A stretch of 64,000 bases of DNA from an uncultured Bacteroidia bacterium. GTDB lineage: Bacteria; Bacteroidota; Bacteroidia; Bacteroidales; F082. The stretch lies in the NCBI GenBank assembly GCA_902801465.1, contig CADCIH010000010.1, positions 31,210-95,209 of the forward strand. The letters run 5' to 3'. The notes under the pieces are model-generated. The model was not told the origin of the DNA. It did no database searches and saw only the letters and a program-made list of their open reading frames with translations. The position numbers and the translations under genes were made by a program. Positions 1-64,000 of the stretch are shown here, piece by piece; positions within the stretch are counted from its first letter, which is position 1; every line of letters starts with the position of its first letter.

Positions 1-352
1 AGTTGTCCATCTCGGCAACGTCGTTCACCTTGATCTTGATCATCCAGCCTTCGCCGTAAGGATCGGTGTTGACCAGCTTGGCATTCTCCTCGTCGGCCAG
101 GGTCTCGTTGACTTCGAGAATCTCGCCGCCAACGGGCATCAGCAACTCGGCGGTGGTCTTCACTGCCTCGACAGCGCCAAACTCTTCCTCGGCTTCGAGA
201 GTCTCGCCTACGAGGTCGGGATCGATGTCAACAAAGGTGATCTCACCAAGTTCATGTTGTGCGTAATCAGTGATGCCGATGTAGGCAAATTCGCCTTCCA
301 GGCGGATCCACTCATCGTCTTTCGTGTACTTTAAGTTTGATGGAATGTTCAT
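1..352 (-). CDS. gcvH: Glycine cleavage system H protein (3' end outside window)
   Basis: Lipoyl carrier of the glycine cleavage complex; it shuttles the aminomethyl group between the P, T and L proteins in the cytoplasm. Translation of the minus strand from the ATG at 352 gives 117 residues with no stop before the window edge; the family is about 125 residues long, so only the C-terminus is missing. The lipoylation motif is GAVEAVKTTAEL with the modifiable lysine at residue 65. The N-terminus (NLKYTKDDEWIRLEG) is typical of the family. It lies 86 bp downstream of sprA on the same strand; a ruvA-sprA-gcvH order is familiar in Bacteroidota. A TAATTTTG box sits 39 bp upstream, so it may also have its own promoter. 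Confidence 0.95.
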   Translation of the reverse strand, partial: MNIPSNLKYTKDDEWIRLEGEFAYIGITDYAQHELGEITFVDIDPDLVGETLEAEEEFGAVEAVKTTAELLMPVGGEILEVNETLADEENAKLVNTDPYGEGWMIKIKVNDVAEMDN

Positions 353-390
353 TTTATTGATTGTTAAACTGTGAATGATTATCTAGTGCG

Positions 391-398
391 CAAAATTA
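391..398 (-). promoter_or_regulatory. Putative -7 box for gcvH
   Basis: Reads TAATTTTG on the minus strand, matching the Bacteroidetes -7 consensus TAnnTTTG, between the sprA stop and the gcvH start. I see no clear -33 TTTG at the expected distance. Confidence 0.4.
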
Positions 399-438
399 CA
401 TAATAATATGTTTGCTTCGCATTTTCATTGAAAAAACT

Positions 439-3400
439 TTATTGGGCCAAATTGAACCTGATCATCATGCCCGCGAACGTGGTAGCGGTCGGGAATGTGG
501 TTGAGACAAACGGCGTGTTCATGTCGCGCTTGAAGAACACCTGGGCACTCAAACGGGTGCTGAACTGATAGTCGCCCGTGATGTAGATGTTGACCTTGTT
601 TTGACCGGCAGACACCTGGCTGTTGTTCTCATCGACACGGCGCAACGTGGTCTTGTCCTTCTTGAAGCCAAGGTCAACCTTCAACACCAAGTCGTTGCTG
701 ACAGTCTTCTTGTTGCCGCCGCCACTGATCGACATGATGTTGAACTTCAACCCCTTGATGCGGTATCCCGCACCCACCACGATCTCCCTGCCAACCACCT
801 CGGTAAGCTGGTTGTTGGAGAAACTCATGGTCAACGAACGCGACTGCTTGTATTGAATATTCGCGGTCAACGAGTTCTGGAAGCCGACATCGATGCCCAA
901 CAAAGGCGCAAACTGCTCGTTGAGGACAATCTGGTTGATGTCGATCTTGGGGATGATATTGTTGCTGTTTTCGTAGGTCTGAATGGGATTGTTATCGTCG
1001 TAATACACGTTGCTCGCCCAACTGCTGATGGCGGTGGTGGAGCGATAGGCATGAGTGATGTTGACAGTCTTGAAGATGGCGCCGATGGCCGGGATGTTGG
1101 TTAGTCCGTTGTAGGTCAAGCTCCAGTTGGGGAAGGGGATCTTTTGGAACGGGTTGAGCTTGATGTTGGAGGCGTCTTGTCCCGAATAGGCCGAGAGGAA
1201 AGAATAGAGCAACACCTGGTTCGAGGAAGCACCGTAGCCCTTCGGGAAATACTCGTTGGCTATGGTGTCAAAGACATATTCGTTGACATTGGCAATCCAT
1301 ATTGGGTTGTCTTTGGCAATACGGTCGGCGATGACGGAACGGTTCGCCAGCATCTGGTCGAAGAGCGGCGACCCCTCGTTGCTGTCACCATAGTCGCCTA
1401 CAAAAGCGGTCTTGATCAACAGTGATGAGGCCGAGTAACTGCCGGCGGTAGTCGGGGTGAACACCTCGAAGATTCCGTACGGGTTAGCCCTGAAGTATTG
1501 TTGGAAGTTCTCGGTATAGGTGGTGTTGCCTTGGATGTCGATCTTGAAACCGAAGAAGGGTTCACAGTTCACCCGATAGCTGAGGTTCTCTGTGTTGCGC
1601 CTGATGTAGGGGTCGCTTAGGATGGAGTCGGTGGTGATCCAGCCGCTACTGATGGCTTTGTCGAAGATGTCGCCTGGGACACCCAAAGCGAAGTCCCAAC
1701 CAGGGGCTCCGTTGGTCCCGAAGATGCCTAGATAGCCTGGCTCAGGCATGAATCCGGGTAACACCTGACCACCGTTCTTGGAGTAAGTGAACGATGCGCG
1801 CTTCACCATGGTGACAAGCTTCAAGGATCCGTCAAGCAACACCTTCCCGAAGTTGTGATCGGATTTCGGTTTCATGGTGGTGCTGTCGGAGGTCTGGCCT
1901 TTCTGAACGCCTTGTTGCTTCCTGTTGTTGCTGCTGCTTCTCCTTGAGGCAGGGGTGTTGAGGTTCTTCAGATAAGGAATGCTGTTGTAGATCTTGGTGA
2001 AGTCGAGGTTTCCACTGCCTTGGATGGAGTGGGAGCTCTCGATGGTGTTGCCCAGTCTGTTCTGGATCGAGAGTGCCGAGGCAGTCCAGAAATATTGGCC
2101 GTTGTAGCTGGCGTTGGCAGTGACCCAGCTCAGCAAGGGCAGCTTGTTGATCGGGATGGTGTAGTTGACGTTGACCGTCTGGTGGAACCTTTGCATGGTG
2201 CCGAGGTGCATCAGCTCGTTCTTGATGGTGTCACGGTTGAGTTTCCATTCCTCGGTGCCCTTGTCGGGATTGCCTGCCGGCTCATACACGTAAGCCTGCG
2301 CTTCTGCCTGGTAGTCGAGGTTCAATCCCTTGGTAAGGTCGTAACGGAATTGGAAGTTGCGGTTCCAGTCCCATTGTTTTGAATACGTTGGGTTGATGAT
2401 GATGTCGCCGCCGCTCTTGTTGCGCAACAGGCGCTCCGAGTAGTTGCGGTTCATCTCGGTGTTGAAGGTGATGGACTTGGGCAGGTAATAGAAGTTGATG
2501 TCCTTGATCAAGGCCAGATAGGACTTCGATGCCCATTTTGCCTTGCCGAAGGGAGTGACATTCTTCGGGTTGCCTACATAGTTGTAGCCCAAGTTACCGC
2601 GATAGATCTTTGTGTTGTAGTATTGGATGTCGGGGTTCTCCTGGTTTGTCTCGCTGTAGGAGAAGGAGAAGTTGAAGTTCTCGATGTCGTAGATATGGAC
2701 GGTGGGCATGCTGGAGCCTCGGTTGCCCCTGTTGTTCGGGTCTCTCGGGTTGGTCTTGTTTTGGCCTTCCGTTCCGGTGGTTCTCTTGTTTCTGTTGGCG
2801 GTACGTTCCTTTCTGACGTTCATCAGGTTGATGTTCTTGTATTGCGTCATGCTGTGGACGATGCTGGTCAGCGAGTCGCGTTGATGCTGGTTGTCCATGA
2901 GCGAAAGGGCGTCGTTGAGTTTGACGTCAGGGTCGTATGGGTTGTACATCGGGGTGGTCACGTTCTTTCCGTAGTCGATGTGCAGCGGCACTTTCAGGCC
3001 GGTGTTCTCGACGAACTTTCCGAGTTCGAGGTCGGTGGAGACGCTGAACTGAGAGTTGGCTTCAAAAGTGTTGTCGATGATGTCGCTGTCGAGGGCGCCG
3101 AAGCCTCCTGAGCTATACGACCCTGTGGCGACGAAACGGCCAAGGTCGGCCAGCGTGGCTTCTATTCGTCCAGTGCCTGCAAAGCCGCCGTTGCTGCTCA
3201 ATTCGGTGAGGCGCAACTCATTAATCCAAACCACCACGCTCTTGGTCAAGCCGTCATCGTTGTTGTTGTCGAGGCTCTGGCGCTTCGGGTTGCGGACGCC
3301 GACCATCATGGCTTTCACGTCGCTGATGCTGGGGTTGCCTATCACTTTAATGGTATGGTAGTAGTCCATCCCGTCAACGGTGCCTTTCTTGAAACGCTCG

Positions 3401-6400
3401 GAATAGAGAAGGTTCAGCCTCACGTTGCTGCCGGGTTGGTTCATGGCGGAGTTGCGGTTCGACTTCACCGTGACGAGGTCCTCGAGCAAGATGTCGATGT
3501 TGTTGATCTCGGGCCAGATGCCTTCCTTGTTGGTGTAAGGCGTGTCCCAAGGAGTCACTCGTAGCGGAATTTCATATTCGTAGTAGTTCTCCGTGAAGTC
3601 GGTGCCCAGACGCATGAACACCGTGAGGTCCTGGTCGTACAACGGGTCGTCTTCCTTGGCCTGTTCGGCATGGACGAACATCTTCAGGTATTTATACTGC
3701 CTCAAGTCGAAGTCGGCGGTCTTGTATATGGCGCGACCGTCACCGTCAACAAGGTTTTGGATGGTGATTTGAAGCGACTGTTCGTTGAGTTTGGTCACTG
3801 CGGTGGTTCCCACGATCTGTTCCTGCACGATGCCTGGTGGGATGACGTAAGGGACGGGGCTGCGTTTGCCGTTCTCCTCAATGTTGACCGCGGAGATGTC
3901 GAGGGTGGTGCCGTTGGCGATGTCGTTGGGCTGGTATTCGCCTGGAGCTTGAATGCTCTGGGTGTAAGTCCTCCACTCGCCCTTCACCAGGTCGAGGGTG
4001 GCGAAACGCAACACGACGGGGCGTTGGAACTCGCGAACGAACATTCTCATGAAACGGATGGAAGAGTAGTCCTCGATGTGGCCGACGACCTTGTCGGGTT
4101 GCTTGATGGGAACCCTGAACTGATACCATTTCACCGTGCCGCTCTCGCCGTTGGCCAGTTTGATGTTGGTGGCTTCGAAGATGTCAGCGATGTGGTTCTT
4201 TCCGACAACCATGTTCTCGGGTGTGAGGTCGATTTCGTACTGATAGTAGCGTTCCGACTCACTCAGGGTGTTGTCGTTGTTCATGTCCTCTCCGTCAGGC
4301 AGTGTGGTGTTGCTGGTGGTGTAGCTCTCAGTGCGTTGCGACTCCGAGGGGGAGTTGCCTTCCGGTCCGTTATAATGCCTGTAACGTTCGATGATGCTGC
4401 TGTGCTCCAAGTCGTCGTTCCATTCCGTTGACCTGAAGTAATGGTAGTTGTCCGACGACGGGTCGGCGTATGCCTTACGGTATGCGTCGGAGCTTTCTCC
4501 ATATTGTTCGCGGATGGCAGCCAGATAGTTTCCTTCAAAGAAGGTCCGTTCGTCAACGTCGCGCAGACCGTCGAAACCGATGTCTTGGTATTGACGGGCG
4601 TCGGCATTGGTGCTGAAGGTGCCTACCAAGTCTTGCATGATGGGGACACGGCCCCAGATGGTGGTGTCGACGTTCACGACTTCCTCGCTGTCGGGCATGC
4701 CGTTCTCGTAGAACTTGCGGCCGTCGCGCAGCACGTCTTCGGAGATGTCGCCCAAGTTGATGTAGAGCTTGCCTGGGTTGTTCTGGTATTCCGGGTCGGC
4801 AAAGGGATCCATGAGCCAGAACTCGATGTATTCGATGTTGGTGGCTTCAAAGTCGGTGGTCTCCATCTTTCTCATGATACCGGCCCAACGCGATTGCGGG
4901 TCGTAGAGGTCGCCGTTCTCATTCACGCCGGCGGAGTATTGAGAGGGTGTCACGTCATAGTTGTAGGGGCCTCTGTCGGAAGGGAAGTAGGCCAGGTTGA
5001 GCACCGAAACATTGGTGGGTGTGCCTGCGGCAATGTCCTTGGTGGGGAAGAGCTCGGTCTCCAACACCTGACGCACGCTGTGCTTCGACAACTCGTCGGC
5101 GGTGATGTTCTTCGGACGTATGGTGGTGGCGCGGTCGTAGAAGACGTTGTGGTCGATGGTGAACCACGACAGCTTGGCGCGGTTCTTGCCGTACGCCAAC
5201 CCCGTGTTGGCTGCCGCTTCAGGGAAGAGGTCGGTTTGGTGTTGGGGGGTGCTGGCCAGATGCCATTGGCTGTGCAGTCTCAAGTCGATGGTTGACTTGG
5301 CGCCTTCAAAGTCATCGATATAGGAGGTGCCTTTCTCACTGGCTGATTTCGACAGGCCAGGGATGAAGCGTGCCACCTCACCGTCGAAGTGGATGCGCGA
5401 GGGGGCCTTGGTGCTGATGCCAGGCAGCCAGTCGATGAAGTTGGTCAGCCATCGCGCTTCGGTGGTGTAACTTACGTCAAAGCCGTAGATGGTGTTGGCA
5501 ATGGCTTCCTCGCCATAGTTGATCTTCTGGGTGTAAGAGCGTTCTCCCAGATAAAGCAGGGTTCCTCCCAAGCGGAAGTCCTCGTTGAACTCGTGCTCGA
5601 TACGTGTTCCCAAGAAGGTCTTCTTCAAGGCGCTGAATCCGGAATTGCTCTCCAAGGAGATGTTGATAGGGGTGCCGGAGTTGAGGATGCCCTCGTTGAT
5701 GATGGTCACGCGACCCAGGGTGTAGTCAACGGTGTAATCGACATTCTCGACCAGGGTCCTGCCGCCTGCCGTCACGGTCACCGAGCCCTGAGCCACATTC
5801 ATGGCGTTCAGGCTGATCTCGCTGCCCGACTGTGATGAATAAAAGCCGCGCAAGGTGAACTTGTTCTTCTCAGAGTACTGCTCGGCAGAGGTCTTGGTCA
5901 TCGTATAAAGCGAGTCGTAGGCGTATTTGTTGGCCAGATCGACATTGTCGGCGAACACTTGGCGTAGATGGCTGCCGAAAGGTTCCAACACGGGGAAGTA
6001 GATGCGGCCGTTGGCAGCGTTGATGGTACCGCCTGTGGTCTGTGCCCCATTAATGAAGTCGAACTCACCGTCACCACCGGGGATGGGGTTGTTCTGTTGG
6101 GTCAGGTTATCGAGACCGAGCAAGTGAAGTAGCGACACGCCCTTCACGCCTTCGGGACCTTCGTTGAAATAACCCATCGGGGTGCTGCTCGAACTGCTGT
6201 TATAGAAGATGTTGAGCATGAAGTCGCTCGCGCTGATTTGGTATGCCCTGATGTTATACACGTTTTTCATCATCAGGTTCCAGATAGGCATGGAGGTGTT
6301 CACCGTGGTGCCTCTCAACAATTTAGCTGTCAACACATTGGGGGTGTTGATGCCTTGGTCGGAGAACTCACCGACTTGATACACGGCGTCGCTGCCGACA

Positions 6401-7728
6401 ATGGTGTATTGGTAAGCGACGGCGAGTGACTGGTTGGAGTTCAGGTTGATGTTCAACGAGATGAAACCCAGTTTTGGGTTGAGGGAGTATTCGGAGGAAC
6501 TCAGACGGCGTGCGTTCTCGATCTTCTCGAAGTCGCGGCCTGCGACCATGTAGCCGTATTTGCCCAAACGCATCGGGTCGCCTGACATGTAGTTGGTCAC
6601 TGAGCTGATGTTGCGGATTTGGGAGGTGTCGATGCGTGTGAGCATGTTGTTGGCGCCGTTGCGGGGATACACCGTCGTGGTGTTGGCCGGGTGCACTTCG
6701 GGGTTGTAGATCCAGTTTTCCTTTCCTTCGCCCAGGTCGGTTAAAGCCAAGATGTTACGGGTGTCGATGGTGGTCGAGTTGGTGTTGGTGACCCAGACCT
6801 CGATACGGGTGATGTTGATGCTTGAGGTGACGGTGGGCAGGGTCGACAAGGCGGCTTCGTATTGTTCCCTGAAGTATTGGCTCAGGAAGAAGTGGCGGTT
6901 TTCTTCATAGTCGAGACAGCTGATGTTGAACTCGTTGGTTTGGGCGCCGCCCTGGACCGAGATGTTTCTCGACTCGCTTTCTTGGTAGGATACCACCGAG
7001 GTGATGGAGGTCTTGCCGAACTTCAATTTCGACTTCAAGCCGAAAAGCCGCTGGGTACCGGTGATGAGGGTGCTGTTGAGCGGGAAGCTCACGTCGCCAG
7101 CCTCGAGCAGCTGTATGATCTCATCTTCCTTGCCTTCGTACTTCAACTTCATCAAGTCCTCGTAATTGAAAGTGGCCTTGGTGTTCTTGTTGATGTTGAA
7201 GTTGATCTTGTCGCCGATCTTGGCGATGACATTGAGTTGGATGTCCTGATCGAAGTCGAAGTTGGTGGTGTGCTGTCGGGTGATGGACGGGTCGCCACGG
7301 TAGTTGTGCTTGATGCCGAAGGTCAGGTCGACGGAACCTTGTGGCCTGATGTCAATGGTGTTGCTTCCGAAGATGAGGTCGAATGCCTCGCCGCCAATAT
7401 ACAGCGGAGGAATGATGGAGTTGCCGTCGTTGGCAGACTTGGTGTTTTGCTGGCGACGTGACTTCCAGTAATCGGCCACACCTTGGCGCTCTTTGTAGCG
7501 GAAATAGTCTTTTTGTGAGAGCGTGGTAGGAGTGGTGTACTCGAAGTCGCCTACTTTGTGCTTAAATGTATATTGGCCGGTGGCTGGGTCGTAAAACACC
7601 TCGTGGGTGATGTTCGGTGGCTCGTGAAGATCCAATGCTGACTGATGGTAGTCTGGTTGCTGGGCGTACATCGGGAGGATCGCCACAAGCATGAAAAACA
7701 GGATGATATGTCGTTTCATAGGGTTCAT
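439..7728 (-). CDS. sprA: Type IX secretion translocon protein SprA (Sov)
   Basis: Giant outer-membrane translocon of the type IX secretion system (T9SS); in Flavobacterium SprA is a single-chain very large beta-barrel through which folded cargo leaves the cell. The protein has 2429 residues, normal for SprA. A signal peptide (MKRHIILFFMLVAILPMYAQQ) starts at residue 4. The early region carries the SprA-like sequence IPPLYIGGEAFDLIFG and blocks of alternating residues typical of barrel strands, and the C-terminus ends in a strand-like GMMIRFNLAQ. The chosen start (7728) overlaps the ruvA stop as ATGA, which implies translational coupling; the ATG at 7719 is an alternative. Partners in this window are the Plug protein at 33737 and the PorV-like protein at 31640. 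Confidence 0.95.
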   Translation of the reverse strand: MNPMKRHIILFFMLVAILPMYAQQPDYHQSALDLHEPPNITHEVFYDPATGQYTFKHKVGDFEYTTPTTLSQKDYFRYKERQGVADYWKSRRQQNTKSANDGNSIIPPLYIGGEAFDLIFGSNTIDIRPQGSVDLTFGIKHNYRGDPSITRQHTTNFDFDQDIQLNVIAKIGDKINFNINKNTKATFNYEDLMKLKYEGKEDEIIQLLEAGDVSFPLNSTLITGTQRLFGLKSKLKFGKTSITSVVSYQESESRNISVQGGAQTNEFNISCLDYEENRHFFLSQYFREQYEAALSTLPTVTSSINITRIEVWVTNTNSTTIDTRNILALTDLGEGKENWIYNPEVHPANTTTVYPRNGANNMLTRIDTSQIRNISSVTNYMSGDPMRLGKYGYMVAGRDFEKIENARRLSSSEYSLNPKLGFISLNINLNSNQSLAVAYQYTIVGSDAVYQVGEFSDQGINTPNVLTAKLLRGTTVNTSMPIWNLMMKNVYNIRAYQISASDFMLNIFYNSSSSSTPMGYFNEGPEGVKGVSLLHLLGLDNLTQQNNPIPGGDGEFDFINGAQTTGGTINAANGRIYFPVLEPFGSHLRQVFADNVDLANKYAYDSLYTMTKTSAEQYSEKNKFTLRGFYSSQSGSEISLNAMNVAQGSVTVTAGGRTLVENVDYTVDYTLGRVTIINEGILNSGTPINISLESNSGFSALKKTFLGTRIEHEFNEDFRLGGTLLYLGERSYTQKINYGEEAIANTIYGFDVSYTTEARWLTNFIDWLPGISTKAPSRIHFDGEVARFIPGLSKSASEKGTSYIDDFEGAKSTIDLRLHSQWHLASTPQHQTDLFPEAAANTGLAYGKNRAKLSWFTIDHNVFYDRATTIRPKNITADELSKHSVRQVLETELFPTKDIAAGTPTNVSVLNLAYFPSDRGPYNYDVTPSQYSAGVNENGDLYDPQSRWAGIMRKMETTDFEATNIEYIEFWLMDPFADPEYQNNPGKLYINLGDISEDVLRDGRKFYENGMPDSEEVVNVDTTIWGRVPIMQDLVGTFSTNADARQYQDIGFDGLRDVDERTFFEGNYLAAIREQYGESSDAYRKAYADPSSDNYHYFRSTEWNDDLEHSSIIERYRHYNGPEGNSPSESQRTESYTTSNTTLPDGEDMNNDNTLSESERYYQYEIDLTPENMVVGKNHIADIFEATNIKLANGESGTVKWYQFRVPIKQPDKVVGHIEDYSSIRFMRMFVREFQRPVVLRFATLDLVKGEWRTYTQSIQAPGEYQPNDIANGTTLDISAVNIEENGKRSPVPYVIPPGIVQEQIVGTTAVTKLNEQSLQITIQNLVDGDGRAIYKTADFDLRQYKYLKMFVHAEQAKEDDPLYDQDLTVFMRLGTDFTENYYEYEIPLRVTPWDTPYTNKEGIWPEINNIDILLEDLVTVKSNRNSAMNQPGSNVRLNLLYSERFKKGTVDGMDYYHTIKVIGNPSISDVKAMMVGVRNPKRQSLDNNNDDGLTKSVVVWINELRLTELSSNGGFAGTGRIEATLADLGRFVATGSYSSGGFGALDSDIIDNTFEANSQFSVSTDLELGKFVENTGLKVPLHIDYGKNVTTPMYNPYDPDVKLNDALSLMDNQHQRDSLTSIVHSMTQYKNINLMNVRKERTANRNKRTTGTEGQNKTNPRDPNNRGNRGSSMPTVHIYDIENFNFSFSYSETNQENPDIQYYNTKIYRGNLGYNYVGNPKNVTPFGKAKWASKSYLALIKDINFYYLPKSITFNTEMNRNYSERLLRNKSGGDIIINPTYSKQWDWNRNFQFRYDLTKGLNLDYQAEAQAYVYEPAGNPDKGTEEWKLNRDTIKNELMHLGTMQRFHQTVNVNYTIPINKLPLLSWVTANASYNGQYFWTASALSIQNRLGNTIESSHSIQGSGNLDFTKIYNSIPYLKNLNTPASRRSSSNNRKQQGVQKGQTSDSTTMKPKSDHNFGKVLLDGSLKLVTMVKRASFTYSKNGGQVLPGFMPEPGYLGIFGTNGAPGWDFALGVPGDIFDKAISSGWITTDSILSDPYIRRNTENLSYRVNCEPFFGFKIDIQGNTTYTENFQQYFRANPYGIFEVFTPTTAGSYSASSLLIKTAFVGDYGDSNEGSPLFDQMLANRSVIADRIAKDNPIWIANVNEYVFDTIANEYFPKGYGASSNQVLLYSFLSAYSGQDASNIKLNPFQKIPFPNWSLTYNGLTNIPAIGAIFKTVNITHAYRSTTAISSWASNVYYDDNNPIQTYENSNNIIPKIDINQIVLNEQFAPLLGIDVGFQNSLTANIQYKQSRSLTMSFSNNQLTEVVGREIVVGAGYRIKGLKFNIMSISGGGNKKTVSNDLVLKVDLGFKKDKTTLRRVDENNSQVSAGQNKVNIYITGDYQFSTRLSAQVFFKRDMNTPFVSTTFPTATTFAGMMIRFNLAQ

Positions 7729-8306
7729 AATAACTTGAGGGCTTCACGTATTAATACCTCCACGGAGGCATCGGGCGATTGTTTCAACAGTTTGTCGAGC
7801 GCCTTGCTGGCAGCGTTCTTGCTGAAGCCCAAAATCACTAATGCAGATAACGCTTCATTCTTCAATGTATTGTCCACAGAGCCAACAACTTCCTCGGTAA
7901 ACTCGGTCTTCTTGACCTTGTCCTTGAGGTCGACGATGAGGCGTTGCGCCGTCTTTCCGCCAATGCCTTTCACGGCTTGGATGGTGCGGGTGTCCTCGTT
8001 GGCGATGGCGGTGCTGAGCTCGTTGACGGTCAGCGACGACAGGATGAGCCGCGCCGTGTTGCAACCCACTCCGCTCACGCTGATCAGCAACTCGAACATG
8101 TCGCGCTCCTTCACCGTGTAGAAACCAAAAAGGTTATGGGCGTCCTCCAATACCTGAAGATGTGTGTAAAGCCTCACTTCCGTCTGCTCACCAATGGCAG
8201 TGAACGTGTTCAGTGTGATGTTGATGAAATAGCCTACGCCGTGATTGTCGACAATGGCATAAGCGGGTGTGATTTCGGCGATTCTTCCGGAAATATAGGC
8301 GTACAT
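7725..8306 (-). CDS. ruvA: Holliday junction branch migration protein RuvA
   Basis: Tetrameric DNA-binding subunit of the RuvAB branch-migration motor; its partner RuvB is encoded at 16958. The 193-residue product has the OB-fold N-terminus (MYAYISGRIAEITPAYAIVD), the helix-hairpin-helix segments around SVSGVGCNTARLIL and AVKGIGGKTAQRLIVDL, and the small C-terminal domain III. I chose the start at 8306 rather than the longer frame to 8342, because the longer form begins upstream of the -7 box at 8331-8338 and the family starts at MYAYI. The stop overlaps the sprA start by 4 nt. Confidence 0.95.
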   Translation of the reverse strand: MYAYISGRIAEITPAYAIVDNHGVGYFINITLNTFTAIGEQTEVRLYTHLQVLEDAHNLFGFYTVKERDMFELLISVSGVGCNTARLILSSLTVNELSTAIANEDTRTIQAVKGIGGKTAQRLIVDLKDKVKKTEFTEEVVGSVDNTLKNEALSALVILGFSKNAASKALDKLLKQSPDASVEVLIREALKLL

Positions 8307-8330
8307 TTTGCGCTGTTTGAAAATAATTTG

Positions 8331-8338
8331 CAAATATA
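8331..8338 (-). promoter_or_regulatory. Putative -7 box for ruvA-sprA
   Basis: TATATTTG on the minus strand, about 25 bp upstream of the ruvA start codon and back-to-back with the corA box. It supports the shorter ruvA start. Confidence 0.5.
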
Positions 8339-8361
8339 GCAACTTTTTAATGTTTTTTGTT

Positions 8362-8369
8362 TAGTTTTG
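8362..8369 (+). promoter_or_regulatory. Putative -7 box for corA
   Basis: TAGTTTTG on the plus strand, 30 bp before the corA ATG. The possible upstream TTG start at 8357 would put the promoter box inside the coding sequence, which argues for the ATG at 8399. Confidence 0.5.
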
Positions 8370-8398
8370 CAGCGAAATTTTTTTGGGGAGGGAAAGAA

Positions 8399-9316
8399 AT
8401 GATCAACAGCTTGAAAATCGGCGATATCACATGGCGTCATCTCAACAACCCGAGCGATGAGGACTTCGAGTTCCTCAAGGACCGCTTTCATTTCCATCCC
8501 CTTGATATCGAGGACTGTAAATCGGTCAACCAGCGTCCGAAAATCGATATTTACGACGACTACTACTTCCTGATTCTCCATTTTCCAAACTTCGATCGCC
8601 AAAATCGATTCGTAAAGATTAAGGAAGTTAAATTATTCTGGGGTAAGGAATATATTATTTCTATCGAAAAAAATCCTTGGGGAGTATCGCAGTTGTTTAG
8701 TGAATACGAGGAACGGATCCAAAACAATGAGGAGGTCAACATTGAGAGTTCCGACAAGCTGCTCTACCGCATTCTCGAAAAACTCATCACTGAGTCAGTG
8801 TACCTGCTTCGTAAGGTGGGACTGGATGTGGAACTCATCAACCGGGAGCTGCTTCAGGAGAAACAAGATAAGATCATCGAACGCATCTCGATCACCCGTA
8901 AAAACCTCATCCTTATCAACACCATTTTCAAACCCCAACTGCGTCTCTTCCAGATGTTCGAAAACGGTAAGATCCGGGGCTTCACTGAAGACGTGGAGTA
9001 CATGGAAGACTACTGGGGCAACATCTTGGACTACTACCAGAAGGTATGGGATATGACCGAAGACTACGAGGAGTTGATTGAAGGCCTCTCGCAGACGTTC
9101 GACTCGATGCAGACCAACAAGACCAACGAAACGATGAAGATCCTCACCATCATTTCGTCCATCATCCTGCCTTTGACCTTTATCACAGGCCTTTACGGTA
9201 TGAACGTGGAACTGCCTTTCCAGAACAAGGCTTGGGCGTTTTACGGAATAATGGGTCTGATGGTGGTGGTCGCCGTCGTGTTCATCATCGTCTTTAAAAA
9301 GAGAAAGTGGATGTAA
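8399..9316 (+). CDS. corA: CorA-family magnesium/divalent cation transporter
   Basis: Inner-membrane pentameric channel for Mg2+ (or Co2+/Ni2+) uptake. The 305-residue protein has a long soluble N-terminal funnel domain and two C-terminal membrane segments: ILTIISSIILPLTFITGLYG, followed by the diagnostic GMN selectivity motif (YGMNVELPF), and a last helix ending in the basic tail FKKRKWM. The start is the ATG at 8399 (MINSLKIGDITW); a TTG 14 codons upstream is in frame but overlaps the promoter. The last 23 bp overlap the convergent waaA gene. Confidence 0.93.
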   Translation: MINSLKIGDITWRHLNNPSDEDFEFLKDRFHFHPLDIEDCKSVNQRPKIDIYDDYYFLILHFPNFDRQNRFVKIKEVKLFWGKEYIISIEKNPWGVSQLFSEYEERIQNNEEVNIESSDKLLYRILEKLITESVYLLRKVGLDVELINRELLQEKQDKIIERISITRKNLILINTIFKPQLRLFQMFENGKIRGFTEDVEYMEDYWGNILDYYQKVWDMTEDYEELIEGLSQTFDSMQTNKTNETMKILTIISSIILPLTFITGLYGMNVELPFQNKAWAFYGIMGLMVVVAVVFIIVFKKRKWM

Positions 9317-10484
9317 TCTCTTTCATGATGATCTCAGTGGCCCCTAGCTGCTTGGAGAGGTAGTCCCTGCAAATCCTTGACGCTTCCTGACGAAATGCCT
9401 CATCGTGGATGAGCTTGTCGAAGATACGATACAACTCTGCCTGGTCCTTGATGGAAAAAGCTCCTCCCAGCGCTGTCAAATCGACGGCTTCCTTGAAACT
9501 CTTGTGCTTGGGGCCAAAAACCACGGGGCAACCGAAGGTGACCGGTTCTTGAATGTTATGGATGTTGACCCCGAACCCACCACCGATATATACGAAACTG
9601 GCATATTGATAAAGCTGCGACAATATCCCGACGGTGTCAATCAAATAGACTTTTTCCGCCTTGACTTCCTTGAGCGCCTCGCGAATCTGCTTGATGTGCT
9701 TCTCGGAAATGTCGTGCGGAGCGATGATCATGCAATAATGCTCAGGGAGACTATTAATGTAAGGGATGAGTAGCTTCTCGTCGGGCGGCCACGTGCTGCC
9801 GGCGATGATACATTTTCGTCCATTGATGAATTCTTCAATCTCAGGGAAACGCCTGGCAGTCCTGGCGATGGCTGCCACACGGTCGAAACGGGTGTCGCCG
9901 CAAAGGGTAGCGTTGCCGAAGTTCCTCAACAGGTTCAAGGTGGTCTCGTCTTGAACGAAAAAATGAGTGACGTTGCCCAGTTGTTTCCTGAACCACCTGC
10001 CGTACCATTTGAAGAAGTATTGGTTAGGTCTCAGAATCAACGAGATGTAGTATAACGGAATGCCTTTGTCGGCCAGGGCCTTCATATAGTTGAACCAGAA
10101 TTCGTATTTGATGAAGAAGGCGGCTACAAAATGATGCCTTTCGACCCACCTCCGAGCGTTTCCCAACGTGTCGATAGGTAGATATAGCACCTCGTCGGCA
10201 AGTGGATAGTCTTTCCTGACCTCGTAACCAGAAGGGGAGAAGAAGGTCAAAGAGACTTTTAAATGAGGATATTGTTGCTTGAGGGCTTCAATCAAAGGCC
10301 TTCCTTGCTCGAACTCACCCAACGAGGCGGCATGAAACCATACCCAAGGCTCGTCGCTATCGCTTTGCGGCAATGGCTTTTTCCTGCCTTCCACCCACAG
10401 CTTTGCCTTGGCGTTTCCGAGCCATGCCGCCAGCTTAACGGCGGCAGCGTATGCGCGAATCCCGAAGGTGTAGAGTCCCCTCAT
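9294..10484 (-). CDS. waaA: 3-deoxy-D-manno-octulosonic acid (Kdo) transferase
   Basis: GT30 enzyme that moves Kdo from CMP-Kdo to lipid A precursor at the cytoplasmic face of the inner membrane, the first inner-core step of LPS. It has 396 residues with an N-terminal membrane-anchor-like segment, the acceptor-site motif HAASLGEFEQG (residues 51-61, catalytic Glu 57) and the donor-domain motif YIGGGFGVNIHNIQEP near residue 300. It starts 6 bp after the stop of the upstream barrel gene, so the two are probably co-transcribed. Its 3' end overlaps corA by 23 bp. kdsD, in the same sugar pathway, is at 50692. Confidence 0.95.
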   Translation of the reverse strand: MRGLYTFGIRAYAAAVKLAAWLGNAKAKLWVEGRKKPLPQSDSDEPWVWFHAASLGEFEQGRPLIEALKQQYPHLKVSLTFFSPSGYEVRKDYPLADEVLYLPIDTLGNARRWVERHHFVAAFFIKYEFWFNYMKALADKGIPLYYISLILRPNQYFFKWYGRWFRKQLGNVTHFFVQDETTLNLLRNFGNATLCGDTRFDRVAAIARTARRFPEIEEFINGRKCIIAGSTWPPDEKLLIPYINSLPEHYCMIIAPHDISEKHIKQIREALKEVKAEKVYLIDTVGILSQLYQYASFVYIGGGFGVNIHNIQEPVTFGCPVVFGPKHKSFKEAVDLTALGGAFSIKDQAELYRIFDKLIHDEAFRQEASRICRDYLSKQLGATEIIMKEITSTFSF

Positions 10485-10490
10485 GAGTTA

Positions 10491-11300
10491 TTAATAATAG
10501 TAATACTCGTCGGGCTGGCGTTGATAGACCGGAATCATCCAACTGACACGGATGCCATAGTAGAAGTCGTTGAACCGATGGCTTTTGTCGTTGTAACCCA
10601 TGATATGGGGCTCGCCGTTTTCATCGTAGAAAACCCGGAAGTCGTAGTCTCTGAGTGACTTGGTTCGGGCATAGGTGGCCTCAAGGGAAACGGAGAGGTT
10701 GTACACCCTGGTGTTGCTTAGAATGAGGTAGCCGGCTTCGGCATGAAGGGCAAAGCCTCCTCTCATCTTGTCATAACCATATTGGTAGTCGTCCATCAGC
10801 GGTAGGGGCGGGTTCTGGGTCTCAATCTGATAGTCGATTCTTAGGCGGTTCCAAAGGTAACCGGCACCCAGTTGAACGAAGATGCCGCTGTTGGGGTTGG
10901 GCGCCAAAGGAAATAACTTTCCGACCTCTGCTTGGAAATGCAGTCCCCGCTGGAAGAAAGCCAGAGAGGTGGGGATTCCGCCTCCTCCGATTACCTCTCC
11001 ATAAAGGGTGGTGATGCTCTCTCCCAAAAGATCGATTCGCGAGCCTTTGATCTTGTTGCCGAAGATGAAGTTCCCGTTGCCGGTGAAGAGCCAGTTCCCT
11101 TGTGTCTTGTGGATGAAACTGCCTCCTATGGTGTTGGTGAAACCGTAGTCGCTCTTGGTGTCAAGCGCGGGGAATTGCGCGGCATAGGTCACCTGAAACA
11201 TGCTGACGGGGATGGCTTCCTTGGCGATGTTACGGGGCGTCTGGGCAAATGTCGAGACGGCTGCCAGGGCCAAAACGAGAGTAAAGACTGTTTTTCTCAT
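10491..11300 (-). CDS. Predicted outer-membrane beta-barrel protein, unknown function
   Basis: 269 residues with a clear signal peptide (MRKTVFTLVLALAAVSTFAQ). The mature part has strand-like segments rich in Gly and aromatics (FIFGNKIKG, GIFVQLGAGYLWN, FALHAEAGYLIL, FYYGIRVSWMIPVY), as expected of a small barrel, and ends in four tyrosines. No enzymatic motif is seen. It is the promoter-proximal gene of a two-gene unit with waaA, so a cell-envelope role is plausible; this is inference from context only. Confidence 0.75.
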   Translation of the reverse strand: MRKTVFTLVLALAAVSTFAQTPRNIAKEAIPVSMFQVTYAAQFPALDTKSDYGFTNTIGGSFIHKTQGNWLFTGNGNFIFGNKIKGSRIDLLGESITTLYGEVIGGGGIPTSLAFFQRGLHFQAEVGKLFPLAPNPNSGIFVQLGAGYLWNRLRIDYQIETQNPPLPLMDDYQYGYDKMRGGFALHAEAGYLILSNTRVYNLSVSLEATYARTKSLRDYDFRVFYDENGEPHIMGYNDKSHRFNDFYYGIRVSWMIPVYQRQPDEYYYY

Positions 11301-11319
11301 GGTTTGTTTTTGTACTCGG

Positions 11320-11356
11320 CAAATTTAACGTTTTTCGCAATAACTTATTACCTTTG
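11320..11356. promoter_or_regulatory. Divergent -7 boxes for the barrel gene and the M16 peptidase
   Basis: Minus strand TAAATTTG at 11320-11327 faces the barrel gene (start 11300); plus strand TACCTTTG at 11349-11356 faces the M16 peptidase (start 11377). Both fit TAnnTTTG; -33 elements are not obvious. Confidence 0.45.
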
Positions 11357-11376
11357 CAGCCGATTTTATTTTCATC

Positions 11377-12615
11377 ATGGAAACCGAACAATACAACATA
11401 GCCACCCTTCCTAACGGCATCCGCTTGCTGCATCGTCGCAAGCCGGGTGAGATTGCGCATCTGGTGCTCGTGGTTGGCACCGGCTCCCGCGACGAGTTGG
11501 AGTCGCAGAACGGCATGGCCCACTTCATCGAACACACCGTGTTCAAAGGCACTCAATCTCGCAAGCCCTACCATATCCTCAGCTGCCTCGACAACGTCGG
11601 GGGCGACCTCAATGCCTTTACCACCAAGGAGGAGACGTGCTTCCAGGCCTCTTTCCTCAATGCGTATTACAAGCGGGCCATGGACCTGCTGTCCGACCTC
11701 GCCTTCCAAGCCACTTTCCCTGAACACGAGCTTGAGAAGGAGAAAGAGGTGGTGCTTGACGAGATCAACTCGTACCTCGACATGCCTTCGGAAGAAATTT
11801 ACGACGTGTTCGAGGATACCGTGTTCAAAGGTCACCCGCTTGGGCGTAATATATTGGGCACTAACGATTTGGTAAAAGGATTCACTCGTGAGGACGTGTT
11901 GGCTTTCCGGGAGGGCAATTATGCCACCGACAACATGGTGTTGGCCACCATCGGTGATATCGGTTTCGCCGAATTCGAGAAGCTGGCGCAGCAGTTCTTC
12001 GGCAGTCGCGACGCCCATCTGGTGCCAAGCCATCGCGAGCCTTTCAAGGCTTATGAGCCTCGCAAGGTGACTATGGAGCGTCGCAACCATCTCAGCCATT
12101 GTATGATCGGGGGACTGGCACCCAGTTTCAGCCATCCGCGGAAACGCACCATGGTACTCCTTAATAATATCTTAGGTGGTCCGGCCATGAACTCACGCCT
12201 CAGCCTGAACATCCGTGAGAAGTACGGCTTTGCCTACACCATCGAGTCGCAATACAACGCCTATTCCGATGTGGGTCTTTTTAGTGTGTATATGGGAGTG
12301 GATCCCGAATCGCTTGAAAGAGCTATCAGTTTGGTGTATAAGGAGTTGGATAAGCTTTGTAACCAAAAGCTAGGTACCATGCAGTTGCATCACGCCAAGC
12401 AGCAGCTCATCGGTCAATTGGCGCTCGGCCGCGAGTCGGGCATGAGCGAACTGCTCGCCCTCACCCGTTCCATGTTGATGAACGAGCCCATCGAGTCGAT
12501 TCCTGAGATTATTCATACCATCGATGTCATCACGGCTGATGATCTCATGGCCGAAGCCAATGAAGTTTTCGACCGCAATCGATTGACAACCTTAGTCTTC
12601 AGAGGATCCAAATAG
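11377..12615 (+). CDS. M16 family zinc metallopeptidase
   Basis: Pitrilysin/processing-peptidase type protease of 412 residues. The inverted zinc motif HFIEH gives ligands His49 and His53 with catalytic Glu52; the third ligand is Glu129 in EVVLDEI, 76 residues later as in active M16 members. The C-terminal half is the inactive-type repeat domain with FAYTIESQYNAYSD. There is no signal peptide, so it is probably cytoplasmic. The specific substrate cannot be deduced. It is convergent with purE across a tandem repeat. Confidence 0.92.
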   Translation: METEQYNIATLPNGIRLLHRRKPGEIAHLVLVVGTGSRDELESQNGMAHFIEHTVFKGTQSRKPYHILSCLDNVGGDLNAFTTKEETCFQASFLNAYYKRAMDLLSDLAFQATFPEHELEKEKEVVLDEINSYLDMPSEEIYDVFEDTVFKGHPLGRNILGTNDLVKGFTREDVLAFREGNYATDNMVLATIGDIGFAEFEKLAQQFFGSRDAHLVPSHREPFKAYEPRKVTMERRNHLSHCMIGGLAPSFSHPRKRTMVLLNNILGGPAMNSRLSLNIREKYGFAYTIESQYNAYSDVGLFSVYMGVDPESLERAISLVYKELDKLCNQKLGTMQLHHAKQQLIGQLALGRESGMSELLALTRSMLMNEPIESIPEIIHTIDVITADDLMAEANEVFDRNRLTTLVFRGSK

Positions 12616-12621
12616 CGTCTC

Positions 12622-12779
12622 TCCCATAACCATCCGCACTCCATCGGGGTGCCACATCGGTAGGATTGATTTGTTGTTTCCCATAACCATCCGCACCCCA
12701 TCGGGGTGCCACATCGGTAGGATTGATTTGTTGTTTCCCATAACCGTCCGCACCCCATCGGGGTGCCACATCGGTAGGG
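12622..12779. repeat. Three tandem 57-bp units carrying a CACCCC-ATC-GGGGTG palindrome
   Basis: Units begin at 12622, 12679 and 12736 (the third is truncated at the purE stop). The core is CCGCACCCCATCGGGGTGCC, a 7-bp stem with a 3-nt loop, followed by ACATCGGTAGG and a linker GATTGATTTGTTGTTT. Unit 1 has one substitution in the left arm (CACTCC). It fills the space between two convergent genes, so the hairpins may also stop transcription. A fourth core copy lies at 13301-13339. Confidence 0.9.
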
Positions 12780-12781
12780 AA

Positions 12782-13288
12782 TTAATTGGTTTTGAATTTA
12801 TATTGAATCCCTCTCAATTCCTCGTTGGCCTTTTTGATTTTATTCTTCAGATTCTCCTTATAATCTGCGACTTTCTTAGCGATGCCTTCATCTGACAATG
12901 CCAACATTTCGGCGGCGAGGATGGCGGCATTCAACCCCCCGTTGACTCCAACGGTGGCCACGGGGATGCCTGGGGGCATCTGGATGATGGAGAGCATGGC
13001 ATCGAGGCCGTCCAACATGCCTTTCACGGGCACGCCGATGACGGGCAGGGTGGTGTTGGCTGCGATGACACCGGGCAGTGCGGCGGCCATGCCTGCGGCG
13101 GCGATGATGACCTTCACCCCACGGCCTTTGGCTTCACGGGCGAACTGTTCCACTTCTTGAGGCGTACGATGGGCGCTTAGGGCATTCATCTCGAACGGGA
13201 TTTCCATCTCGTCGAAAAACTGTGCGGCTTTCTCTAGTACGGGAAGGTCTGAGGTGCTTCCCATGATGATGCTGACAATCGGATTCAT
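12782..13288 (-). CDS. purE: 5-(carboxyamino)imidazole ribonucleotide mutase
   Basis: Converts N5-CAIR to CAIR in purine synthesis. The 168-residue product has the class I signatures GSTSDLP (residues 10-16) and SAHRTP, and the nucleotide-binding segments AAAGMAAALPGVIAA and GVNGGLNAAILAAE. I use the ATG at 13288; the open frame continues to 13372, but those 28 residues are translated through the palindromic repeat (IWHPDGVRI) and lie across the promoter box. Three tandem repeats begin immediately after the stop and a single copy lies in the leader. Confidence 0.95.
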   Translation of the reverse strand: MNPIVSIIMGSTSDLPVLEKAAQFFDEMEIPFEMNALSAHRTPQEVEQFAREAKGRGVKVIIAAAGMAAALPGVIAANTTLPVIGVPVKGMLDGLDAMLSIIQMPPGIPVATVGVNGGLNAAILAAEMLALSDEGIAKKVADYKENLKNKIKKANEELRGIQYKFKTN

Positions 13289-13300
13289 CTGCGTATTTTC

Positions 13301-13339
13301 TTGTGGTATCCGCACCCCATCGGGGTGCCATATCGGTAG
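13301..13339. repeat. Fourth copy of the palindromic repeat, in the purE leader
   Basis: Same orientation and core as 12622-12779 (CCGCACCCCATCGGGGTGCC then ATATCGGTAGC). It lies between the purE -7 box (13340-13347) and the purE start, so a hairpin would form within the first nucleotides of the transcript. Confidence 0.85.
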
Positions 13340-13389
13340 CAAAAATAGTTTTTTTTCCGTTTCAACAATCAATGTTTTTCGTATTTTTG
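13340..13389. promoter_or_regulatory. Divergent -7 boxes for purE and hpt
   Basis: Minus strand TATTTTTG at 13340-13347 with a TTG 18 bp upstream drives purE; plus strand TATTTTTG at 13382-13389 drives hpt. Divergent control of de novo synthesis (purE) and salvage (hpt) from one short region is notable. Confidence 0.5.
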
Positions 13390-13408
13390 TATTTCCAATT
13401 TTAATAAT

Positions 13409-13942
13409 ATGAAAACCGTCAAAGTCTTAGACAAGGAATTCTCCCTCTACATTCCGCAGGAGAAGATCGAAACTGCCATCCAAACCGTTGCTGACCAACT
13501 CAACAAGGACATGGACGGCAAGAACCCGCTCTTTTTGGTGGTGCTCAATGGCGCCTTTATGTTCGCCTCCGAGCTTTTCAAGCGCCTGACCATCCCTTGC
13601 GAGGTCTCTTTTGTGAAATTGAGTTCCTATTCAGGCACGGCAACCACCAATGTGGTGCGTGAACTCATCGGCCTCGACCACTCGTTGGAAGGCCGGAATG
13701 TGGTCATCGTGGAAGACATTGTCGACACGGGCCATACCATGAAATATACCATCGAGAAACTGCACAACTTGAATGCAGCTGATGTTCGTATCGCCACCTT
13801 GTTCTTCAAGCCCAAGTCGTTCCAATACGACTATCCCATCAACTACAAGGCAATGGATATTTCCAATGAGTTCATTGTGGGTTACGGCTTGGATTACGAC
13901 CAACAAGGCCGCAACCTTCCTGACATTTATAAGGTGATTTAA
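13409..13942 (+). CDS. hpt: Hypoxanthine phosphoribosyltransferase
   Basis: Purine salvage enzyme making IMP/GMP from PRPP. The 177-residue protein has the PRPP-binding loop VVIVEDIVDTGHT (residues 98-110), the flexible-loop SSYSG segment and the base-contacting FIVGYGLDYD near the C-terminus. It is followed after a 37-bp heptad-repeat spacer by adk, so the two probably form a nucleotide-metabolism operon. Confidence 0.94.
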   Translation: MKTVKVLDKEFSLYIPQEKIETAIQTVADQLNKDMDGKNPLFLVVLNGAFMFASELFKRLTIPCEVSFVKLSSYSGTATTNVVRELIGLDHSLEGRNVVIVEDIVDTGHTMKYTIEKLHNLNAADVRIATLFFKPKSFQYDYPINYKAMDISNEFIVGYGLDYDQQGRNLPDIYKVI

Positions 13943-13979
13943 CTTTTATCTTTTATCTTTTAACTTTTAACTTTTAACT
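13943..13979. repeat. 7-bp-period spacer (CTTTTAT/CTTTTAA)n between hpt and adk
   Basis: Five consecutive heptamers, CTTTTAT twice then CTTTTAA three times, run from the hpt stop to the adk ATG. No other element is seen in the spacer. Confidence 0.85.
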
Positions 13980-14549
13980 ATGCTCAACCTCATTCTTTTT
14001 GGCCCTCCTGGGGCAGGCAAGGGAACCCAATCGCAGTTCCTTCGCGAAAAATACCAATTGACCTATATCTCCACTGGCGAAATCCTCCGTGAAGAAATCG
14101 CCGCCGAGACCGATCTGGGCCTCCAAGTGAAAGGCATCATCAGTCAGGGTGGCCTGGTCTCCGACGAAATCGTCGCCGCCATCATTGAGAAGAAACTCTC
14201 CGAGAACATCAGCTCGCCAGGCTTCCTTTTCGACGGCTATCCGCGTACTGTGAAACAGGCGGAAATCCTCGACGAGATGATGAAGAAATACGGTATCGCC
14301 CTCACTGGCGTGCTGAGTCTTGAAGTGCCCGAGAACCTCCTCATCGAGCGTATGCTCGAACGTGGCAAGGTCGGCGGCCGAGCCGACGACAACATCGACT
14401 CCATCAAGCACCGGTTCGTGGAATACGAAGCCAAGACCAAACCCGTGCTGGACTATTATAAAGACAGCGGTAAACTCTATGCCGTGAACGGCGTGGGGGA
14501 AATTCCCGAGATCTTCAAGAAACTCTGCGAGGTTATTGATTCCATCTGA
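13980..14549 (+). CDS. adk: Adenylate kinase
   Basis: Interconverts ATP + AMP with 2 ADP. 189 residues: P-loop GPPGAGKGT at 8-16, AMP-site FDGYPRT, and the short LID form (RGKVGGRADDN) without zinc cysteines. The 3' end overlaps the convergent acyltransferase gene by 17 bp. Confidence 0.96.
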   Translation: MLNLILFGPPGAGKGTQSQFLREKYQLTYISTGEILREEIAAETDLGLQVKGIISQGGLVSDEIVAAIIEKKLSENISSPGFLFDGYPRTVKQAEILDEMMKKYGIALTGVLSLEVPENLLIERMLERGKVGGRADDNIDSIKHRFVEYEAKTKPVLDYYKDSGKLYAVNGVGEIPEIFKKLCEVIDSI

Positions 14550-15195
14550 CTTCTCGTTTGAGAATCGATGGGGGATTGCCTCCGATAATCTGTTCCTCGC
14601 CGTGGAATGCCGACCGTAAGTCGGTGCCTGCGGCGAGGACTGTGTTGTCGGGCAACTCAGCGCCCTTCAGCAACATGCACTTGCAACCAATCCACACGTG
14701 ATTGCCCACGACGATGGGGCGGTCGTCGTTGATACGCTCCCCTTCATTATTATAGATGGGGTGCTCGTCGGTATCCATCACCAGTATGTCCCAACTCAAG
14801 AGACAGTCTTCGCCAAAACGGATTTCCTTGGCGCACACGATGGTGCTCTCCGCCGTGATGTTGAATCTGTCACCCAACTCCAACTTGCCCCTCACCGAGA
14901 TCTTCGAACCATGGCCGATGGAAGCCTTTCCTTTGAAATCCACCTCGCCGCTAACCTGCCATATCGAACGCGAACGTTTGCGGTCGTAGTGCCCCACATC
15001 GCCGAAACCTATCTTGATGCAGGCAGTGTCGGCATCTTCAGGAATCGTCACCTTGCCGTGAAGCTCTCTCAGATAAACCCTTCGGGAAACCATCACGGGA
15101 CATTTGACGGCCGTCTTGAAGGGAAAGTAATGGAAGTTGAAGCGCAAGGTCTTCGGAATGGAGCAGAGTACGTGCAGTTTCTCGCTGAAAGTCAT
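14533..15195 (-). CDS. Left-handed beta-helix (hexapeptide repeat) acyltransferase
   Basis: 220 residues with a C-terminal hexapeptide-repeat helix (IGHGSKISVRGKLELGDRF; IVVGNHVWIGCKCMLLKGAELPDNTVLAAGT; IIGGNPPSILKREVRW), typical of acetyltransferases acting on sugars. The N-terminal third (FHYFPFKTAVKCPVMVSRRV) resembles polysaccharide-associated acyltransferases. The acyl group and acceptor cannot be named. It stands alone, convergent with adk and divergent from the IscX-like gene. Confidence 0.82.
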   Translation of the reverse strand: MTFSEKLHVLCSIPKTLRFNFHYFPFKTAVKCPVMVSRRVYLRELHGKVTIPEDADTACIKIGFGDVGHYDRKRSRSIWQVSGEVDFKGKASIGHGSKISVRGKLELGDRFNITAESTIVCAKEIRFGEDCLLSWDILVMDTDEHPIYNNEGERINDDRPIVVGNHVWIGCKCMLLKGAELPDNTVLAAGTDLRSAFHGEEQIIGGNPPSILKREVRWNQ

Positions 15196-15215
15196 GGGAC
15201 ATCAAGGTTTTCTCA

Positions 15216-15246
15216 TTGCAAAAATAAGAAATTGTTTCTATCTTTG
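15216..15246 (+). promoter_or_regulatory. Promoter of the small IscX-like gene
   Basis: TTG at 15216-15218, 20-bp spacer, TATCTTTG at 15239-15246; the start codon follows 26 bp later. One of the better matches to the Bacteroidetes -33/-7 consensus in the window. Confidence 0.6.
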
Positions 15247-15271
15247 CAACGATAACTAAATATAAAGAATC

Positions 15272-15523
15272 ATGGCTGCTAATGAAATTGGCTGGTTTGC
15301 GCTTCGTTATTGGGCGGAAAAGCTTCAGAAAAAATATCCGGGGACGAACTTTGTTACCTTGACCGATGAGAAATTGGCCAAGATGCTTCTGTCGTTGAAA
15401 GAAGCGGAAGGAATGCCTCCATTGCCGAGGGATGGGAGTTATTTTTCCGCATTGGTGGATGCATGGATTGAGGTGAAGTGGGGAAGAGATGACTCCAGTG
15501 ACATGCCAGACGCATATAAATGA
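15272..15523 (+). CDS. Small acidic protein, possibly IscX-like
   Basis: 83 residues, no signal peptide or membrane segment. The pattern YPGTNFVTLTDEKLAKMLLSL ... ALVDAWIEVKW resembles IscX/YfhJ (YPDLD-VRFTD-, ending in an AWIEE-like helix), a small partner of the iron-sulfur assembly desulfurase. The similarity is from memory and weak, and no isc/suf gene is nearby. It has its own good promoter. Alternatively it is an unrelated conserved hypothetical protein. Confidence 0.6.
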   Translation: MAANEIGWFALRYWAEKLQKKYPGTNFVTLTDEKLAKMLLSLKEAEGMPPLPRDGSYFSALVDAWIEVKWGRDDSSDMPDAYK

Positions 15524-15545
15524 GTTTGCTTTAAGAAAAAACACA

Positions 15546-15553
15546 TATCTTTG
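15546..15553 (+). promoter_or_regulatory. Putative -7 box for deoC
   Basis: TATCTTTG with a TTTG 17 bp upstream (15525-15528), 20 bp before the deoC ATG. Confidence 0.5.
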
Positions 15554-15573
15554 AAGGCTAAATCCAAACTGTC

Positions 15574-16413
15574 ATGAAATTCAACCCTTACACCCATAGC
15601 GAAGCCGCCCTCGAGGAGCGCATCGCTCAAATCATCGACATTGAGAAGAAACAAGGTAATGAAAAGGACGCCCTGAAGACTGTCTTCCAAAGCATCGACT
15701 TCACGACCCTTGAGGCTTTCGACAATGAAGAGAAGATCAATGACTTCTGCGCCAAGGCGCTGGCTTTCCCAAAACAGAATCCGCATCTCTCGGTGCCAGC
15801 CATCTGCATCTATAGTCCCTTCGTGCGTCAAGCCAAGCAACTGCTCGCTGGCAGTGGTATCCGCGTGGCTACGGTGGCCTGCTGCTTCCCCTCGGGTCAG
15901 ATGCCCTTCGACCTAAAGGTGAAAGAGGTGGAATATTGTGTGAACGAGGGCGCCGATGAGGTGGACATGGTCATCTCGCGCGGCACCTTCCTCGCTGGGC
16001 GCTACGACGAGGTGTTCGGTGAAATCAAGACCATCAAGGCAACCTGTGGCGAGAAAGCCCATCTGAAAGTGATTCTCGAAACGGGTGAACTCAAGACGGT
16101 AGAGAACATCCGCAAAGCTTCGGAACTTGCCATCCTTGCCGGTGCCGACTTCATCAAGACTTCCACAGGCAAGGTTCCGGTGGCCGCCACGCCTCTGGCT
16201 GCCATCATTATGATCGATACCATCAAGGAATACTATGAAGCTACGGGCAAGAAAGTCGGTTTCAAACCTGCCGGTGGCATGAAGACCCCCGAAGACGCAC
16301 TCACCTATTATTATCTGGTGAAACACATCCTTGGCGAACAATGGCTCAACCCGACACTCTTCCGCGTGGGCACCAGCCGCCTCGCCGGACTGATCTTGGA
16401 TTTGCTTCAATAA
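15574..16413 (+). CDS. deoC: Deoxyribose-phosphate aldolase
   Basis: Class I aldolase splitting 2-deoxyribose-5-phosphate into glyceraldehyde-3-phosphate and acetaldehyde in deoxynucleoside catabolism. 279 residues; Schiff-base lysine is Lys195 in ADFIKTSTGK, with Asp131 (EVDMVI) and Lys165 (LKVILET) in the active site and GFKPAGGMKT as phosphate loop. No other deo genes adjoin it. It ends 2 bp before the convergent SPOR gene stop. Confidence 0.94.
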   Translation: MKFNPYTHSEAALEERIAQIIDIEKKQGNEKDALKTVFQSIDFTTLEAFDNEEKINDFCAKALAFPKQNPHLSVPAICIYSPFVRQAKQLLAGSGIRVATVACCFPSGQMPFDLKVKEVEYCVNEGADEVDMVISRGTFLAGRYDEVFGEIKTIKATCGEKAHLKVILETGELKTVENIRKASELAILAGADFIKTSTGKVPVAATPLAAIIMIDTIKEYYEATGKKVGFKPAGGMKTPEDALTYYYLVKHILGEQWLNPTLFRVGTSRLAGLILDLLQ

Positions 16414-16415
16414 GA

Positions 16416-16883
16416 CTATTCAGAATAACTCTCCCCGGTCTCTTCTCCGGTAATATCCGTTTCTTCCACCTCGATTGCCTCGATCCTCGCCGGAGGATTG
16501 ATGATGTCGGCAGTGACGAATGCCACGCCGTATCGGGGCTTTAAGATGCGAAGATACTTCTCGGCCTCCACGCGATTGCGGAAGTCGCCTACCCTTAAGC
16601 GGTAATAAGGCTGTTCGTAGGAGAGATAGATGGGCAACTCGGGGAACTGCTCCTCGAATTCCTTTTTCACCACTTTGGCGTGGTCCACGGCTTCGTTGCC
16701 GATTTCCATGAATATCTGTACCCTGAAACCACTCATCGTGTTGTTTGCGGCATACACGTCGCGCTGTTTCTGCATCAGTCGTGCGATGCGGCTGTCTTGG
16801 CTGACATGTAACGAGCCTTTGTGCTGGGCAAAGCCAGTGGTGACGAGGAATGCGGATATGATGAACAGCAAAAATCTTCTCAT
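16416..16883 (-). CDS. Secreted SPOR-domain-like protein
   Basis: 155 residues with a signal peptide ([20 protein letters not shown]). The middle part ([12 protein letters not shown] ... [22 protein letters not shown]) has the RVQ-(YRVRVGPF)-AE.. pattern of SPOR domains, which bind denuded glycan strands at division sites. The start at 16883 is chosen because the signal peptide begins there; the 13 upstream codons run into the promoter. Ends in a Glu-rich tail. Confidence 0.8.
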
Positions 16884-16908
16884 TTTTATTATCTCTGGTT
16901 TCGTCCGG

Positions 16909-16938
16909 CAAAAATACAACATTTTTTTATTATCTTTG
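16909..16938. promoter_or_regulatory. Divergent -7 boxes for the SPOR gene and ruvB
   Basis: Minus strand TATTTTTG at 16909-16916 for the SPOR gene; plus strand TATCTTTG at 16931-16938 for ruvB (ATG 16958). Confidence 0.5.
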
Positions 16939-16957
16939 TAGCCTGATACAAAATGCG

Positions 16958-17989
16958 ATGAACAGCAATCTGGATCCTTCTGGTTCCCATCTGTCCAAGG
17001 CTGAAAAAGACCTTGAGAACGTCCTTCGCCCCGACGCCTTCAGCAGCTTCGCGGGACAGGAGAAGGTCGTGGAGAACCTGCGTGTCTTTGTGAAGGCCGC
17101 CGCACAGCGTGGCGAAGCACTCGACCATACGCTTCTGTATGGCCCCCCGGGATTGGGCAAGACAACGCTCTCGCACATCATCGCACACGAATTGGGAGTC
17201 AACATGAAGATGACTTCGGGTCCAGTGCTCGACAAGCCAGGCAACCTTGCAGGTCTGCTCACCAGCTTGGAACCCAACGACGTGCTTTTCATCGATGAGA
17301 TACATCGCCTCAGCCCCGTGGTGGAAGAATACCTCTATTCAGCCATGGAGGACTATCGCATCGACATCATGATTGAGACGGGTCCCAACGCCCGTAGCAT
17401 CCAGATCGCCTTGAATCCCTTCACCTTGATTGGCGCGACCACCCGCTCGGGCCTGCTTACGGCACCCTTGCGCTCCCGTTTCGGCATCAAGCAACGTCTT
17501 GAATATTACGATGCCAAGACCCTCATGGGCATCGTGAAACGCTCGGCCAGTATCCTACAAGTGCCTATCGACGATACCGCCGCTTACGAGATAGCCCGTC
17601 GTAGCCGTGGCACACCTCGTATTGCCAATTTATTGCTCCGTCGTATCCGTGACTTCGCCCAGATCAAAGGCGATGGCAACATCAATGTGGAGATAGCCCG
17701 CTTCGGTCTGTCGGCACTCAACGTGGATGAGCATGGTCTTGATGACATGGATAACAGGATACTCAACACAATTATAGAAAAATTTAAAGGTGGCCCCGTG
17801 GGTGTCAAGACCATCGCCACGGCAGTGGGGGAGGACGCTGGCACCATCGAAGAGGTTTATGAGCCCTTCCTCATTCAGGAAGGCTACCTGATGCGCACAC
17901 CGAGAGGCCGTGAATGTACGGACCTCGCCTACAAACATTTAGGGAAAAAACGCTTTTCCAAAACCGGAGAAATGGAACTGTTTAATTAA
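16958..17989 (+). CDS. ruvB: Holliday junction branch migration helicase RuvB
   Basis: AAA+ motor of the RuvAB complex. 343 residues: Walker [10 protein letters not shown] (62-70), Walker B LFIDEIH, sensor GATTRSG, arginine-finger region PLRSRFG, and C-terminal winged helix ([33 protein letters not shown]). Partner ruvA is at 7725. Confidence 0.97.
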
Positions 17990-18088
17990 GAATTAAGAAT
18001 TAGGAATTCGGAATTCGGAATTTAGAGGGAGCGGGGTAGACATCTCTAAATTCTAAATTCTTAATTCTTAATTCCGCATTCCTAATTC
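17990..18088. repeat. Imperfect inverted repeat of heptamers between convergent ruvB and rpoN
   Basis: The left arm is a run of 7-mers (AATTAAG, AATTAGG, AATTCGG, AATTTAG), and the right arm holds their complements (CTAAATT, CTTAATT, CCTAATT) around a GC-rich centre (GGGAGCGGGGTAGACA). It can fold into a long imperfect hairpin and may be the shared terminator, but it belongs to the heptad family seen elsewhere in the window. Confidence 0.7.
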
Positions 18089-19621
18089 TCAAAGCTCTTT
18101 CCTGAGTCTCGCTACGGGAATCCCCAGTTGTTCTCTGTATTTTGCCACGGTGCGACGGGCAATGGGGTAGCCCTTCTCTTTCAGGATGTTCATCAACTCC
18201 TCGTCGGTGAGAGGCTTCGACTTGTCCTCTTCCTCCACACAGTCCGTCAAAATCTTCTTGATCTCGCGGGTGGAGACTTCCTCGCCCTCTTCGTTGGTGA
18301 TACCCTCGCTAAAGAAGGTCTTCAATAAGAAGGTGCCGTAAGGAGTCTGCACGTATTTGCTGTTGGCCACGCGCGAGATGGTAGAGATGTCCAACCCGAC
18401 TTTCTCGGCGATGTCCTTCAAGATCATGGGCTTCAGCTTGGTGTCGTCGCCAGTGAGGAAATACTCGCGCTGCATGTCCATGATGGCCTTCATGGTGATA
18501 TATAAGGTGTGCTGACGCTGCTTGATGGCGTCGATGAACCACTTGGCGCTGTCGATCTTCTGGCGAACGAAGGTGGCTGCCTCCTGCATGCTGCGTGACT
18601 CTTTCCCTTTTGAGAAATCTTCAAGCATCTTGACGTACTGCTTGCTGATCTTTAACTCGGGGTTGTTGCGTCCATCCAGTGAGAGTTCCAAATCACTATC
18701 CTTGATAGTGATGAAGAAATCAGGCGTGATATAATGGCTGACCACGGCGCCAGAGGTCGAGGTGTCGCCCGGCTTGGGGTTCAGCTTCAGGATCTCGTCC
18801 AAAGCGGCCTTGAGGTCGCGGTTGGAGGCGCCAGTCTTCTTTGCTATCTTGTCGTAGTGCTTCTTGGTAAACTCATCGAAACAGTCCTTGATGATGGTGA
18901 TGCAGAGCTTGTAGTCATTGTAGGGGTTTTCCTCTTGCAGGCGCTCCAGTTGGATCAACAGGCATTCCTGAAGGTCGGTGGCTCCGATGCCAGGTGGATC
19001 GAGATGTTGAACCACTTTGAGCACTTTCTTCACTTCTTCTTCGGTGGTCTCCACGTTCATCGTAAACAGCAGGTCATCGACCAAGTTGGCGATGGGACGG
19101 CTCAGGTATCCGTTGTCGTCGAGGTTGCCGATGATGACTTCGCCGATGATCTCCTCTTCCTCGGTCAGGTCGTGATAGCCCAACTGTTGGATGAGATAGT
19201 CTTGGAACGAATCCTGATGGACGATGGGGGCCTGGTAGTCCTCATCGTCGGCACTGTGGTTGTTGATGTGCGACTTGTAAGCGTAGTCGTATTCGTCCTC
19301 GTCAGGCAGATAGTCGGTCAGGTCAAAGTCGTCATCCTTGCTGCGGATGGGGTCGTCGTCGTTGTAATCGTCGTTCTCGCCATTGTCGCCGCCATCACCT
19401 TCATCCTCGTAGCCGTTGTCGTCAAGACTCTCGCTATCGTTGGTGGACTCGTTGTCTTCTTCGCCTACGGTGTCTTCCAATGCGGGGTTGGCCTCGATCT
19501 CCTCTTTGATGCGTTGCTCGAGTTCAATTAATGGCAGTTGCAGCAGCTTCATCAGCTGAATCTGCTGTGGCGAGAGCTTCAGCTCTTGTCTTTGTACCTG
19601 TGTTAACCTCTGATCCGACAT
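18089..19621 (-). CDS. rpoN: RNA polymerase sigma-54 factor
   Basis: Alternative sigma factor that needs AAA+ activators and reads -24/-12 promoters. 510 residues: Gln-rich activator-interaction region I (QRQELKLSPQQIQLMKLLQLP), an unusually long acidic region II (about residues 50-135, mostly Asp/Glu/Asn), the core-binding region (DLQECLLIQL), a helix-turn-helix (DISTISRVANSKYVQTPYG) and the RpoN box ARRTVAKYRE. Downstream of asnS with a 28-bp heptad spacer, so probably co-transcribed. Two sigma-54-like promoters are proposed at 60.5 and 61.6 kb. Confidence 0.96.
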   Translation of the reverse strand: MSDQRLTQVQRQELKLSPQQIQLMKLLQLPLIELEQRIKEEIEANPALEDTVGEEDNESTNDSESLDDNGYEDEGDGGDNGENDDYNDDDPIRSKDDDFDLTDYLPDEDEYDYAYKSHINNHSADDEDYQAPIVHQDSFQDYLIQQLGYHDLTEEEEIIGEVIIGNLDDNGYLSRPIANLVDDLLFTMNVETTEEEVKKVLKVVQHLDPPGIGATDLQECLLIQLERLQEENPYNDYKLCITIIKDCFDEFTKKHYDKIAKKTGASNRDLKAALDEILKLNPKPGDTSTSGAVVSHYITPDFFITIKDSDLELSLDGRNNPELKISKQYVKMLEDFSKGKESRSMQEAATFVRQKIDSAKWFIDAIKQRQHTLYITMKAIMDMQREYFLTGDDTKLKPMILKDIAEKVGLDISTISRVANSKYVQTPYGTFLLKTFFSEGITNEEGEEVSTREIKKILTDCVEEEDKSKPLTDEELMNILKEKGYPIARRTVAKYREQLGIPVARLRKEL

Positions 19622-19649
19622 CTCTAAATTCTAAATTCTAAATTCTAAA
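19622..19649. repeat. Four exact heptamers between asnS and rpoN
   Basis: The 28-bp spacer between the asnS stop and rpoN start is four 7-mers of the TCTAAAT type. Nothing else lies in it. Confidence 0.85.
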
Positions 19650-21089
19650 TTAGTAAAGACAGTTCTTGGGTGTTCTCGGGAACGGAATGACGTCCCTGAT
19701 GTTCGTCATTCCTGTGACGAAGAGCAGCAGGCGCTCAAAGCCGAGTCCGTAACCGGAGTGCGGCACGGAACCGAAGCGACGGCTGTCGAGATACCAGTTC
19801 ATCGACTCCTCGGGGATGCCCACCTCGTGCATGCGGTCGAGCAACTTGTTGATGTCGGTCTCGCGCTCCGAGCCGCCGATGATCTCGCCGATGCCGGGGA
19901 AGAGCACGTCCATGGCACGGACGGTCTTGCCGTCTTCGTTTTGTTTCATATAGAAAGCCTTGATCTCCTTCGGATAGTCGGTCAGGATGACAGGTTTCTT
20001 GAAGTGCTTCTCCACGAGGTAACGCTCGTGCTCCGACTGAAGGTCGATGCCCCAGCCTGTGACGGGATACTGGAACTTGCCCTTCTTGTTGTAGTTCGAG
20101 TTGTGCAGGATGTCGATGGCCTCGGTGTAGGTGAGGCGGACGAACTCATGCTCGAGCACGAAGTGAAGCTTGCTGATGAGTTCCATAGACTTCTCCTCCT
20201 CTTTCTTGCCCTTCTCCTCGTCTTGCAGACGCTTGCTGAGGAACTGGAGGTCATCCATGTTGTTGTCCAAAGCGTATTGGATCAAGTATTTCAGCATTTC
20301 CTCGGCGAGGTCCATGTTGTCAGTGATGTCGTAGAAAGCCATCTCCGGCTCGATCATCCAGAACTCGGCCAGGTGGCGTGTGGTGTTGGAGTTCTCGGCA
20401 CGGAAGGTGGGACCGAAGGTGTAGATCTTACCCAAAGCCGTGGCTGCCAACTCGCCTTCGAGCTGGCCCGATACGGTGAGGTTGGTCGACTTGCCGAAGA
20501 AGTCTTGCTTGTAGTCGATGTTGCCTTGCTCATCGCGGGGCGGGTTGTTGAGGTCCAAAGTGGTCACCTGGAACATCTCGCCGGCACCTTCGGCGTCCGA
20601 AGCGGTGATCAAAGGCGTATGGATGTTGTAGAAACCTCTTTCGGTGAAGAACTTGTGGATGGCGAAAACCATGGCGTGGCGCAGGCGCATCACGGCACCG
20701 AAGGTGTTGGTGCGGAAACGCAGATGGGCGATGTCGCGCAGGAACTCCAAGGAGTGTTTCTTGGGTTGCAACGGATACTCATCAGGGTTGGCAGGACCGA
20801 ACAGGCCGATTTCCTTCACGGAGAGTTCCACGGCCTGACCGCTTCCCATGGAGGCGACCAAGACGCCTTTAGCCCAAAGCGAGGCACCGGCATGCATCAA
20901 TGCCAGATTCTCCTCGGGGATGACGTTCAGGTCGATGACCAGTTGGAGGTTGTTGATGGTGGAGCCGTCGTTCAAGGCGATGAAAGCCACATTCTTGCTG
21001 CCGCGTTTGTTACGCACCCAGCCCATTACGGTAATCTCTTCTTCCGAAGCCTGCATCTGCAAGGCTTGCTTGATTTCTACTCTTTTCAC
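19650..21089 (-). CDS. asnS: Asparaginyl-tRNA synthetase
   Basis: Class IIb aminoacyl-tRNA synthetase. 479 residues from a GTG start at 21089 ([19 protein letters not shown]). N-terminal OB-fold ([23 protein letters not shown]), motif 2 [22 protein letters not shown], motif 3 [16 protein letters not shown]. The open frame runs on to 21614, but the extra 175 codons are antisense to the DAHP synthase gene and lie beyond the promoter box at 21113-21120, so I reject them. An ATG at residue 12 is too late, since it would clip the OB fold. Confidence 0.94.
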
Positions 21090-21112
21090 AGTATTAAGTT
21101 TTAAACAAAGTG

Positions 21113-21160
21113 CAAAGTTATGAAAAAAACGTGAATTCGGATTAAAATGTTGTACTTTTG
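21113..21160. promoter_or_regulatory. Divergent -7 boxes for asnS and the DAHP synthase gene
   Basis: Minus strand TAACTTTG at 21113-21120 for asnS; plus strand TACTTTTG at 21153-21160, only 5 bp before the DAHP synthase ATG at 21166, which would give a nearly leaderless mRNA. Confidence 0.45.
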
Positions 21161-21165
21161 CAACC

Positions 21166-22182
21166 ATGAAAAAACCAATCATCATCGCGGGCCCTTGTAG
21201 CGTTGAAAACGAGGAACAAATGCTCCTCACCGCCCGAGCCTTGGCCAAGATCCCAGGCTTGTCGTTCCTTCGTGGCGGAGTCTGGAAACCACGCACCCGT
21301 CCTGAAGCCTTTGAGGGCAGGGGAGAAGAGGGCCTGAAATGGCTGCGTGAAGCCAAACTTGAAACAGGCTTGCCCATCGTCACCGAAGTGGCTACCCCCG
21401 AACATGTTGAACTGGCTTTGCGATATGAGGTGGATGCGCTCTGGATTGGTGCGCGCACCGTGGTTAACCCCTTCTCCGTGCAACAGTTGGCCGATGCTTT
21501 GAATGGCCTCGACATCCCTGTGTTCATCAAAAACCCCGTCTCTCCCGACTTGAACCTGTGGATAGGGGCCTTTGAACGTTTCCAAAAAGCGGGGCTGACA
21601 CGGCTGTCAGCCATACATCGAGGCTTCTCATATTATAAGGAGTCGCCTTACCGCAATTTCCCGATGTGGGAGATCGCCATCGAACTCAAACGTTTGCTCG
21701 ACGTGCCTGTCATAACCGATATCAGCCATATCTGCGGCAATCGGGTGTTGCTCCGCGACACCGCCCAAAAGTCGTTGGACCTGGCTTTCGACGGTCTGAT
21801 GGTGGAATGTCATCACGACCCCGACCATGCGCTTACCGATGCTGCCCAACAGATCACCCCATCGGCGCTGCAAGACATGCTTGAGTCGTTGACACCCCGC
21901 ACCCAGCATGCCGATAGCGACGATCCGGTGCTGGCCGCCCTTCGAAGCGAGATCGACGATATTGACGATGAACTGCTTCAGTTGTTGGCCCGACGGATGA
22001 ACGTCTCAAGCCAGATAGGGGAGTACAAGCGGCAACATGGCTTGACCGTGGTTCAAATGGACCGCTGGAAACGGATTCTGTCAGAACATCTTGAGACAGG
22101 GTCACGACTTGGCCTGTCAAAGGAACTGATAGAAAAAGTGTTTGAGGATATTCACCAAGCCTCCATCAAGCGTCAATTATAG
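21166..22182 (+). CDS. Bifunctional DAHP synthase / chorismate mutase
   Basis: First step of the shikimate pathway (PEP + erythrose-4-phosphate to DAHP) fused to chorismate mutase, the branch to Phe/Tyr. 338 residues: residues 1-245 are an AroG-beta/KdsA-type TIM barrel ([38 protein letters not shown]), and 255-335 an AroQ-type mutase helix bundle ([23 protein letters not shown]). The fusion is common in Bacteroidota and allows feedback through the mutase domain. The last 10 bp overlap the convergent lipoprotein gene. Confidence 0.93.
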
Positions 22183-22661
22183 ATGCGCAACGCGGTCCCG
22201 TCAAATACCGTGTGGTATTGGATCAGAGGATAAATGGTTGTTTCTGTGGAGAATGTGGGAACCATCCCGTGGGCCTCGTCGATGATGATGTCGCCATTTA
22301 AGATATTGTAGAAGGCGTTGTTGCAATGGTCCACCACAAAGATGCCGTCCTCGACCACCAAACGGGTGCAGTTGCCATCGTCGTCACAACAGGCGTTCGG
22401 GTAGTTGGGTGGGAGTCGGTCGTAAGCCAAGAACTCGTCCATTGATTTCCGGTATACGATGATCCCGCGGCTGGTGCTCAAGGGGTCGGAAGTGTAATAC
22501 TTGACGCCACTCACCGTATTCAGCTCATACTCATGCATGGAGTTGGGGTAGATGGTGAAATTGATGATGGCGTTGGGATAGTAGGGGTTTACCGGATATT
22601 TCCTGCATCCTTGGAAAACCATGGCGGAAAGGAGAATCGATAAAAAGATGGCTTTTTTCAT
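22173..22661 (-). CDS. Lipoprotein with a degenerate Rieske-like fold (tentative)
   Basis: 162 residues, lipoprotein signal with lipobox VFQGC (Cys19). The C-terminal half (LVVEDGIFVVDHCNNAFYNILNGDII ... [18 protein letters not shown]) follows the order of Rieske ferredoxin domains: second metal loop, then G-x-x-P-L-x-x-Y, then a final strand. The Rieske ligand pairs C-x-H and C-x-x-H are absent; Cys91, Cys92, Cys98 and Cys113 remain. It may have lost the cluster or bind something else. Assignment is by eye only. Confidence 0.7.
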   Translation of the reverse strand: MKKAIFLSILLSAMVFQGCRKYPVNPYYPNAIINFTIYPNSMHEYELNTVSGVKYYTSDPLSTSRGIIVYRKSMDEFLAYDRLPPNYPNACCDDDGNCTRLVVEDGIFVVDHCNNAFYNILNGDIIIDEAHGMVPTFSTETTIYPLIQYHTVFDGTALRIYN

Positions 22662-22694
22662 GCAGCAAAGTTACTTGTTTTTCCTAAAATAACG

Positions 22695-22702
22695 TATCTT
22701 TG
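22695..22702 (+). promoter_or_regulatory. Putative -7 box for the small basic lipoprotein
   Basis: TATCTTTG with TTG 17 bp upstream (22675-22677); the ATG follows at 22724. Confidence 0.5.
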
Positions 22703-22723
22703 TAAGTTGATAATCGTCCAACA

Positions 22724-22969
22724 ATGAAAAGAATCACTGTTTTTTTGATGATATTGGTGCTGTTGTGTGCCGTTTCGTGTGCTTCCAGCCGCTCGAGTAG
22801 GGCCATGCGCAAGGCTGAGCGGATGATGGAGAAGCAGGAGCGGCAGGCCCAGAAGGAGTATGAGGACGCCAAGACGGCCCATTATAAGCACCAGGCACCC
22901 AAGACCAAGAAAATGATTCGAGAGGACCGTCGCAGGGCTCGGCGTCTCAACCGCAATCTCCGCCATTGA
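22724..22969 (+). CDS. Small basic lipoprotein, unknown function
   Basis: 81 residues: lipoprotein signal with lipobox AVSC (Cys19), then a Lys/Arg/Glu-rich helical stretch (RKAERMMEKQERQAQKEYED) and a very basic tail (MIREDRRRARRLNRNLRH). It resembles small Bacteroidales lipoproteins with a KTKKMMR-type tail; no function is known to me. The basic tail could bind peptidoglycan or LPS, which is speculation. Confidence 0.75.
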   Translation: MKRITVFLMILVLLCAVSCASSRSSRAMRKAERMMEKQERQAQKEYEDAKTAHYKHQAPKTKKMIREDRRRARRLNRNLRH

Positions 22970-23212
22970 CTTATATTAATATAAATAGGTGTAAGGGCCT
23001 CTGGAGGCAATTCAAAATTCCTTCAAAAACTTTTTCGTCAATCTCATAGTGTAAACCCTTAATTTTCATTGATTTCTAGAAATGTTAAAAATTTTATGAT
23101 TAAAAAAATAGCAGTAAAAAACAATTTTTCTTGTGTGCTTGGTAAAAAGTTTATAATTTTGATGGCTTTTTAGTGCAAATTAAATAGGAAGTATAACATA
23201 AAATCACAAGGT
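22970..23212. other. 243-bp AT-rich leader region before the TonB receptor operon
   Basis: Contains a 14-bp palindrome TTATATTAATATAA just after the lipoprotein stop and a small GCCTC/GAGGC hairpin. The rest is AT-rich with no ORF, and the operon promoter is at its 3' end. Confidence 0.6.
23131..23161 (+). promoter_or_regulatory. Promoter of the TonB receptor / T9SS cargo / PorV-like operon
   Basis: TTG at 23131-23133, 20-bp spacer, TAATTTTG at 23154-23161, giving a leader of roughly 45 nt before the ATG at 23213. Confidence 0.6.
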
Positions 23213-26200
23213 ATGTTTAGAAATTTACTAATGACCCTTGCAATTGTGATGGCTACATGCACTTTGGCTTTCGCGCAGCAAGGACGACTCAAAGGAAAGG
23301 TTACCGATGAAACGGGTGAGCCCGTATCGTTCGCAAACATCGTCCTCGAAAAAGGAGGAACGTTGATTGGCGGTGCGACTTCGGATTTCGACGGTAACTA
23401 CGACATCAACCCCATTCCTCCGGGAACGTATGATTTGAAGGCAACCTTCGTTGGTTACAACAATTATGTCCTGAATGGCATTATTATTCCGGCCAACAAG
23501 ATTACCGATTGGAACATCAAGATGCAGAGTGGAGCCATCAGCCTTTCGGAGGTCACGGTCATCGACTATGAGGTGCCGTTGATCTCGAAGGATAACACCA
23601 CTTCAGGTGCGTCCATCACCGCTGAGGAAATCGCCAAACTGCCTAACCGTTCCGCAACGGGTGTCGCATCCACCGTTGGTGGTGTGTTCTCCGCTGACGG
23701 TGAGGTCGGTAGCATCCGTGGTTCCCGTGAAGGTGCTGTGACCTACATCGACGGTGTGAAGGTTATCGGTAGCGGTAGCGTGCCTCAAAGCGCTATCGAC
23801 CAGGTGGACGTTATCTTGGGTGGTACCCCTGCCATGTACGGCGACGCCATGGGTGGTATCATCAACGTGACCACCAAAGGCCCCAGCCGTAAATTCGGTG
23901 CCGGTCTCGAACTCGAGACCTCAGTCGAAGGCTATGGCCGCAACCGTTTGGGCTTCAGTATCCAAGGTCCGTTGATCAAGGGTAAGAACGCTGAGACCGC
24001 CCTCCTGGGCTTCTTCCTCGCTGGTGACTTGGCCTACAATAAAGTAAGCTATCTCTCCGCCACTGGTTACTATACCGCCAAGGAAGATTGGCAACAGACC
24101 ATCGAGAATAACCCGCTCGTCCCCACCGGCATCGGCTCAGGTACCTATCAACAGGCTTCATTCACCAAGAAAGACGACCTGGTGTTTTCAAAGAACTCCA
24201 CCAATACGAGCAGCTACTCCGTGAACCTTTCCGGCAATATCAACGTCCGTACCACCGAGACCATCAACCTGACCTTCGGCGGATCCTACGTGCGTAGCCA
24301 CGGCCACAACTTCTCTCGTAGCTTCTCGTACTTCAATACAGCCAAGAACAGCCTCTATACCAACGAGACCATGCGTGGTTACGTCCGCTTCACCCAACGT
24401 TTCCCCACGGACCCCGAAAGCACCTCGCTGATTCGTAACTTCTACTACCAGATCCAAGCCGACTATACCAGATATGGCAGCGAAGACGGCGACCCCGACC
24501 TGTGGGACAACCTCTTCGCATACGGTAACTTGGGTAAGTTCACCACCTATAAGACCCCGACCTACCAACTCGGTAACGCCAACCACGTCTTCATGGGTGT
24601 TGACCAACAAGGCGACTCCATCTTCAGAAACTTCACCAACGTGATGGTGCTGAACTCATGGGACTATGACACCCTGGTGGAATTCCAAGCCTCCCAGTTC
24701 AACCCGCTGCTGGCCAAGTATACCTCCTCCGTGTATGACCTCTATAACACCTACGGAGCACAAGGCTATTTCGACAACTTCACCAACCTCCAACTCAACG
24801 GCGGTCTGCTGAACGGTCGTAACCCCAACTTAATCTATGGTATGTACGCCGTCCCCGGACGTATCATGTCGAACTACAGCAAATATGTCAGCGACCAGGT
24901 CTCACTCAACGTCAACGCCTCCATGACCATCGGTAACGGCGAGAGCTCACACGAAGTGAAACTCGGTTTCCAATACGAACAACAGAACTCCAGCGGCATG
25001 AGCTACAGCACCGACTACTGGACCCTCATGCGCGGCCTCGTGAACTCACATATCCAAGAGCTGGATATGGCCAACCCCTACGCCACCAGCTACGACGGCT
25101 TCGTGGATACCGTCAGATACCACAGATTCTACGACGGCGACAACCAGTTCGTGTTCGATATCAACCTGCGTAAAGCCATCGGCCTCGATGTGACAGGTAC
25201 CGACTATATCCTCATCGACTCCTATGACTTCAACGACAACTCCATCCTTTATTACGATGAAGATGGTGTGATGCATAAAGGCTATGTCAAAGGCGGCCTC
25301 GATATCAGCATGTTCGCTCCCGATGAACTGACCCGCGACGGTAACCTCTATGTCTCCTACTACGGTTATAGCTACGACGGTAAAAAACATGGCTGGGGCA
25401 ACCGTCCTACCCTCGATGACTTCTTCACCGAGACCATGACCGACGACAATGGCAATACCTTCTTCTCACGCCCCGTCGCCTCTAGCCAACCGATCTACAC
25501 CGCTGGTTATATCCAAGACAAGTTCGCATTCAAAGACCTGATCTTCCAGATCGGTATCCGTGCCGACCGCTTCGATGCCAACCAGAAAGTGCTGAAAGAC
25601 CCGTTCATCCTTTACGACTATAACACTGTCGGTGATCTGCGTACCAATGGTCAAATCGCACTTCCTACCGGCGAAAGCGTCGCCATCCCGAGCAATATCG
25701 GTGACGATTACGCAATCTATATCAATAGCCTCAACGACATCAACGAGATCACCGGTTTCCGTAGCGGTACCACCTGGTACAACGCCGAAGGCGCCATCGT
25801 GACTTCACCGACCGCTCTGGCCAGAGGCGGCACCAACCCCACCCCGTGGGTCAAACATGCCGACCAACAGAGAGTCACCACCGAGTCATTCGAAGACTAC
25901 AAACCTTCTTGGACCTTCATGCCTCGTATCTCGTTCTCATTCCCGATTTCCGACGAAGCCCTGTTCTTCGCTCACTATGACGTTCTGACTCAACGTCCCT
26001 CGAGCTCCTACTTCGTCACCCCGCTCGACTACTACTACTTCAATGAAGGATCCGGCTCCATCGCCAACCCGAACCTGAAGCCCATGCAGACCGTCGACTA
26101 TGAACTCGGTTTCACCCAGAAGATCAACAACACCTCTTCGTTCACCATCACGGCCTACTACCGCGAAATCCGCAATATGATTCAGATGTACCGCCTCAAC

Positions 26201-26992
26201 GGTGCCTATCCGAAGCCCTACACTTCCTATAGCAACCTCGACTTCGGTACCACCAAGGGTCTCACCGCCGAATACGACCTGCGTAGAACCAAGAACGTCC
26301 GTGTCCGTGCCAACTACACCTTGCAGTATGCAAGCATGACCGGCGCCTCTTCTTCCACCGCTTCCGCTCTGATCGCCGCTGGTGTGCCTAACCTGAGATC
26401 AACCTTCCCGACCGGCTTCGACCGCCGTCACGCCATCAGCCTTACCGTTGACTATCGCTTCGGCCGCGGCAAGAAGTATGACGGTCCCGTCATCAACCGT
26501 GAGAAGTCAGGCAAGTCACCCATCCAGCTGCTCGCCGATGCCGGTGTCTCCATGACCGTGACTGGTGGTTCCGGTGCTCCTTACACCGCCGCCCGTGAGG
26601 TCATCTCCCCGCTCTCCGGTGGTAACAGCCTGCTCGAAGGTACTTACTTCGGCTCCAGAATGCCCGCCTCCTTCAAGATCGACCTCCGTGCCGACAAGGA
26701 CTTCGCTGTCACCCTCGGTGGTAAGAAAGAAGGACAGACTGGTCATGAGGCTTACTTCAATGTCTATGTCAATGTGACCAACCTCCTCAACGCCAAGAAC
26801 ATCCTGGGCGTCTACAACGCAACCGGCGATCCTGACGACGATGGTTACCTCACTTCTTCGAAGTATCAACAGGAAATCCTCAACCAGTTGGATCCCGAAG
26901 CATTCATCCAGATGTACCAGATCTACGTCAACAACGGCGGCCACTACTCAACGCCTCGTCAGATTAAGATCGGTGCCAGCTTTAACTTCTAA
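23213..26992 (+). CDS. TonB-dependent receptor with CarboxypepD_reg-like N-domain
   Basis: 1259-residue outer-membrane receptor. Signal peptide MFRNLLMTLAIVMATCTLAFA; residues about 25-110 form a carboxypeptidase-regulatory-like domain (LKGKVTDETGEPVSFANIVLE); the plug follows (LPNRSATGVASTVGG, GSIRGSREGAVTYIDGVKV, GGTPAMYGDAMGGIINVTTKG); the rest is a 22-strand type barrel ending in Phe (KIGASFNF). No SusD homologue adjoins it, so it is not a classical polysaccharide locus; instead a T9SS cargo and a PorV paralogue follow on the same strand. C-ending codons (AAC, ACC, GAC) are very frequent, suggesting high expression. The ligand is unknown. Confidence 0.93.
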   Translation: MFRNLLMTLAIVMATCTLAFAQQGRLKGKVTDETGEPVSFANIVLEKGGTLIGGATSDFDGNYDINPIPPGTYDLKATFVGYNNYVLNGIIIPANKITDWNIKMQSGAISLSEVTVIDYEVPLISKDNTTSGASITAEEIAKLPNRSATGVASTVGGVFSADGEVGSIRGSREGAVTYIDGVKVIGSGSVPQSAIDQVDVILGGTPAMYGDAMGGIINVTTKGPSRKFGAGLELETSVEGYGRNRLGFSIQGPLIKGKNAETALLGFFLAGDLAYNKVSYLSATGYYTAKEDWQQTIENNPLVPTGIGSGTYQQASFTKKDDLVFSKNSTNTSSYSVNLSGNINVRTTETINLTFGGSYVRSHGHNFSRSFSYFNTAKNSLYTNETMRGYVRFTQRFPTDPESTSLIRNFYYQIQADYTRYGSEDGDPDLWDNLFAYGNLGKFTTYKTPTYQLGNANHVFMGVDQQGDSIFRNFTNVMVLNSWDYDTLVEFQASQFNPLLAKYTSSVYDLYNTYGAQGYFDNFTNLQLNGGLLNGRNPNLIYGMYAVPGRIMSNYSKYVSDQVSLNVNASMTIGNGESSHEVKLGFQYEQQNSSGMSYSTDYWTLMRGLVNSHIQELDMANPYATSYDGFVDTVRYHRFYDGDNQFVFDINLRKAIGLDVTGTDYILIDSYDFNDNSILYYDEDGVMHKGYVKGGLDISMFAPDELTRDGNLYVSYYGYSYDGKKHGWGNRPTLDDFFTETMTDDNGNTFFSRPVASSQPIYTAGYIQDKFAFKDLIFQIGIRADRFDANQKVLKDPFILYDYNTVGDLRTNGQIALPTGESVAIPSNIGDDYAIYINSLNDINEITGFRSGTTWYNAEGAIVTSPTALARGGTNPTPWVKHADQQRVTTESFEDYKPSWTFMPRISFSFPISDEALFFAHYDVLTQRPSSSYFVTPLDYYYFNEGSGSIANPNLKPMQTVDYELGFTQKINNTSSFTITAYYREIRNMIQMYRLNGAYPKPYTSYSNLDFGTTKGLTAEYDLRRTKNVRVRANYTLQYASMTGASSSTASALIAAGVPNLRSTFPTGFDRRHAISLTVDYRFGRGKKYDGPVINREKSGKSPIQLLADAGVSMTVTGGSGAPYTAAREVISPLSGGNSLLEGTYFGSRMPASFKIDLRADKDFAVTLGGKKEGQTGHEAYFNVYVNVTNLLNAKNILGVYNATGDPDDDGYLTSSKYQQEILNQLDPEAFIQMYQIYVNNGGHYSTPRQIKIGASFNF

Positions 26993-27034
26993 TGAAAGAT
27001 GATGGTTGAATTTAATAGAATAATATCAGATAAT

Positions 27035-30000
27035 ATGAAGAATATAGCACGTTTATTATTTGTCGCGCTCTTTATGATGGGCGTTACAATTCCCGGAAAG
27101 GCTCACGTCTGGGTAGGCGACGGCAACCCCTCCAAAGGTACCCGTGACCTGAAACAGACCACAGCCGGCTGTTCACCGTCATCCGCTTTCGAATGGCTGA
27201 ACATCAACAACGTCAGAACCCGTTACAACGCTGGTGGTGACATGTGGTGGGACCTGCCTGGTGGCATCGGAGCCCAGTACTTCATCCCCGCCAATGGTTC
27301 CGCTACCTCTTTGTTTGCCGGTTCTCTTTGGATCGCCGGTGTTGATATCAACAACCAGCTGAAATGCGCCGCTGTGCGTTTCCGTCAAGGCCCCGATGTC
27401 AGCAGTGGTGGTAACGACTTCTGGACAGGCCCCCTCACCCTTGAAGGTGCCAACATCTCAGAACTCACTTGCGCCAAGTGGGACCAAGTGTGGAAAATCT
27501 CCCGCGCCGAAGTTGATGAGTTCATGAACTTCCTTTCCGGTCCAACTCCAACCGCCAATGCCAGATATGGTATTTTTAACACTGAAGCAGCCCTTGAGGC
27601 GGGTTATCAAATCCCCAAAATCATCCAAGAATGGCCTGCCCATCCTGAAACAGTCGGCGGCGATATCGAAGGTGTCAGCATGTACATGGCTCCTTTCTAT
27701 GATAACGATGGTAATGGTAGATACGAACCTGAAAACGGCGACTTCCCGTATTATGACATCACCAACGAACTCTGCCATACCAAGATTCCGACCTTGGATG
27801 AACAGTATCATCCCGATTACGTCCATGGTTCCATCCTTGCTGACCAAGTGCTGAAAGGTGACCAAACCCTTTGGTGGGTGTTCAATGATAAAGGTAACTC
27901 ACACACCGAATCCATGGGTGCTTCCATCGGTCTCGAAATCCGTGCCCAAGCCTTCGGCTTCGCAACCAACGACGAAATCAACAACATGTCGTTCTGCTCC
28001 TACGAAATCATCAACCGCTCCACATACGAACTCACTGGCACCTACTTCTGCCCTTGGACTGACGTGGACCTCGGTTTCGCCAAGGACGACTACGTGGGCT
28101 GCGACGTCCAACGTGGTCTCGGCTACGGCTATAACGGTAAACAAATCGATGGTAGCGGTGAACCTGAAGCCTATGGTGACCAACCTCCGGCGGTGGGTAT
28201 CGACTTCTTCCAGGGTCCTTACATGGATGCAGATAACATCGATAACCCCAAGTACGTCTTCACCGTTAACGCAACCTTCGTCAACCTTGACCCTGTGACA
28301 GGCGACTCTATCTTCCAATATGATACCGTCAACGCCACTCCTCTTTGCGATGAATCCATCAATGGTGTGAACTTTGGTAACGGCATCGTCGATGACGAAC
28401 GTTTCGGTATGCGCCGTTTCCTCTATCACAACAACGATAACTCCAACACTGGTGACCCGAAATACGCTGCCGACTACTACAACCTGCTGCGTGGTATCTG
28501 GAAAGACGGTAACCGCATGCTCTATGGTGGCAATGCCTATCCTGGCGTCAACGGCGTTGTGGGTCCTGCCTGCGACTTCATGTTCCCTGGCGATACCGAC
28601 CCGTGCAACTGGGGTACTGGTGGCGTCGTTCCTGGTGGTGGCTACAACCAAAATGGTAAATACTGGACCGACTCCGAAGCTGGCAATGAGCCTGCCGACC
28701 GTCGTTTCATGCAGTCTGCCGGCCCCTTCACTCTGAAACCCGGTGCTGTCAACTACATCACCTTCGGTGTGCCGTGGGCTCGCGCTACCTCTGGCGGTCC
28801 TCTGGCCTCTGTTGAACTTCTCCGCGTCACCGATGATAAGTGCCAAGCCTTGTTCGACAACTGCTTCAAGGTGATCGACGGCCCCAGCGCTCCCGATCTT
28901 ACCATCCGCGAACTTGACCAGAAACTCATCATCTATCTGTCATACGCACCTACTTCAAACAACTACAAGGAAGGTTACGTTGAACTCGACCCGGAAATTC
29001 CGGAGTATCGTCCTGATGACTCAACCCAACTGGCCGACCGTTACTACCGCTTCGAGGGATACAAAGTGTATCAGCTCGTCGATGACCAAGTCGGTGCTGA
29101 TGAACTTAGCAACAATGCCAAGGCCCGCCTGGTGTTCCAATGCGACGTCCACAACGGTGTCTCTCGCCTTGTCAACTTTGAGTATGACAACTCCATCCAA
29201 GCCCTCGTTCCTTCGCTGAAGGTGGACGGCGCCGATGGCGGCATCACTCACAGCTTCGTCGTGACCGAAGATAAATTCGCTACTACCGACAACCCGACCC
29301 TGATCAACCATAAGACCTATTATTATATGGCTGTCGCCTATGCCTATAATAACTACTTGGATTATGCTCAGGATCCCGCCGAACCGATTCTTCTCTCCGG
29401 TCAGCAGAAGCCTTATCTCGAAGGCCGTAAAGACATTCGCTGCTATTCCGCCGTCCCGCACAAAATCGTCAACGGTACCGTGATGCAGTGCGAATATGGC
29501 CAGAAACCCGCCATCACCCGTATCGTCGGTCAAGGCAACGGCGGTAACGAACTTGAACTCTCACAAGAGTCCATCGATGAACTCTTCACCAAGAAACTCG
29601 CCAATACCTACGACGAGAACGGCAACAAGATCGTCTTCGGTCACCCCGACTACCCGATCATCTATCATCCTCAGTATAAGATTGGCTATGGTCCTCTCGA
29701 TGTGAAGGTCATCGACCCGCTGAATGTGAAGACCACAAGCTATGAACTCTGGTTCGACTCCTTGTTCGAAGTGACTTCTTACAACGTCTCCAACAATACA
29801 TCTATTCATATTCTTGATGAGGACGGCAACTACGTTCAAGGCAGTAAGGCCACGCGTATGGGTTCGCACTGGTATCTGAAAGACCTCGAGTCTGATGAAG
29901 GCCCGATCAAGAGCGACACCATCACCACTTACGCTGATGAAAAGATGTTCATCGACAGAGGTATCTCCATCACTATTGAACAGCCTTACAAGATCGGTCC

Positions 30001-31600
30001 CTCCTCGGTTGGTTACCTCTATGATAACCAAGCCTCTGGTGACCCGTGGTATGCTACCTATGAAGCTCTTGCCAAGAACAGCGGTATGATTACCTCATCG
30101 CTCTCCTTCCAAGACAGCACCAACAAGTGGCTGGACGGTATCCGCGACAAGGATATGCCTGGTACCGAACTTGACTGGATTCGTGCTGGTTCCTACTACG
30201 ACTACGAGAATAAAGACAACAGCGACTATAACATGAACGCCAAGATGGTGTCGTACGACCCCAACGAGGCCTTCGAAAAGATCGCCAACAGAACTTGGGC
30301 TCCTCTGACCCTGTGCGCTCAACAGAAGAACTCAGTCTATCCTGTTCCTGTTGCCGCAGCTCGTTCGGATAAGTATTTCGCCAAGACCAACAGTGTTGAT
30401 ATCGTGCTGACTGCCGATAGGTCCAAGTGGACCCGTTGCCCTGTCGTCGAATTGTGTGGTGATGAAAAACTGTCACAAGGCGGTGTCAAGCAGTTTGGTA
30501 TGAGAAAAGCCGCTTCTATCGACAAGGATGGTAATCCCTACATTGATCCTGCCACTGGCGAGCCCTTCTGCGATTGGGCCAACGACACTGCAGCCATGCA
30601 TATCAGCGACAATCCTGAAGATCCTAACTACATCTCGCCTCAGGGTATGGGTTGGTTCCCAGGCTACGTCATCGATATCGAGAGTGGCGCTCGTCTGAAC
30701 ATTGTCTATGGTGAGGACTCTTATCTTGAAGACCTCAACGGCCGTGACATGATGTTCAATCCTCCGGCGCTGCTGAAGAACACCGTGGACGAAGTCTATG
30801 GTGAAAACTCACAGTACTACGACCCGGCCATCTTCCGTCAGGTTGACCGTGAACCGGTCTTCGGTGGTAAACACTATGTCTATATCATTGGCATGGATAA
30901 ACCTACCGACATCCCGTCATCCTCACCGTTGCCGGCAACCCAGTTCTACGCACCCGCCTATGACGCTGGCCAGTACTTCTTCAATATGTTGTATGTGTTC
31001 CAAAACAACTCCAACTACGAAAAGACCCTGAACCGCTTCTTGTGGCGTCAAGCCATGTACATCGGTATGCCTATGGGCGTCGAGGGTACTCAATGGCTGC
31101 CTGAAGGCAACGATGCCAAGATCCGTATCCGTGTCGCCAAACCTTATGACATGGGCTATTCAAACGTGGCTCTTGACTCGGTCTATCCTGAATTGGACAT
31201 CAACAACCAATATCCTAAGTACTCATTCGTTATCGATGGTCTCGACCCGATTATGAACGATCCTGCGAAGACCGAGAGCGACCTTGACCTCATCAATGTT
31301 GTTCCGAATCCTTACTACGCATTCTCGCAGTATGAGAACAATGCCTTGAACAACAGGGTGAAGATCACCAACCTGCCGAACAATTGTACGGTGACAATCT
31401 ACAACCTGAGCGGTACCAAGATTCGCCAGTTCAAGAAGGATAACGAATTACCCTCCATTGAGTGGGATCTCACCAACTTCGCCAACACCCCCGTTGCTTC
31501 CGGATTCTACCTGATTCACGTGAAAGACAACGTCAGCGGTGGCGAACGGACCATCAAGTTCTTCGGTGCAATGCGTCTTATCGACTTGAATACGTTCTAA
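27035..31600 (+). CDS. Giant secreted protein with T9SS-like C-terminal domain
   Basis: 1521 residues, second gene of the receptor operon, 42 bp after the receptor. Start chosen at 27035 (MKNIARLLFVALFMMGVTIPGKA is a signal peptide); an ATG 36 bp upstream is in frame. The N-terminal part (LNINNVRTRYNAGGDMWWDLPGG, FAGSLWIAGVDINNQLKCAA) belongs to a family of very large Bacteroidota exported proteins. The last about 90 residues (VVPNPYYAFSQYE ... VTIYNLSGTKIRQF ... ASGFYLIHVKDN) look like a type A sorting domain but finish with GAMRLIDLNTF instead of the usual short basic end. No catalytic motif is recognised. Confidence 0.85.
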   Translation: MKNIARLLFVALFMMGVTIPGKAHVWVGDGNPSKGTRDLKQTTAGCSPSSAFEWLNINNVRTRYNAGGDMWWDLPGGIGAQYFIPANGSATSLFAGSLWIAGVDINNQLKCAAVRFRQGPDVSSGGNDFWTGPLTLEGANISELTCAKWDQVWKISRAEVDEFMNFLSGPTPTANARYGIFNTEAALEAGYQIPKIIQEWPAHPETVGGDIEGVSMYMAPFYDNDGNGRYEPENGDFPYYDITNELCHTKIPTLDEQYHPDYVHGSILADQVLKGDQTLWWVFNDKGNSHTESMGASIGLEIRAQAFGFATNDEINNMSFCSYEIINRSTYELTGTYFCPWTDVDLGFAKDDYVGCDVQRGLGYGYNGKQIDGSGEPEAYGDQPPAVGIDFFQGPYMDADNIDNPKYVFTVNATFVNLDPVTGDSIFQYDTVNATPLCDESINGVNFGNGIVDDERFGMRRFLYHNNDNSNTGDPKYAADYYNLLRGIWKDGNRMLYGGNAYPGVNGVVGPACDFMFPGDTDPCNWGTGGVVPGGGYNQNGKYWTDSEAGNEPADRRFMQSAGPFTLKPGAVNYITFGVPWARATSGGPLASVELLRVTDDKCQALFDNCFKVIDGPSAPDLTIRELDQKLIIYLSYAPTSNNYKEGYVELDPEIPEYRPDDSTQLADRYYRFEGYKVYQLVDDQVGADELSNNAKARLVFQCDVHNGVSRLVNFEYDNSIQALVPSLKVDGADGGITHSFVVTEDKFATTDNPTLINHKTYYYMAVAYAYNNYLDYAQDPAEPILLSGQQKPYLEGRKDIRCYSAVPHKIVNGTVMQCEYGQKPAITRIVGQGNGGNELELSQESIDELFTKKLANTYDENGNKIVFGHPDYPIIYHPQYKIGYGPLDVKVIDPLNVKTTSYELWFDSLFEVTSYNVSNNTSIHILDEDGNYVQGSKATRMGSHWYLKDLESDEGPIKSDTITTYADEKMFIDRGISITIEQPYKIGPSSVGYLYDNQASGDPWYATYEALAKNSGMITSSLSFQDSTNKWLDGIRDKDMPGTELDWIRAGSYYDYENKDNSDYNMNAKMVSYDPNEAFEKIANRTWAPLTLCAQQKNSVYPVPVAAARSDKYFAKTNSVDIVLTADRSKWTRCPVVELCGDEKLSQGGVKQFGMRKAASIDKDGNPYIDPATGEPFCDWANDTAAMHISDNPEDPNYISPQGMGWFPGYVIDIESGARLNIVYGEDSYLEDLNGRDMMFNPPALLKNTVDEVYGENSQYYDPAIFRQVDREPVFGGKHYVYIIGMDKPTDIPSSSPLPATQFYAPAYDAGQYFFNMLYVFQNNSNYEKTLNRFLWRQAMYIGMPMGVEGTQWLPEGNDAKIRIRVAKPYDMGYSNVALDSVYPELDINNQYPKYSFVIDGLDPIMNDPAKTESDLDLINVVPNPYYAFSQYENNALNNRVKITNLPNNCTVTIYNLSGTKIRQFKKDNELPSIEWDLTNFANTPVASGFYLIHVKDNVSGGERTIKFFGAMRLIDLNTF

Positions 31601-31639
31601 TTTATCGAGAAAATGCTTAACTTTAAAAATATCAGAATC

Positions 31640-32713
31640 ATGAAGAAATCATTTAGATATATAGTAATGAGCCTCGCACTCCTCCTCGGAGTCAGCGCTC
31701 CTAAGGCATTTGCAGGTAATGAGGACCGTTCAGGTCAAGCCGGTGCTCCTGAGTTACTGATTAACCCATACGCTGCTTCGGCAGGATGGGGTAACGCAGG
31801 CATGTCGTTTGTGAAAGGCGTCGAAGCCATGTTCGGCAACGTCGCTGGCCTCTCTGGTGTCAGATCACTTGATGTCAACTTCTCACATACCGACTGGCTG
31901 AAAGGTTCCGATGTGAAGATCTCGGCATTCGGCCTCGCTGCCCGTGTGGGCGAATCGAGCGTCCTCGGCCTTTCGTTCTTCACACTCAACCCGGGAACAA
32001 TCCAAGAAACCACCGAAGTCAGCCCTGACGGACAAGGCTTGGGTACCTTCAAACCCAGCTTGATGAACATCAACATCGCTTTTGCGAAGTCGTTCTCCAA
32101 CAGCATCAGCGGCGGTTTCAACTTGAAGATCATCAGCGAGTCAATCGCTAACATGGGCGCCATCGGTGTTGCCCTCGATGCCGGTATCCAATATGTTACC
32201 GGTCCGTTCGACAACATCCACTTCGGCATCACCCTGAAGAACATCGGACCCACCATGACCATGTCGGGCGACGGTCTTTCATTCAAGGCCTACTTCTACC
32301 CGAACAGCTCTCTGCAATGGACCGTCATCCAACGCGCCGACCAGTTCGAGCTTCCCACTCAACTGAGCATCGCCGCCGCCTATGACTGGCACTTCGCCGA
32401 AGAACAACGTATCACCTTTGCCGGTAACTTCATCTCCAACTCCTTCACCAAAGACCAATACGTGATTGGTGCTGAATACGGCTGGAGAGAATGGTTCCTC
32501 ATCCGTGGCGGCTACGTGTTCGAAAGCGGCATCTTCAAGGGTATCCTTGATGACAATTGCATGAACCTTAACAAAGGCCTCCATGCAGGTGCCTCCGTAC
32601 AGGTCCCGATCTCAAAGGGCGACAACGCTCCTGTCCTCGCTGTCGACTATGCCTTCCGTAACACCTACAGCTACAAAGGCACCCACAGCATCGGCGTGAG
32701 ACTTATTTTCTAA
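31640..32713 (+). CDS. PorV/PorQ-family outer-membrane protein
   Basis: 357 residues from the ATG at 31640, where the signal peptide MKKSFRYIVMSLALLLGVSA begins. The mature N-terminus AGAPELLINPYAASAGWGNAGMSF ... AMFGNVAGLSGV is the hallmark of PorV/PorQ FadL-like barrels, which in T9SS receive cargo from SprA (PorV) or hold the attachment complex (PorQ). Third gene after the TonB receptor and the giant cargo; it could be a dedicated shuttle for that cargo. Whether it is the main PorV or a paralogue cannot be told here. Confidence 0.88.
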   Translation: MKKSFRYIVMSLALLLGVSAPKAFAGNEDRSGQAGAPELLINPYAASAGWGNAGMSFVKGVEAMFGNVAGLSGVRSLDVNFSHTDWLKGSDVKISAFGLAARVGESSVLGLSFFTLNPGTIQETTEVSPDGQGLGTFKPSLMNINIAFAKSFSNSISGGFNLKIISESIANMGAIGVALDAGIQYVTGPFDNIHFGITLKNIGPTMTMSGDGLSFKAYFYPNSSLQWTVIQRADQFELPTQLSIAAAYDWHFAEEQRITFAGNFISNSFTKDQYVIGAEYGWREWFLIRGGYVFESGIFKGILDDNCMNLNKGLHAGASVQVPISKGDNAPVLAVDYAFRNTYSYKGTHSIGVRLIF

Positions 32714-32719
32714 AAATGT

Positions 32720-32752
32720 TTTGCGACATTTGAAAGAAAATTAGTATCTTTG
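32720..32752 (+). promoter_or_regulatory. Promoter of greA
   Basis: TTTG at 32720-32723, 21-bp spacer, TATCTTTG at 32745-32752. Transcription would begin near 32759, right at the foot of the hairpin at 32761-32797. Confidence 0.6.
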
Positions 32753-32760
32753 CACATCGA

Positions 32761-32797
32761 AAAAAGAAGACCCTTATTCTGTAAGGGTCTCTTTTTT
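32761..32797 (+). terminator. Terminator-like hairpin in the greA leader
   Basis: GACCCTTA (32769-32776) pairs perfectly with TAAGGGTC (32782-32789) around TTCTG, extended by an A-rich/U-rich stem and ending in six T. It may end the PorV-like operon, or act as an attenuator releasing a short RNA of about 40 nt from the greA promoter. Confidence 0.75.
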
Positions 32798-32821
32798 CGC
32801 TTTTATTAAATAAGTAATATC

Positions 32822-33298
32822 ATGTCAGAAATCAAGTATTTTACCGCGGAAGGATTGCAAAAACTGAAAGACGAACTCGATGACCTCATTCTCCGCGAAC
32901 GTCCGAAAATCATCCAAGCCATTCAAGAGGCTCGCGATAAAGGCGACCTCTCAGAAAATGCCGAATACGATGCCGCCAAAGAGGCTCAAGGCCTTCTCGA
33001 AGCCAAGATAGCCGACCTTCAAGACCTTATCTTCAACGCACGCGTGCTCGACGAGTCGAAAATCGATACATCCAAGGTGTTGCTCTATTCCACCGTGAAA
33101 CTCAAAAACACCAAGACTAAGGCCGTGATGACTTACTCCATCGTCCCCGAGAAAGAAGCCGACTTCAAGTCGGGAAAACTCTCCATTAACTCCCCCATTG
33201 GACAAGGTCTCCTCGGTAAGAAAGTCGGAGAAGTGGCCGAAATCATCGTACCAGCTGGCAAAATGTATTTCGAAATACTCGAAATCACCCGCCAATAA
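32822..33298 (+). CDS. greA: Transcript cleavage factor GreA
   Basis: Rescues backtracked RNA polymerase by stimulating transcript cleavage. 158 residues: N-terminal coiled coil with the acidic tip GDLSENAEYDAAKE (Asp42, Glu45), C-terminal FKBP-like domain (SINSPIGQGLLGKKVGEVAEIIVP). A promoter and terminator-like hairpin precede it. A HIT-family gene follows after a heptad spacer, a common pairing in Bacteroidota. Confidence 0.95.
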   Translation: MSEIKYFTAEGLQKLKDELDDLILRERPKIIQAIQEARDKGDLSENAEYDAAKEAQGLLEAKIADLQDLIFNARVLDESKIDTSKVLLYSTVKLKNTKTKAVMTYSIVPEKEADFKSGKLSINSPIGQGLLGKKVGEVAEIIVPAGKMYFEILEITRQ

Positions 33299-33337
33299 CT
33301 TTTAACTTTTATCTTTTATCTTTTATCTCTTATTCCC
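33299..33337. repeat. Heptad spacer between greA and the HIT gene
   Basis: CTTTTAA followed by three CTTTTAT and a CTCTTAT variant, ending at the next ATG; the same type as the hpt-adk spacer. Confidence 0.85.
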
Positions 33338-33730
33338 ATGCCAACCATCTTCTCCAGAATCATCCAAGGCGAAATCCCTTGCTATAAAATAGCTGAGAAT
33401 GACGAGTTCTTCGCCTTCCTCGACATCAACCCATTGTCAAAAGGCCACACCCTGGTGGTTCCCAAGCACGAAACCGACTATATCTTCAATATCGAAGACG
33501 ACGAACTTGGACGGATGATGGTGTTTGCCAAACATGTGGCAGCTGCCATTGAGAAAGCCATCCCCTGCAAGCGTATCGCCGTAGCCGTCATAGGCCTCGA
33601 AGTGCCCCATGCCCATATTCACCTCGTGCCGATCAATCAAGAAGGCGACCTCGACTTCAGAAAGGAACATCTCAAACTCACGCAAGAAGAGTTTGTCGAG
33701 ATTCGCGACAGCATCACCAAGCAATTCTAA
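33338..33730 (+). CDS. HIT-family nucleotide hydrolase
   Basis: 130-residue histidine-triad protein; motif HAHIHLV with His91, His93 and His95. The family hydrolyses nucleoside phosphoramidates or related adenylates. Other family features are IFSRIIQGEIPCYKIAENDEFFAFLDINPLSKGH. It is 6 bp upstream of the Plug gene, so one operon greA-HIT-plug is likely. Confidence 0.93.
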   Translation: MPTIFSRIIQGEIPCYKIAENDEFFAFLDINPLSKGHTLVVPKHETDYIFNIEDDELGRMMVFAKHVAAAIEKAIPCKRIAVAVIGLEVPHAHIHLVPINQEGDLDFRKEHLKLTQEEFVEIRDSITKQF

Positions 33731-33736
33731 GCGGCC

Positions 33737-35008
33737 ATGAAACGGGCGCTCACCTTTCTGATCCTCTTTTTTGCCGCATGGAACGTTCAAGCCCAGAGCT
33801 TCGACATGCCCTGCGACGATCTCGACTATAAAGAATCGGTGAGATCCGTTCAACTCTATGCCGACGGCAACCAAACCAAAGACCCGCTTATTCCGCTTGA
33901 CCTACCCTTACAAAGGCTCACCCTGTCGTTCGACCTGCTGGGCACCGAAGGCTTGGTGCTCAACTATACCTTCATCCATTGCACCAACGACTGGTATCCT
34001 TCCGATATCCAACGTTACCAATACGCCACAGGCTACGACTATGGCCGTATCGACGATTACGTCTTTTCACGTAACACATTAATCGACTACGTCCACTACC
34101 AGCTTCGTTTCCCCGAAGCCGACATGACTCCAATTGCATCGGGTAATTACCTGCTCATCGTCTACGGCGACAGTCCCGATGACCTGTATTTTACAAGGCG
34201 TTTCATGGTCTTTGACGAAAAAGCTTCCATTCAGGTGTCAGTGCCCCGTTATTGTGATGACCTCAGCCTGAGCGACACTCACCAACAACTCAATATCAAC
34301 GTGGCAATGTCAAGCATCATGGGCGGCAATATACAGCAGTATTCCAACCTGACCATTCGCCAGAACGGACGCTGGGACAACGCTTCCATTGGCCTGAAAC
34401 CATCCTTCGTGTATCCCGACTACATCTCTTATGAACACGATCCCATGACGGTCTTCGAGGCCTCTAATCAATACCGGCGCATCAACTTCAGCAACTTCTA
34501 TTTCAACTCTGAAAACATCGCTCGTATCTATCAGACCGATGACTATTATGTGGTTGACTACGCCATCTGTGAGTCGCGTGCCCGCAAGCCCTACGTCACC
34601 TACGACGACATCCATGGTGAGAAATACATTTATATCGCCAACGAAGGTCGTGAGACCGAAACCGAAGCCGACTATGCCTGGGTCAACCTTTTCCTGCGCT
34701 GGCCTTATCCGCTTGAGAGCGAGGACCTCTATGTGATGGGCGCCGCCAACGGCTGGAGGTTTGACGAACGCAATCTAATGCATTACGACTATGAGCTCCA
34801 TGGCTACCTCTGCCAGATGCTGCTCAAACAAGGCTATTATAACTTCCTCTTTGCCACTGCCGATCGCGATACAGGCCTGGTGTCGACAGAGCTTACCGAA
34901 GGCAACCACTGGGATACCGACAACCTCTATAAAATCTATTTCTATTATTTCAACCCAGGGAAAGGCCTTGATGAATTGATTGGCTACACCACGGTCAATT
35001 CCCATTAA
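33737..35008 (+). CDS. Type IX secretion Plug protein (DUF5103)
   Basis: 423 residues with signal peptide (MKRALTFLILFFAAWNVQAQ). The body matches the DUF5103 family (SVQLYADGNQTKDPLIPLDLPLQRL, LNYTFIHCTNDWYPSDIQ, YVMGAANGW near the C-terminus), identified in Flavobacterium as Plug, the subunit closing the periplasmic end of SprA when PorV is absent. It follows the HIT gene by 6 bp. A short hairpin at 35011-35040 lies between it and convergent priA. Confidence 0.85.
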   Translation: MKRALTFLILFFAAWNVQAQSFDMPCDDLDYKESVRSVQLYADGNQTKDPLIPLDLPLQRLTLSFDLLGTEGLVLNYTFIHCTNDWYPSDIQRYQYATGYDYGRIDDYVFSRNTLIDYVHYQLRFPEADMTPIASGNYLLIVYGDSPDDLYFTRRFMVFDEKASIQVSVPRYCDDLSLSDTHQQLNINVAMSSIMGGNIQQYSNLTIRQNGRWDNASIGLKPSFVYPDYISYEHDPMTVFEASNQYRRINFSNFYFNSENIARIYQTDDYYVVDYAICESRARKPYVTYDDIHGEKYIYIANEGRETETEADYAWVNLFLRWPYPLESEDLYVMGAANGWRFDERNLMHYDYELHGYLCQMLLKQGYYNFLFATADRDTGLVSTELTEGNHWDTDNLYKIYFYYFNPGKGLDELIGYTTVNSH

Positions 35009-35010
35009 TA

Positions 35011-35040
35011 CGGAATTATCCCCCGAAGGTAATAATTCCG
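35011..35040. terminator. Hairpin between convergent plug and priA
   Basis: CGGAATTAT (35011-35019) pairs with ATAATTCCG (35032-35040) around a 12-nt loop, just after the plug stop. It is AT-rich with no strong U tract. Confidence 0.45.
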
Positions 35041-35049
35041 CTTTCCGCA

Positions 35050-37530
35050 TCAAATTGGGTCTACATCAATCTGAACAATCACGGACTTATATTCCGGTAA
35101 TAGCTGGAATTGATGTATCTTATTGATAATCAATTCTTTAACCTGCTGAGCGTTGTGTTCTCGGTTAAATTTTACAAGCATCTGCTTGATATAGAAGTTT
35201 TTAACTCTTGAAACGATGGGGTATTCCGGTCCGAGCAGATCTTGTTTGAAGATGGGCCGCAACATGCTCGATAGCTCAGTTGCAGCGGGATTCAGCTTTT
35301 GGTAGTCCTTGTGTTTGAGCCGAATCATCACGAGACGGTAGAAAGGTGGATAGCCGAACTGCCGCCTGGTGGCCATCTGTTTTTCGTAAAGGCCATTGAA
35401 GTCGTTATGCAACACGTCTTGTAAGACGGGATGGGAAGGGTCGTAGGTCTGAATGATGACTTGTCCTTGTTGGCCCTTGCGTCCTGCGCGACCCGCCACT
35501 TGGGCCATCAGTTGGAAGCTGCGTTCGTGGGCGCGGAAGTCGGGGAACGAGAGCATGTTGTCGGCATTGAGGATGCCAACCACCTTCACTGCATCGAAGT
35601 CCAGTCCCTTGGTGACCATCTGTGTGCCAACCAGCACGTCGGTTTCTTGGTCTTGAAACGCCTCCAGGATATTCTGGTAATCGGTCTTCGACCTCGTGGT
35701 GTCGAGGTCGAGGCGTGCCACCCGTGCATTGGGCAGCAAAATCTTCAGGTCTTCCTCCACCTTCTCGGTGCCGAAGCCGTGCATTCTGATGTTGGTGCTA
35801 TGGCAGCTAGGGCATTCGTTGGGGACGCTGGTGGTATAGCCGCAATAATGGCAGCGCAAGACGTTCTGCTGTTTATGGTAAATCAAGCTTACATCGCAGT
35901 TGATGCATTGCGGAATATAATGGCAGTCGTCGCATTCAATCCTTAAGGAGAAGCCTCTCCTGTTCTGGAAGAGGATGGCTTGCCGTTTGTTGTCTAGGGT
36001 CTCCTTTATCGCATCCAGCAACACGCTGCCGAAGTCGGCCTGGATGGTCTTGCGTCGGCGTTCCACCCGCATGTCGCTGAGGATGATCTCGGGCATCTCC
36101 ACGCCTCCGTAGCGTTGGGTGAGCTCCACCAGGCGGTATCGTCCGTTCAGGGCGTTGTAATAGCTTTCATACGAGGGGGTGGCTGATCCGAGCAGCACCT
36201 TGGCCTTGTGGATGTGTCCGAGTACGATGGCGGCGTCGCGGGCGTTGTAGCGGGGAGCCGGGTCGGTCTGCTTGAAACTGCTGTCGTGCTCTTCGTCAAC
36301 AATGATTAGTCCGAGGTGGGAATAGGGGAGGAAGATGGCGGAGCGGGAGCCGATAATGATTGATCGTTGGGGAATCCGACTCTTGGCGAAGTCGTTTACT
36401 TGGTTCCAAACCTCCACACGCTCATGGGTGCCATAACGTGAGTGGTATACCCCCAACTTGTCACCAAAATACTGTTTTAACCTGTTGATGATTTGTGCGG
36501 TGAGAGCAATCTCAGGAAGCAGGTAGAGCACTTGTTTCCCCTCGTCGATGGCTTCCTGTATCAGTTTGATGTAGATCTCGGTCTTGCCGCTTGAGGTGAC
36601 GCCGTGAAGCAATACTGGTTGTTCGCTCTCAAATCCTTCATGGACCTCGTTAAAGGCCCGCTGCTGCGCTTCTGTAAGTTGGATGGATGAAGTGGGCGTC
36701 TGCGCTTTAAAGTCCTTCAGACGGCTTACCTGATGCTCGTAGACCTCAAAGATTCCCTTGTCGGCCATGGCTTTGAGAACGCTGCTGTTAGCGTCGGCTT
36801 TCTTTAACAGCTCGCTGGCTTTGATGTCGTTGTCGCAGTCGCCGCCCAAGGTGAGATAGGCGAGGAGCACCTCCAGTTGTTTGTAGGCGCGTTTGGTCAG
36901 ACGATCCATCAGTTCCTGTAGCTTGGCCTCTTCGCGATAGGTGCCGGTTAGACGTACGAAGCGTTCGTACCTGGCCTTGTATTTCTCGTTGAGTTCCTCC
37001 TCGATGACGAGGATGCCTTTTTCCATCATGGTGCGTACTATGGGCATCACTTTTTTGAATCCGATGATCTTGCTCACCTCGCTGATGGCGATCTTGGGTT
37101 GCACTTGAAGTGCTTCTACGATGAGATACTCATAGTCGTTGAGTGCCATGCTGTCGAGAACGAAGTCGGGCGAGAGGGCGACTTTCGACTCGCTGCTCAG
37201 TTTCAGTGCCGATGGCAGGGCGGCCTGCATGACTTCGCCAAGATGGCACAGGTAATAGGTCTTGACCCACTCCCAGAACCGAAGTTGTATTGGGTTGACG
37301 ATGGGTTCGCTGTCGAGGATGTCGGAGAGGTATTTCACTTCCACCTCGGGAACTTTCTCGGTGAGACCGACCACCAGCCCTGACAGTATCTTGGTCTTGC
37401 CAAATTGTACGGCGACGCGTTGTCCGACATGGATGCTGTCGTTGAGCAGGTAGGGTACACGATAAGTGAAGGTGCCCGGCACGGGGACGGGCAGCAGCAC
37501 TTCGGCGAATAGGGTGATGCGGGTTTCCAT
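35050..37530 (-). CDS. priA: Primosomal protein N' (replication restart helicase)
   Basis: Superfamily 2 helicase that reloads the replisome at stalled forks. 826 residues from the ATG at 37530 (METRITLFAEVLLPVPVPGTFTYRVP). Walker A GVTSSGKTEIY, DEEH box (IIVDEEHDSSF), four CxxC zinc pairs (ECDDCHYIPQCINC ... RCHYCGYT ... ECPSCHS), helicase C motif AGRAGRKG. The open frame extends 15 codons upstream, but these are read through the terminator at 37539-37572. Confidence 0.95.
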   Translation of the reverse strand: METRITLFAEVLLPVPVPGTFTYRVPYLLNDSIHVGQRVAVQFGKTKILSGLVVGLTEKVPEVEVKYLSDILDSEPIVNPIQLRFWEWVKTYYLCHLGEVMQAALPSALKLSSESKVALSPDFVLDSMALNDYEYLIVEALQVQPKIAISEVSKIIGFKKVMPIVRTMMEKGILVIEEELNEKYKARYERFVRLTGTYREEAKLQELMDRLTKRAYKQLEVLLAYLTLGGDCDNDIKASELLKKADANSSVLKAMADKGIFEVYEHQVSRLKDFKAQTPTSSIQLTEAQQRAFNEVHEGFESEQPVLLHGVTSSGKTEIYIKLIQEAIDEGKQVLYLLPEIALTAQIINRLKQYFGDKLGVYHSRYGTHERVEVWNQVNDFAKSRIPQRSIIIGSRSAIFLPYSHLGLIIVDEEHDSSFKQTDPAPRYNARDAAIVLGHIHKAKVLLGSATPSYESYYNALNGRYRLVELTQRYGGVEMPEIILSDMRVERRRKTIQADFGSVLLDAIKETLDNKRQAILFQNRRGFSLRIECDDCHYIPQCINCDVSLIYHKQQNVLRCHYCGYTTSVPNECPSCHSTNIRMHGFGTEKVEEDLKILLPNARVARLDLDTTRSKTDYQNILEAFQDQETDVLVGTQMVTKGLDFDAVKVVGILNADNMLSFPDFRAHERSFQLMAQVAGRAGRKGQQGQVIIQTYDPSHPVLQDVLHNDFNGLYEKQMATRRQFGYPPFYRLVMIRLKHKDYQKLNPAATELSSMLRPIFKQDLLGPEYPIVSRVKNFYIKQMLVKFNREHNAQQVKELIINKIHQFQLLPEYKSVIVQIDVDPI

Positions 37531-37538
37531 AAGTCGTA

Positions 37539-37572
37539 AAAAAACGTCTGGCAAAGCTGCCAGACGTTTTTT
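37539..37572 (-). terminator. Intrinsic terminator of the Asp-box T9SS gene
   Basis: A 14-bp perfect stem (AAAAAACGTCTGGC, 37539-37552, against its complement at 37559-37572) with a 6-nt loop and T tract. It lies 21 bp past the stop of the 37593 gene and just before the priA start on the same strand. Confidence 0.85.
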
Positions 37573-37592
37573 CAATCGAATTAGCTCAATGT

Positions 37593-39611
37593 TTATTTGA
37601 CAACGACTTTAACGGTCTTGTCGAAGCCATTGGCGCTGATGGTGCAGAAGTAGACACCGCTCTTGAGGTCGATGCTGATGGTGTTCTCACCGGTGCCAAG
37701 GTGCTTGTTGAACTGGCTCACGGTCTGACCAACGATGTTGAAGATGGTGATGGTGGCATCGGTATCCATGGCGGAGCTCACAACCATATAGTTGGTGGCA
37801 GGGTTAGGATAGATGCTGTAAACGGCTTCCTGAGCGTCGTTGTTCTCGGGCACGCTGACGTATTCAGCGGGAGCGATCACCTTGCAGGCATGGATGACGT
37901 TGTCAGTGGCGCTGCCTTGAGTGGCGTTGGAACCCCAATACAGACCAACGACATCATCGCTTTGGAAACCAAACCAGAACTCACCAGGATTGACGGTGTT
38001 GTTGGCGGAAATGGTGAAGATGTTCTCGCTGTACATGTACAGGAAGTTGACACCATCGTCAGTGAGGTCATCTTCAACTTGATGCCAGTAGCCTTCGTCA
38101 ACGTTGTAATAGCTCACGTAGATGCTTCTCATGTAGTGAGGAGTGGATTCGTCGGATTCACGTCTGGTGCAAGGTGCTGAATAAGCGCAAGCGATGTTGC
38201 CAAGGGGATCGATGGAAAGAGCAGGCATACCTGACTGACCGCTACGGAATTTGTAGAAGTAATCGTTTTCAATGTAGAACTTGTCGCTGTCGTATTGAAT
38301 CAAGCTGCCATTCTCATCATAGTACATCGGGATGTAGCCGGCCCATTTGGTGCTGTCGGCATTCATGTGAACGTAACCCGGGTTTTGGGGATCCGGCCAC
38401 CAGAGTCTGAGGGCGTGGTGCGGGTTGGGTTGGGCAAAGTGCTCTTCATAGGGAGTACCGACATATTCTTCGTGATAGGTGTCGGCGATAGGAGCGTCCT
38501 GAGTGTCGTTCCAGTAATAGATACCGTCAACGGTACGGCCACGCCAAGTGGTGTAGGAGTCGCTAAGTTCACTGTGGATGTACTCATAAACGTTCATGGC
38601 CACATGGCACACGCCATGGTTGTCGATGGCAAGAGCGACGTTGGAGGGGCCAAAACATGTGTCGGTGAAGATGGAGCAGCTGTCAGTTGCCCAATCGCAG
38701 CCGTAGTAGGGGTTCTCCCAAATCACGGTTCTGTTCCAAGTCTGGCCATCATCGGTTGATTTGTACATCACCACATTGCTCTGGAGGTCGTCAGAGTAAA
38801 TAATGGCAACAGTATGACCGTTTGAAGCGATGTTGTAAGCGTCAGCGCTGTAATGGTTGGCTTCTTCGCCGTCCTGCTGGAGTGGTGAAAAATCGGTAAT
38901 CCAGGTCTGACCGCCGTCTTCTGAACGGTAGTAAACTTGGTGATGCTCGGTGACATCGCCTGAATGCTGGAGGTCGGCAATCACATGGATGATTTCGTTG
39001 TTGTCACCAGAGGTAGCAACTCTTGGCCAAGCGAGGTCTTCATCGTAGGGATAGCCTTCCGGGTGATCGGGAAGGAGACCCATATCCTGCCATTCGCCTT
39101 CGCCAGCGGTTTCTCTGATCCAGCAGTGAACCGGAGCGTGAGAAATCATGACTTCACCGTTTTCTTTGTATTGGCAGATGGTGGGCCAACCAGTTCTGAA
39201 AGGCTCAATGCGGTTGTCGGGTTGATCACCCCATTCGCTGCCATCGAAGAAGTTGTAACCAGTACCACGGTCTGAAGCAGTCTGATTGGCTTCGTGAGAC
39301 AAGGTGCCAACCACGCCAACTGAACCGTTGGGCAATTGGTACATACGGTTTGAGCACCAGCTGTTTGACTGGAGGTCGTAGGAGGTGGTCATCGTCTCGG
39401 CATCTTCCATGTCCTCGTATCTGTTGACAACGACACTCTTGGAGGTCTGAGGAACGTAATTGGTTGTTGCTTGGGTGGCAACGTCGTTACCAACAACAGT
39501 TTTGTTGATGCTGGCCTGGAAAGGCACAATGTCATTCTTGATGACTTGTCTCTGAGCGAAAGCGCTGAATCCCAGCACCAAGCTCAATGAAAGTAAAAGA
39601 ACTTTTTTCAT
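37593..39611 (-). CDS. T9SS-exported protein with Asp-box repeats
   Basis: 672 residues: signal peptide (MKKVLLLSLSLVLGFSAFAQ), a body with two clear Asp boxes (SEDGGQTW and STDDGQTW), as in sialidase-like beta-propellers, and a canonical type A sorting domain (SIYPNPATNYMVVSS ... GVYFCTISANGFDKTVKVVVK). No sialidase catalytic Arg triad or Tyr is evident by eye, so the enzymatic role is unknown. Transcribed alone, with its own terminator. Among the three cargos here it has the best C-terminal signal. Confidence 0.88.
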   Translation of the reverse strand: MKKVLLLSLSLVLGFSAFAQRQVIKNDIVPFQASINKTVVGNDVATQATTNYVPQTSKSVVVNRYEDMEDAETMTTSYDLQSNSWCSNRMYQLPNGSVGVVGTLSHEANQTASDRGTGYNFFDGSEWGDQPDNRIEPFRTGWPTICQYKENGEVMISHAPVHCWIRETAGEGEWQDMGLLPDHPEGYPYDEDLAWPRVATSGDNNEIIHVIADLQHSGDVTEHHQVYYRSEDGGQTWITDFSPLQQDGEEANHYSADAYNIASNGHTVAIIYSDDLQSNVVMYKSTDDGQTWNRTVIWENPYYGCDWATDSCSIFTDTCFGPSNVALAIDNHGVCHVAMNVYEYIHSELSDSYTTWRGRTVDGIYYWNDTQDAPIADTYHEEYVGTPYEEHFAQPNPHHALRLWWPDPQNPGYVHMNADSTKWAGYIPMYYDENGSLIQYDSDKFYIENDYFYKFRSGQSGMPALSIDPLGNIACAYSAPCTRRESDESTPHYMRSIYVSYYNVDEGYWHQVEDDLTDDGVNFLYMYSENIFTISANNTVNPGEFWFGFQSDDVVGLYWGSNATQGSATDNVIHACKVIAPAEYVSVPENNDAQEAVYSIYPNPATNYMVVSSAMDTDATITIFNIVGQTVSQFNKHLGTGENTISIDLKSGVYFCTISANGFDKTVKVVVK

Positions 39612-39679
39612 TTTAATTAGTTTTAGTTAATGATAATTAGTGTCTCTTTTTACGTCTTATTTAATGACTATTAAACGTG

Positions 39680-39736
39680 CAAAGATAATAAAAGTTTTTT
39701 ATAAGGGTTATTTTTCAGTTTTTTTTTCTACTTTTG
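39680..39736. promoter_or_regulatory. Divergent -7 boxes for the Asp-box gene and GH92
   Basis: Minus strand TATCTTTG at 39680-39687 faces the Asp-box gene (start 39611); plus strand TACTTTTG at 39729-39736 faces GH92 (start 39770). The region between is AT-rich with no ORF. Confidence 0.5.
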
Positions 39737-39769
39737 GACAAAATTACAATCTAATACAAAAATCTTGCC

Positions 39770-42652
39770 ATGAAACGACAACTCCTACTTTTGTCAATCG
39801 TCTTTGTTGCTTTGGCATCCTGCCAGAAGCAGCCTTCCTACGAGCCGGCCTCGTATGTGGATCCTTTTATTGGAACGGGAGGCCACGGCCATACCTTCCC
39901 TGGTGCCACCGTGCCTTTCGGCATGATGCAGTTCAGTCCCGATACCCGAATGAACGACTGGGACGGATGCTCGGGCTACCATACTTCCGACAACGCCATC
40001 CTCGGCTTCAGCACCACCCACCTCAGCGGCACTGGTTGCTCCGACTATGGCGACTTCCGCTTTACCCCGGCTGTCGGCAACGACACCTGCTCCACCTTCA
40101 GCCATGAGAACGAATGGGCCAAACCTGGATATTATTGCGTGGGTTTCGACCAGCCCAAAGTGCTTGTTGCCTTAGCTGCCGGCGACCGTGTGGGTATCAT
40201 GAGCTGCACCTTCCCCAAGACCGACGAGGCGACACTCCTTTTAAATATGGTTCAAGGTGTCAACGACGAATTTGTGTATGAGTCCACACTTAATGTGGAA
40301 TCGGAGACCACCATCACGGGCTTCCGCCGTACTCGTGACTGGGCCTACGACCAATACCTCTATTTCTACGCCGAGTTCAACAAACCCATCAAGTCATACG
40401 ACATCGACGAAAACCATAACGGCAAGTTCGTCTTCGCAACTGAAGAAGGCGAGTCGGTAGTGATGCGCATCGCTATCTCACCTGTCGATATCGAAGGCGC
40501 CAAAAACAACCTTCGTGCGGAACTCGCCGAGGGGGACTTCGACGTTGAGGCCTTGGCGCAAAAATCCTTCGACAAGTGGAACAACGAGCTGAAACGCATC
40601 GAGGTCCAAGGCAAGGACGAAGCTGACAAACGGGTTTTCTACACCAACCTGTATCACGCCATGGTAGCCCCCAATCTCTTCTCCGACGCCGATGGCCGCT
40701 ACCGTGCCCACGACCTGCAGGTCTATCATTCAGACCGTCCCATCTATACTGTGTTCTCACTATGGGATACCTTCCGCAGCCTGCACCCACTGTTCAGCCT
40801 CGTCCAACGGGAACGCACCATTGACTTCATCAACACTTTTTTAAATAATTATGAGACTGACGAGGAGCACATGTTGCCCATCTGGGAACTGGCTGCCTTT
40901 GAGACCCACTGCATGATTGGCAACCACGCCATCCCCGTCATCGCCGACGCTTACTTTGCAGGCATTGAGTTCGACTACGAGAAAGCCCTCGAAGCCATGG
41001 TCAACTCCTCTCGCCAAGACCGTCGAGGCATGGGTGTCTACATGAAATACGGCTTCATCCCCGTCGATGCCGAAGGCGAGGCAGTCTCCAAGACCCTCGA
41101 ATATGCCTACGACGACTGGTGTGTGGCCCGCATGGCCGAAGCTATGGGCAAGGCCGACATCGCCAAGGAGTTCTACCTGAGAGCCCAAGCTTATAAGAAC
41201 CTCTATAACCCCGTAAATAAATTCTTCCAAGGACGCCGCAACGGTGGCTATATGCAACCCTTCGATCCCACACAGGTCAACTTCACCCTCACCGAAGCCA
41301 ACACCTGGCAGTACAATTTCTTCGTTCCTCAGGACATCAACACGCATATCGACATGATGGGCGGTTGGGAAGAATACGGCAAGAAGCTTGACGGACTCTT
41401 CACCGCTTCGAGCAAGCTCACTGGCCGCGAACAGGTTGACATCACCGGCCTCATCGGCCAGTACGCCCACGGCAACGAGCCCAGCCACAACACCGTGTAT
41501 ATGTACAACTTCGTCGGTCAGCCTGCCAAGACACAAAAATATGTGAAACAGGTGATGGACGAGTTCTACACCGACGAGCGTGATGGCCTCTGCGGTAACG
41601 AGGACTGCGGTCAGATGTCGGCATGGGGCGCCTTCTCCGCCATGGGATTTTATCCAGCCACACCCGCTTCTGGCTACTATGTGCTTGGCATCCCGCGTTT
41701 TGACAAGGTGACTGTCAAGCTCGACAACGGAAAGCAATTCACCGTGAAAGCCAAGAACCTGAATCCGCAAAACTGCTTCGTGAAGTCGGTGACCCTCAAC
41801 GGGAAGAATCTGGATCGCAGCTATATCACCTTTGACGAAGTGTATCAAGGTGGCGAATTGGTGTTCACCATGACCAACACCTCCGACTCACCCTGGGCGA
41901 CTCGGCCTGAGAACTGTCCCGTGGTGCGCATCCCGGGCGAGAGCATCCTGGTGGTGCCTGCCATCAACGCTGAGTCGAACACGTTCTTCGACAGCCTTAC
42001 CGTCACCATGAGCCATCCTATCGAAGGCACACAAGTGTATTACACCCTTGATGGCACCGACCCCGATGAGAACAGCGCTGTCTACAAAGAGCCAATTGTC
42101 CTGAAACAAGCCACTCATATCCGCGCCGCTGCCTTGCAGAATGGTCAATGGAGCAGCATCATTGATGCCGACTTCCATCTCATCGACGCCAAGTTGGCTG
42201 TCAAGTTGGAACATCCCTACTCCGACCAATATGAAGCAGGTGGCTTGAAGGCCCTTATCGACCATCAGCGCGGTGGCGATAACTTCCGTACCGGAGTGTG
42301 GCAAGGCTATCAAGGTGTCGACCTGGTGGCCACCATCGACTTGGGCTCTAAACAAAAGGTGAACCGTCTGGCAGGCAGCTTCTTGCAAGAACAAGGCTCA
42401 TGGATCTTCATGCCCAAAGAGGTGGAGTTCTTCGTCAGCGATGACGGCAAGCGTTTTCGCAGCGTTGGCAAGGTGACCAACCAAGTGCCCCTGGATGCCG
42501 ACGACTCCGTGATTCAAGAACTGGCGGTGCGCCCCCGTTGTGAGGCCCGCTACGTGAAGATGGCCGCCAAGAACATCGGCACCTGTCCCGACTGGCATGT
42601 CGGCGCCGGCCAGCCCGCCTGGATCTTCTGTGATGAATTTGTCATCGAATAA
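39770..42652 (+). CDS. GH92 alpha-mannosidase lipoprotein with C-terminal sugar-binding-like domains
   Basis: Calcium-dependent exo-alpha-mannosidase family that trims N-glycan mannose. 960 residues: lipoprotein signal with lipobox LASC (Cys18); GH92 body starting YVDPFIGTGGHGHTFPGATVPFGMMQ; catalytic-region motifs HGNEPSHN (about 567) and GNEDCGQMSAWGAFSAMGFYP (from 609). After residue about 745 come a chitobiase C-terminal-like segment (YYTLDGTDPDENSAVYKEP) and a discoidin-like domain (VDLVATIDLGSKQKVN ... EVEFFVSDDG). No SusC/SusD or other glycosidase adjoins it. Likely surface or periplasmic. Confidence 0.92.
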   Translation: MKRQLLLLSIVFVALASCQKQPSYEPASYVDPFIGTGGHGHTFPGATVPFGMMQFSPDTRMNDWDGCSGYHTSDNAILGFSTTHLSGTGCSDYGDFRFTPAVGNDTCSTFSHENEWAKPGYYCVGFDQPKVLVALAAGDRVGIMSCTFPKTDEATLLLNMVQGVNDEFVYESTLNVESETTITGFRRTRDWAYDQYLYFYAEFNKPIKSYDIDENHNGKFVFATEEGESVVMRIAISPVDIEGAKNNLRAELAEGDFDVEALAQKSFDKWNNELKRIEVQGKDEADKRVFYTNLYHAMVAPNLFSDADGRYRAHDLQVYHSDRPIYTVFSLWDTFRSLHPLFSLVQRERTIDFINTFLNNYETDEEHMLPIWELAAFETHCMIGNHAIPVIADAYFAGIEFDYEKALEAMVNSSRQDRRGMGVYMKYGFIPVDAEGEAVSKTLEYAYDDWCVARMAEAMGKADIAKEFYLRAQAYKNLYNPVNKFFQGRRNGGYMQPFDPTQVNFTLTEANTWQYNFFVPQDINTHIDMMGGWEEYGKKLDGLFTASSKLTGREQVDITGLIGQYAHGNEPSHNTVYMYNFVGQPAKTQKYVKQVMDEFYTDERDGLCGNEDCGQMSAWGAFSAMGFYPATPASGYYVLGIPRFDKVTVKLDNGKQFTVKAKNLNPQNCFVKSVTLNGKNLDRSYITFDEVYQGGELVFTMTNTSDSPWATRPENCPVVRIPGESILVVPAINAESNTFFDSLTVTMSHPIEGTQVYYTLDGTDPDENSAVYKEPIVLKQATHIRAAALQNGQWSSIIDADFHLIDAKLAVKLEHPYSDQYEAGGLKALIDHQRGGDNFRTGVWQGYQGVDLVATIDLGSKQKVNRLAGSFLQEQGSWIFMPKEVEFFVSDDGKRFRSVGKVTNQVPLDADDSVIQELAVRPRCEARYVKMAAKNIGTCPDWHVGAGQPAWIFCDEFVIE

Positions 42653-42699
42653 CCCCTAACAGATAATTCTTAATTCATAATTCTAAATTCATAATTAAT
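42653..42699. repeat. Heptad spacer between GH92 and phosphofructokinase
   Basis: 7-mers ATAATTC, TTAATTC, ATAATTC, TAAATTC and ATAATTA run up to the next ATG. Despite unrelated functions the two genes may share a transcript. Confidence 0.8.
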
Positions 42700-43917
42700 A
42701 TGAAAGATTCCATCGTAATCCTCGCTGGCGGCGGTCCCGCTCCCGGCATCAACACGGTCATCAGCACTGTGGCCAAGACTTTCCTCAAAGACGGCTATCG
42801 CGTACTTGGTTTGCACGACGGCTACAAGAACCTTTTCCGTAAAGAAAAGGAAGTGGAGGAACTCGACTTCATGTGGGCCGACGACATTCAGAAACAAGGA
42901 GGATCCGCACTGCGCATGAGCCGATATAAACCGAAGAATGATGAGTTCAACACTGATTTCTTTGTCGAGAACAACATTAAGTTGCTTGTCACCATTGGTG
43001 GCGACGACACGGCTTCCACGGCCAACCGCATCTCGAAATTCCTGCGTGACAACAACGTTCCGATCCAGAACATCCACGTGCCCAAGACTATCGACAACGA
43101 CTTGCCGTTGCCTGATGGCAACCCGACCTTCGGTTACTATTCGGCCAAGGACGCTGCAGTGCATTTGGTGCAGACCGTCTATGAAGACGCCCGTACCTCT
43201 GGCAACTGGTTCGTGCTCTCCGCCATGGGCCGCGAAGCTGGTCACCTGGCTTTCGGCATGACCTCGGCTTGTCACTGCCCCATGGTGATTATCCCTGAGA
43301 TGTTCAACAAGGCCGATGTCACCCTTGAGGCCATTATCGACCTGATGGTGAGCTCCATCGTCAAACGTAAGCTCTTGGGTGTTGACTACGGCGTTGTCAT
43401 CATCAGCGAGGGCGTGTTCCATTTCATGACCGACCAGGAGATTGAGAAGTCGGGCGTGGCCTTCACTTACGATGAGCACGGCCATCCCGAGTTGGGTAAT
43501 GTGAGCAAGGCTCACATCTTTAACCTGCTTCTGCAACAGCGTCTGAAACTCCTCGGCATCAGCGTGAAGAGCCGTCCTGTTGAGATTGGATATGGCATCC
43601 GCTGCGTGCAACCCAACGGCTATGACCTTACCTACTGCTCACTGCTGGGTTACGGTGTCAAGAAACTCTTCAAGCAAGGAGTCACCGGCGCTATGGTCAC
43701 AACCAACCCCAAGGGAGAAATCATCCCGCTGTACCTGAAAGATGTGGAAGACGAGAATGGCAAAATCAAGCCGCGCCTCGTCAACCTTAGCGGCCCCAAG
43801 GCCGAGTTGATCTTCAATGAGGGTTTGCAGTACCTTACGCCGGCTGACTATGAGGCAGCCAAGAAGTACCTCCCGAATCCGGAAGAATACGACTTCAAGA
43901 AGATCTTGAAATGGTAA
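42700..43917 (+). CDS. 6-phosphofructokinase, pyrophosphate-type signature
   Basis: Phosphorylates fructose-6-phosphate in glycolysis. 405 residues; N-terminal loop LAGGGPAPGIN, donor motif GGDDTAS (Asp in place of the Gly of ATP enzymes' GGDGS) and PKTIDNDLP (Lys where ATP-PFKs have Gly). Both substitutions favour pyrophosphate as the phosphoryl donor. Substrate loop MGREAGHLAFG. A strong terminator follows. Confidence 0.92.
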   Translation: MKDSIVILAGGGPAPGINTVISTVAKTFLKDGYRVLGLHDGYKNLFRKEKEVEELDFMWADDIQKQGGSALRMSRYKPKNDEFNTDFFVENNIKLLVTIGGDDTASTANRISKFLRDNNVPIQNIHVPKTIDNDLPLPDGNPTFGYYSAKDAAVHLVQTVYEDARTSGNWFVLSAMGREAGHLAFGMTSACHCPMVIIPEMFNKADVTLEAIIDLMVSSIVKRKLLGVDYGVVIISEGVFHFMTDQEIEKSGVAFTYDEHGHPELGNVSKAHIFNLLLQQRLKLLGISVKSRPVEIGYGIRCVQPNGYDLTYCSLLGYGVKKLFKQGVTGAMVTTNPKGEIIPLYLKDVEDENGKIKPRLVNLSGPKAELIFNEGLQYLTPADYEAAKKYLPNPEEYDFKKILKW

Positions 43918-43920
43918 ACG

Positions 43921-43947
43921 AAAAAGCGGGGCTTGACCCCGCTTTTT
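43921..43947. terminator. Bidirectional terminator between phosphofructokinase and a lipoprotein gene
   Basis: AAAAAGCGGGG (43921-43931) pairs with CCCCGCTTTTT (43937-43947) around CTTGA; A and T tracts on the two sides serve both convergent genes. Confidence 0.9.
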
Positions 43948-44787
43948 TTATTGAATCTTCTGGTATATCAAATCCACCAACTGGTTCCTGGCGTCGTTCA
44001 ACAGGCTCTCGTCTGTGGGGAAAGGCACAGGCTTTTGTTTCAGCCGTTCCAGGGTTTGTGCTGAACAGGCCGATTGCGGTCCCTCGACGGTGGTGAAGCT
44101 TTGCTCGAATTTCGAGGAGACTTCGTAAGGTATGGAAAGCAATATGCGTTTGCGATGTTTGGGGTCGATGAAATTCACCCTTCCCTTGATGGTGGCTGTC
44201 TTGCTGAGCTGATGGTCGGTTACCGTGGCGGTCGCTCCCCCTTGGGTCTCTTTGAACGAGACGGCATCGTCGCGGTTGGGCCCCACCTGGCGTTCAAACA
44301 CTTCGATGTGCATCAAGCGGCTGATGTCGCCATAGCGCCTGGCCAGCGATTTCAGCTTGAGGTCGTCGATCTGTGTGTTGTTGCAGTTGACTCGTTCGAG
44401 ATGCTTGATGAGGCGGTCGGCCTCGTCGAGGTCGGGGTTCGTTTGGCTGAGTTCCTGATGGGCTTTGGCCATCAAATAAGCCTCCGCCTTGTTTTGTGCC
44501 GTGGTAATCTCCTTGTCAAGGTCGAGAGGGGTGTAATGAAGACTGCGTCTCACCTCGGCCGGAAAATGTGCCATCTCGTCGCTGCGGCCTTTGATGCTGC
44601 AGTAACGCTCGAAGATCTCTGGCCAGGCATCGGGGCTCCCTGAGTTCTTCAGCTCCATGATGCGCTCATGGTCGATTTGGTTGGCTTGGTGGTAGGCCAT
44701 GCCGGTTTCATAAAGACGTTTGTTGGTGTTGCACGAAGTGGCCAGTACGCAGGCCAGTAGGGCTATGGGAAAAAGATAATGTCTCAT
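43948..44787 (-). CDS. Lipoprotein of unknown function
   Basis: 279 residues from the ATG at 44787, giving a lipoprotein signal MRHYLFPIALLACVLATSC (Cys19). The middle part is helical and charged with TPR-like spacing (AEAYLMAKAHQELSQTNPDLDEADRLIKHLERV). The C-terminal half (ATVTDHQLSKTATIKGRVNFIDPKHRKRILLSIPYEVSSKFEQ) looks like beta strands. No named family is recognised. Divergent from the polyprenyl synthase. Confidence 0.78.
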   Translation of the reverse strand: MRHYLFPIALLACVLATSCNTNKRLYETGMAYHQANQIDHERIMELKNSGSPDAWPEIFERYCSIKGRSDEMAHFPAEVRRSLHYTPLDLDKEITTAQNKAEAYLMAKAHQELSQTNPDLDEADRLIKHLERVNCNNTQIDDLKLKSLARRYGDISRLMHIEVFERQVGPNRDDAVSFKETQGGATATVTDHQLSKTATIKGRVNFIDPKHRKRILLSIPYEVSSKFEQSFTTVEGPQSACSAQTLERLKQKPVPFPTDESLLNDARNQLVDLIYQKIQ

Positions 44788-44804
44788 GGTCGGTTGTTTT
44801 ATCA

Positions 44805-44853
44805 CAAAAATAACATTCAATACAAATATCGCACCAAAAAAAGAGTAATTTTG
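44805..44853. promoter_or_regulatory. Divergent -7 boxes for the lipoprotein and polyprenyl synthase
   Basis: Minus strand TATTTTTG at 44805-44812; plus strand TAATTTTG at 44846-44853, 5 bp before the synthase ATG at 44858, implying an almost leaderless message. Confidence 0.45.
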
Positions 44854-44857
44854 CGGT

Positions 44858-45829
44858 ATGGAAAAGATTCAACAACTTAAAGAACGTTTCGATGCTTTCA
44901 TGAAGGGTGTCGACTTCCAAAGGAGCCCTGAGGGGCTCTATGAACCCGTGGCTTATACCGTTTTGCAGTCGGGTAAACGTCTCCGTCCCATGCTCTGCCT
45001 GCTTGCCTGCGACATGTTTGGCGGTGAATACCATGAGGCCAAGTATCCAGCCCTTGCCTTGGAGACGGCACATAACTTCACCCTGATTCACGATGATATC
45101 ATGGACCAAGCTCCCATCCGTCGGGGCAAGGAGACAGTATATAAGAAATGGAATACCAACCAGGCCATCCTCTCGGGCGACGCGGCTTTGGTGATGGCGT
45201 ATGACTTCGCCACACGCACCCACCGTCCAGTCGAAGTGCTGACGCTACTCAACCAAGTGCTGCTTGAGATTTGCGAGGGTCAGCAGATGGACATGGAGTT
45301 CGAGACACGCAAAGAGGTGAGCATCCCCGAATACCTTGAGATGATCCGCCTTAAGACCGCCGTGCTGCTGGCTACCAGCCTACAGATTGGTGCAGTTGTG
45401 GCCGATGCCGACGAGGCTGACCAACACAGACTCTACGACTTCGGCATTGGCATCGGTATGGCCTTCCAGTTGCAGGACGACATCCTCGACTGTTACAGTG
45501 ATGTGGCGGTATTCGGGAAGGTGACAGGAGGCGACATCGTGGAGAACAAGAAAACCTTGATGTATCTGAAAGCCTTGGAATTGGCATCACCGGCACAACG
45601 TGAACGTCTTTCGGAACTGTTTTCAGGTGATGTGACCATCAATCCGCAAAAGAAAATCGACGAGGTGATTGCCATATATGACGACCTTCACGTCAAGGAA
45701 GAGGTGGAGAAACTCATGGCTGAGTACTATCGGCAAGCCTATGCCGCGCTTGACGCGGTAAGCCTTCCCGAGGAGCGTAAGACCCACCTGCGCGGTTATG
45801 CTGACATGTTGTCGGGTAGGAATAAATAA
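44858..45829 (+). CDS. Trans-isoprenyl diphosphate synthase
   Basis: Makes an isoprenoid diphosphate from IPP and an allylic primer. 323 residues: first Asp-rich motif DDIMD (79-83) without the two-residue insertion of bacterial FPP synthases, second motif DDILD (207-211), and SGKRLRPM at the IPP site. Chain length (C15 to C20 or longer) cannot be fixed by eye; Phe74 lies five residues before the first motif. Confidence 0.9.
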   Translation: MEKIQQLKERFDAFMKGVDFQRSPEGLYEPVAYTVLQSGKRLRPMLCLLACDMFGGEYHEAKYPALALETAHNFTLIHDDIMDQAPIRRGKETVYKKWNTNQAILSGDAALVMAYDFATRTHRPVEVLTLLNQVLLEICEGQQMDMEFETRKEVSIPEYLEMIRLKTAVLLATSLQIGAVVADADEADQHRLYDFGIGIGMAFQLQDDILDCYSDVAVFGKVTGGDIVENKKTLMYLKALELASPAQRERLSELFSGDVTINPQKKIDEVIAIYDDLHVKEEVEKLMAEYYRQAYAALDAVSLPEERKTHLRGYADMLSGRNK

Positions 45830-45864
45830 AAAAGCAGACCCAAAACGAATCGAGCCTGCTTTTT
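45829..45864. terminator. Shared terminator between polyprenyl synthase and the Lys-rich protein
   Basis: AAAAAGCAG (45829-45837) pairs with CTGCTTTTT (45856-45864) across an 18-nt loop, between convergent genes. Confidence 0.7.
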
Positions 45865-45888
45865 ATCATTAGAAAACCTTAATTACTG

Positions 45889-46287
45889 TTATTTTTCGCT
45901 AGGAGTGTTTCCGGTGGTGGTTACCTTTACTTTTTCCATTTTGGGTTTGGGAGGAACGCTGTTGTTGGGGGTAGCGCTGACGTTTTTCTTGGTTTCGTCG
46001 CGTTCAACAGTGGCTTGAGCGGGCTTGTCTTGAGTGGTCTTGGTCCTTACATCTTTTTTGTCAGTCTTTTTGTTCTTTCTGTCCTGCTGGATGGAAGTGG
46101 AAGCGCTTCTGAGGATGTTTTCTCTCTTCTCAGATTTGATAGTGGCTTTTTGTTTCTGGGTGTCGTCCTTGATTTCGACAGCCTCTTTGGTCGTCACTTT
46201 CTTCTTGTCCTGCGCGTTGACATTCTGGACAGAGGCGATGTTGATGGCAAAGAAAGCCAAAACACCGAGTACGATTGCTTTTTTCAT
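45889..46287 (-). CDS. Secreted low-complexity Lys/Thr-rich protein
   Basis: 132 residues: signal peptide (MKKAIVLGVLAFFAINIASV, cleaved near VNAQ), then a highly charged, probably disordered body (DKKKVTTKEAVEIKDD, QQDRKNKKTDKKDVRTK) ending with a Pro/Thr tail. No domain. It lies downstream of queA on the same strand with a 92-bp gap. Codon use is ordinary and the signal peptide is good, so I take it as a real gene; function unknown. Confidence 0.7.
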   Translation of the reverse strand: MKKAIVLGVLAFFAINIASVQNVNAQDKKKVTTKEAVEIKDDTQKQKATIKSEKRENILRSASTSIQQDRKNKKTDKKDVRTKTTQDKPAQATVERDETKKNVSATPNNSVPPKPKMEKVKVTTTGNTPSEK

Positions 46288-46379
46288 TTTTTAGAGTTTT
46301 AATTGGTTATTAATCTGATAGATGATTTTTCAAATACAATAGGTAAAATATAACAATTACCGTGCCAAGAGTAATGTTG

Positions 46380-47591
46380 TCATGGTAAAAATAGGCAGCT
46401 GTCGCCATAGCTCAGGAAACGGAATCCGTTGTCGAGGGCAAACCGATAAGCCTGTTTCCATTGGTCGCCGATGAGGGCGGAGACCAATAATAACAAGGTG
46501 CTCTTGGGTTGGTGGAAGTTGGTGATCAGTCCGGTGATGACTCTCATCTTGTAGCCAGGGGCAATCATTAAGGAGGTGCTGGCTTCGAGTCGCGTAAGGT
46601 GATGACGGTCCATGTAATCAAGGAGGAGTTGCAGGGCGTTGGCGTTGCTGAGTTCAGAATGGGTTTCGTAAGGATACCATTGGTTTACGTGGAGTTCCCT
46701 CAGGTCCAAGCCCTGTTCGTGGAGCATCATCCCGATCCAATAGAGGCTTTCGAGGGTGCGGGTGCTGGTGGTGCCGACAGGGATGATGTCGCCGTTGAGA
46801 TGTTGGATCAGGTTCTCAAGGAACGATCTGCGGACGATGACGGTTTCGGAATGCATGGCGTGCTCGCCGATGGTGGCTGTGGCCACGGGACGGAAGGTGC
46901 CTGCACCGACATGAAGGGTGACCTCATCGAGTTCATGGCCTTGATGCTGGAGCTGTTCCAATAAAGACTTGGTGAAATGCAATCCTGCGGTGGGAGCCGC
47001 CACTGAACCGTCATATCGGGCGAATACCGTCTGGTAACGGTCGCGGTCTTCAGGCTCAGCCTCTCTATTTAAATAAGGTGGAAGAGGAATCTCGCCCGCG
47101 GCTTCCAAAACCGAAGCGAAAGGAATGGCGCAAGGGCTCCATGAAAACTCAACCTCCGAATATTGGTCGTTCTTTTCGATGCGTTCAGCCGTTAAAGTCA
47201 CCTCGTTTCCGTTGACGTTCAATGACATTTGGAGCGTGCCTTCGCGCCAGCGTTTGGAGTTGCCCACCAGACATTTCCAGCGGACAGGCGAAGACGAGCT
47301 GAAGGCGATCTGATAGTCGTCATCGGGCTCCAAGCAGAAAATCTCAATATGTGAGCCAGTGGCTTTCTGAAAGCGCAGTCTGGCACGGATGACCTTGGTC
47401 TCGTTGAACACCAGCAAGGCCTTCGGAGGAAGGAAATCGCCGATGTGCTTGAACTGGGAGGCTTGGATGTGTCCGTCTTTCAACACCAGTAGCTTGGAGG
47501 CGTCGCGCTCGGCCAATGGGTATTTGGCGATGCGCTCCTCGGGCAAAGGATAGTCGTATTCGTCGATGGAGATGTTTCTGATATCGGTCAT
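46380..47591 (-). CDS. queA: tRNA preQ1(34) S-adenosylmethionine ribosyltransferase-isomerase
   Basis: Adds the ribose of SAM to preQ1 in tRNA to make epoxyqueuosine. 403 residues with YPLAERDASKLLVL, LVFNETKVIRARL, the loop GEIPLPPYLNRE, AAPTAGLHFT and the C-terminal TNFHQPKSTLLLLVSALIG. It is longer than the usual about 350 residues because of insertions in the middle beta domain. Confidence 0.95.
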   Translation of the reverse strand: MTDIRNISIDEYDYPLPEERIAKYPLAERDASKLLVLKDGHIQASQFKHIGDFLPPKALLVFNETKVIRARLRFQKATGSHIEIFCLEPDDDYQIAFSSSSPVRWKCLVGNSKRWREGTLQMSLNVNGNEVTLTAERIEKNDQYSEVEFSWSPCAIPFASVLEAAGEIPLPPYLNREAEPEDRDRYQTVFARYDGSVAAPTAGLHFTKSLLEQLQHQGHELDEVTLHVGAGTFRPVATATIGEHAMHSETVIVRRSFLENLIQHLNGDIIPVGTTSTRTLESLYWIGMMLHEQGLDLRELHVNQWYPYETHSELSNANALQLLLDYMDRHHLTRLEASTSLMIAPGYKMRVITGLITNFHQPKSTLLLLVSALIGDQWKQAYRFALDNGFRFLSYGDSCLFLP

Positions 47592-47605
47592 GATTGAATT
47601 TTTTG

Positions 47606-47644
47606 CAAAAGTAAGATTACTTTTTTTATTTTTGCAAAAACAAA
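47606..47644. promoter_or_regulatory. Divergent -7 boxes for queA and the beta-helix protein
   Basis: Minus strand TACTTTTG at 47606-47613 and plus strand TATTTTTG at 47637-47644, inside a near-symmetrical TTTTGCAAAA-rich sequence. Confidence 0.5.
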
Positions 47645-47656
47645 AAACGAAACACC

Positions 47657-49249
47657 ATGAAAAACAAAATCCTGGTTTTGTTGCTGGTTTTTGTCAGCAT
47701 CCTCGTTTATGGACAAAATGTCGAAGTCGGTGGCTTGCAAAGCGGCGTCTGGGATGCCGATACTGTGCATGTGGTGGCTGATGTAAAGGTGGCCGATTCG
47801 TTGGTGGTTGCCTCTGGGACGGTGGTGCTGTTCGACGGGTTCTATAGCGTCACTGTTGCCGATGGAGCTTCATTTAAGGCTCAAGGCACTTCGAGCGACA
47901 GCATACGTTTTACCGTGGCCGACACGACAGGCTTTCATATCTATAATTCAGGTAAAGGAGGTTGGAACGGCTTCCATATCGAGAAAGCAGGAAAGGTGTG
48001 TTTCGACTATTGCATTCTTGAGTACTCCAAGGCGTCGGACACCACCGATATGTATGGCGGAGCAATGAAAATCAACTATTGCGACGATGTGGAAATCAGC
48101 CACTCCACCTTGCGCTACAATGGCGCCAGGGAACATGGAGGCGCTGTCGATGCCCAGAACTCGCATGTGGTGATGACCAACTGCAATGTTAACAACAACC
48201 GCTTGTTTAGCGATGACAATATCTATTTCAGGTATGGTGGCGCCCTCAGGTTCCTCAAGTGTGACGTGGAGATGCGGGTGATGGAGTTTAGCCGCAATTA
48301 TGGCGAGACCAGCATCGGTGGTGCTCTCAGCCTCGACAGCTGCTCCGTGGTGCTCGACCGCGCGGTGTTCGCCGACAACGTCGGCCTGAATGGAGGTGGC
48401 CTGTATATGATGCGCAGCAACCATCTGCCGGGTAGATTGTCGAACCTGTTGTTCGACCATAATTTCTCGGGACATTTTGGCGGTGGATTGGCCTTTTCCG
48501 ATGCCTCACCCGAAGTGTATAACATCTTGGTCACCAACAACAATTCGGAAGGAGTGAACTGTCCCGGCATTTTCTTCTATCAGTATGCCTCGCCCAAGCT
48601 GACCAATTGCATCGTCTATGGCAACTATCTCGCTCCTCAAGGCATCTCGTCCGATACCGTTCAGGCCGATACCGTTCAGATGTGGCTGTGGACCTTCGAC
48701 GACTATGCGCCTGAGTTCCGCAACTGTCTCATCGAAGGCGGAGAGAAATACATTACCAACAGCGACTATATCAAAGTCTTTGAGAACATCGTGGATGCCG
48801 ATCCCCTCTTTGTGGACGCAGAGCATCGTGACTTCCGGTTGAGTGAAGGCAGCCCATGCCGTGATGCCGGATACGAGATGGTCCCTGACGATCTGGCTGA
48901 GGGTCGCGACCTTGCCGGGTCGTGGCGTGTGGCCAACCAGCGGATCGACATCGGTCCCTATGAGTATACCGCCGCCTCGGTGCCCGTTTATCCCGATCGG
49001 CAACATGCCAGATTGGTCGGCAACCCCCTCAATGCGCAAAGCCGTGTCGAGTTCGACCATGAGATGGACGGTGAATTGATAGTGGCCGTTTATTCCATGA
49101 CTGGACGTGAGGCCTCAAGAGGCGTTTTTGATCTCGGGAAATCGACTTCCTTGGAGATTGGAAGCCTGACGGAGCGCCTTGCCCCGGGAGTCTATTTGAT
49201 TGTAGTCAAGAGCAGCCAAGAGTCGTTCACGCTGAAAGCCGTTAGATGA
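47657..49249 (+). CDS. Right-handed beta-helix protein with T9SS sorting domain
   Basis: 530 residues: signal peptide (MKNKILVLLLVFVSILVYGQ), a parallel beta-helix with repeated GGA/GGG turns (YGGAMKINYC, HGGAVDAQN, YGGALRFLKC, IGGALSLDSC, NGGGLYMMRS, FGGGLAFSDA), and a C-terminal type A-like domain (VGNPLNAQSRVEF ... LAPGVYLIVVKSSQESFTLKAVR). The helix resembles polysaccharide lyase or adhesin folds but no catalytic set is seen. A 15-bp tandem duplication at 48651-48680 encodes a doubled DTVQ. pssA starts 1 bp after its stop. Confidence 0.87.
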   Translation: MKNKILVLLLVFVSILVYGQNVEVGGLQSGVWDADTVHVVADVKVADSLVVASGTVVLFDGFYSVTVADGASFKAQGTSSDSIRFTVADTTGFHIYNSGKGGWNGFHIEKAGKVCFDYCILEYSKASDTTDMYGGAMKINYCDDVEISHSTLRYNGAREHGGAVDAQNSHVVMTNCNVNNNRLFSDDNIYFRYGGALRFLKCDVEMRVMEFSRNYGETSIGGALSLDSCSVVLDRAVFADNVGLNGGGLYMMRSNHLPGRLSNLLFDHNFSGHFGGGLAFSDASPEVYNILVTNNNSEGVNCPGIFFYQYASPKLTNCIVYGNYLAPQGISSDTVQADTVQMWLWTFDDYAPEFRNCLIEGGEKYITNSDYIKVFENIVDADPLFVDAEHRDFRLSEGSPCRDAGYEMVPDDLAEGRDLAGSWRVANQRIDIGPYEYTAASVPVYPDRQHARLVGNPLNAQSRVEFDHEMDGELIVAVYSMTGREASRGVFDLGKSTSLEIGSLTERLAPGVYLIVVKSSQESFTLKAVR

Positions 49250-49250
49250 C

Positions 49251-49958
49251 ATGCCTTTGAAACAGCACATCCCCAATGCTATCACTTGTTGCAACCTGAT
49301 ATCAGGCTGTTTCTCGATATTGTTTTCCACTGCGGGGATGCCAGTGATGGCGTCAGTGATGATCTTTGCGGCGGGACTTTTCGATTTCTTCGACGGATTC
49401 ACTGCTCGTCTGCTGAACGCCCATTCACCCATAGGAGGTGACTTGGACTCGTTGTCCGACGTGGTGTCGTTTGGCGTGGCGCCGGGGTTCATCATGTATC
49501 GGCTGATGTCGGAAGGAATGGCTGAACCCATCTGGCCTGTGGGTGGCGTGTCGTTGTTTGCCTGCTTTGCGTTCCTGCTTCCGGTTTTTTCCGCGGTGCG
49601 GCTGGCAAAGTTCAATATCGACGAACGTCAGACCACCTCTTTCATCGGGTTGCCCACACCTCCTATGGCCATCTTCATGGCGTCGCTGCCGTTAGCGTTC
49701 TGGCAACTGGGTGTCCTTGGTCAGCCGGTGCTGAATCCTTACCTCTGCCTTGGGTTGGTCGTCCTGTTCTCCGTGCTGATGGTATGCAACCGTCCGTTCT
49801 TCTCGTTCAAGATGAAGAGCTTAAGTTGGAGTGACAACAAGTTACGGTGGATTTTCTTGGGCTTGGCTGTGGCCAGTTTTGTGGCGTTCAGGTTTGTGGC
49901 CTTGCCTTTCATCCTGTTGGGCTATATTCTGCTTTCGGTGCTTTTTTATCGTCCTTAG
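49251..49958 (+). CDS. pssA: CDP-diacylglycerol-serine O-phosphatidyltransferase
   Basis: Makes phosphatidylserine, the precursor of phosphatidylethanolamine, in the inner membrane. 235 residues, mostly hydrophobic helices, with the full CDP-alcohol transferase motif: Asp45, Asp48-Gly49, Ala52-Arg53, Gly62, Asp66, Asp70. The ATG lies 1 bp after the preceding stop, so it is coupled to the beta-helix gene. The 3' end overlaps lptB by 4 bp. Confidence 0.92.
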   Translation: MPLKQHIPNAITCCNLISGCFSILFSTAGMPVMASVMIFAAGLFDFFDGFTARLLNAHSPIGGDLDSLSDVVSFGVAPGFIMYRLMSEGMAEPIWPVGGVSLFACFAFLLPVFSAVRLAKFNIDERQTTSFIGLPTPPMAIFMASLPLAFWQLGVLGQPVLNPYLCLGLVVLFSVLMVCNRPFFSFKMKSLSWSDNKLRWIFLGLAVASFVAFRFVALPFILLGYILLSVLFYRP

Positions 49959-50695
49959 CTAAACACCTTTTTCTTGTATTCGAAGTTGTGTCCGAGATAA
50001 ACGTCTTTGACCACGGGGTCGTTGGCTAATGCCAAGGGTTCGCCTTCCTTCAGTATCTTTCCGTCGGAGAGGATGTAGTCGTAGTCGGTGATTGACAGGG
50101 TCTCGTGGACGTTGTGGTCGGTGATGAGCACGCCGATGTTTTTCTCGGTCAGCTTGACGATGATGCGTTGGATGTCTTCGACAGCGATGGGGTCGACGCC
50201 GGCGAAGGGTTCGTCGAGGAGGATGAAACTGGGGTCGACGGCGAGGGCACGGGCAATCTCGGTGCGTCGGCGTTCACCGCCTGAGAGTTGAATACCTTTG
50301 TTTTTGCGCACATGTTGTAAGCCGAACTCGTTCAGGAGCGACTCGAGTTTCTCGTGCCGTTGTTCCTTGTTCAGGTTAGGCATGAACTGCAACACCGAGT
50401 AAATGTTGTCCTCCACGCTCATCTGGCGAAACACCGAGGCTTCTTGTGCCAGATATCCGATGCCTTTCTTGGCCCTTTTGTACATTGGCACGTTGGTGAT
50501 CTCCTCGTTGTCCAGGAACACTTTTCCTTCGTTGGCCTTGATCATCCCCACGATCATATAGAAGGTGGTGGTCTTGCCGGCGCCGTTAGGTCCGAGAAGG
50601 CCTACGATGCGGCCTTGTTCCACTTCGACGCTGACATGGTCGGCGACGGTGCGTTGTTTGTATCGTTTTACTAGGTTTTCTGTCCAAAGTTTCAT
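49955..50695 (-). CDS. lptB: LPS export ABC transporter ATPase LptB
   Basis: Powers LPS extraction by the LptFG permease. 246 residues: Walker A GPNGAGKTT (35-43), Q-loop YLAQEASVF, signature LSGGE (137-141), Walker B ILLDEP (158-163) and the switch ITDHNVHETL typical of LptB. Its start overlaps the kdsD stop by 4 nt, linking Kdo supply to LPS export. An LptF/LptG-type permease is at 58956. Confidence 0.95.
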   Translation of the reverse strand: MKLWTENLVKRYKQRTVADHVSVEVEQGRIVGLLGPNGAGKTTTFYMIVGMIKANEGKVFLDNEEITNVPMYKRAKKGIGYLAQEASVFRQMSVEDNIYSVLQFMPNLNKEQRHEKLESLLNEFGLQHVRKNKGIQLSGGERRRTEIARALAVDPSFILLDEPFAGVDPIAVEDIQRIIVKLTEKNIGVLITDHNVHETLSITDYDYILSDGKILKEGEPLALANDPVVKDVYLGHNFEYKKKVFS

Positions 50696-51657
50696 AGCAC
50701 GCCCTCCTTTAATATATCGTGAAGATGGATGACGCCGACATATCGGCCTTTGCTGAGCACGGGCAGTTGGGTGATGCTGTTGTGGCGCATCTTCTGCAAG
50801 GCGTCGGCCACCAAGTCGTTCTCGTCGATGGTCTTGGGGTCAGGGGTCATGATCTCGGATGCTTTCACCGTGTCGATGTCGGGGTGTTTCAGTAACATGC
50901 GGCGCAAGTCGCCATCGGTGATGATGCCGACGATGTAACCATTTTGGGTGACCACGGCGGCGCCAAGCATCTTTTTTGTCATCTCGATGATGACGGTGGC
51001 GAGGCTGTCGTCGGGGCCTACTTCAGGTTTCTCGTTGTTGACATAGAGGTCTCTGACGCGCAGGTATAGTTGTTTCCCGAGGGCGCCTCCTGGATGGAAC
51101 TTGGCGAAGTCGTCGTTGGTGAAGCCGCGGCACTGCATCAGGCAGACAGCCAAGGCGTCGCCCATCACGAGTTGGGCGGTGGAGCTGGAGGTGGGGGCGG
51201 GGTTGCCGGGGAAGCCTTCGTTCCCCACGGTGACGTCGAGCACGAAGTCGGCTTGACGTGCCAGATAGCTGTCGCGGTTGCCCACGATGGCGATGATCTT
51301 GTTGCCGCGCAATTTGATAAGAGGCACCAGCACCTTGACCTCTGGAGTCTCGCCGCTCTTGGAGAGGAGCACCACCAAATCCTTGTCGCGGATGATGCCT
51401 AAGTCGCCATGAATGGCATCGGCGGCATGCATGAAGACAGAGGAAGTGCCCGTGGAATTCATCGTAGCGGCAATCTTTTGTGCGATGATGGCACTCTTTC
51501 CTACACCGGAAAACACGATGTTCCCCTTGTTCTCATACATCAGCTGAACCACCTTGCCAAAGTTGTCGTCCAGTAAAGGAATCAGATTCTTTATTGCAGA
51601 TGCTTCGTTGTCAATAACTTGCGTTGCGATTTTATGGATTTCTTCAAAAGAAAGCAT
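50692..51657 (-). CDS. kdsD: D-arabinose-5-phosphate isomerase (KpsF/GutQ family)
   Basis: Converts ribulose-5-phosphate to arabinose-5-phosphate for Kdo. 321 residues: SIS domain (NIVFSGVGKSAIIAQKIAATM, HGDLGIIRDKDLVVLLSKSGET, FHPGGALGKQ), then two CBS domains (from about residue 205). Translationally coupled to lptB; divergent from recQ. Confidence 0.94.
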   Translation of the reverse strand: MLSFEEIHKIATQVIDNEASAIKNLIPLLDDNFGKVVQLMYENKGNIVFSGVGKSAIIAQKIAATMNSTGTSSVFMHAADAIHGDLGIIRDKDLVVLLSKSGETPEVKVLVPLIKLRGNKIIAIVGNRDSYLARQADFVLDVTVGNEGFPGNPAPTSSSTAQLVMGDALAVCLMQCRGFTNDDFAKFHPGGALGKQLYLRVRDLYVNNEKPEVGPDDSLATVIIEMTKKMLGAAVVTQNGYIVGIITDGDLRRMLLKHPDIDTVKASEIMTPDPKTIDENDLVADALQKMRHNSITQLPVLSKGRYVGVIHLHDILKEGVL

Positions 51658-51673
51658 TTTTTTCTTTTTTTTG

Positions 51674-51705
51674 TTGGCTTGAACGGAAAAAATATTATAA
51701 CTTTG
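51674..51705 (+). promoter_or_regulatory. Promoter of recQ
   Basis: TTG at 51674-51676, 21-bp spacer, TAACTTTG at 51698-51705; ATG at 51742. Confidence 0.5.
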
Positions 51706-51741
51706 TAAAGATAACTAAAGATTATGAATTAGATTGCAAAA

Positions 51742-53946
51742 ATGGCAAAAAAAGTTGAAACATCGATTTATAAGCTGTTGAAAGATGTCTTCGGTTTCGA
51801 TCAATTCAAGGGGAACCAAGAAGCTATCATCAAGAGTGTGCTTGCCGGCAACGACACCTTTGTGCTGATGCCTACCGGCGGCGGCAAGTCGCTTTGCTAT
51901 CAATTACCTGCCCTTTTGAAACCAGGCACAGCCATCATCGTCTCGCCTTTGATCGCTTTGATGAAGAACCAGGTCGATATGATTCGCAACTTTGGCACTG
52001 AGGTCGGCATCGCGCACGTGATGAACTCCTCGTTGTCGAAGTCGGAACTGCTTGAGGTGAAGGAAGACCTCAAGAGCGGCAAGACCAAGATGCTGTATGT
52101 GGCTCCTGAGTCGCTCACCAAAGAGGAGACGGTGGAATTCCTGCGCACGCTGAAGATCTCGTTTGTGGCCATCGACGAGGCGCACTGCATCTCTGAATGG
52201 GGTCACGACTTCCGTCCTGAATATCGCCGCCTGCGTCCCATTATCGACGCCATCGGGAAAGACCTTCCAGTGATTGCCTTGACCGCCACCGCTACAGTAA
52301 AGGTGCAGCAGGATATCATGAAGAACCTTGATATCATGGACGCCAAAGTCTTCAAGTCGTCGTTCGACAGACCCAATCTGTACTACGAAGTACGGCCCAA
52401 GACCAAGGATGTCATCAAGGACATCATCAAATACATCAAGCAAAACCCAGGCAAGTCGGGTATTGTGTATTGCCTCAGCCGTAAGAAAGTGGAGGAGCTG
52501 GCCGAGACTCTTGTGGTGAACGGCATCAAGGCGCTTCCTTATCACGCTGGCTTGGACAGCCAGACGCGTAAGGAGAACCAAGACAAGTTCTTGATGGAAG
52601 AAGTGGATGTCATCGTGGCCACCATCGCCTTCGGAATGGGTATCGACAAGCCCGATGTGCGTTTCGTCATCCACCACGACATTCCCAAGAGCCTCGAAGG
52701 CTATTATCAAGAAACAGGTCGTGCCGGACGCGACGGAGGAGAGGGTAATTGCATTGCATTCTACGATTATGAGGATATTCATAAACTAGAGAAGTTCAAC
52801 AAGGGAAAGAATGTCGCCGAACAAGAGATTGCGCGCGAGTTGCTCAACGAGACGGTCACCTACGCCGAGTCGGCCGTGTGCCGTCACCGTCTGCTGCTGC
52901 ATTACTTCGGTGAAGAATACGAGAAAGAGAACTGCGGCTCGTGCGACAACTGCCGTTATCCCAAGGAGAAGTTCGACGGCAAAGAGGATTTGAAGATGAT
53001 CCTCGAAGCCATCGTGGAAACCAAACAGCTCTTCAAGACCAAGCATATCGCCGAATTGCTGGCTGGCAAACTCACGGGCGACATCAAGGCGGCCAAACAG
53101 GAGAACAACGAGTTCTTCGGCGCTGGCGATGACCACGACGAGAAATATTGGACCGCCATCATCAGGCAAGCACTAGTCCACAAACTGCTTTCCAAGGATA
53201 TTGAGAACTACGGCATCCTGAAAATCACCAAGGAAGGCCGCGACTTCATCAAGAAGCCTTATCCGATCATGCTGGTCAAAGACCATGACTACGACAATAC
53301 CGACGATGAGGAATCCGAAGCCTTGGCAATGGGCATGAGCAAGGACAGCGGCACCGACCGCACTTTGTTCACCATGCTCAAAGACTTGCGCAAGACCATC
53401 GCCAAGCAGAACGGATTGCCGCCCTTTGTCATCTTCCAAGACCCCTCGCTCGAAGATATGGCCATCCAATACCCCATCACCAAGGAGGAGATGACCCAGA
53501 TAGCTGGTGTGGGCGCCGGCAAGGCTGAGAAGTTCGGCGAGCCTTTCATCAAGCTTATCAAGGAATACGTCGAGGAAAACGATATCACCCGACCGAACGA
53601 TATGGTGGTGAAGTCGGTGGTCAACAAGTCGGCACTGAAGATCGCTATCATCCAGAATATCGACAAGCGCATCCCGCTTGAGGACATTGCCTATGGCAGA
53701 GGCCTCAGCTTCGACGAGTTGCTGAGCGAGATCGAGAGCATCGTGTCGTCAGGCACCCGCCTCGACTTGAACTACTACATCCAGGACAATATCGACGAAT
53801 ATCACCAGGAAGACATCCTTGAATACTTCCGTGAGGCTGAGTCGGACGATGTGGAACAAGCTCTTCGCGAACTGGGTGAGGACGAGTATGATGAACAGGA
53901 AGTACGCCTGATGCGAATCAAGTTTATCTCTGAAGTGGGGAACTGA
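51742..53946 (+). CDS. recQ: ATP-dependent DNA helicase RecQ
   Basis: 3'-5' helicase in recombination and repair. 734 residues: Walker A MPTGGGKSLCY (44-54), DEAH at 145-148, GRAGRDG motif VI, RQC zinc cysteines (CRHRLLLHYF ... NCGSCDNC), winged helix, and an HRDC domain (LFTMLKDLRKTIAKQNGLPPFVIFQD). The acidic C-terminus (after about residue 620) extends beyond HRDC as in other Bacteroidota RecQ. Confidence 0.96.
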   Translation: MAKKVETSIYKLLKDVFGFDQFKGNQEAIIKSVLAGNDTFVLMPTGGGKSLCYQLPALLKPGTAIIVSPLIALMKNQVDMIRNFGTEVGIAHVMNSSLSKSELLEVKEDLKSGKTKMLYVAPESLTKEETVEFLRTLKISFVAIDEAHCISEWGHDFRPEYRRLRPIIDAIGKDLPVIALTATATVKVQQDIMKNLDIMDAKVFKSSFDRPNLYYEVRPKTKDVIKDIIKYIKQNPGKSGIVYCLSRKKVEELAETLVVNGIKALPYHAGLDSQTRKENQDKFLMEEVDVIVATIAFGMGIDKPDVRFVIHHDIPKSLEGYYQETGRAGRDGGEGNCIAFYDYEDIHKLEKFNKGKNVAEQEIARELLNETVTYAESAVCRHRLLLHYFGEEYEKENCGSCDNCRYPKEKFDGKEDLKMILEAIVETKQLFKTKHIAELLAGKLTGDIKAAKQENNEFFGAGDDHDEKYWTAIIRQALVHKLLSKDIENYGILKITKEGRDFIKKPYPIMLVKDHDYDNTDDEESEALAMGMSKDSGTDRTLFTMLKDLRKTIAKQNGLPPFVIFQDPSLEDMAIQYPITKEEMTQIAGVGAGKAEKFGEPFIKLIKEYVEENDITRPNDMVVKSVVNKSALKIAIIQNIDKRIPLEDIAYGRGLSFDELLSEIESIVSSGTRLDLNYYIQDNIDEYHQEDILEYFREAESDDVEQALRELGEDEYDEQEVRLMRIKFISEVGN

Positions 53947-53948
53947 TA

Positions 53949-54287
53949 ATGAAACGCTGCTGGTTGCTTGTCGTTATGCTGTTGTTGGCGTTGGCCTCAT
54001 GCGACAGCCGAAACACCATGAAGAAACCCGAGGTGTTTCTCGATGAACCGCAAATGATTGACGTGATGACCGATGCCTATCTGATCGAAGCCCAACTGAA
54101 CGTGATGAAGGGCCAAGGCCAAGACGTGTCGCAGTTGCAAGTGCTATACTATGACCAGCTCTTTGAGCATTATGGCATCAACGACAGTGTTTTCGAACAG
54201 AATGTTCAATACTACACCTATCACCCTGATATCTTGGAAAGGGTGATGGACTCGGTGACGAACCGGTTTGCGATGATGCAGAATTAA
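53949..54287 (+). CDS. DUF4296 lipoprotein
   Basis: 112 residues: lipoprotein signal with lipobox LASC (Cys18); the body EPQMIDVMTDAYLIEAQLN ... YYDQLFEHYGINDSVFEQNVQYYTYHPDILERVMDSV matches DUF4296, a Bacteroidota-specific family of unknown function. It starts 2 bp after recQ, so it is in its transcript. Confidence 0.88.
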   Translation: MKRCWLLVVMLLLALASCDSRNTMKKPEVFLDEPQMIDVMTDAYLIEAQLNVMKGQGQDVSQLQVLYYDQLFEHYGINDSVFEQNVQYYTYHPDILERVMDSVTNRFAMMQN

Positions 54288-54301
54288 AAAAAAACGGAAT
54301 G

Positions 54302-54359
54302 CGGAATGCGGAATGCGGAATTAGCCTCCATAGGAAGCAATTCCGCATTCCGCATTCCG
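54302..54359. terminator. Perfect 21-bp hairpin of heptamers between DUF4296 and DUF805 genes
   Basis: Left arm 54302-54322, three 7-mers of the CGGAATG type; right arm 54339-54359 its exact complement; loop 16 nt. It can serve as a bidirectional terminator for the convergent genes, and it belongs to the 7-bp-period repeat family. Confidence 0.8.
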
Positions 54360-54368
54360 AATTAATAA

Positions 54369-54746
54369 TTAATTCTCTGGTTTTATCTCTTCTGCCACGG
54401 GACCATACTGGTTTTCAGCCGGGTCACCTTCTCTGCACCACCAGATGATGAGGATGATGATACCGACCAGCGGGATAAGGCTGAGGAGCACGAGCCAGCC
54501 GGTCTTGTTGATGTCGTGGAGACGACGGGCGGCGACACCCAGGGTGGGAAGTAACACAGCCAGTGACCAAATAGTGGTCAGGATGGGACCAACTTTAGTG
54601 CCAAACAGGCCTAAAATAAAGGATACCAGGAAGTTGAACAAGAAGGAATACCAGAACTCAGCGCGGTTGGCGCGTCCGGTGAAGCAGAAGTATTTCTCGA
54701 GAAATACACGCTTGATGTAAGCGATAGCGACGTTGAAATTGCTCAT
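54369..54746 (-). CDS. DUF805 inner-membrane protein
   Basis: 125 residues: KYFCFTGRANRAEFWYSFLFNFLV at the start and AARRLHDINKTGWLVLLSLIPLVGIIILIIWWC later are the DUF805 signatures, with three or four membrane segments. Function unknown. It stands alone. Confidence 0.92.
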   Translation of the reverse strand: MSNFNVAIAYIKRVFLEKYFCFTGRANRAEFWYSFLFNFLVSFILGLFGTKVGPILTTIWSLAVLLPTLGVAARRLHDINKTGWLVLLSLIPLVGIIILIIWWCREGDPAENQYGPVAEEIKPEN

Positions 54747-54828
54747 AGTAGTATTATTAAGGTTACAAAAATTGTTTCTTCTGACAAAAATAATAAAAAA
54801 ACGAGGAAGTCAAGTTTCCTTTGAAAAA

Positions 54829-56505
<1,677 letters not shown>

Positions 56506-56533
56506 GGTTATAATAGGAGTTAGAGGTCAGAAG
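56506..56533. repeat. Heptad-type spacer between a glycosyltransferase and ettA
   Basis: On the minus strand it reads TTCTAAC, TTCTGAC, CTCTAAC, TCC; 7-bp period as at the other junctions. Confidence 0.7.
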
Positions 56534-57703
56534 TTAGAATAAAGAAGACATTGAGGCTTCCAGTTTTTCCGTAGTCTTGCCCCAATCGTACACGCGGTTG
56601 GTGAAATCGAAACCGGCTTGGGCGATCTGCGAGGCTTTGTCTGTATTGGTGAGAAGGGTGATGATATGCCGGGCCAGTTCTTCAGCGTTGCTGCCAATCA
56701 GGATCTCCTCGTCGGGTTTTGCGCCGAGTGAGGCGTTGGCCAGGGGTGTGGTGATGGCGGGCAGGCCCATCGACATGGCCTCCAGCAGCTTGTTTTGCAA
56801 GCCTGTGCCAATGCGCATCGGGGCGATGAACACGCGGCTTTGGGCGTAGGCGTCGCGGATGTCGTCGAGCCAACCACTGATGATGATGCGGTCAGATGCG
56901 GCTTTCCTTACCTTCGGGTCGGGGGTGGCTCCTGCGATGTACATCTTGGCCTCGGGGACTTGTTTCCATACCAAAGGCAATATCTCGTTGGCAAGATAGT
57001 CCACGGCGTTCACGTTAGGAGCGTAACTCATGTTGCCGGTGAACACGATGTCGTAGCGTTTCTCTTGTTGCTGTGGCTTGAAGAACTCATGGTCCACGCC
57101 GTTGGGGATGATTAATATCTCGTCTTTCTTGGGATGGGGAATCAGGTCACGGTCGGGCTTGCTGATGATGGTCTTCACGTCGAACTCGTCGAACACCTTG
57201 GCTTCATAACGGCAGAGGCGCTGGTATTCCATGTTGAACACGGGTCGGGTGATCCATGAGGCAATGTCGCGGCGACGTTTCATGCCGTATGAGAAAACAT
57301 CCTGATAGTCAATGGCTTTCGGGATGTTCTTATGTCGGATGTATTCTGCCACACGAACCAATTGACCATAGAGGATGTCGGGTTGGTGTTTCTCGATGAG
57401 GGCATCCACTTTCTTTGCTGCCTTTCGGTTGTAGAAATAGCCGCATTGCATGGGCAAGCCTTTAAGGAAAGCACTGACCATGCCGAAGAGAATTCTTGGC
57501 TTGGATAGTTTGATGAAGTTGATGGATGAGCAGTAGGGTTGAAGGGCCTGAAAAGCCTTCTGTTCATCGATGTTCTTGTCGTTCAAGGCGCACAACACAA
57601 CCTCGTTGTTTTTGGCGAGTTGCTTGATTTGGTTGAAGGCTCTGAGTTTGTCGCCTTTCTCAAGCGGGTAGGGTATGCGTGGGAGGAGTACAAAGATCTT
57701 CAT
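56534..57703 (-). CDS. GT4-type glycosyltransferase
   Basis: 389 residues, GT-B fold. N-terminal VLLPRIPYPLEKGDKLRAFNQI; C-terminal nucleotide-sugar site DIVFTGNMSYAPNVNAVDYLANEILPLV and GTGLQNKLLEAMSMGLPAITT. Starts 2 bp after the stop of the preceding glycosyltransferase, so coupled; the two are related and probably build one glycan (LPS or capsule). Sugar specificity is unknown. Confidence 0.88.
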   Translation of the reverse strand: MKIFVLLPRIPYPLEKGDKLRAFNQIKQLAKNNEVVLCALNDKNIDEQKAFQALQPYCSSINFIKLSKPRILFGMVSAFLKGLPMQCGYFYNRKAAKKVDALIEKHQPDILYGQLVRVAEYIRHKNIPKAIDYQDVFSYGMKRRRDIASWITRPVFNMEYQRLCRYEAKVFDEFDVKTIISKPDRDLIPHPKKDEILIIPNGVDHEFFKPQQQEKRYDIVFTGNMSYAPNVNAVDYLANEILPLVWKQVPEAKMYIAGATPDPKVRKAASDRIIISGWLDDIRDAYAQSRVFIAPMRIGTGLQNKLLEAMSMGLPAITTPLANASLGAKPDEEILIGSNAEELARHIITLLTNTDKASQIAQAGFDFTNRVYDWGKTTEKLEASMSSLF

Positions 57704-57705
57704 GG

Positions 57706-58923
57706 TCAGATGAAAGTGATTTTCGATGCAGGCTTGATTTGCTGGTAGAACATCAGCAGGCGTTCGATGAGTTTGCGGTTATCATAGACTTCTTCGACGA
57801 GTTTTCGGGCAGCCTTACCGATTTCCACGGCGCTGGCTGGGTTCTCGTTGATGCGGCGTATGGCTTCGGCCATCTTGGCTTTGTTTTCGGCGATGATGAC
57901 GTTGACGTCTTCGTCGTAGAGGATTCCTTCGGCACCGATCTGGGTGGTGATGACGGTCTTGCCCATGGCCATCGACTCGATGATCTTGATTCGGATGCCG
58001 CTTCCTGAGAGCAGGGGTACGATGGCCACGTCGTGGTTGGCCACGAATTCCTTGGCGTTGGGCACTTCGCCTACCACGTCCACATGAGGGTCTTTCAGCT
58101 CATGGAGCCACTCGGGCATGTGGCGGCCTGCCAGATGTATCACGAAGTCGGGGGTCTTCTCCACCACAGCCTCCATGCAGTCGTCGATAAACCAGCGGAT
58201 GCCTTCCTCGTTGGGCATCCAGTTCATCGATCCGATATGGTAGAACCGGGGCTTGCCGTCGATCTCATAGTTTGGGGTAAACTCCTCGGGGTTGACGCCG
58301 AAAGGAATGTCGACGGTGGTGGTTGCGCAGTATTTGCGGAAGAAGGCGGCGTCTTTTCGGGTGATGGCGGCGATGCCGTCCACTTGGCTGATGGCATTCA
58401 TCTCGTAGTTTTTCAAAGTCTTGGCCAAATGCTTTATATAGGCGCGTTTCAGGAAGAAACGGGTTCCCTTGGCGATGCGTTCCCAGATGAGATGTTCCAC
58501 GTTATGTGCCCGTAACACGATGCTCGCCTTGGTGTATTTGCGGATGGTCTCCACGTAAGGGGTCATGAAAAGCGTTTCAAGCTGCACCACGTCATAGATG
58601 TCGGCCTTCAGCACTTCGATGAGTCGGTTGGTGAACTCTTTCGAGATGAAACGTTCCACGTGGTACGACTTGGAAGAAAACAGGTTCTTGAACGCCTGGA
58701 AGGGCTTCACGCGGAGGTCCACGTCGATGAGCTCGATGCCTGTCTTTTGTTTGTAGTCCTCCGGGATGTCGTCGGGGCTGACGTTGTATTTTGGACTGTT
58801 GACCGCCAATATCTTTACCTCATGGCCGGCTTCAAGCAGACCAGTGACGATGCTGTTCATGGCCATGGGGCCGCCTTCGAAGGCGGGATAGGGCGGTTTG
58901 TTGCAGAGAATTAGGACTTTCAT
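57706..58923 (-). CDS. GT4-type glycosyltransferase
   Basis: 405 residues from the ATG at 58923 (MKVLILCNKPPYPAFEGGPMAM). The nearby 99-codon upstream extension of the frame is antisense to the LptF/G gene and is rejected. C-terminal site FYHIGSMNWMPNEEGIRWFIDD and GSGIRIKIIESMAMGKTVITT. It shares overall plan with the next gene, suggesting an old duplication. Lies after the lptF/G gene in the same operon. Confidence 0.88.
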   Translation of the reverse strand: MKVLILCNKPPYPAFEGGPMAMNSIVTGLLEAGHEVKILAVNSPKYNVSPDDIPEDYKQKTGIELIDVDLRVKPFQAFKNLFSSKSYHVERFISKEFTNRLIEVLKADIYDVVQLETLFMTPYVETIRKYTKASIVLRAHNVEHLIWERIAKGTRFFLKRAYIKHLAKTLKNYEMNAISQVDGIAAITRKDAAFFRKYCATTTVDIPFGVNPEEFTPNYEIDGKPRFYHIGSMNWMPNEEGIRWFIDDCMEAVVEKTPDFVIHLAGRHMPEWLHELKDPHVDVVGEVPNAKEFVANHDVAIVPLLSGSGIRIKIIESMAMGKTVITTQIGAEGILYDEDVNVIIAENKAKMAEAIRRINENPASAVEIGKAARKLVEEVYDNRKLIERLLMFYQQIKPASKITFI

Positions 58924-58955
58924 TTGGTGAGGAGTTAGGGATGAGGGGTAGGGAC
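58924..58955. repeat. Heptad-type spacer between lptF/G and a glycosyltransferase
   Basis: On the minus strand 7-mers of the form CTAAGTC, CCTACCC, CTCATCC, CTAACTC fill the 32-bp gap. Confidence 0.7.
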
Positions 58956-60335
58956 TTAGGTTTTTGTGGCTTTGAAGGTTAGGAACAAGCCTATGGGAAG
59001 TATTATTAATGACGAAAGCCAAACGCCGAGGAACATGTTCAGGTCGCCATATTCGGCAGTGCGTTCGGCTACAGTGGAGATGATGTAATAGATGACGAAG
59101 AACAGCACCGACACCACCACGGGAAGTCCCAGTCCGCCCTTCCGTATGATGGCACCCAGTGGCGCTCCGATGAGGAAAAAGATGATGCAGGCGAAGCTCA
59201 AGGTGAATTTCTTGTGCCACTCTTTCTTGTGCCGGTTGATGTTCAGCCTCTGGGCATCGAAGTCCTGTTTATGGAAAGCCACGTTGTCTTTCGCATTGCG
59301 AGAGGACCCCGTTGCCATCTCCAGCACCTTGCTACGCACTTTCGGATCGAGATGTTCCATCAGAGGCCATTCTAGAGCGGAAAACTGAGAACTGAAAACG
59401 GAAAGTTCTCCGTTTTCAGTTCTCAGTTTTCCGTTTTCATAGTTGGCAAGTCTCCGCTCGAATCCATTGCAAAAGTCCTCTTGCTTGGCACCATACTGCC
59501 GTTGCAAGGAATCCAATGCGGTGCTGAGCTGGTGGATGTTCATCATGGCCTGGTAGGATTTGAACATGTCCTCGTTCGACCGGGTCAGGTCGAAGCTAGC
59601 CAGACTGAACTTGATTTGTTCCTCACGGAACGACATGCGTTCAAAGGGCCGGTTGTACTTGTAGTTCTGCTTGTCGGAGTTGTCTTCCGTATAGTTGTTG
59701 CCGTTATATAAAGTAAAGATGATGCTGCGCTGGTTGGGACTCAGCGACATCACCCCCGAGTCGGCCACGATGATCTTGTTGTTGCCGTCGCGGTCGGTGT
59801 GGTCATAAATCTTGACCCCATAGATGGTGCTGCCGTCTTCTCCTTTTTTATCAACATAAATGACGTAGTCTTCTATGTCTTTGTAGAAGATGCCTTCCTT
59901 GATGTCAAATGCGAGCTTCTGTTTTCTCACGTCGAAAAGGAGTGTCTTGAACTTCAGTGTGGCTACCGGGTTGATGCTGTTGGAAAAGACAAACGCCAGT
60001 CCACTGAGGATGATGGAGAATACGAACAAGGGCTTCATCGCTTTCCAGACCGAGATGCCCGAGGCCTTAATCGCCACCAGCTCGTAATGCTCGCCCAAGT
60101 CGCCGAAACTCATGATGGAAGCAAGCAGGATGGCTAAGGGGAGGGCCATGGGCACGAAAGTGATTGAGGCATGAAAGAACAGTTCCAAGATGATCTTGAA
60201 CGAAAGCCCTTTGCCCACCAAGTCGTCGACATAAACCCACAACCATTGCATCAGCAGCACAAAGATCACGATGAAGAACGTGAAGAAGAAGCTGCCGAGA
60301 AACGATTTCAATATGAGTTTATATAACTTTTTCAC
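58956..60335 (-). CDS. LptF/LptG-family LPS export permease with an in-frame repeat insertion
   Basis: Permease of the Lpt bridge that lifts LPS from the inner membrane with LptB. 459 residues: three N-terminal membrane segments (FFFTFFIVIFVLLMQWLWVY; ITFVPMALPLAILLASIMSF; LFVFSIILSGLAFVFSNSI), a periplasmic jellyroll-type domain, and three C-terminal segments (FTLSFACIIFFLIGAPLGAI onward). Residues about 301-320 (ENGKLRTENGELSVFSSQF) are encoded by a perfect inverted repeat at 59378-59433 and look inserted. First gene of a unit with two glycosyltransferases. Confidence 0.9.
   Translation of the reverse strand: MKKLYKLILKSFLGSFFFTFFIVIFVLLMQWLWVYVDDLVGKGLSFKIILELFFHASITFVPMALPLAILLASIMSFGDLGEHYELVAIKASGISVWKAMKPLFVFSIILSGLAFVFSNSINPVATLKFKTLLFDVRKQKLAFDIKEGIFYKDIEDYVIYVDKKGEDGSTIYGVKIYDHTDRDGNNKIIVADSGVMSLSPNQRSIIFTLYNGNNYTEDNSDKQNYKYNRPFERMSFREEQIKFSLASFDLTRSNEDMFKSYQAMMNIHQLSTALDSLQRQYGAKQEDFCNGFERRLANYENGKLRTENGELSVFSSQFSALEWPLMEHLDPKVRSKVLEMATGSSRNAKDNVAFHKQDFDAQRLNINRHKKEWHKKFTLSFACIIFFLIGAPLGAIIRKGGLGLPVVVSVLFFVIYYIISTVAERTAEYGDLNMFLGVWLSSLIILPIGLFLTFKATKT
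59378..59433. repeat. Perfect 25-bp inverted repeat within the lptF/G coding sequence
   Basis: Arms 59378-59402 and 59409-59433 are exact complements around a 6-nt loop; built from 7-mers (GGAAAAC, TGAGAAC, TGAAAAC). The frame stays open through it. Confidence 0.9.
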
Positions 60336-60427
60336 TTGCTATAAATATGCAAAGATAGAAAAAATAATGAAACTCGAAAAGTTATTTTTGAAGGAAGGAT
60401 TTCTGTGTCGCTGGGTAGGACGCCCGT

Positions 60428-60465
60428 TGTAAAGATTCTTTACACCGCTGTAAAAATTCTTTACA
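60428..60465 (+). promoter_or_regulatory. Tandem palindromes upstream of the ABC ATPase (putative activator sites)
   Basis: TGTAAAGATTCTTTACA at 60428-60444 and TGTAAAAATTCTTTACA at 60449-60465, joined by CCGC. Centres are 21 bp apart, two helical turns. The same arrangement occurs at 61542-61579. Confidence 0.7.
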
Positions 60466-60518
60466 GTCTTAAAGATTGGAGATATTGTAAAATATTGATA
60501 ATCAAATAATTAATTTTT

Positions 60519-60534
60519 TGGCATGAGGAATGGT
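60519..60534 (+). promoter_or_regulatory. Sigma-54-like -24/-12 element for the ABC ATPase (imperfect)
   Basis: TGGCATGAGGAATGGT: good -24 half (TGGCATG), weak -12 half (ATGG instead of TTGC). The -24 GG lies 63 bp from the centre of the nearer palindrome, exactly as at the second locus. Confidence 0.45.
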
Positions 60535-60594
60535 GTCCAAATGCTGTTATAATAAACAAAAGTAAAATCAGTTATACAATCAAATTCTAAGACA

Positions 60595-61275
60595 ATGATT
60601 AAGGTAGAAAACCTAGTGAAGATTTTCCGTACGGAAGACATTGAAACCCTCGCGTTGAACGGTGTTTCGTTCGAAATCAACGACGGCGAGTTTGTCGCCA
60701 TCATGGGGCCTTCGGGCTGCGGCAAGTCCACTTTGTTAAACATTCTTGGTCTTTTGGACAATCCCACCGAAGGTACCTACGAGCTTCTCGGTCAGCAGGT
60801 TGGAGACCTCAAGGAGAAGGATCGCACCCAGTTCCGCAAGGGCAACATCGGCTTTGTGTTCCAAAGCTTCAACCTCATTGATGAGCTGAATGTGTATGAG
60901 AACATCGAGTTGCCGTTGCGTTACATGAACGTTCCTGCCGCCGAACGCAAGGAACGTGTGGAGGCCATTTTGCAGCGCATGGCCATCAAGCATCGTTCGG
61001 AACACTTCCCGCAGCAGCTGTCGGGTGGTCAGCAGCAAAGGGTGGCCATCGCCCGCGCCGTGGTAGCCAACCCCAAGCTCATCCTCGCCGACGAGCCCAC
61101 AGGTAACCTCGACTCGAAGAACGGCAAGGAGGTGATGGACCTGCTCACTGACCTCCACAAGGAAGGCACCACCATCGTCATGGTGACCCACTCGCAGCGC
61201 GACGCCGGCTACGCCGACCGCATCATCAACCTGTTCGACGGTAAAATCGTGGAAGAGGTGTTGTCGCAACTTTGA
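60595..61275 (+). CDS. MacB/LolD-type ABC transporter ATPase
   Basis: 226 residues: Walker A GPSGCGKST (38-46), Q-loop FVFQSFNLIDELNVYENIELPL, signature LSGGQQQR, Walker B LILADEPTGNLDS, H-loop VTHSQRDA. Such ATPases pair with FtsX-like permeases, and one is encoded at 62646. They export macrolides, peptides or lipoproteins. It has its own sigma-54-like control region. Confidence 0.93.
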   Translation: MIKVENLVKIFRTEDIETLALNGVSFEINDGEFVAIMGPSGCGKSTLLNILGLLDNPTEGTYELLGQQVGDLKEKDRTQFRKGNIGFVFQSFNLIDELNVYENIELPLRYMNVPAAERKERVEAILQRMAIKHRSEHFPQQLSGGQQQRVAIARAVVANPKLILADEPTGNLDSKNGKEVMDLLTDLHKEGTTIVMVTHSQRDAGYADRIINLFDGKIVEEVLSQL

Positions 61276-61373
61276 TTTTTCCTTCTTAACATACACTTTT
61301 CCGTTAGAATTGAGGATGGCTTTTTAGATTATCCGTCCCGCTTCCTCAAGCAAAAACGGAATGACACCCACAT

Positions 61374-61481
61374 ACCCACCACACCCACATCCACGCTGTA
61401 GCCTCTGCGGATGAGCTCGACGAAGATCACGTTCTCCATCAGATGCGATTTCTCCTGCTGTCGAAAATTCAACTTTTCCAT
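61374..61481 (-). pseudogene. Remnant of an AAA ATPase of the DUF4143 type
   Basis: About 36 residues on the minus strand contain HLMENVIFVELIRRGYSVDVG, which matches the conserved HLLENIVYLELLRRGYEVYVG segment that links the ATPase and nuclease-like C-terminal domain of this very common Bacteroidales family. Nothing of the rest (P-loop, EVDFV motif) is found, so it is a fragment left by deletion. Confidence 0.55.
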
Positions 61482-61541
61482 AAACCTGCAAACAATCAGA
61501 AAAAAAGATGAACAATTTCGATCCAAAAGTGGATTAGTCGC

Positions 61542-61579
61542 TGTAAAGTTTCTTTACACCGCTGTAAAGAAACTTTACA
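61542..61579 (+). promoter_or_regulatory. Tandem palindromes upstream of the DUF2807 gene (putative activator sites)
   Basis: TGTAAAGTTTCTTTACA at 61542-61558 and TGTAAAGAAACTTTACA at 61563-61579, joined by CCGC. The 21-bp centre spacing and linker are identical to those at 60428-60465. Confidence 0.75.
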
Positions 61580-61632
61580 CTTTTTGCAAAACACTGTTTT
61601 ATATTTTATTGGTTTTTAATGATTTACAAGTT

Positions 61633-61648
61633 TGGCATGGCGGTTGCC
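61633..61648 (+). promoter_or_regulatory. Sigma-54-like promoter of the DUF2807/permease operon
   Basis: TGGCATGGCGGTTGCC fits the -24/-12 consensus TGGCAC-G-N4-TTGC with correct GG to GC spacing; start expected near 61659, ATG at 61684. The same bases also form an inverted repeat (GCATGGC/GCCATGC), so a hairpin or operator is an alternative reading. Confidence 0.6.
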
Positions 61649-61683
61649 ATGCAGAAAACAGAAAATTATAAACCTGTAAAACT

Positions 61684-62532
61684 ATGGCAAAGAAATCGTT
61701 TTTGACAGCACTGTTCATCATTATGGCGGTGCTGGGTGTTGAGGCGCAAACAAACAAAGTCTATAAGGCTGATACCGTTATTGACGGAAATGGCAACAAA
61801 ATCATCACCATGTACTCTCGGGGATCATTCGCCGAAGGTAACGGCAACATCATCACGCGTGACATCGATGTGGCGGCGTTCAAAGATTTCAGCATGATAT
61901 TGCCCGCAACGGTAAACTACAAAGTGGCGGACAACTACTCTTGCCGTGTGACCCTCGACGAGAACCTTTTCGAGTGGGTCGACATCTATCTGAAAGGTGA
62001 TTGCTTGAGGGTCGAGATGGTTAAGACGTTTCAGCAATCCGACGTGAAGCCGACGAAGTTTCTCATCGAGCTCACCGCTCCGACCTTGGAGGAAATCAGT
62101 ATTATGGGTGGCGGCGACTTTAATTTCGTTACGCCGTATGAAGCCAAAGAGTTGAATATTAAATTGACGGGTTCGGGCGAAGTGGTTTTCGAGAAAACAG
62201 CAAACATCTATGATTTTGATGTGGATGTTGCAGGCTCGGGAAGTTTGTTGAGCAAAGAACTTCTTGCTGACCACATGGATATAAGTATTGCTGGCTCAGG
62301 CGATGTCATGATCAAGGATGGAATGGTGAAAAAAGCGAACCTTTCCGTGGCGGGTTCGGGCTCCATTGAGGTGCGTTGCCAAATGGAATCGATGGACTAC
62401 AGCGTTGCTGGTACAGGTAGTATCTCTTACCCAGGCGATGTCAAGGCGGTAGGCACCGTAGTAGGCGGCAAGATCCATAAAATCTGGGGAACAGAAAACA
62501 ACAAGAAAAAAAGTTGTGATGAAAAACCGTAA
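61684..62532 (+). CDS. Exported DUF2807 (head-GIN) domain protein
   Basis: 282 residues: signal peptide (MAKKSFLTALFIIMAVLGVEAQ), then a DUF2807 beta-solenoid-like domain (VAAFKDFSMILPATVNYKVADNYSCRVTLDENL) with the repeated turn motif GSGEV, AGSGSL, AGSGDV, AGSGSI, AGTGSI at about 17-20 residue spacing. Such proteins are periplasmic or surface, function unknown. First gene after the sigma-54-like promoter; its 3' end overlaps a 47-codon ORF, and a permease follows. Confidence 0.9.
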   Translation: MAKKSFLTALFIIMAVLGVEAQTNKVYKADTVIDGNGNKIITMYSRGSFAEGNGNIITRDIDVAAFKDFSMILPATVNYKVADNYSCRVTLDENLFEWVDIYLKGDCLRVEMVKTFQQSDVKPTKFLIELTAPTLEEISIMGGGDFNFVTPYEAKELNIKLTGSGEVVFEKTANIYDFDVDVAGSGSLLSKELLADHMDISIAGSGDVMIKDGMVKKANLSVAGSGSIEVRCQMESMDYSVAGTGSISYPGDVKAVGTVVGGKIHKIWGTENNKKKSCDEKP

Positions 62533-62662
62533 TAAAACGAGAATCAGCCAAGCGCTTTTCGAAAAGTTGGTAAAGTTCTTCGGACTTGAAAAAGCGGAGA
62601 AAATATACAAAAGACTTGATCGTTTAAATAACAATTCAACGACTTATGGCAAGAATCTATAA
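62519..62662 (+). CDS. 47-residue basic ORF overlapping both neighbours
   Basis: ATG at 62519 overlaps the end of the DUF2807 gene by 14 nt, and the stop at 62660-62662 lies 17 nt inside the permease gene. The product (ALFEKLVKFFGLEKAEKIYKR in the middle) is basic and helical. The double overlap is what translational coupling would give and it fills the only gap in the operon. No family is recognised; it may be a chance ORF. Confidence 0.5.
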   Translation: MKNRNKTRISQALFEKLVKFFGLEKAEKIYKRLDRLNNNSTTYGKNL

Positions 62663-64000
62663 AAAAGGCAAGACCTCCCTTGTGTCTTCCATCCTGAACA
62701 TCTTGGGCTTGACGGCAGCCTTCGCCGCGCTCTATATCATCCTTGTGCAGGTGCACCACGACCTCACCTACAACAAGGCACTCAAGGACAGCGACAGGAT
62801 TTATGTCATCACGAAACAAGAGTCGCAATCCAGCGGCTATTCCGCTTATTTGTGTCGCCCCATTGGCGAATATGTGATTAATGCTTCCCCCGACATTGAA
62901 GCTGGTGGTTGCGGTCGCATCGCAGGTGTTCCCACCAAGATTCGCGTGAGCGACGAGCAATCGCCTGTTCCTGGGTCGCAAGTCGCCTTGAACAAAGGTG
63001 CCCGCGAGGTTTTTGGATTTGAGCTGGTGGCTGGCAATTGGGATGATTTGACAGGTGAGGCATTCGCTGTCTCGGAATCGATGGCTAAGCGTCTCGGCGT
63101 CCAAGTGGGTGACGTTGTGAAGTTTCTAGCCGAAACAACGTGGCGAGAAACGACCATCGTGGCCATCTATAAGGATATGCCGAAGCACAGCGATCTCTCA
63201 ACTTTTGATATTGTTTCCGATATGCCCGATGTTTGGCTCGATGAATGGAAGGAGTTTTCATTTCACTATTTTGTGAAGCTGCGCAAAGGAGCCGACCCCG
63301 ATGCGATCACCGTGGCAGCAAAGCCCGTCTGCAAGCAGTTTTTCAGTGAGATAAATGGAGGTGTTGAGGTTACGGACGATGATGTCAAGTTTGGGATTCG
63401 CCCTGTGTTGCTGACAGAGATGTATTTCGCCGATCCCAACTCCAACTATACAGTTGGAAAGATGGGAAACCGCACCACTACCATGACGCTGCTTGTCATC
63501 GCCATCTTTGTGGTGCTTATCGCTTTCATCAATTACATCAACTTCTTCTTTGCGATGGTGCCATTGCGTCTGCGGAGCATCAATACGCGCAAGATATTGG
63601 GCAGCAGCCGTTTCCAATTGGTGATGTCGTCGGTAGGCGAGTCGCTATTGATGGTGATTATCGCCCTTGGTTTGGCAGTGGCTGTGGTTACATTGTTTAA
63701 GCAATCCACATTGGCTGCCCTGATTGACACCTCGCTGGATTTCGGCCAAAACTGGGGCATCGTTGCTTTGACCATTGGTTTGGCATTGCTTATCTCGGTG
63801 GTCGCCAGTCTCTATCCAGCCTTGTTCGCCACCTCGTTCAATCCTGCTTTTGCCTTGAAAGGAACTCTCGGTACCACACAAAAAGGCAAGGCTTTCCGTG
63901 TTGGCTTGATCGGTTTGCAGTTTACGGTGTCTATTGTTTTGATCATCTGTGCAATATTTGTCCATGAACAACGTCAGTATATGCTGAATCATGACACGGG
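62646..64000 (+). CDS. FtsX-like ABC transporter permease (MacB type), 3' end outside window
   Basis: Open from the ATG at 62646 to the window edge (over 450 codons). N-terminal membrane segment (LVSSILNILGLTAAFAALYIILVQ), a MacB-type periplasmic core domain (HHDLTYNKALKDSDRIYVIT ... AREVFGFELVAGNWDDL ... VSESMAKRLGVQVGD), and FtsX-type membrane segments (TTMTLLVIAIFVVLIAFINYI; LLMVIIALGLAVAVVTLF; IVALTIGLALLISVVASLYP), with VGLIGLQFTVSIVLIICAIF after them. Likely partner of the ATPase at 60595; substrate unknown. Confidence 0.9.
   Translation, partial: MARIYKKGKTSLVSSILNILGLTAAFAALYIILVQVHHDLTYNKALKDSDRIYVITKQESQSSGYSAYLCRPIGEYVINASPDIEAGGCGRIAGVPTKIRVSDEQSPVPGSQVALNKGAREVFGFELVAGNWDDLTGEAFAVSESMAKRLGVQVGDVVKFLAETTWRETTIVAIYKDMPKHSDLSTFDIVSDMPDVWLDEWKEFSFHYFVKLRKGADPDAITVAAKPVCKQFFSEINGGVEVTDDDVKFGIRPVLLTEMYFADPNSNYTVGKMGNRTTTMTLLVIAIFVVLIAFINYINFFFAMVPLRLRSINTRKILGSSRFQLVMSSVGESLLMVIIALGLAVAVVTLFKQSTLAALIDTSLDFGQNWGIVALTIGLALLISVVASLYPALFATSFNPAFALKGTLGTTQKGKAFRVGLIGLQFTVSIVLIICAIFVHEQRQYMLNHDT

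Follow-up and report, generated by a model that had tools for sequence, protein, structure and literature searches.

Classical NtrC-type sigma-54 promoters combine upstream dyads, an IHF bend and a -24/-12 element. Bce-type systems are built around kinases that sense a transporter and act through an OmpR-type output. To our knowledge, few sigma-54 regulons have been defined in Bacteroidota.

Sigma-54 promoters of FtsX-like ABC permeases (COG0577) in Bacteroidia have been predicted, and termed first evidence, in PMC12316311, whose main text contains neither 'tandem' nor 'palindrom'. A kinase and a response regulator are described for one Bacteroidales RiPP cluster in PMC10352776, in the main text of which 'sigma' is absent. 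The iron-responsive genes of B. thetaiotaomicron, as given in the accessible part of PMC10434189, include a gene for a sigma-54-dependent regulator and also ABC/adaptor genes unlinked to it. Neither 'Bacteroid' nor 'ABC transport' occurs in the accessible text of PMC3162934. We recognised no description of the dyad/sigma-54 exporter regulon reported here in the open-access papers searched.

The window analyzed here is a 64,000-nucleotide stretch of a contig from an uncultured Bacteroidia bacterium. A preliminary description of this DNA proposed that one AAA+ activator, together with the rpoN product, controls an ABC ATPase gene and DUF2807/permease genes downstream of two copies of a promoter module. 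Our analysis supports this proposal: the dyads, their distance to the -24 element and the TG of the -12 element are conserved, and the clusters of relatives encode a regulator and a kinase. Beyond that description, it adds an IHF-like element in the spacer, a wider regulon and dyad letters that differ between clades. From these sequence features, each module is very probably an enhancer-dependent sigma-54 promoter under a dedicated NtrC-type regulator, with an IHF/HU-type bend, that drives exporter genes.

Two palindrome pairs are present at the positions first reported, each joined by a CCGC linker, with dyad centres 21 bp apart. The distal activator dyad of module 1, TGTAAAGATTCTTTACA (60428..60444, + strand), and its proximal dyad, TGTAAAAATTCTTTACA (60449..60465, +), read from the DNA, are centred at about -109 and -88 from the predicted start. 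The corresponding dyads of module 2 are TGTAAAGTTTCTTTACA (61542..61558, +) and TGTAAAGAAACTTTACA (61563..61579, +). The form TGTAAAG-N3-CTTTACA originally assigned to all of them is exact in three of the four dyads, and the one at 60449-60465 deviates by one mismatch. The first base of TGGCATG is at 60519 in module 1 and at 61633 in module 2, 53 bp past the last base of the nearer dyad, which places the -24 element 62 bp from the centre of that dyad in both modules and corrects the earlier value of 63 bp. The -24/-12 element of the downstream module, TGGCATGGCGGTTGCC (61633..61648, +; predicted start near 61659), is a full match, as had been claimed, and that of module 1, TGGCATGAGGAATGGT (60519..60534, +; predicted start near 60545), has G instead of C as its last -12 base. 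In a sigma-54 promoter test (GG at -24, GC at -12 and 10 bp between them), module 2 accordingly scores in full and module 1 shows GG for GC at -12.

The dyads are rare. At up to three mismatches, the window contains six single-dyad matches against 1.70 +/- 1.50 expected, a number reached in 1 of 100 shuffles, and the only window dyads with 0-1 mismatch are the four of the two modules. No single dyad besides these four comes within one mismatch of the pattern in the whole host genome (2.46 Mb in 34 contigs, 97.9% complete), for which the reversed control pattern gives one match. A genome search for paired dyads, along the lines that the preliminary description had suggested, recovered both window tandems and no other tandem in the 2.46 Mb. 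Nothing else appeared when up to three mismatches were allowed with a linker of 4, or when exact dyads with linkers of 1-12 bp were sought, all controls being 0.

Tandems with a linker of 4 and at most two mismatches were found in 61 of 173 family genomes, with 0 in every row of the reversed controls. The conservation of dyads and of -24/-12 spacing that had been sought in related genomes is present in the genus, 60 of whose 99 genomes carry a tandem. At 53 of the 58 distinct sites (51 loci), one side shows TGG at a distance of 52-54 bp, with TG twelve bases further on. The sites without -24/-12 are those of G010, G063:C82:304, G087, G089 and G093. We took four of these (G010, G087, G089 and G093) as AT-rich chance matches; the last three, AT-rich two-mismatch tandems that lack a promoter, are probably such matches among the 60 of the genus. 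The named records that were found are mostly Bacteroidales metagenome assemblies, many of them from ruminants.

The genes downstream of the modules belong to an exporter cluster. Module 1 precedes a gene for an ABC transporter ATPase of 226 aa (60595..61275, +), 92% identical to the ATPase of the G106 cluster. The first gene after module 2 encodes a DUF2807 protein of 282 aa (61684..62532, +) and is followed by a gene for a MacB/FtsX-type ABC permease with MacB_PCD and FtsX domains (62646..63998, +), truncated by the contig end. Among 147 modules with spacers of 50-56 bp, the first script-called ORF resembles an FtsX/MacB-type permease in 50, TolC in 39, a DUF2807 protein in 21, an ABC ATPase in 12, HlyD in 3 and the regulator in one, so that 126 promoters face a gene of the exporter/regulator set; another kind of ORF follows in 15 and none in 6. 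The order in the G106 cluster is module, TolC, HlyD, several permeases and ABC ATPase, followed by response regulator and histidine kinase. A module also stands ahead of TolC-HlyD-permease genes in a Tannerella (L187) and ahead of a 62% identical regulator with its kinase in a Prevotellaceae record (L123). In three other stretches (L115, L141 and L150), it precedes a gene that, by reading of its sequence, resembles GNAT-type acetyltransferase genes.

In relatives, an NtrC-type response regulator and a histidine kinase are encoded at the end of this same transporter cluster. The G106 regulator (454 aa) consists of REC, PF00158 and HTH_8 domains, and its kinase has 286 aa. By hydropathy, 40 of 41 kinase rows, among them G064 with an over-long predicted start, cross the membrane with one or two helices, leaving a very short loop and lacking an extracytoplasmic domain; the remaining row, G107 (1004 aa, six helices), is probably another protein. 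The regulator has a match at E <= 1e-110 in 140 of 173 family genomes, with lower identity outside the genus. Of the 40 stretches of DNA retrieved around regulator genes, a strict scan placed a module in only 16, with no match in 0.62 Mb of reversed control sequence; several stretches were short and some real modules were missed (G059), and there were other 20-kb stretches with none.

The window itself encodes sigma-54: the ORF at 18089..19621 (-), named as rpoN in the preliminary description, scores 429.1 bits against TIGR02395 (cut-off 277.35). The REC-AAA(PF00158)-HTH_8 activator that relatives encode with its targets was not found in the host assembly, where orthologues of the regulator, kinase, HlyD and TolC are absent and the best matches are 41%, 29%, 20% and 21% identical, respectively. 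The host contig ends inside the window permease, leaving no sequence past position 64000, and in several relatives, too, such sites are found no more than about 650 bp from the end of a contig. We infer that the four absences reflect an assembly gap and that the host species presumably possesses the regulator.

NtrC-type activators as such, the second thing to be looked for in this genome, are present: PF00158 gives six matches, three of them strong. One is the response regulator C1 (L010:6307-7467, G000:C1), which has REC, AAA+ and lid but no HTH by Pfam and may activate without binding DNA. C7 (L012:6043-7371) is a REC-AAA-HTH response regulator gene adjoining a hybrid kinase, and C9 (L011:5527-6735) encodes an AAA-HTH protein. 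The modules could thus be sigma-54 promoters bound by another NtrC-type protein of the host, such as C7 or C9, both of which have AAA+ and Fis-type HTH domains and are in the assembly, where the dedicated regulator is not. We consider this improbable, since the host NtrC-type proteins are 37-44% identical to the dedicated regulator over their main matches and since a different regulator resides inside the target cluster of relatives, where the dyad letters track its clades.

The regulators of the genus comprise one clade with an SRPTLY recognition helix (P-type) and two with S/TRQTLY (Q-type). Among genomes with the helix read, TGTCYA tandems occur in 0 of 41 P-type versus 11 of 15 Q-type genomes (Fisher's p = 9e-9, for rows related by descent). 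TGTAAA tandems with a linker of 4 occur in 30 of 41 P-type versus 2 of 15 Q-type genomes, both Q-type cases being AT-rich matches. Six of the 11 other P-type genomes have a TGTAAA tandem with a linker of 2 or 5 (G064, G067, G075, G085, G091 and G109), and in five of the 41 neither the tandem scan nor the looser scan described below detected one. The TGTCYA tandem was found in 12 of 173 family genomes, all within the genus (controls 0); the twelfth, G089, has no regulator at E <= 1e-110. A -24 element lies at 52-54 bp in 29 of the 35 distinct TGTCYA readings and is missing there in six, including the sole reading of Q-type G065, which is one of the 11. The geometry is unchanged with the diverged regulators, and the dyads read TGTCYA rather than TGTAAA.

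In a tree of 45 regulators, the labelled genus rows split cleanly, with 20 TGTAAA rows in one clade and 12 TGTCYA rows in two, so one switch would suffice, and the change in dyad letters may indeed have been a single evolutionary event. With the 12 unlabelled rows treated as a state, the changes number 6 and 5, fewer than in any of 500 shuffles. A single-residue code (SRPTLY versus S/TRQTLY) agrees with the data within the genus, but we rejected it as the sole determinant of specificity because Q-type regulators outside the genus, G142 and L186 (the latter a long, uncertain branch in the tree), adjoin TGTAAA-like dyads; the P/Q residue alone does not set specificity. At L245:110-170 (G052:C4), three TGTCCA-type dyads follow one another at a 22-bp spacing, and no -24 element was found at 40-75 bp past the first dyad pair.

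The pattern of the looser scan, run over 2.47 Mb of loci, some of them overlapping, was a pair of TGT-N11-ACA dyads with TGGC[AT][CT] at 40-70 bp. It tolerated one outer mismatch, 11 of 16 pairs had to be symmetric, and the -12 TG was not part of it. The scan yielded 158 distinct modules, and 0 in reversed sequences. The linker is 4 bp in 120 and 5 bp in 32 of them, proportions biased by the fact that most loci were fetched with the linker-4 pattern, which leaves the distance and the -12 unaffected. Within the permitted 40-70 bp, the -24 element lies at 52-55 bp in 151 of 158 modules. Restriction to spacers of 50-56 bp, linkers of up to 6 and full flanks gave 149 modules, and removal of rows with at least 80% identity left 89. 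In this non-redundant set, conservation is concentrated in the dyads, the linker, the spacer element and -24/-12. The two -12 letters T and G are conserved at 97% and 99% and the next C at only 48%, so the TGG read at -12 in the upstream module of the window is not unusual. Longer linkers are paired with shorter spacers (variance of the sum 0.54 versus 0.98 permuted; 0 of 10,000 permutations as low), which means that the distal dyad holds its promoter distance better than the proximal dyad does. A universal CCRC linker towards the promoter was rejected: this sequence is read in 77 of the 117 modules whose linker is 4 bp, and 25 of the 30 with a 5-bp linker have C[CT]C[AG]C.

Two modules with a spacer of 55 bp, L258:10331-10366 (G067) and L263 (G064), have linkers of 2 bp instead of 4, with dyads 19 bp apart and an unchanged distance from distal dyad to -24. 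Tandem dyads of the same pattern were also seen at intervals of 42 bp, 105 bp or multiples of 21 bp in other Bacteroidota records (L093:250-455, L106:250-329, L163:2728-2807 and L158:1931-2388). These resemble repeat arrays rather than promoters, and the records that contain them include Chitinophagaceae and Sphingobacterium faecale.

The conserved spacer element YAANNNNTTGATW, which we take to be the IHF consensus read from the opposite strand, begins 31 bp before the T of the -24 element, and 48 of 89 modules match at least 8 of 9 letters there, a score seen in no more than 6 modules at any other offset of that strand. An inverse copy, at -19, has 8 or more of the 9 letters in 25 of 89 modules, and the two copies together form the palindrome TAA-N4-TTGAT-N-ATCAA-N4-TTA. 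Over offsets -32 to -30, 54 of 89 modules reach 8 of 9, compared with 0.9% of shuffles. Consensus and offset were picked after the conserved columns had been seen, and the TGTCYA modules provide a largely separate check: among those with a promoter at 52-54 bp, the element scores at least 8 of 9 in 27 of 29. In module 1 of the window, the palindrome TAA-N4-TTGAT-A-ATCAA-N4-TTA occupies 60488..60512 (+); 60488-60500 scored 9/9, and the second half was read from the sequence. Module 2 has a weaker element at the same offset (61602..61614, +; 7/9 consensus letters). The host genome encodes two proteins of the HU/IHF family (PF00216), candidates for an IHF; such a protein may bend the spacer at this element. 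We also rejected a reading of the element as an FNR site, whose half-sites are 4 bp apart, since only 1 bp separates TTGAT from ATCAA.

This spacing also speaks against the FNR-type version of a more general alternative, in which the protein bound at the dyads is a repressor or some other regulator that has nothing to do with sigma-54 (TetR-, CRP/FNR- or PadR-type) and the -24-like element is incidental. Palindromes of 17 bp with TGT-ACA ends are a common operator form, but the concentration of TGGC at 52-55 bp, the nearly invariant -12 TG and the compensation between linker and spacer make this alternative very unlikely. We give almost no credence to the idea that the repeat, rather than being a conserved site, arose when whole exporter genes were recently duplicated together with the DNA upstream of them: permeases are duplicated inside clusters and some upstream flanks are near-identical between copies, but the 89 modules remain after the identity filter, their conservation is concentrated in the elements, and divergent clades retain the geometry with other letters.

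Under the favoured reading of a dedicated NtrC-type regulator, this regulator would be an orthologue of the protein encoded at L063:1692-3056; the exporter clusters of relatives end with its gene and one for a small membrane histidine kinase, which would phosphorylate it in response to a signal. Two dimers of the regulator would occupy the dyads at about -88 and -109, which are separated by two helical turns, and assemble into the AAA+ oligomer needed to remodel the RpoN-polymerase at -24/-12. The spacer would be bent at about -45 by an IHF/HU-type protein, bringing activator and polymerase together. The expected outcome is more of a tripartite MacAB/DarBCD-like exporter (TolC, HlyD adaptor, FtsX-type permeases and ABC ATPase) and of DUF2807 proteins. 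The regulator would also raise its own level wherever its gene is part of the cluster or has a module of its own in front.

Several loci bear on what may be exported. In the distant Bacteroidales record CAIRDP010000009.1 (adjacent stretches L186 and L128), the module stands ahead of a radical-SAM peptide cluster with a 69-aa peptide that has a double-glycine-like leader, a radical-SAM maturase, a pseudo-rSAM protein and an FtsX-type permease. The maturase passes the cut-off of TIGR04148 (378.5 bits, cut-off 300), the pseudo-rSAM protein just misses that of TIGR04150 (247.2 bits, cut-off 250), and the L128 peptide stays below that of the rSAM-modified RiPP precursor family TIGR04149 (17.6 bits, cut-off 25). 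Also encoded on this contig are a kinase, a regulator with 46% identity and an ABC ATPase with 64% identity. Another genome, G054, has a 68-aa Cys-rich ORF (L288:3805-4011, G054:C114) about 400 bp beyond a full module's -24 element, and a smaller ORF lies in between. This ORF has no Pfam or NCBIfam match and is perhaps a candidate exported peptide. Together with an adaptor nearest to DarC, the radical-SAM cluster and the G054 ORF suggest peptide export.

A bolder idea, which we regard as unlikely to hold in full, is that the circuit would be a Gram-negative sigma-54 counterpart of transporter-sensing modules: the sensorless kinase would read the load of the FtsX exporter, and its NtrC-type partner would induce the exporters and the exported peptides. 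The latter would be the radical-SAM RiPP in the distant Bacteroidales genome and perhaps the 68-aa peptide of G054.

The cis-module is tied to its regulator by gene neighbourhood and by a matched change of clade, which makes targets predictable in Bacteroidales of the rumen and elsewhere. The naturally varying regulators and sites, with their constant geometry, let one ask how Fis-type HTHs change specificity, and are also useful for the spacing tolerance of sigma-54 activation. The member that belongs to a peptide cluster suggests where to seek the cargo of these exporters.

Compared with described systems, the kinases resemble those of Bce-type systems in having one or two helices, no extracytoplasmic sensor domain and a gene beside FtsX-type permeases, but the predicted output here is a sigma-54 activator instead of an OmpR-type protein. 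The radical-SAM RiPP clusters of the GG-Bacteroidales type (TIGR04148/TIGR04149/TIGR04150) are linked to this locus by the same dyad and sigma-54 module at CAIRDP010000009.1, whereas, as read, the window showed no maturase or precursor and its exporter cluster no peptide gene. As to the darobactin exporter DarBCD and MacAB-TolC, the window permease has MacB_PCD and FtsX domains, relatives provide a TolC partner, and the HlyD adaptor of G106 best matches DarC (NF038010, 204.5 bits), although it is not filed as DarC because the score is below the cut-off of 450; unlike in those systems, there are several permeases per cluster. With NtrC-type enhancer promoters, the modules share two dyads two turns apart, an IHF-like site before the promoter, -24/-12 and, in relatives, a REC-AAA-Fis-HTH activator. 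They differ from them in dyad letters, in dyad positions at about -88/-109, in ABC exporter targets and in their Bacteroidales setting, and activation through them is a prediction. The predictions of PMC12316311 concern the same target class and are likewise computational, but the accessible text of that paper gives no activator, dyads, spacer element or operon structure for the permeases. We regard this as a new regulon within the known NtrC-type sigma-54 enhancer control, for a class of permeases whose sigma-54 control had already been predicted (PMC12316311).
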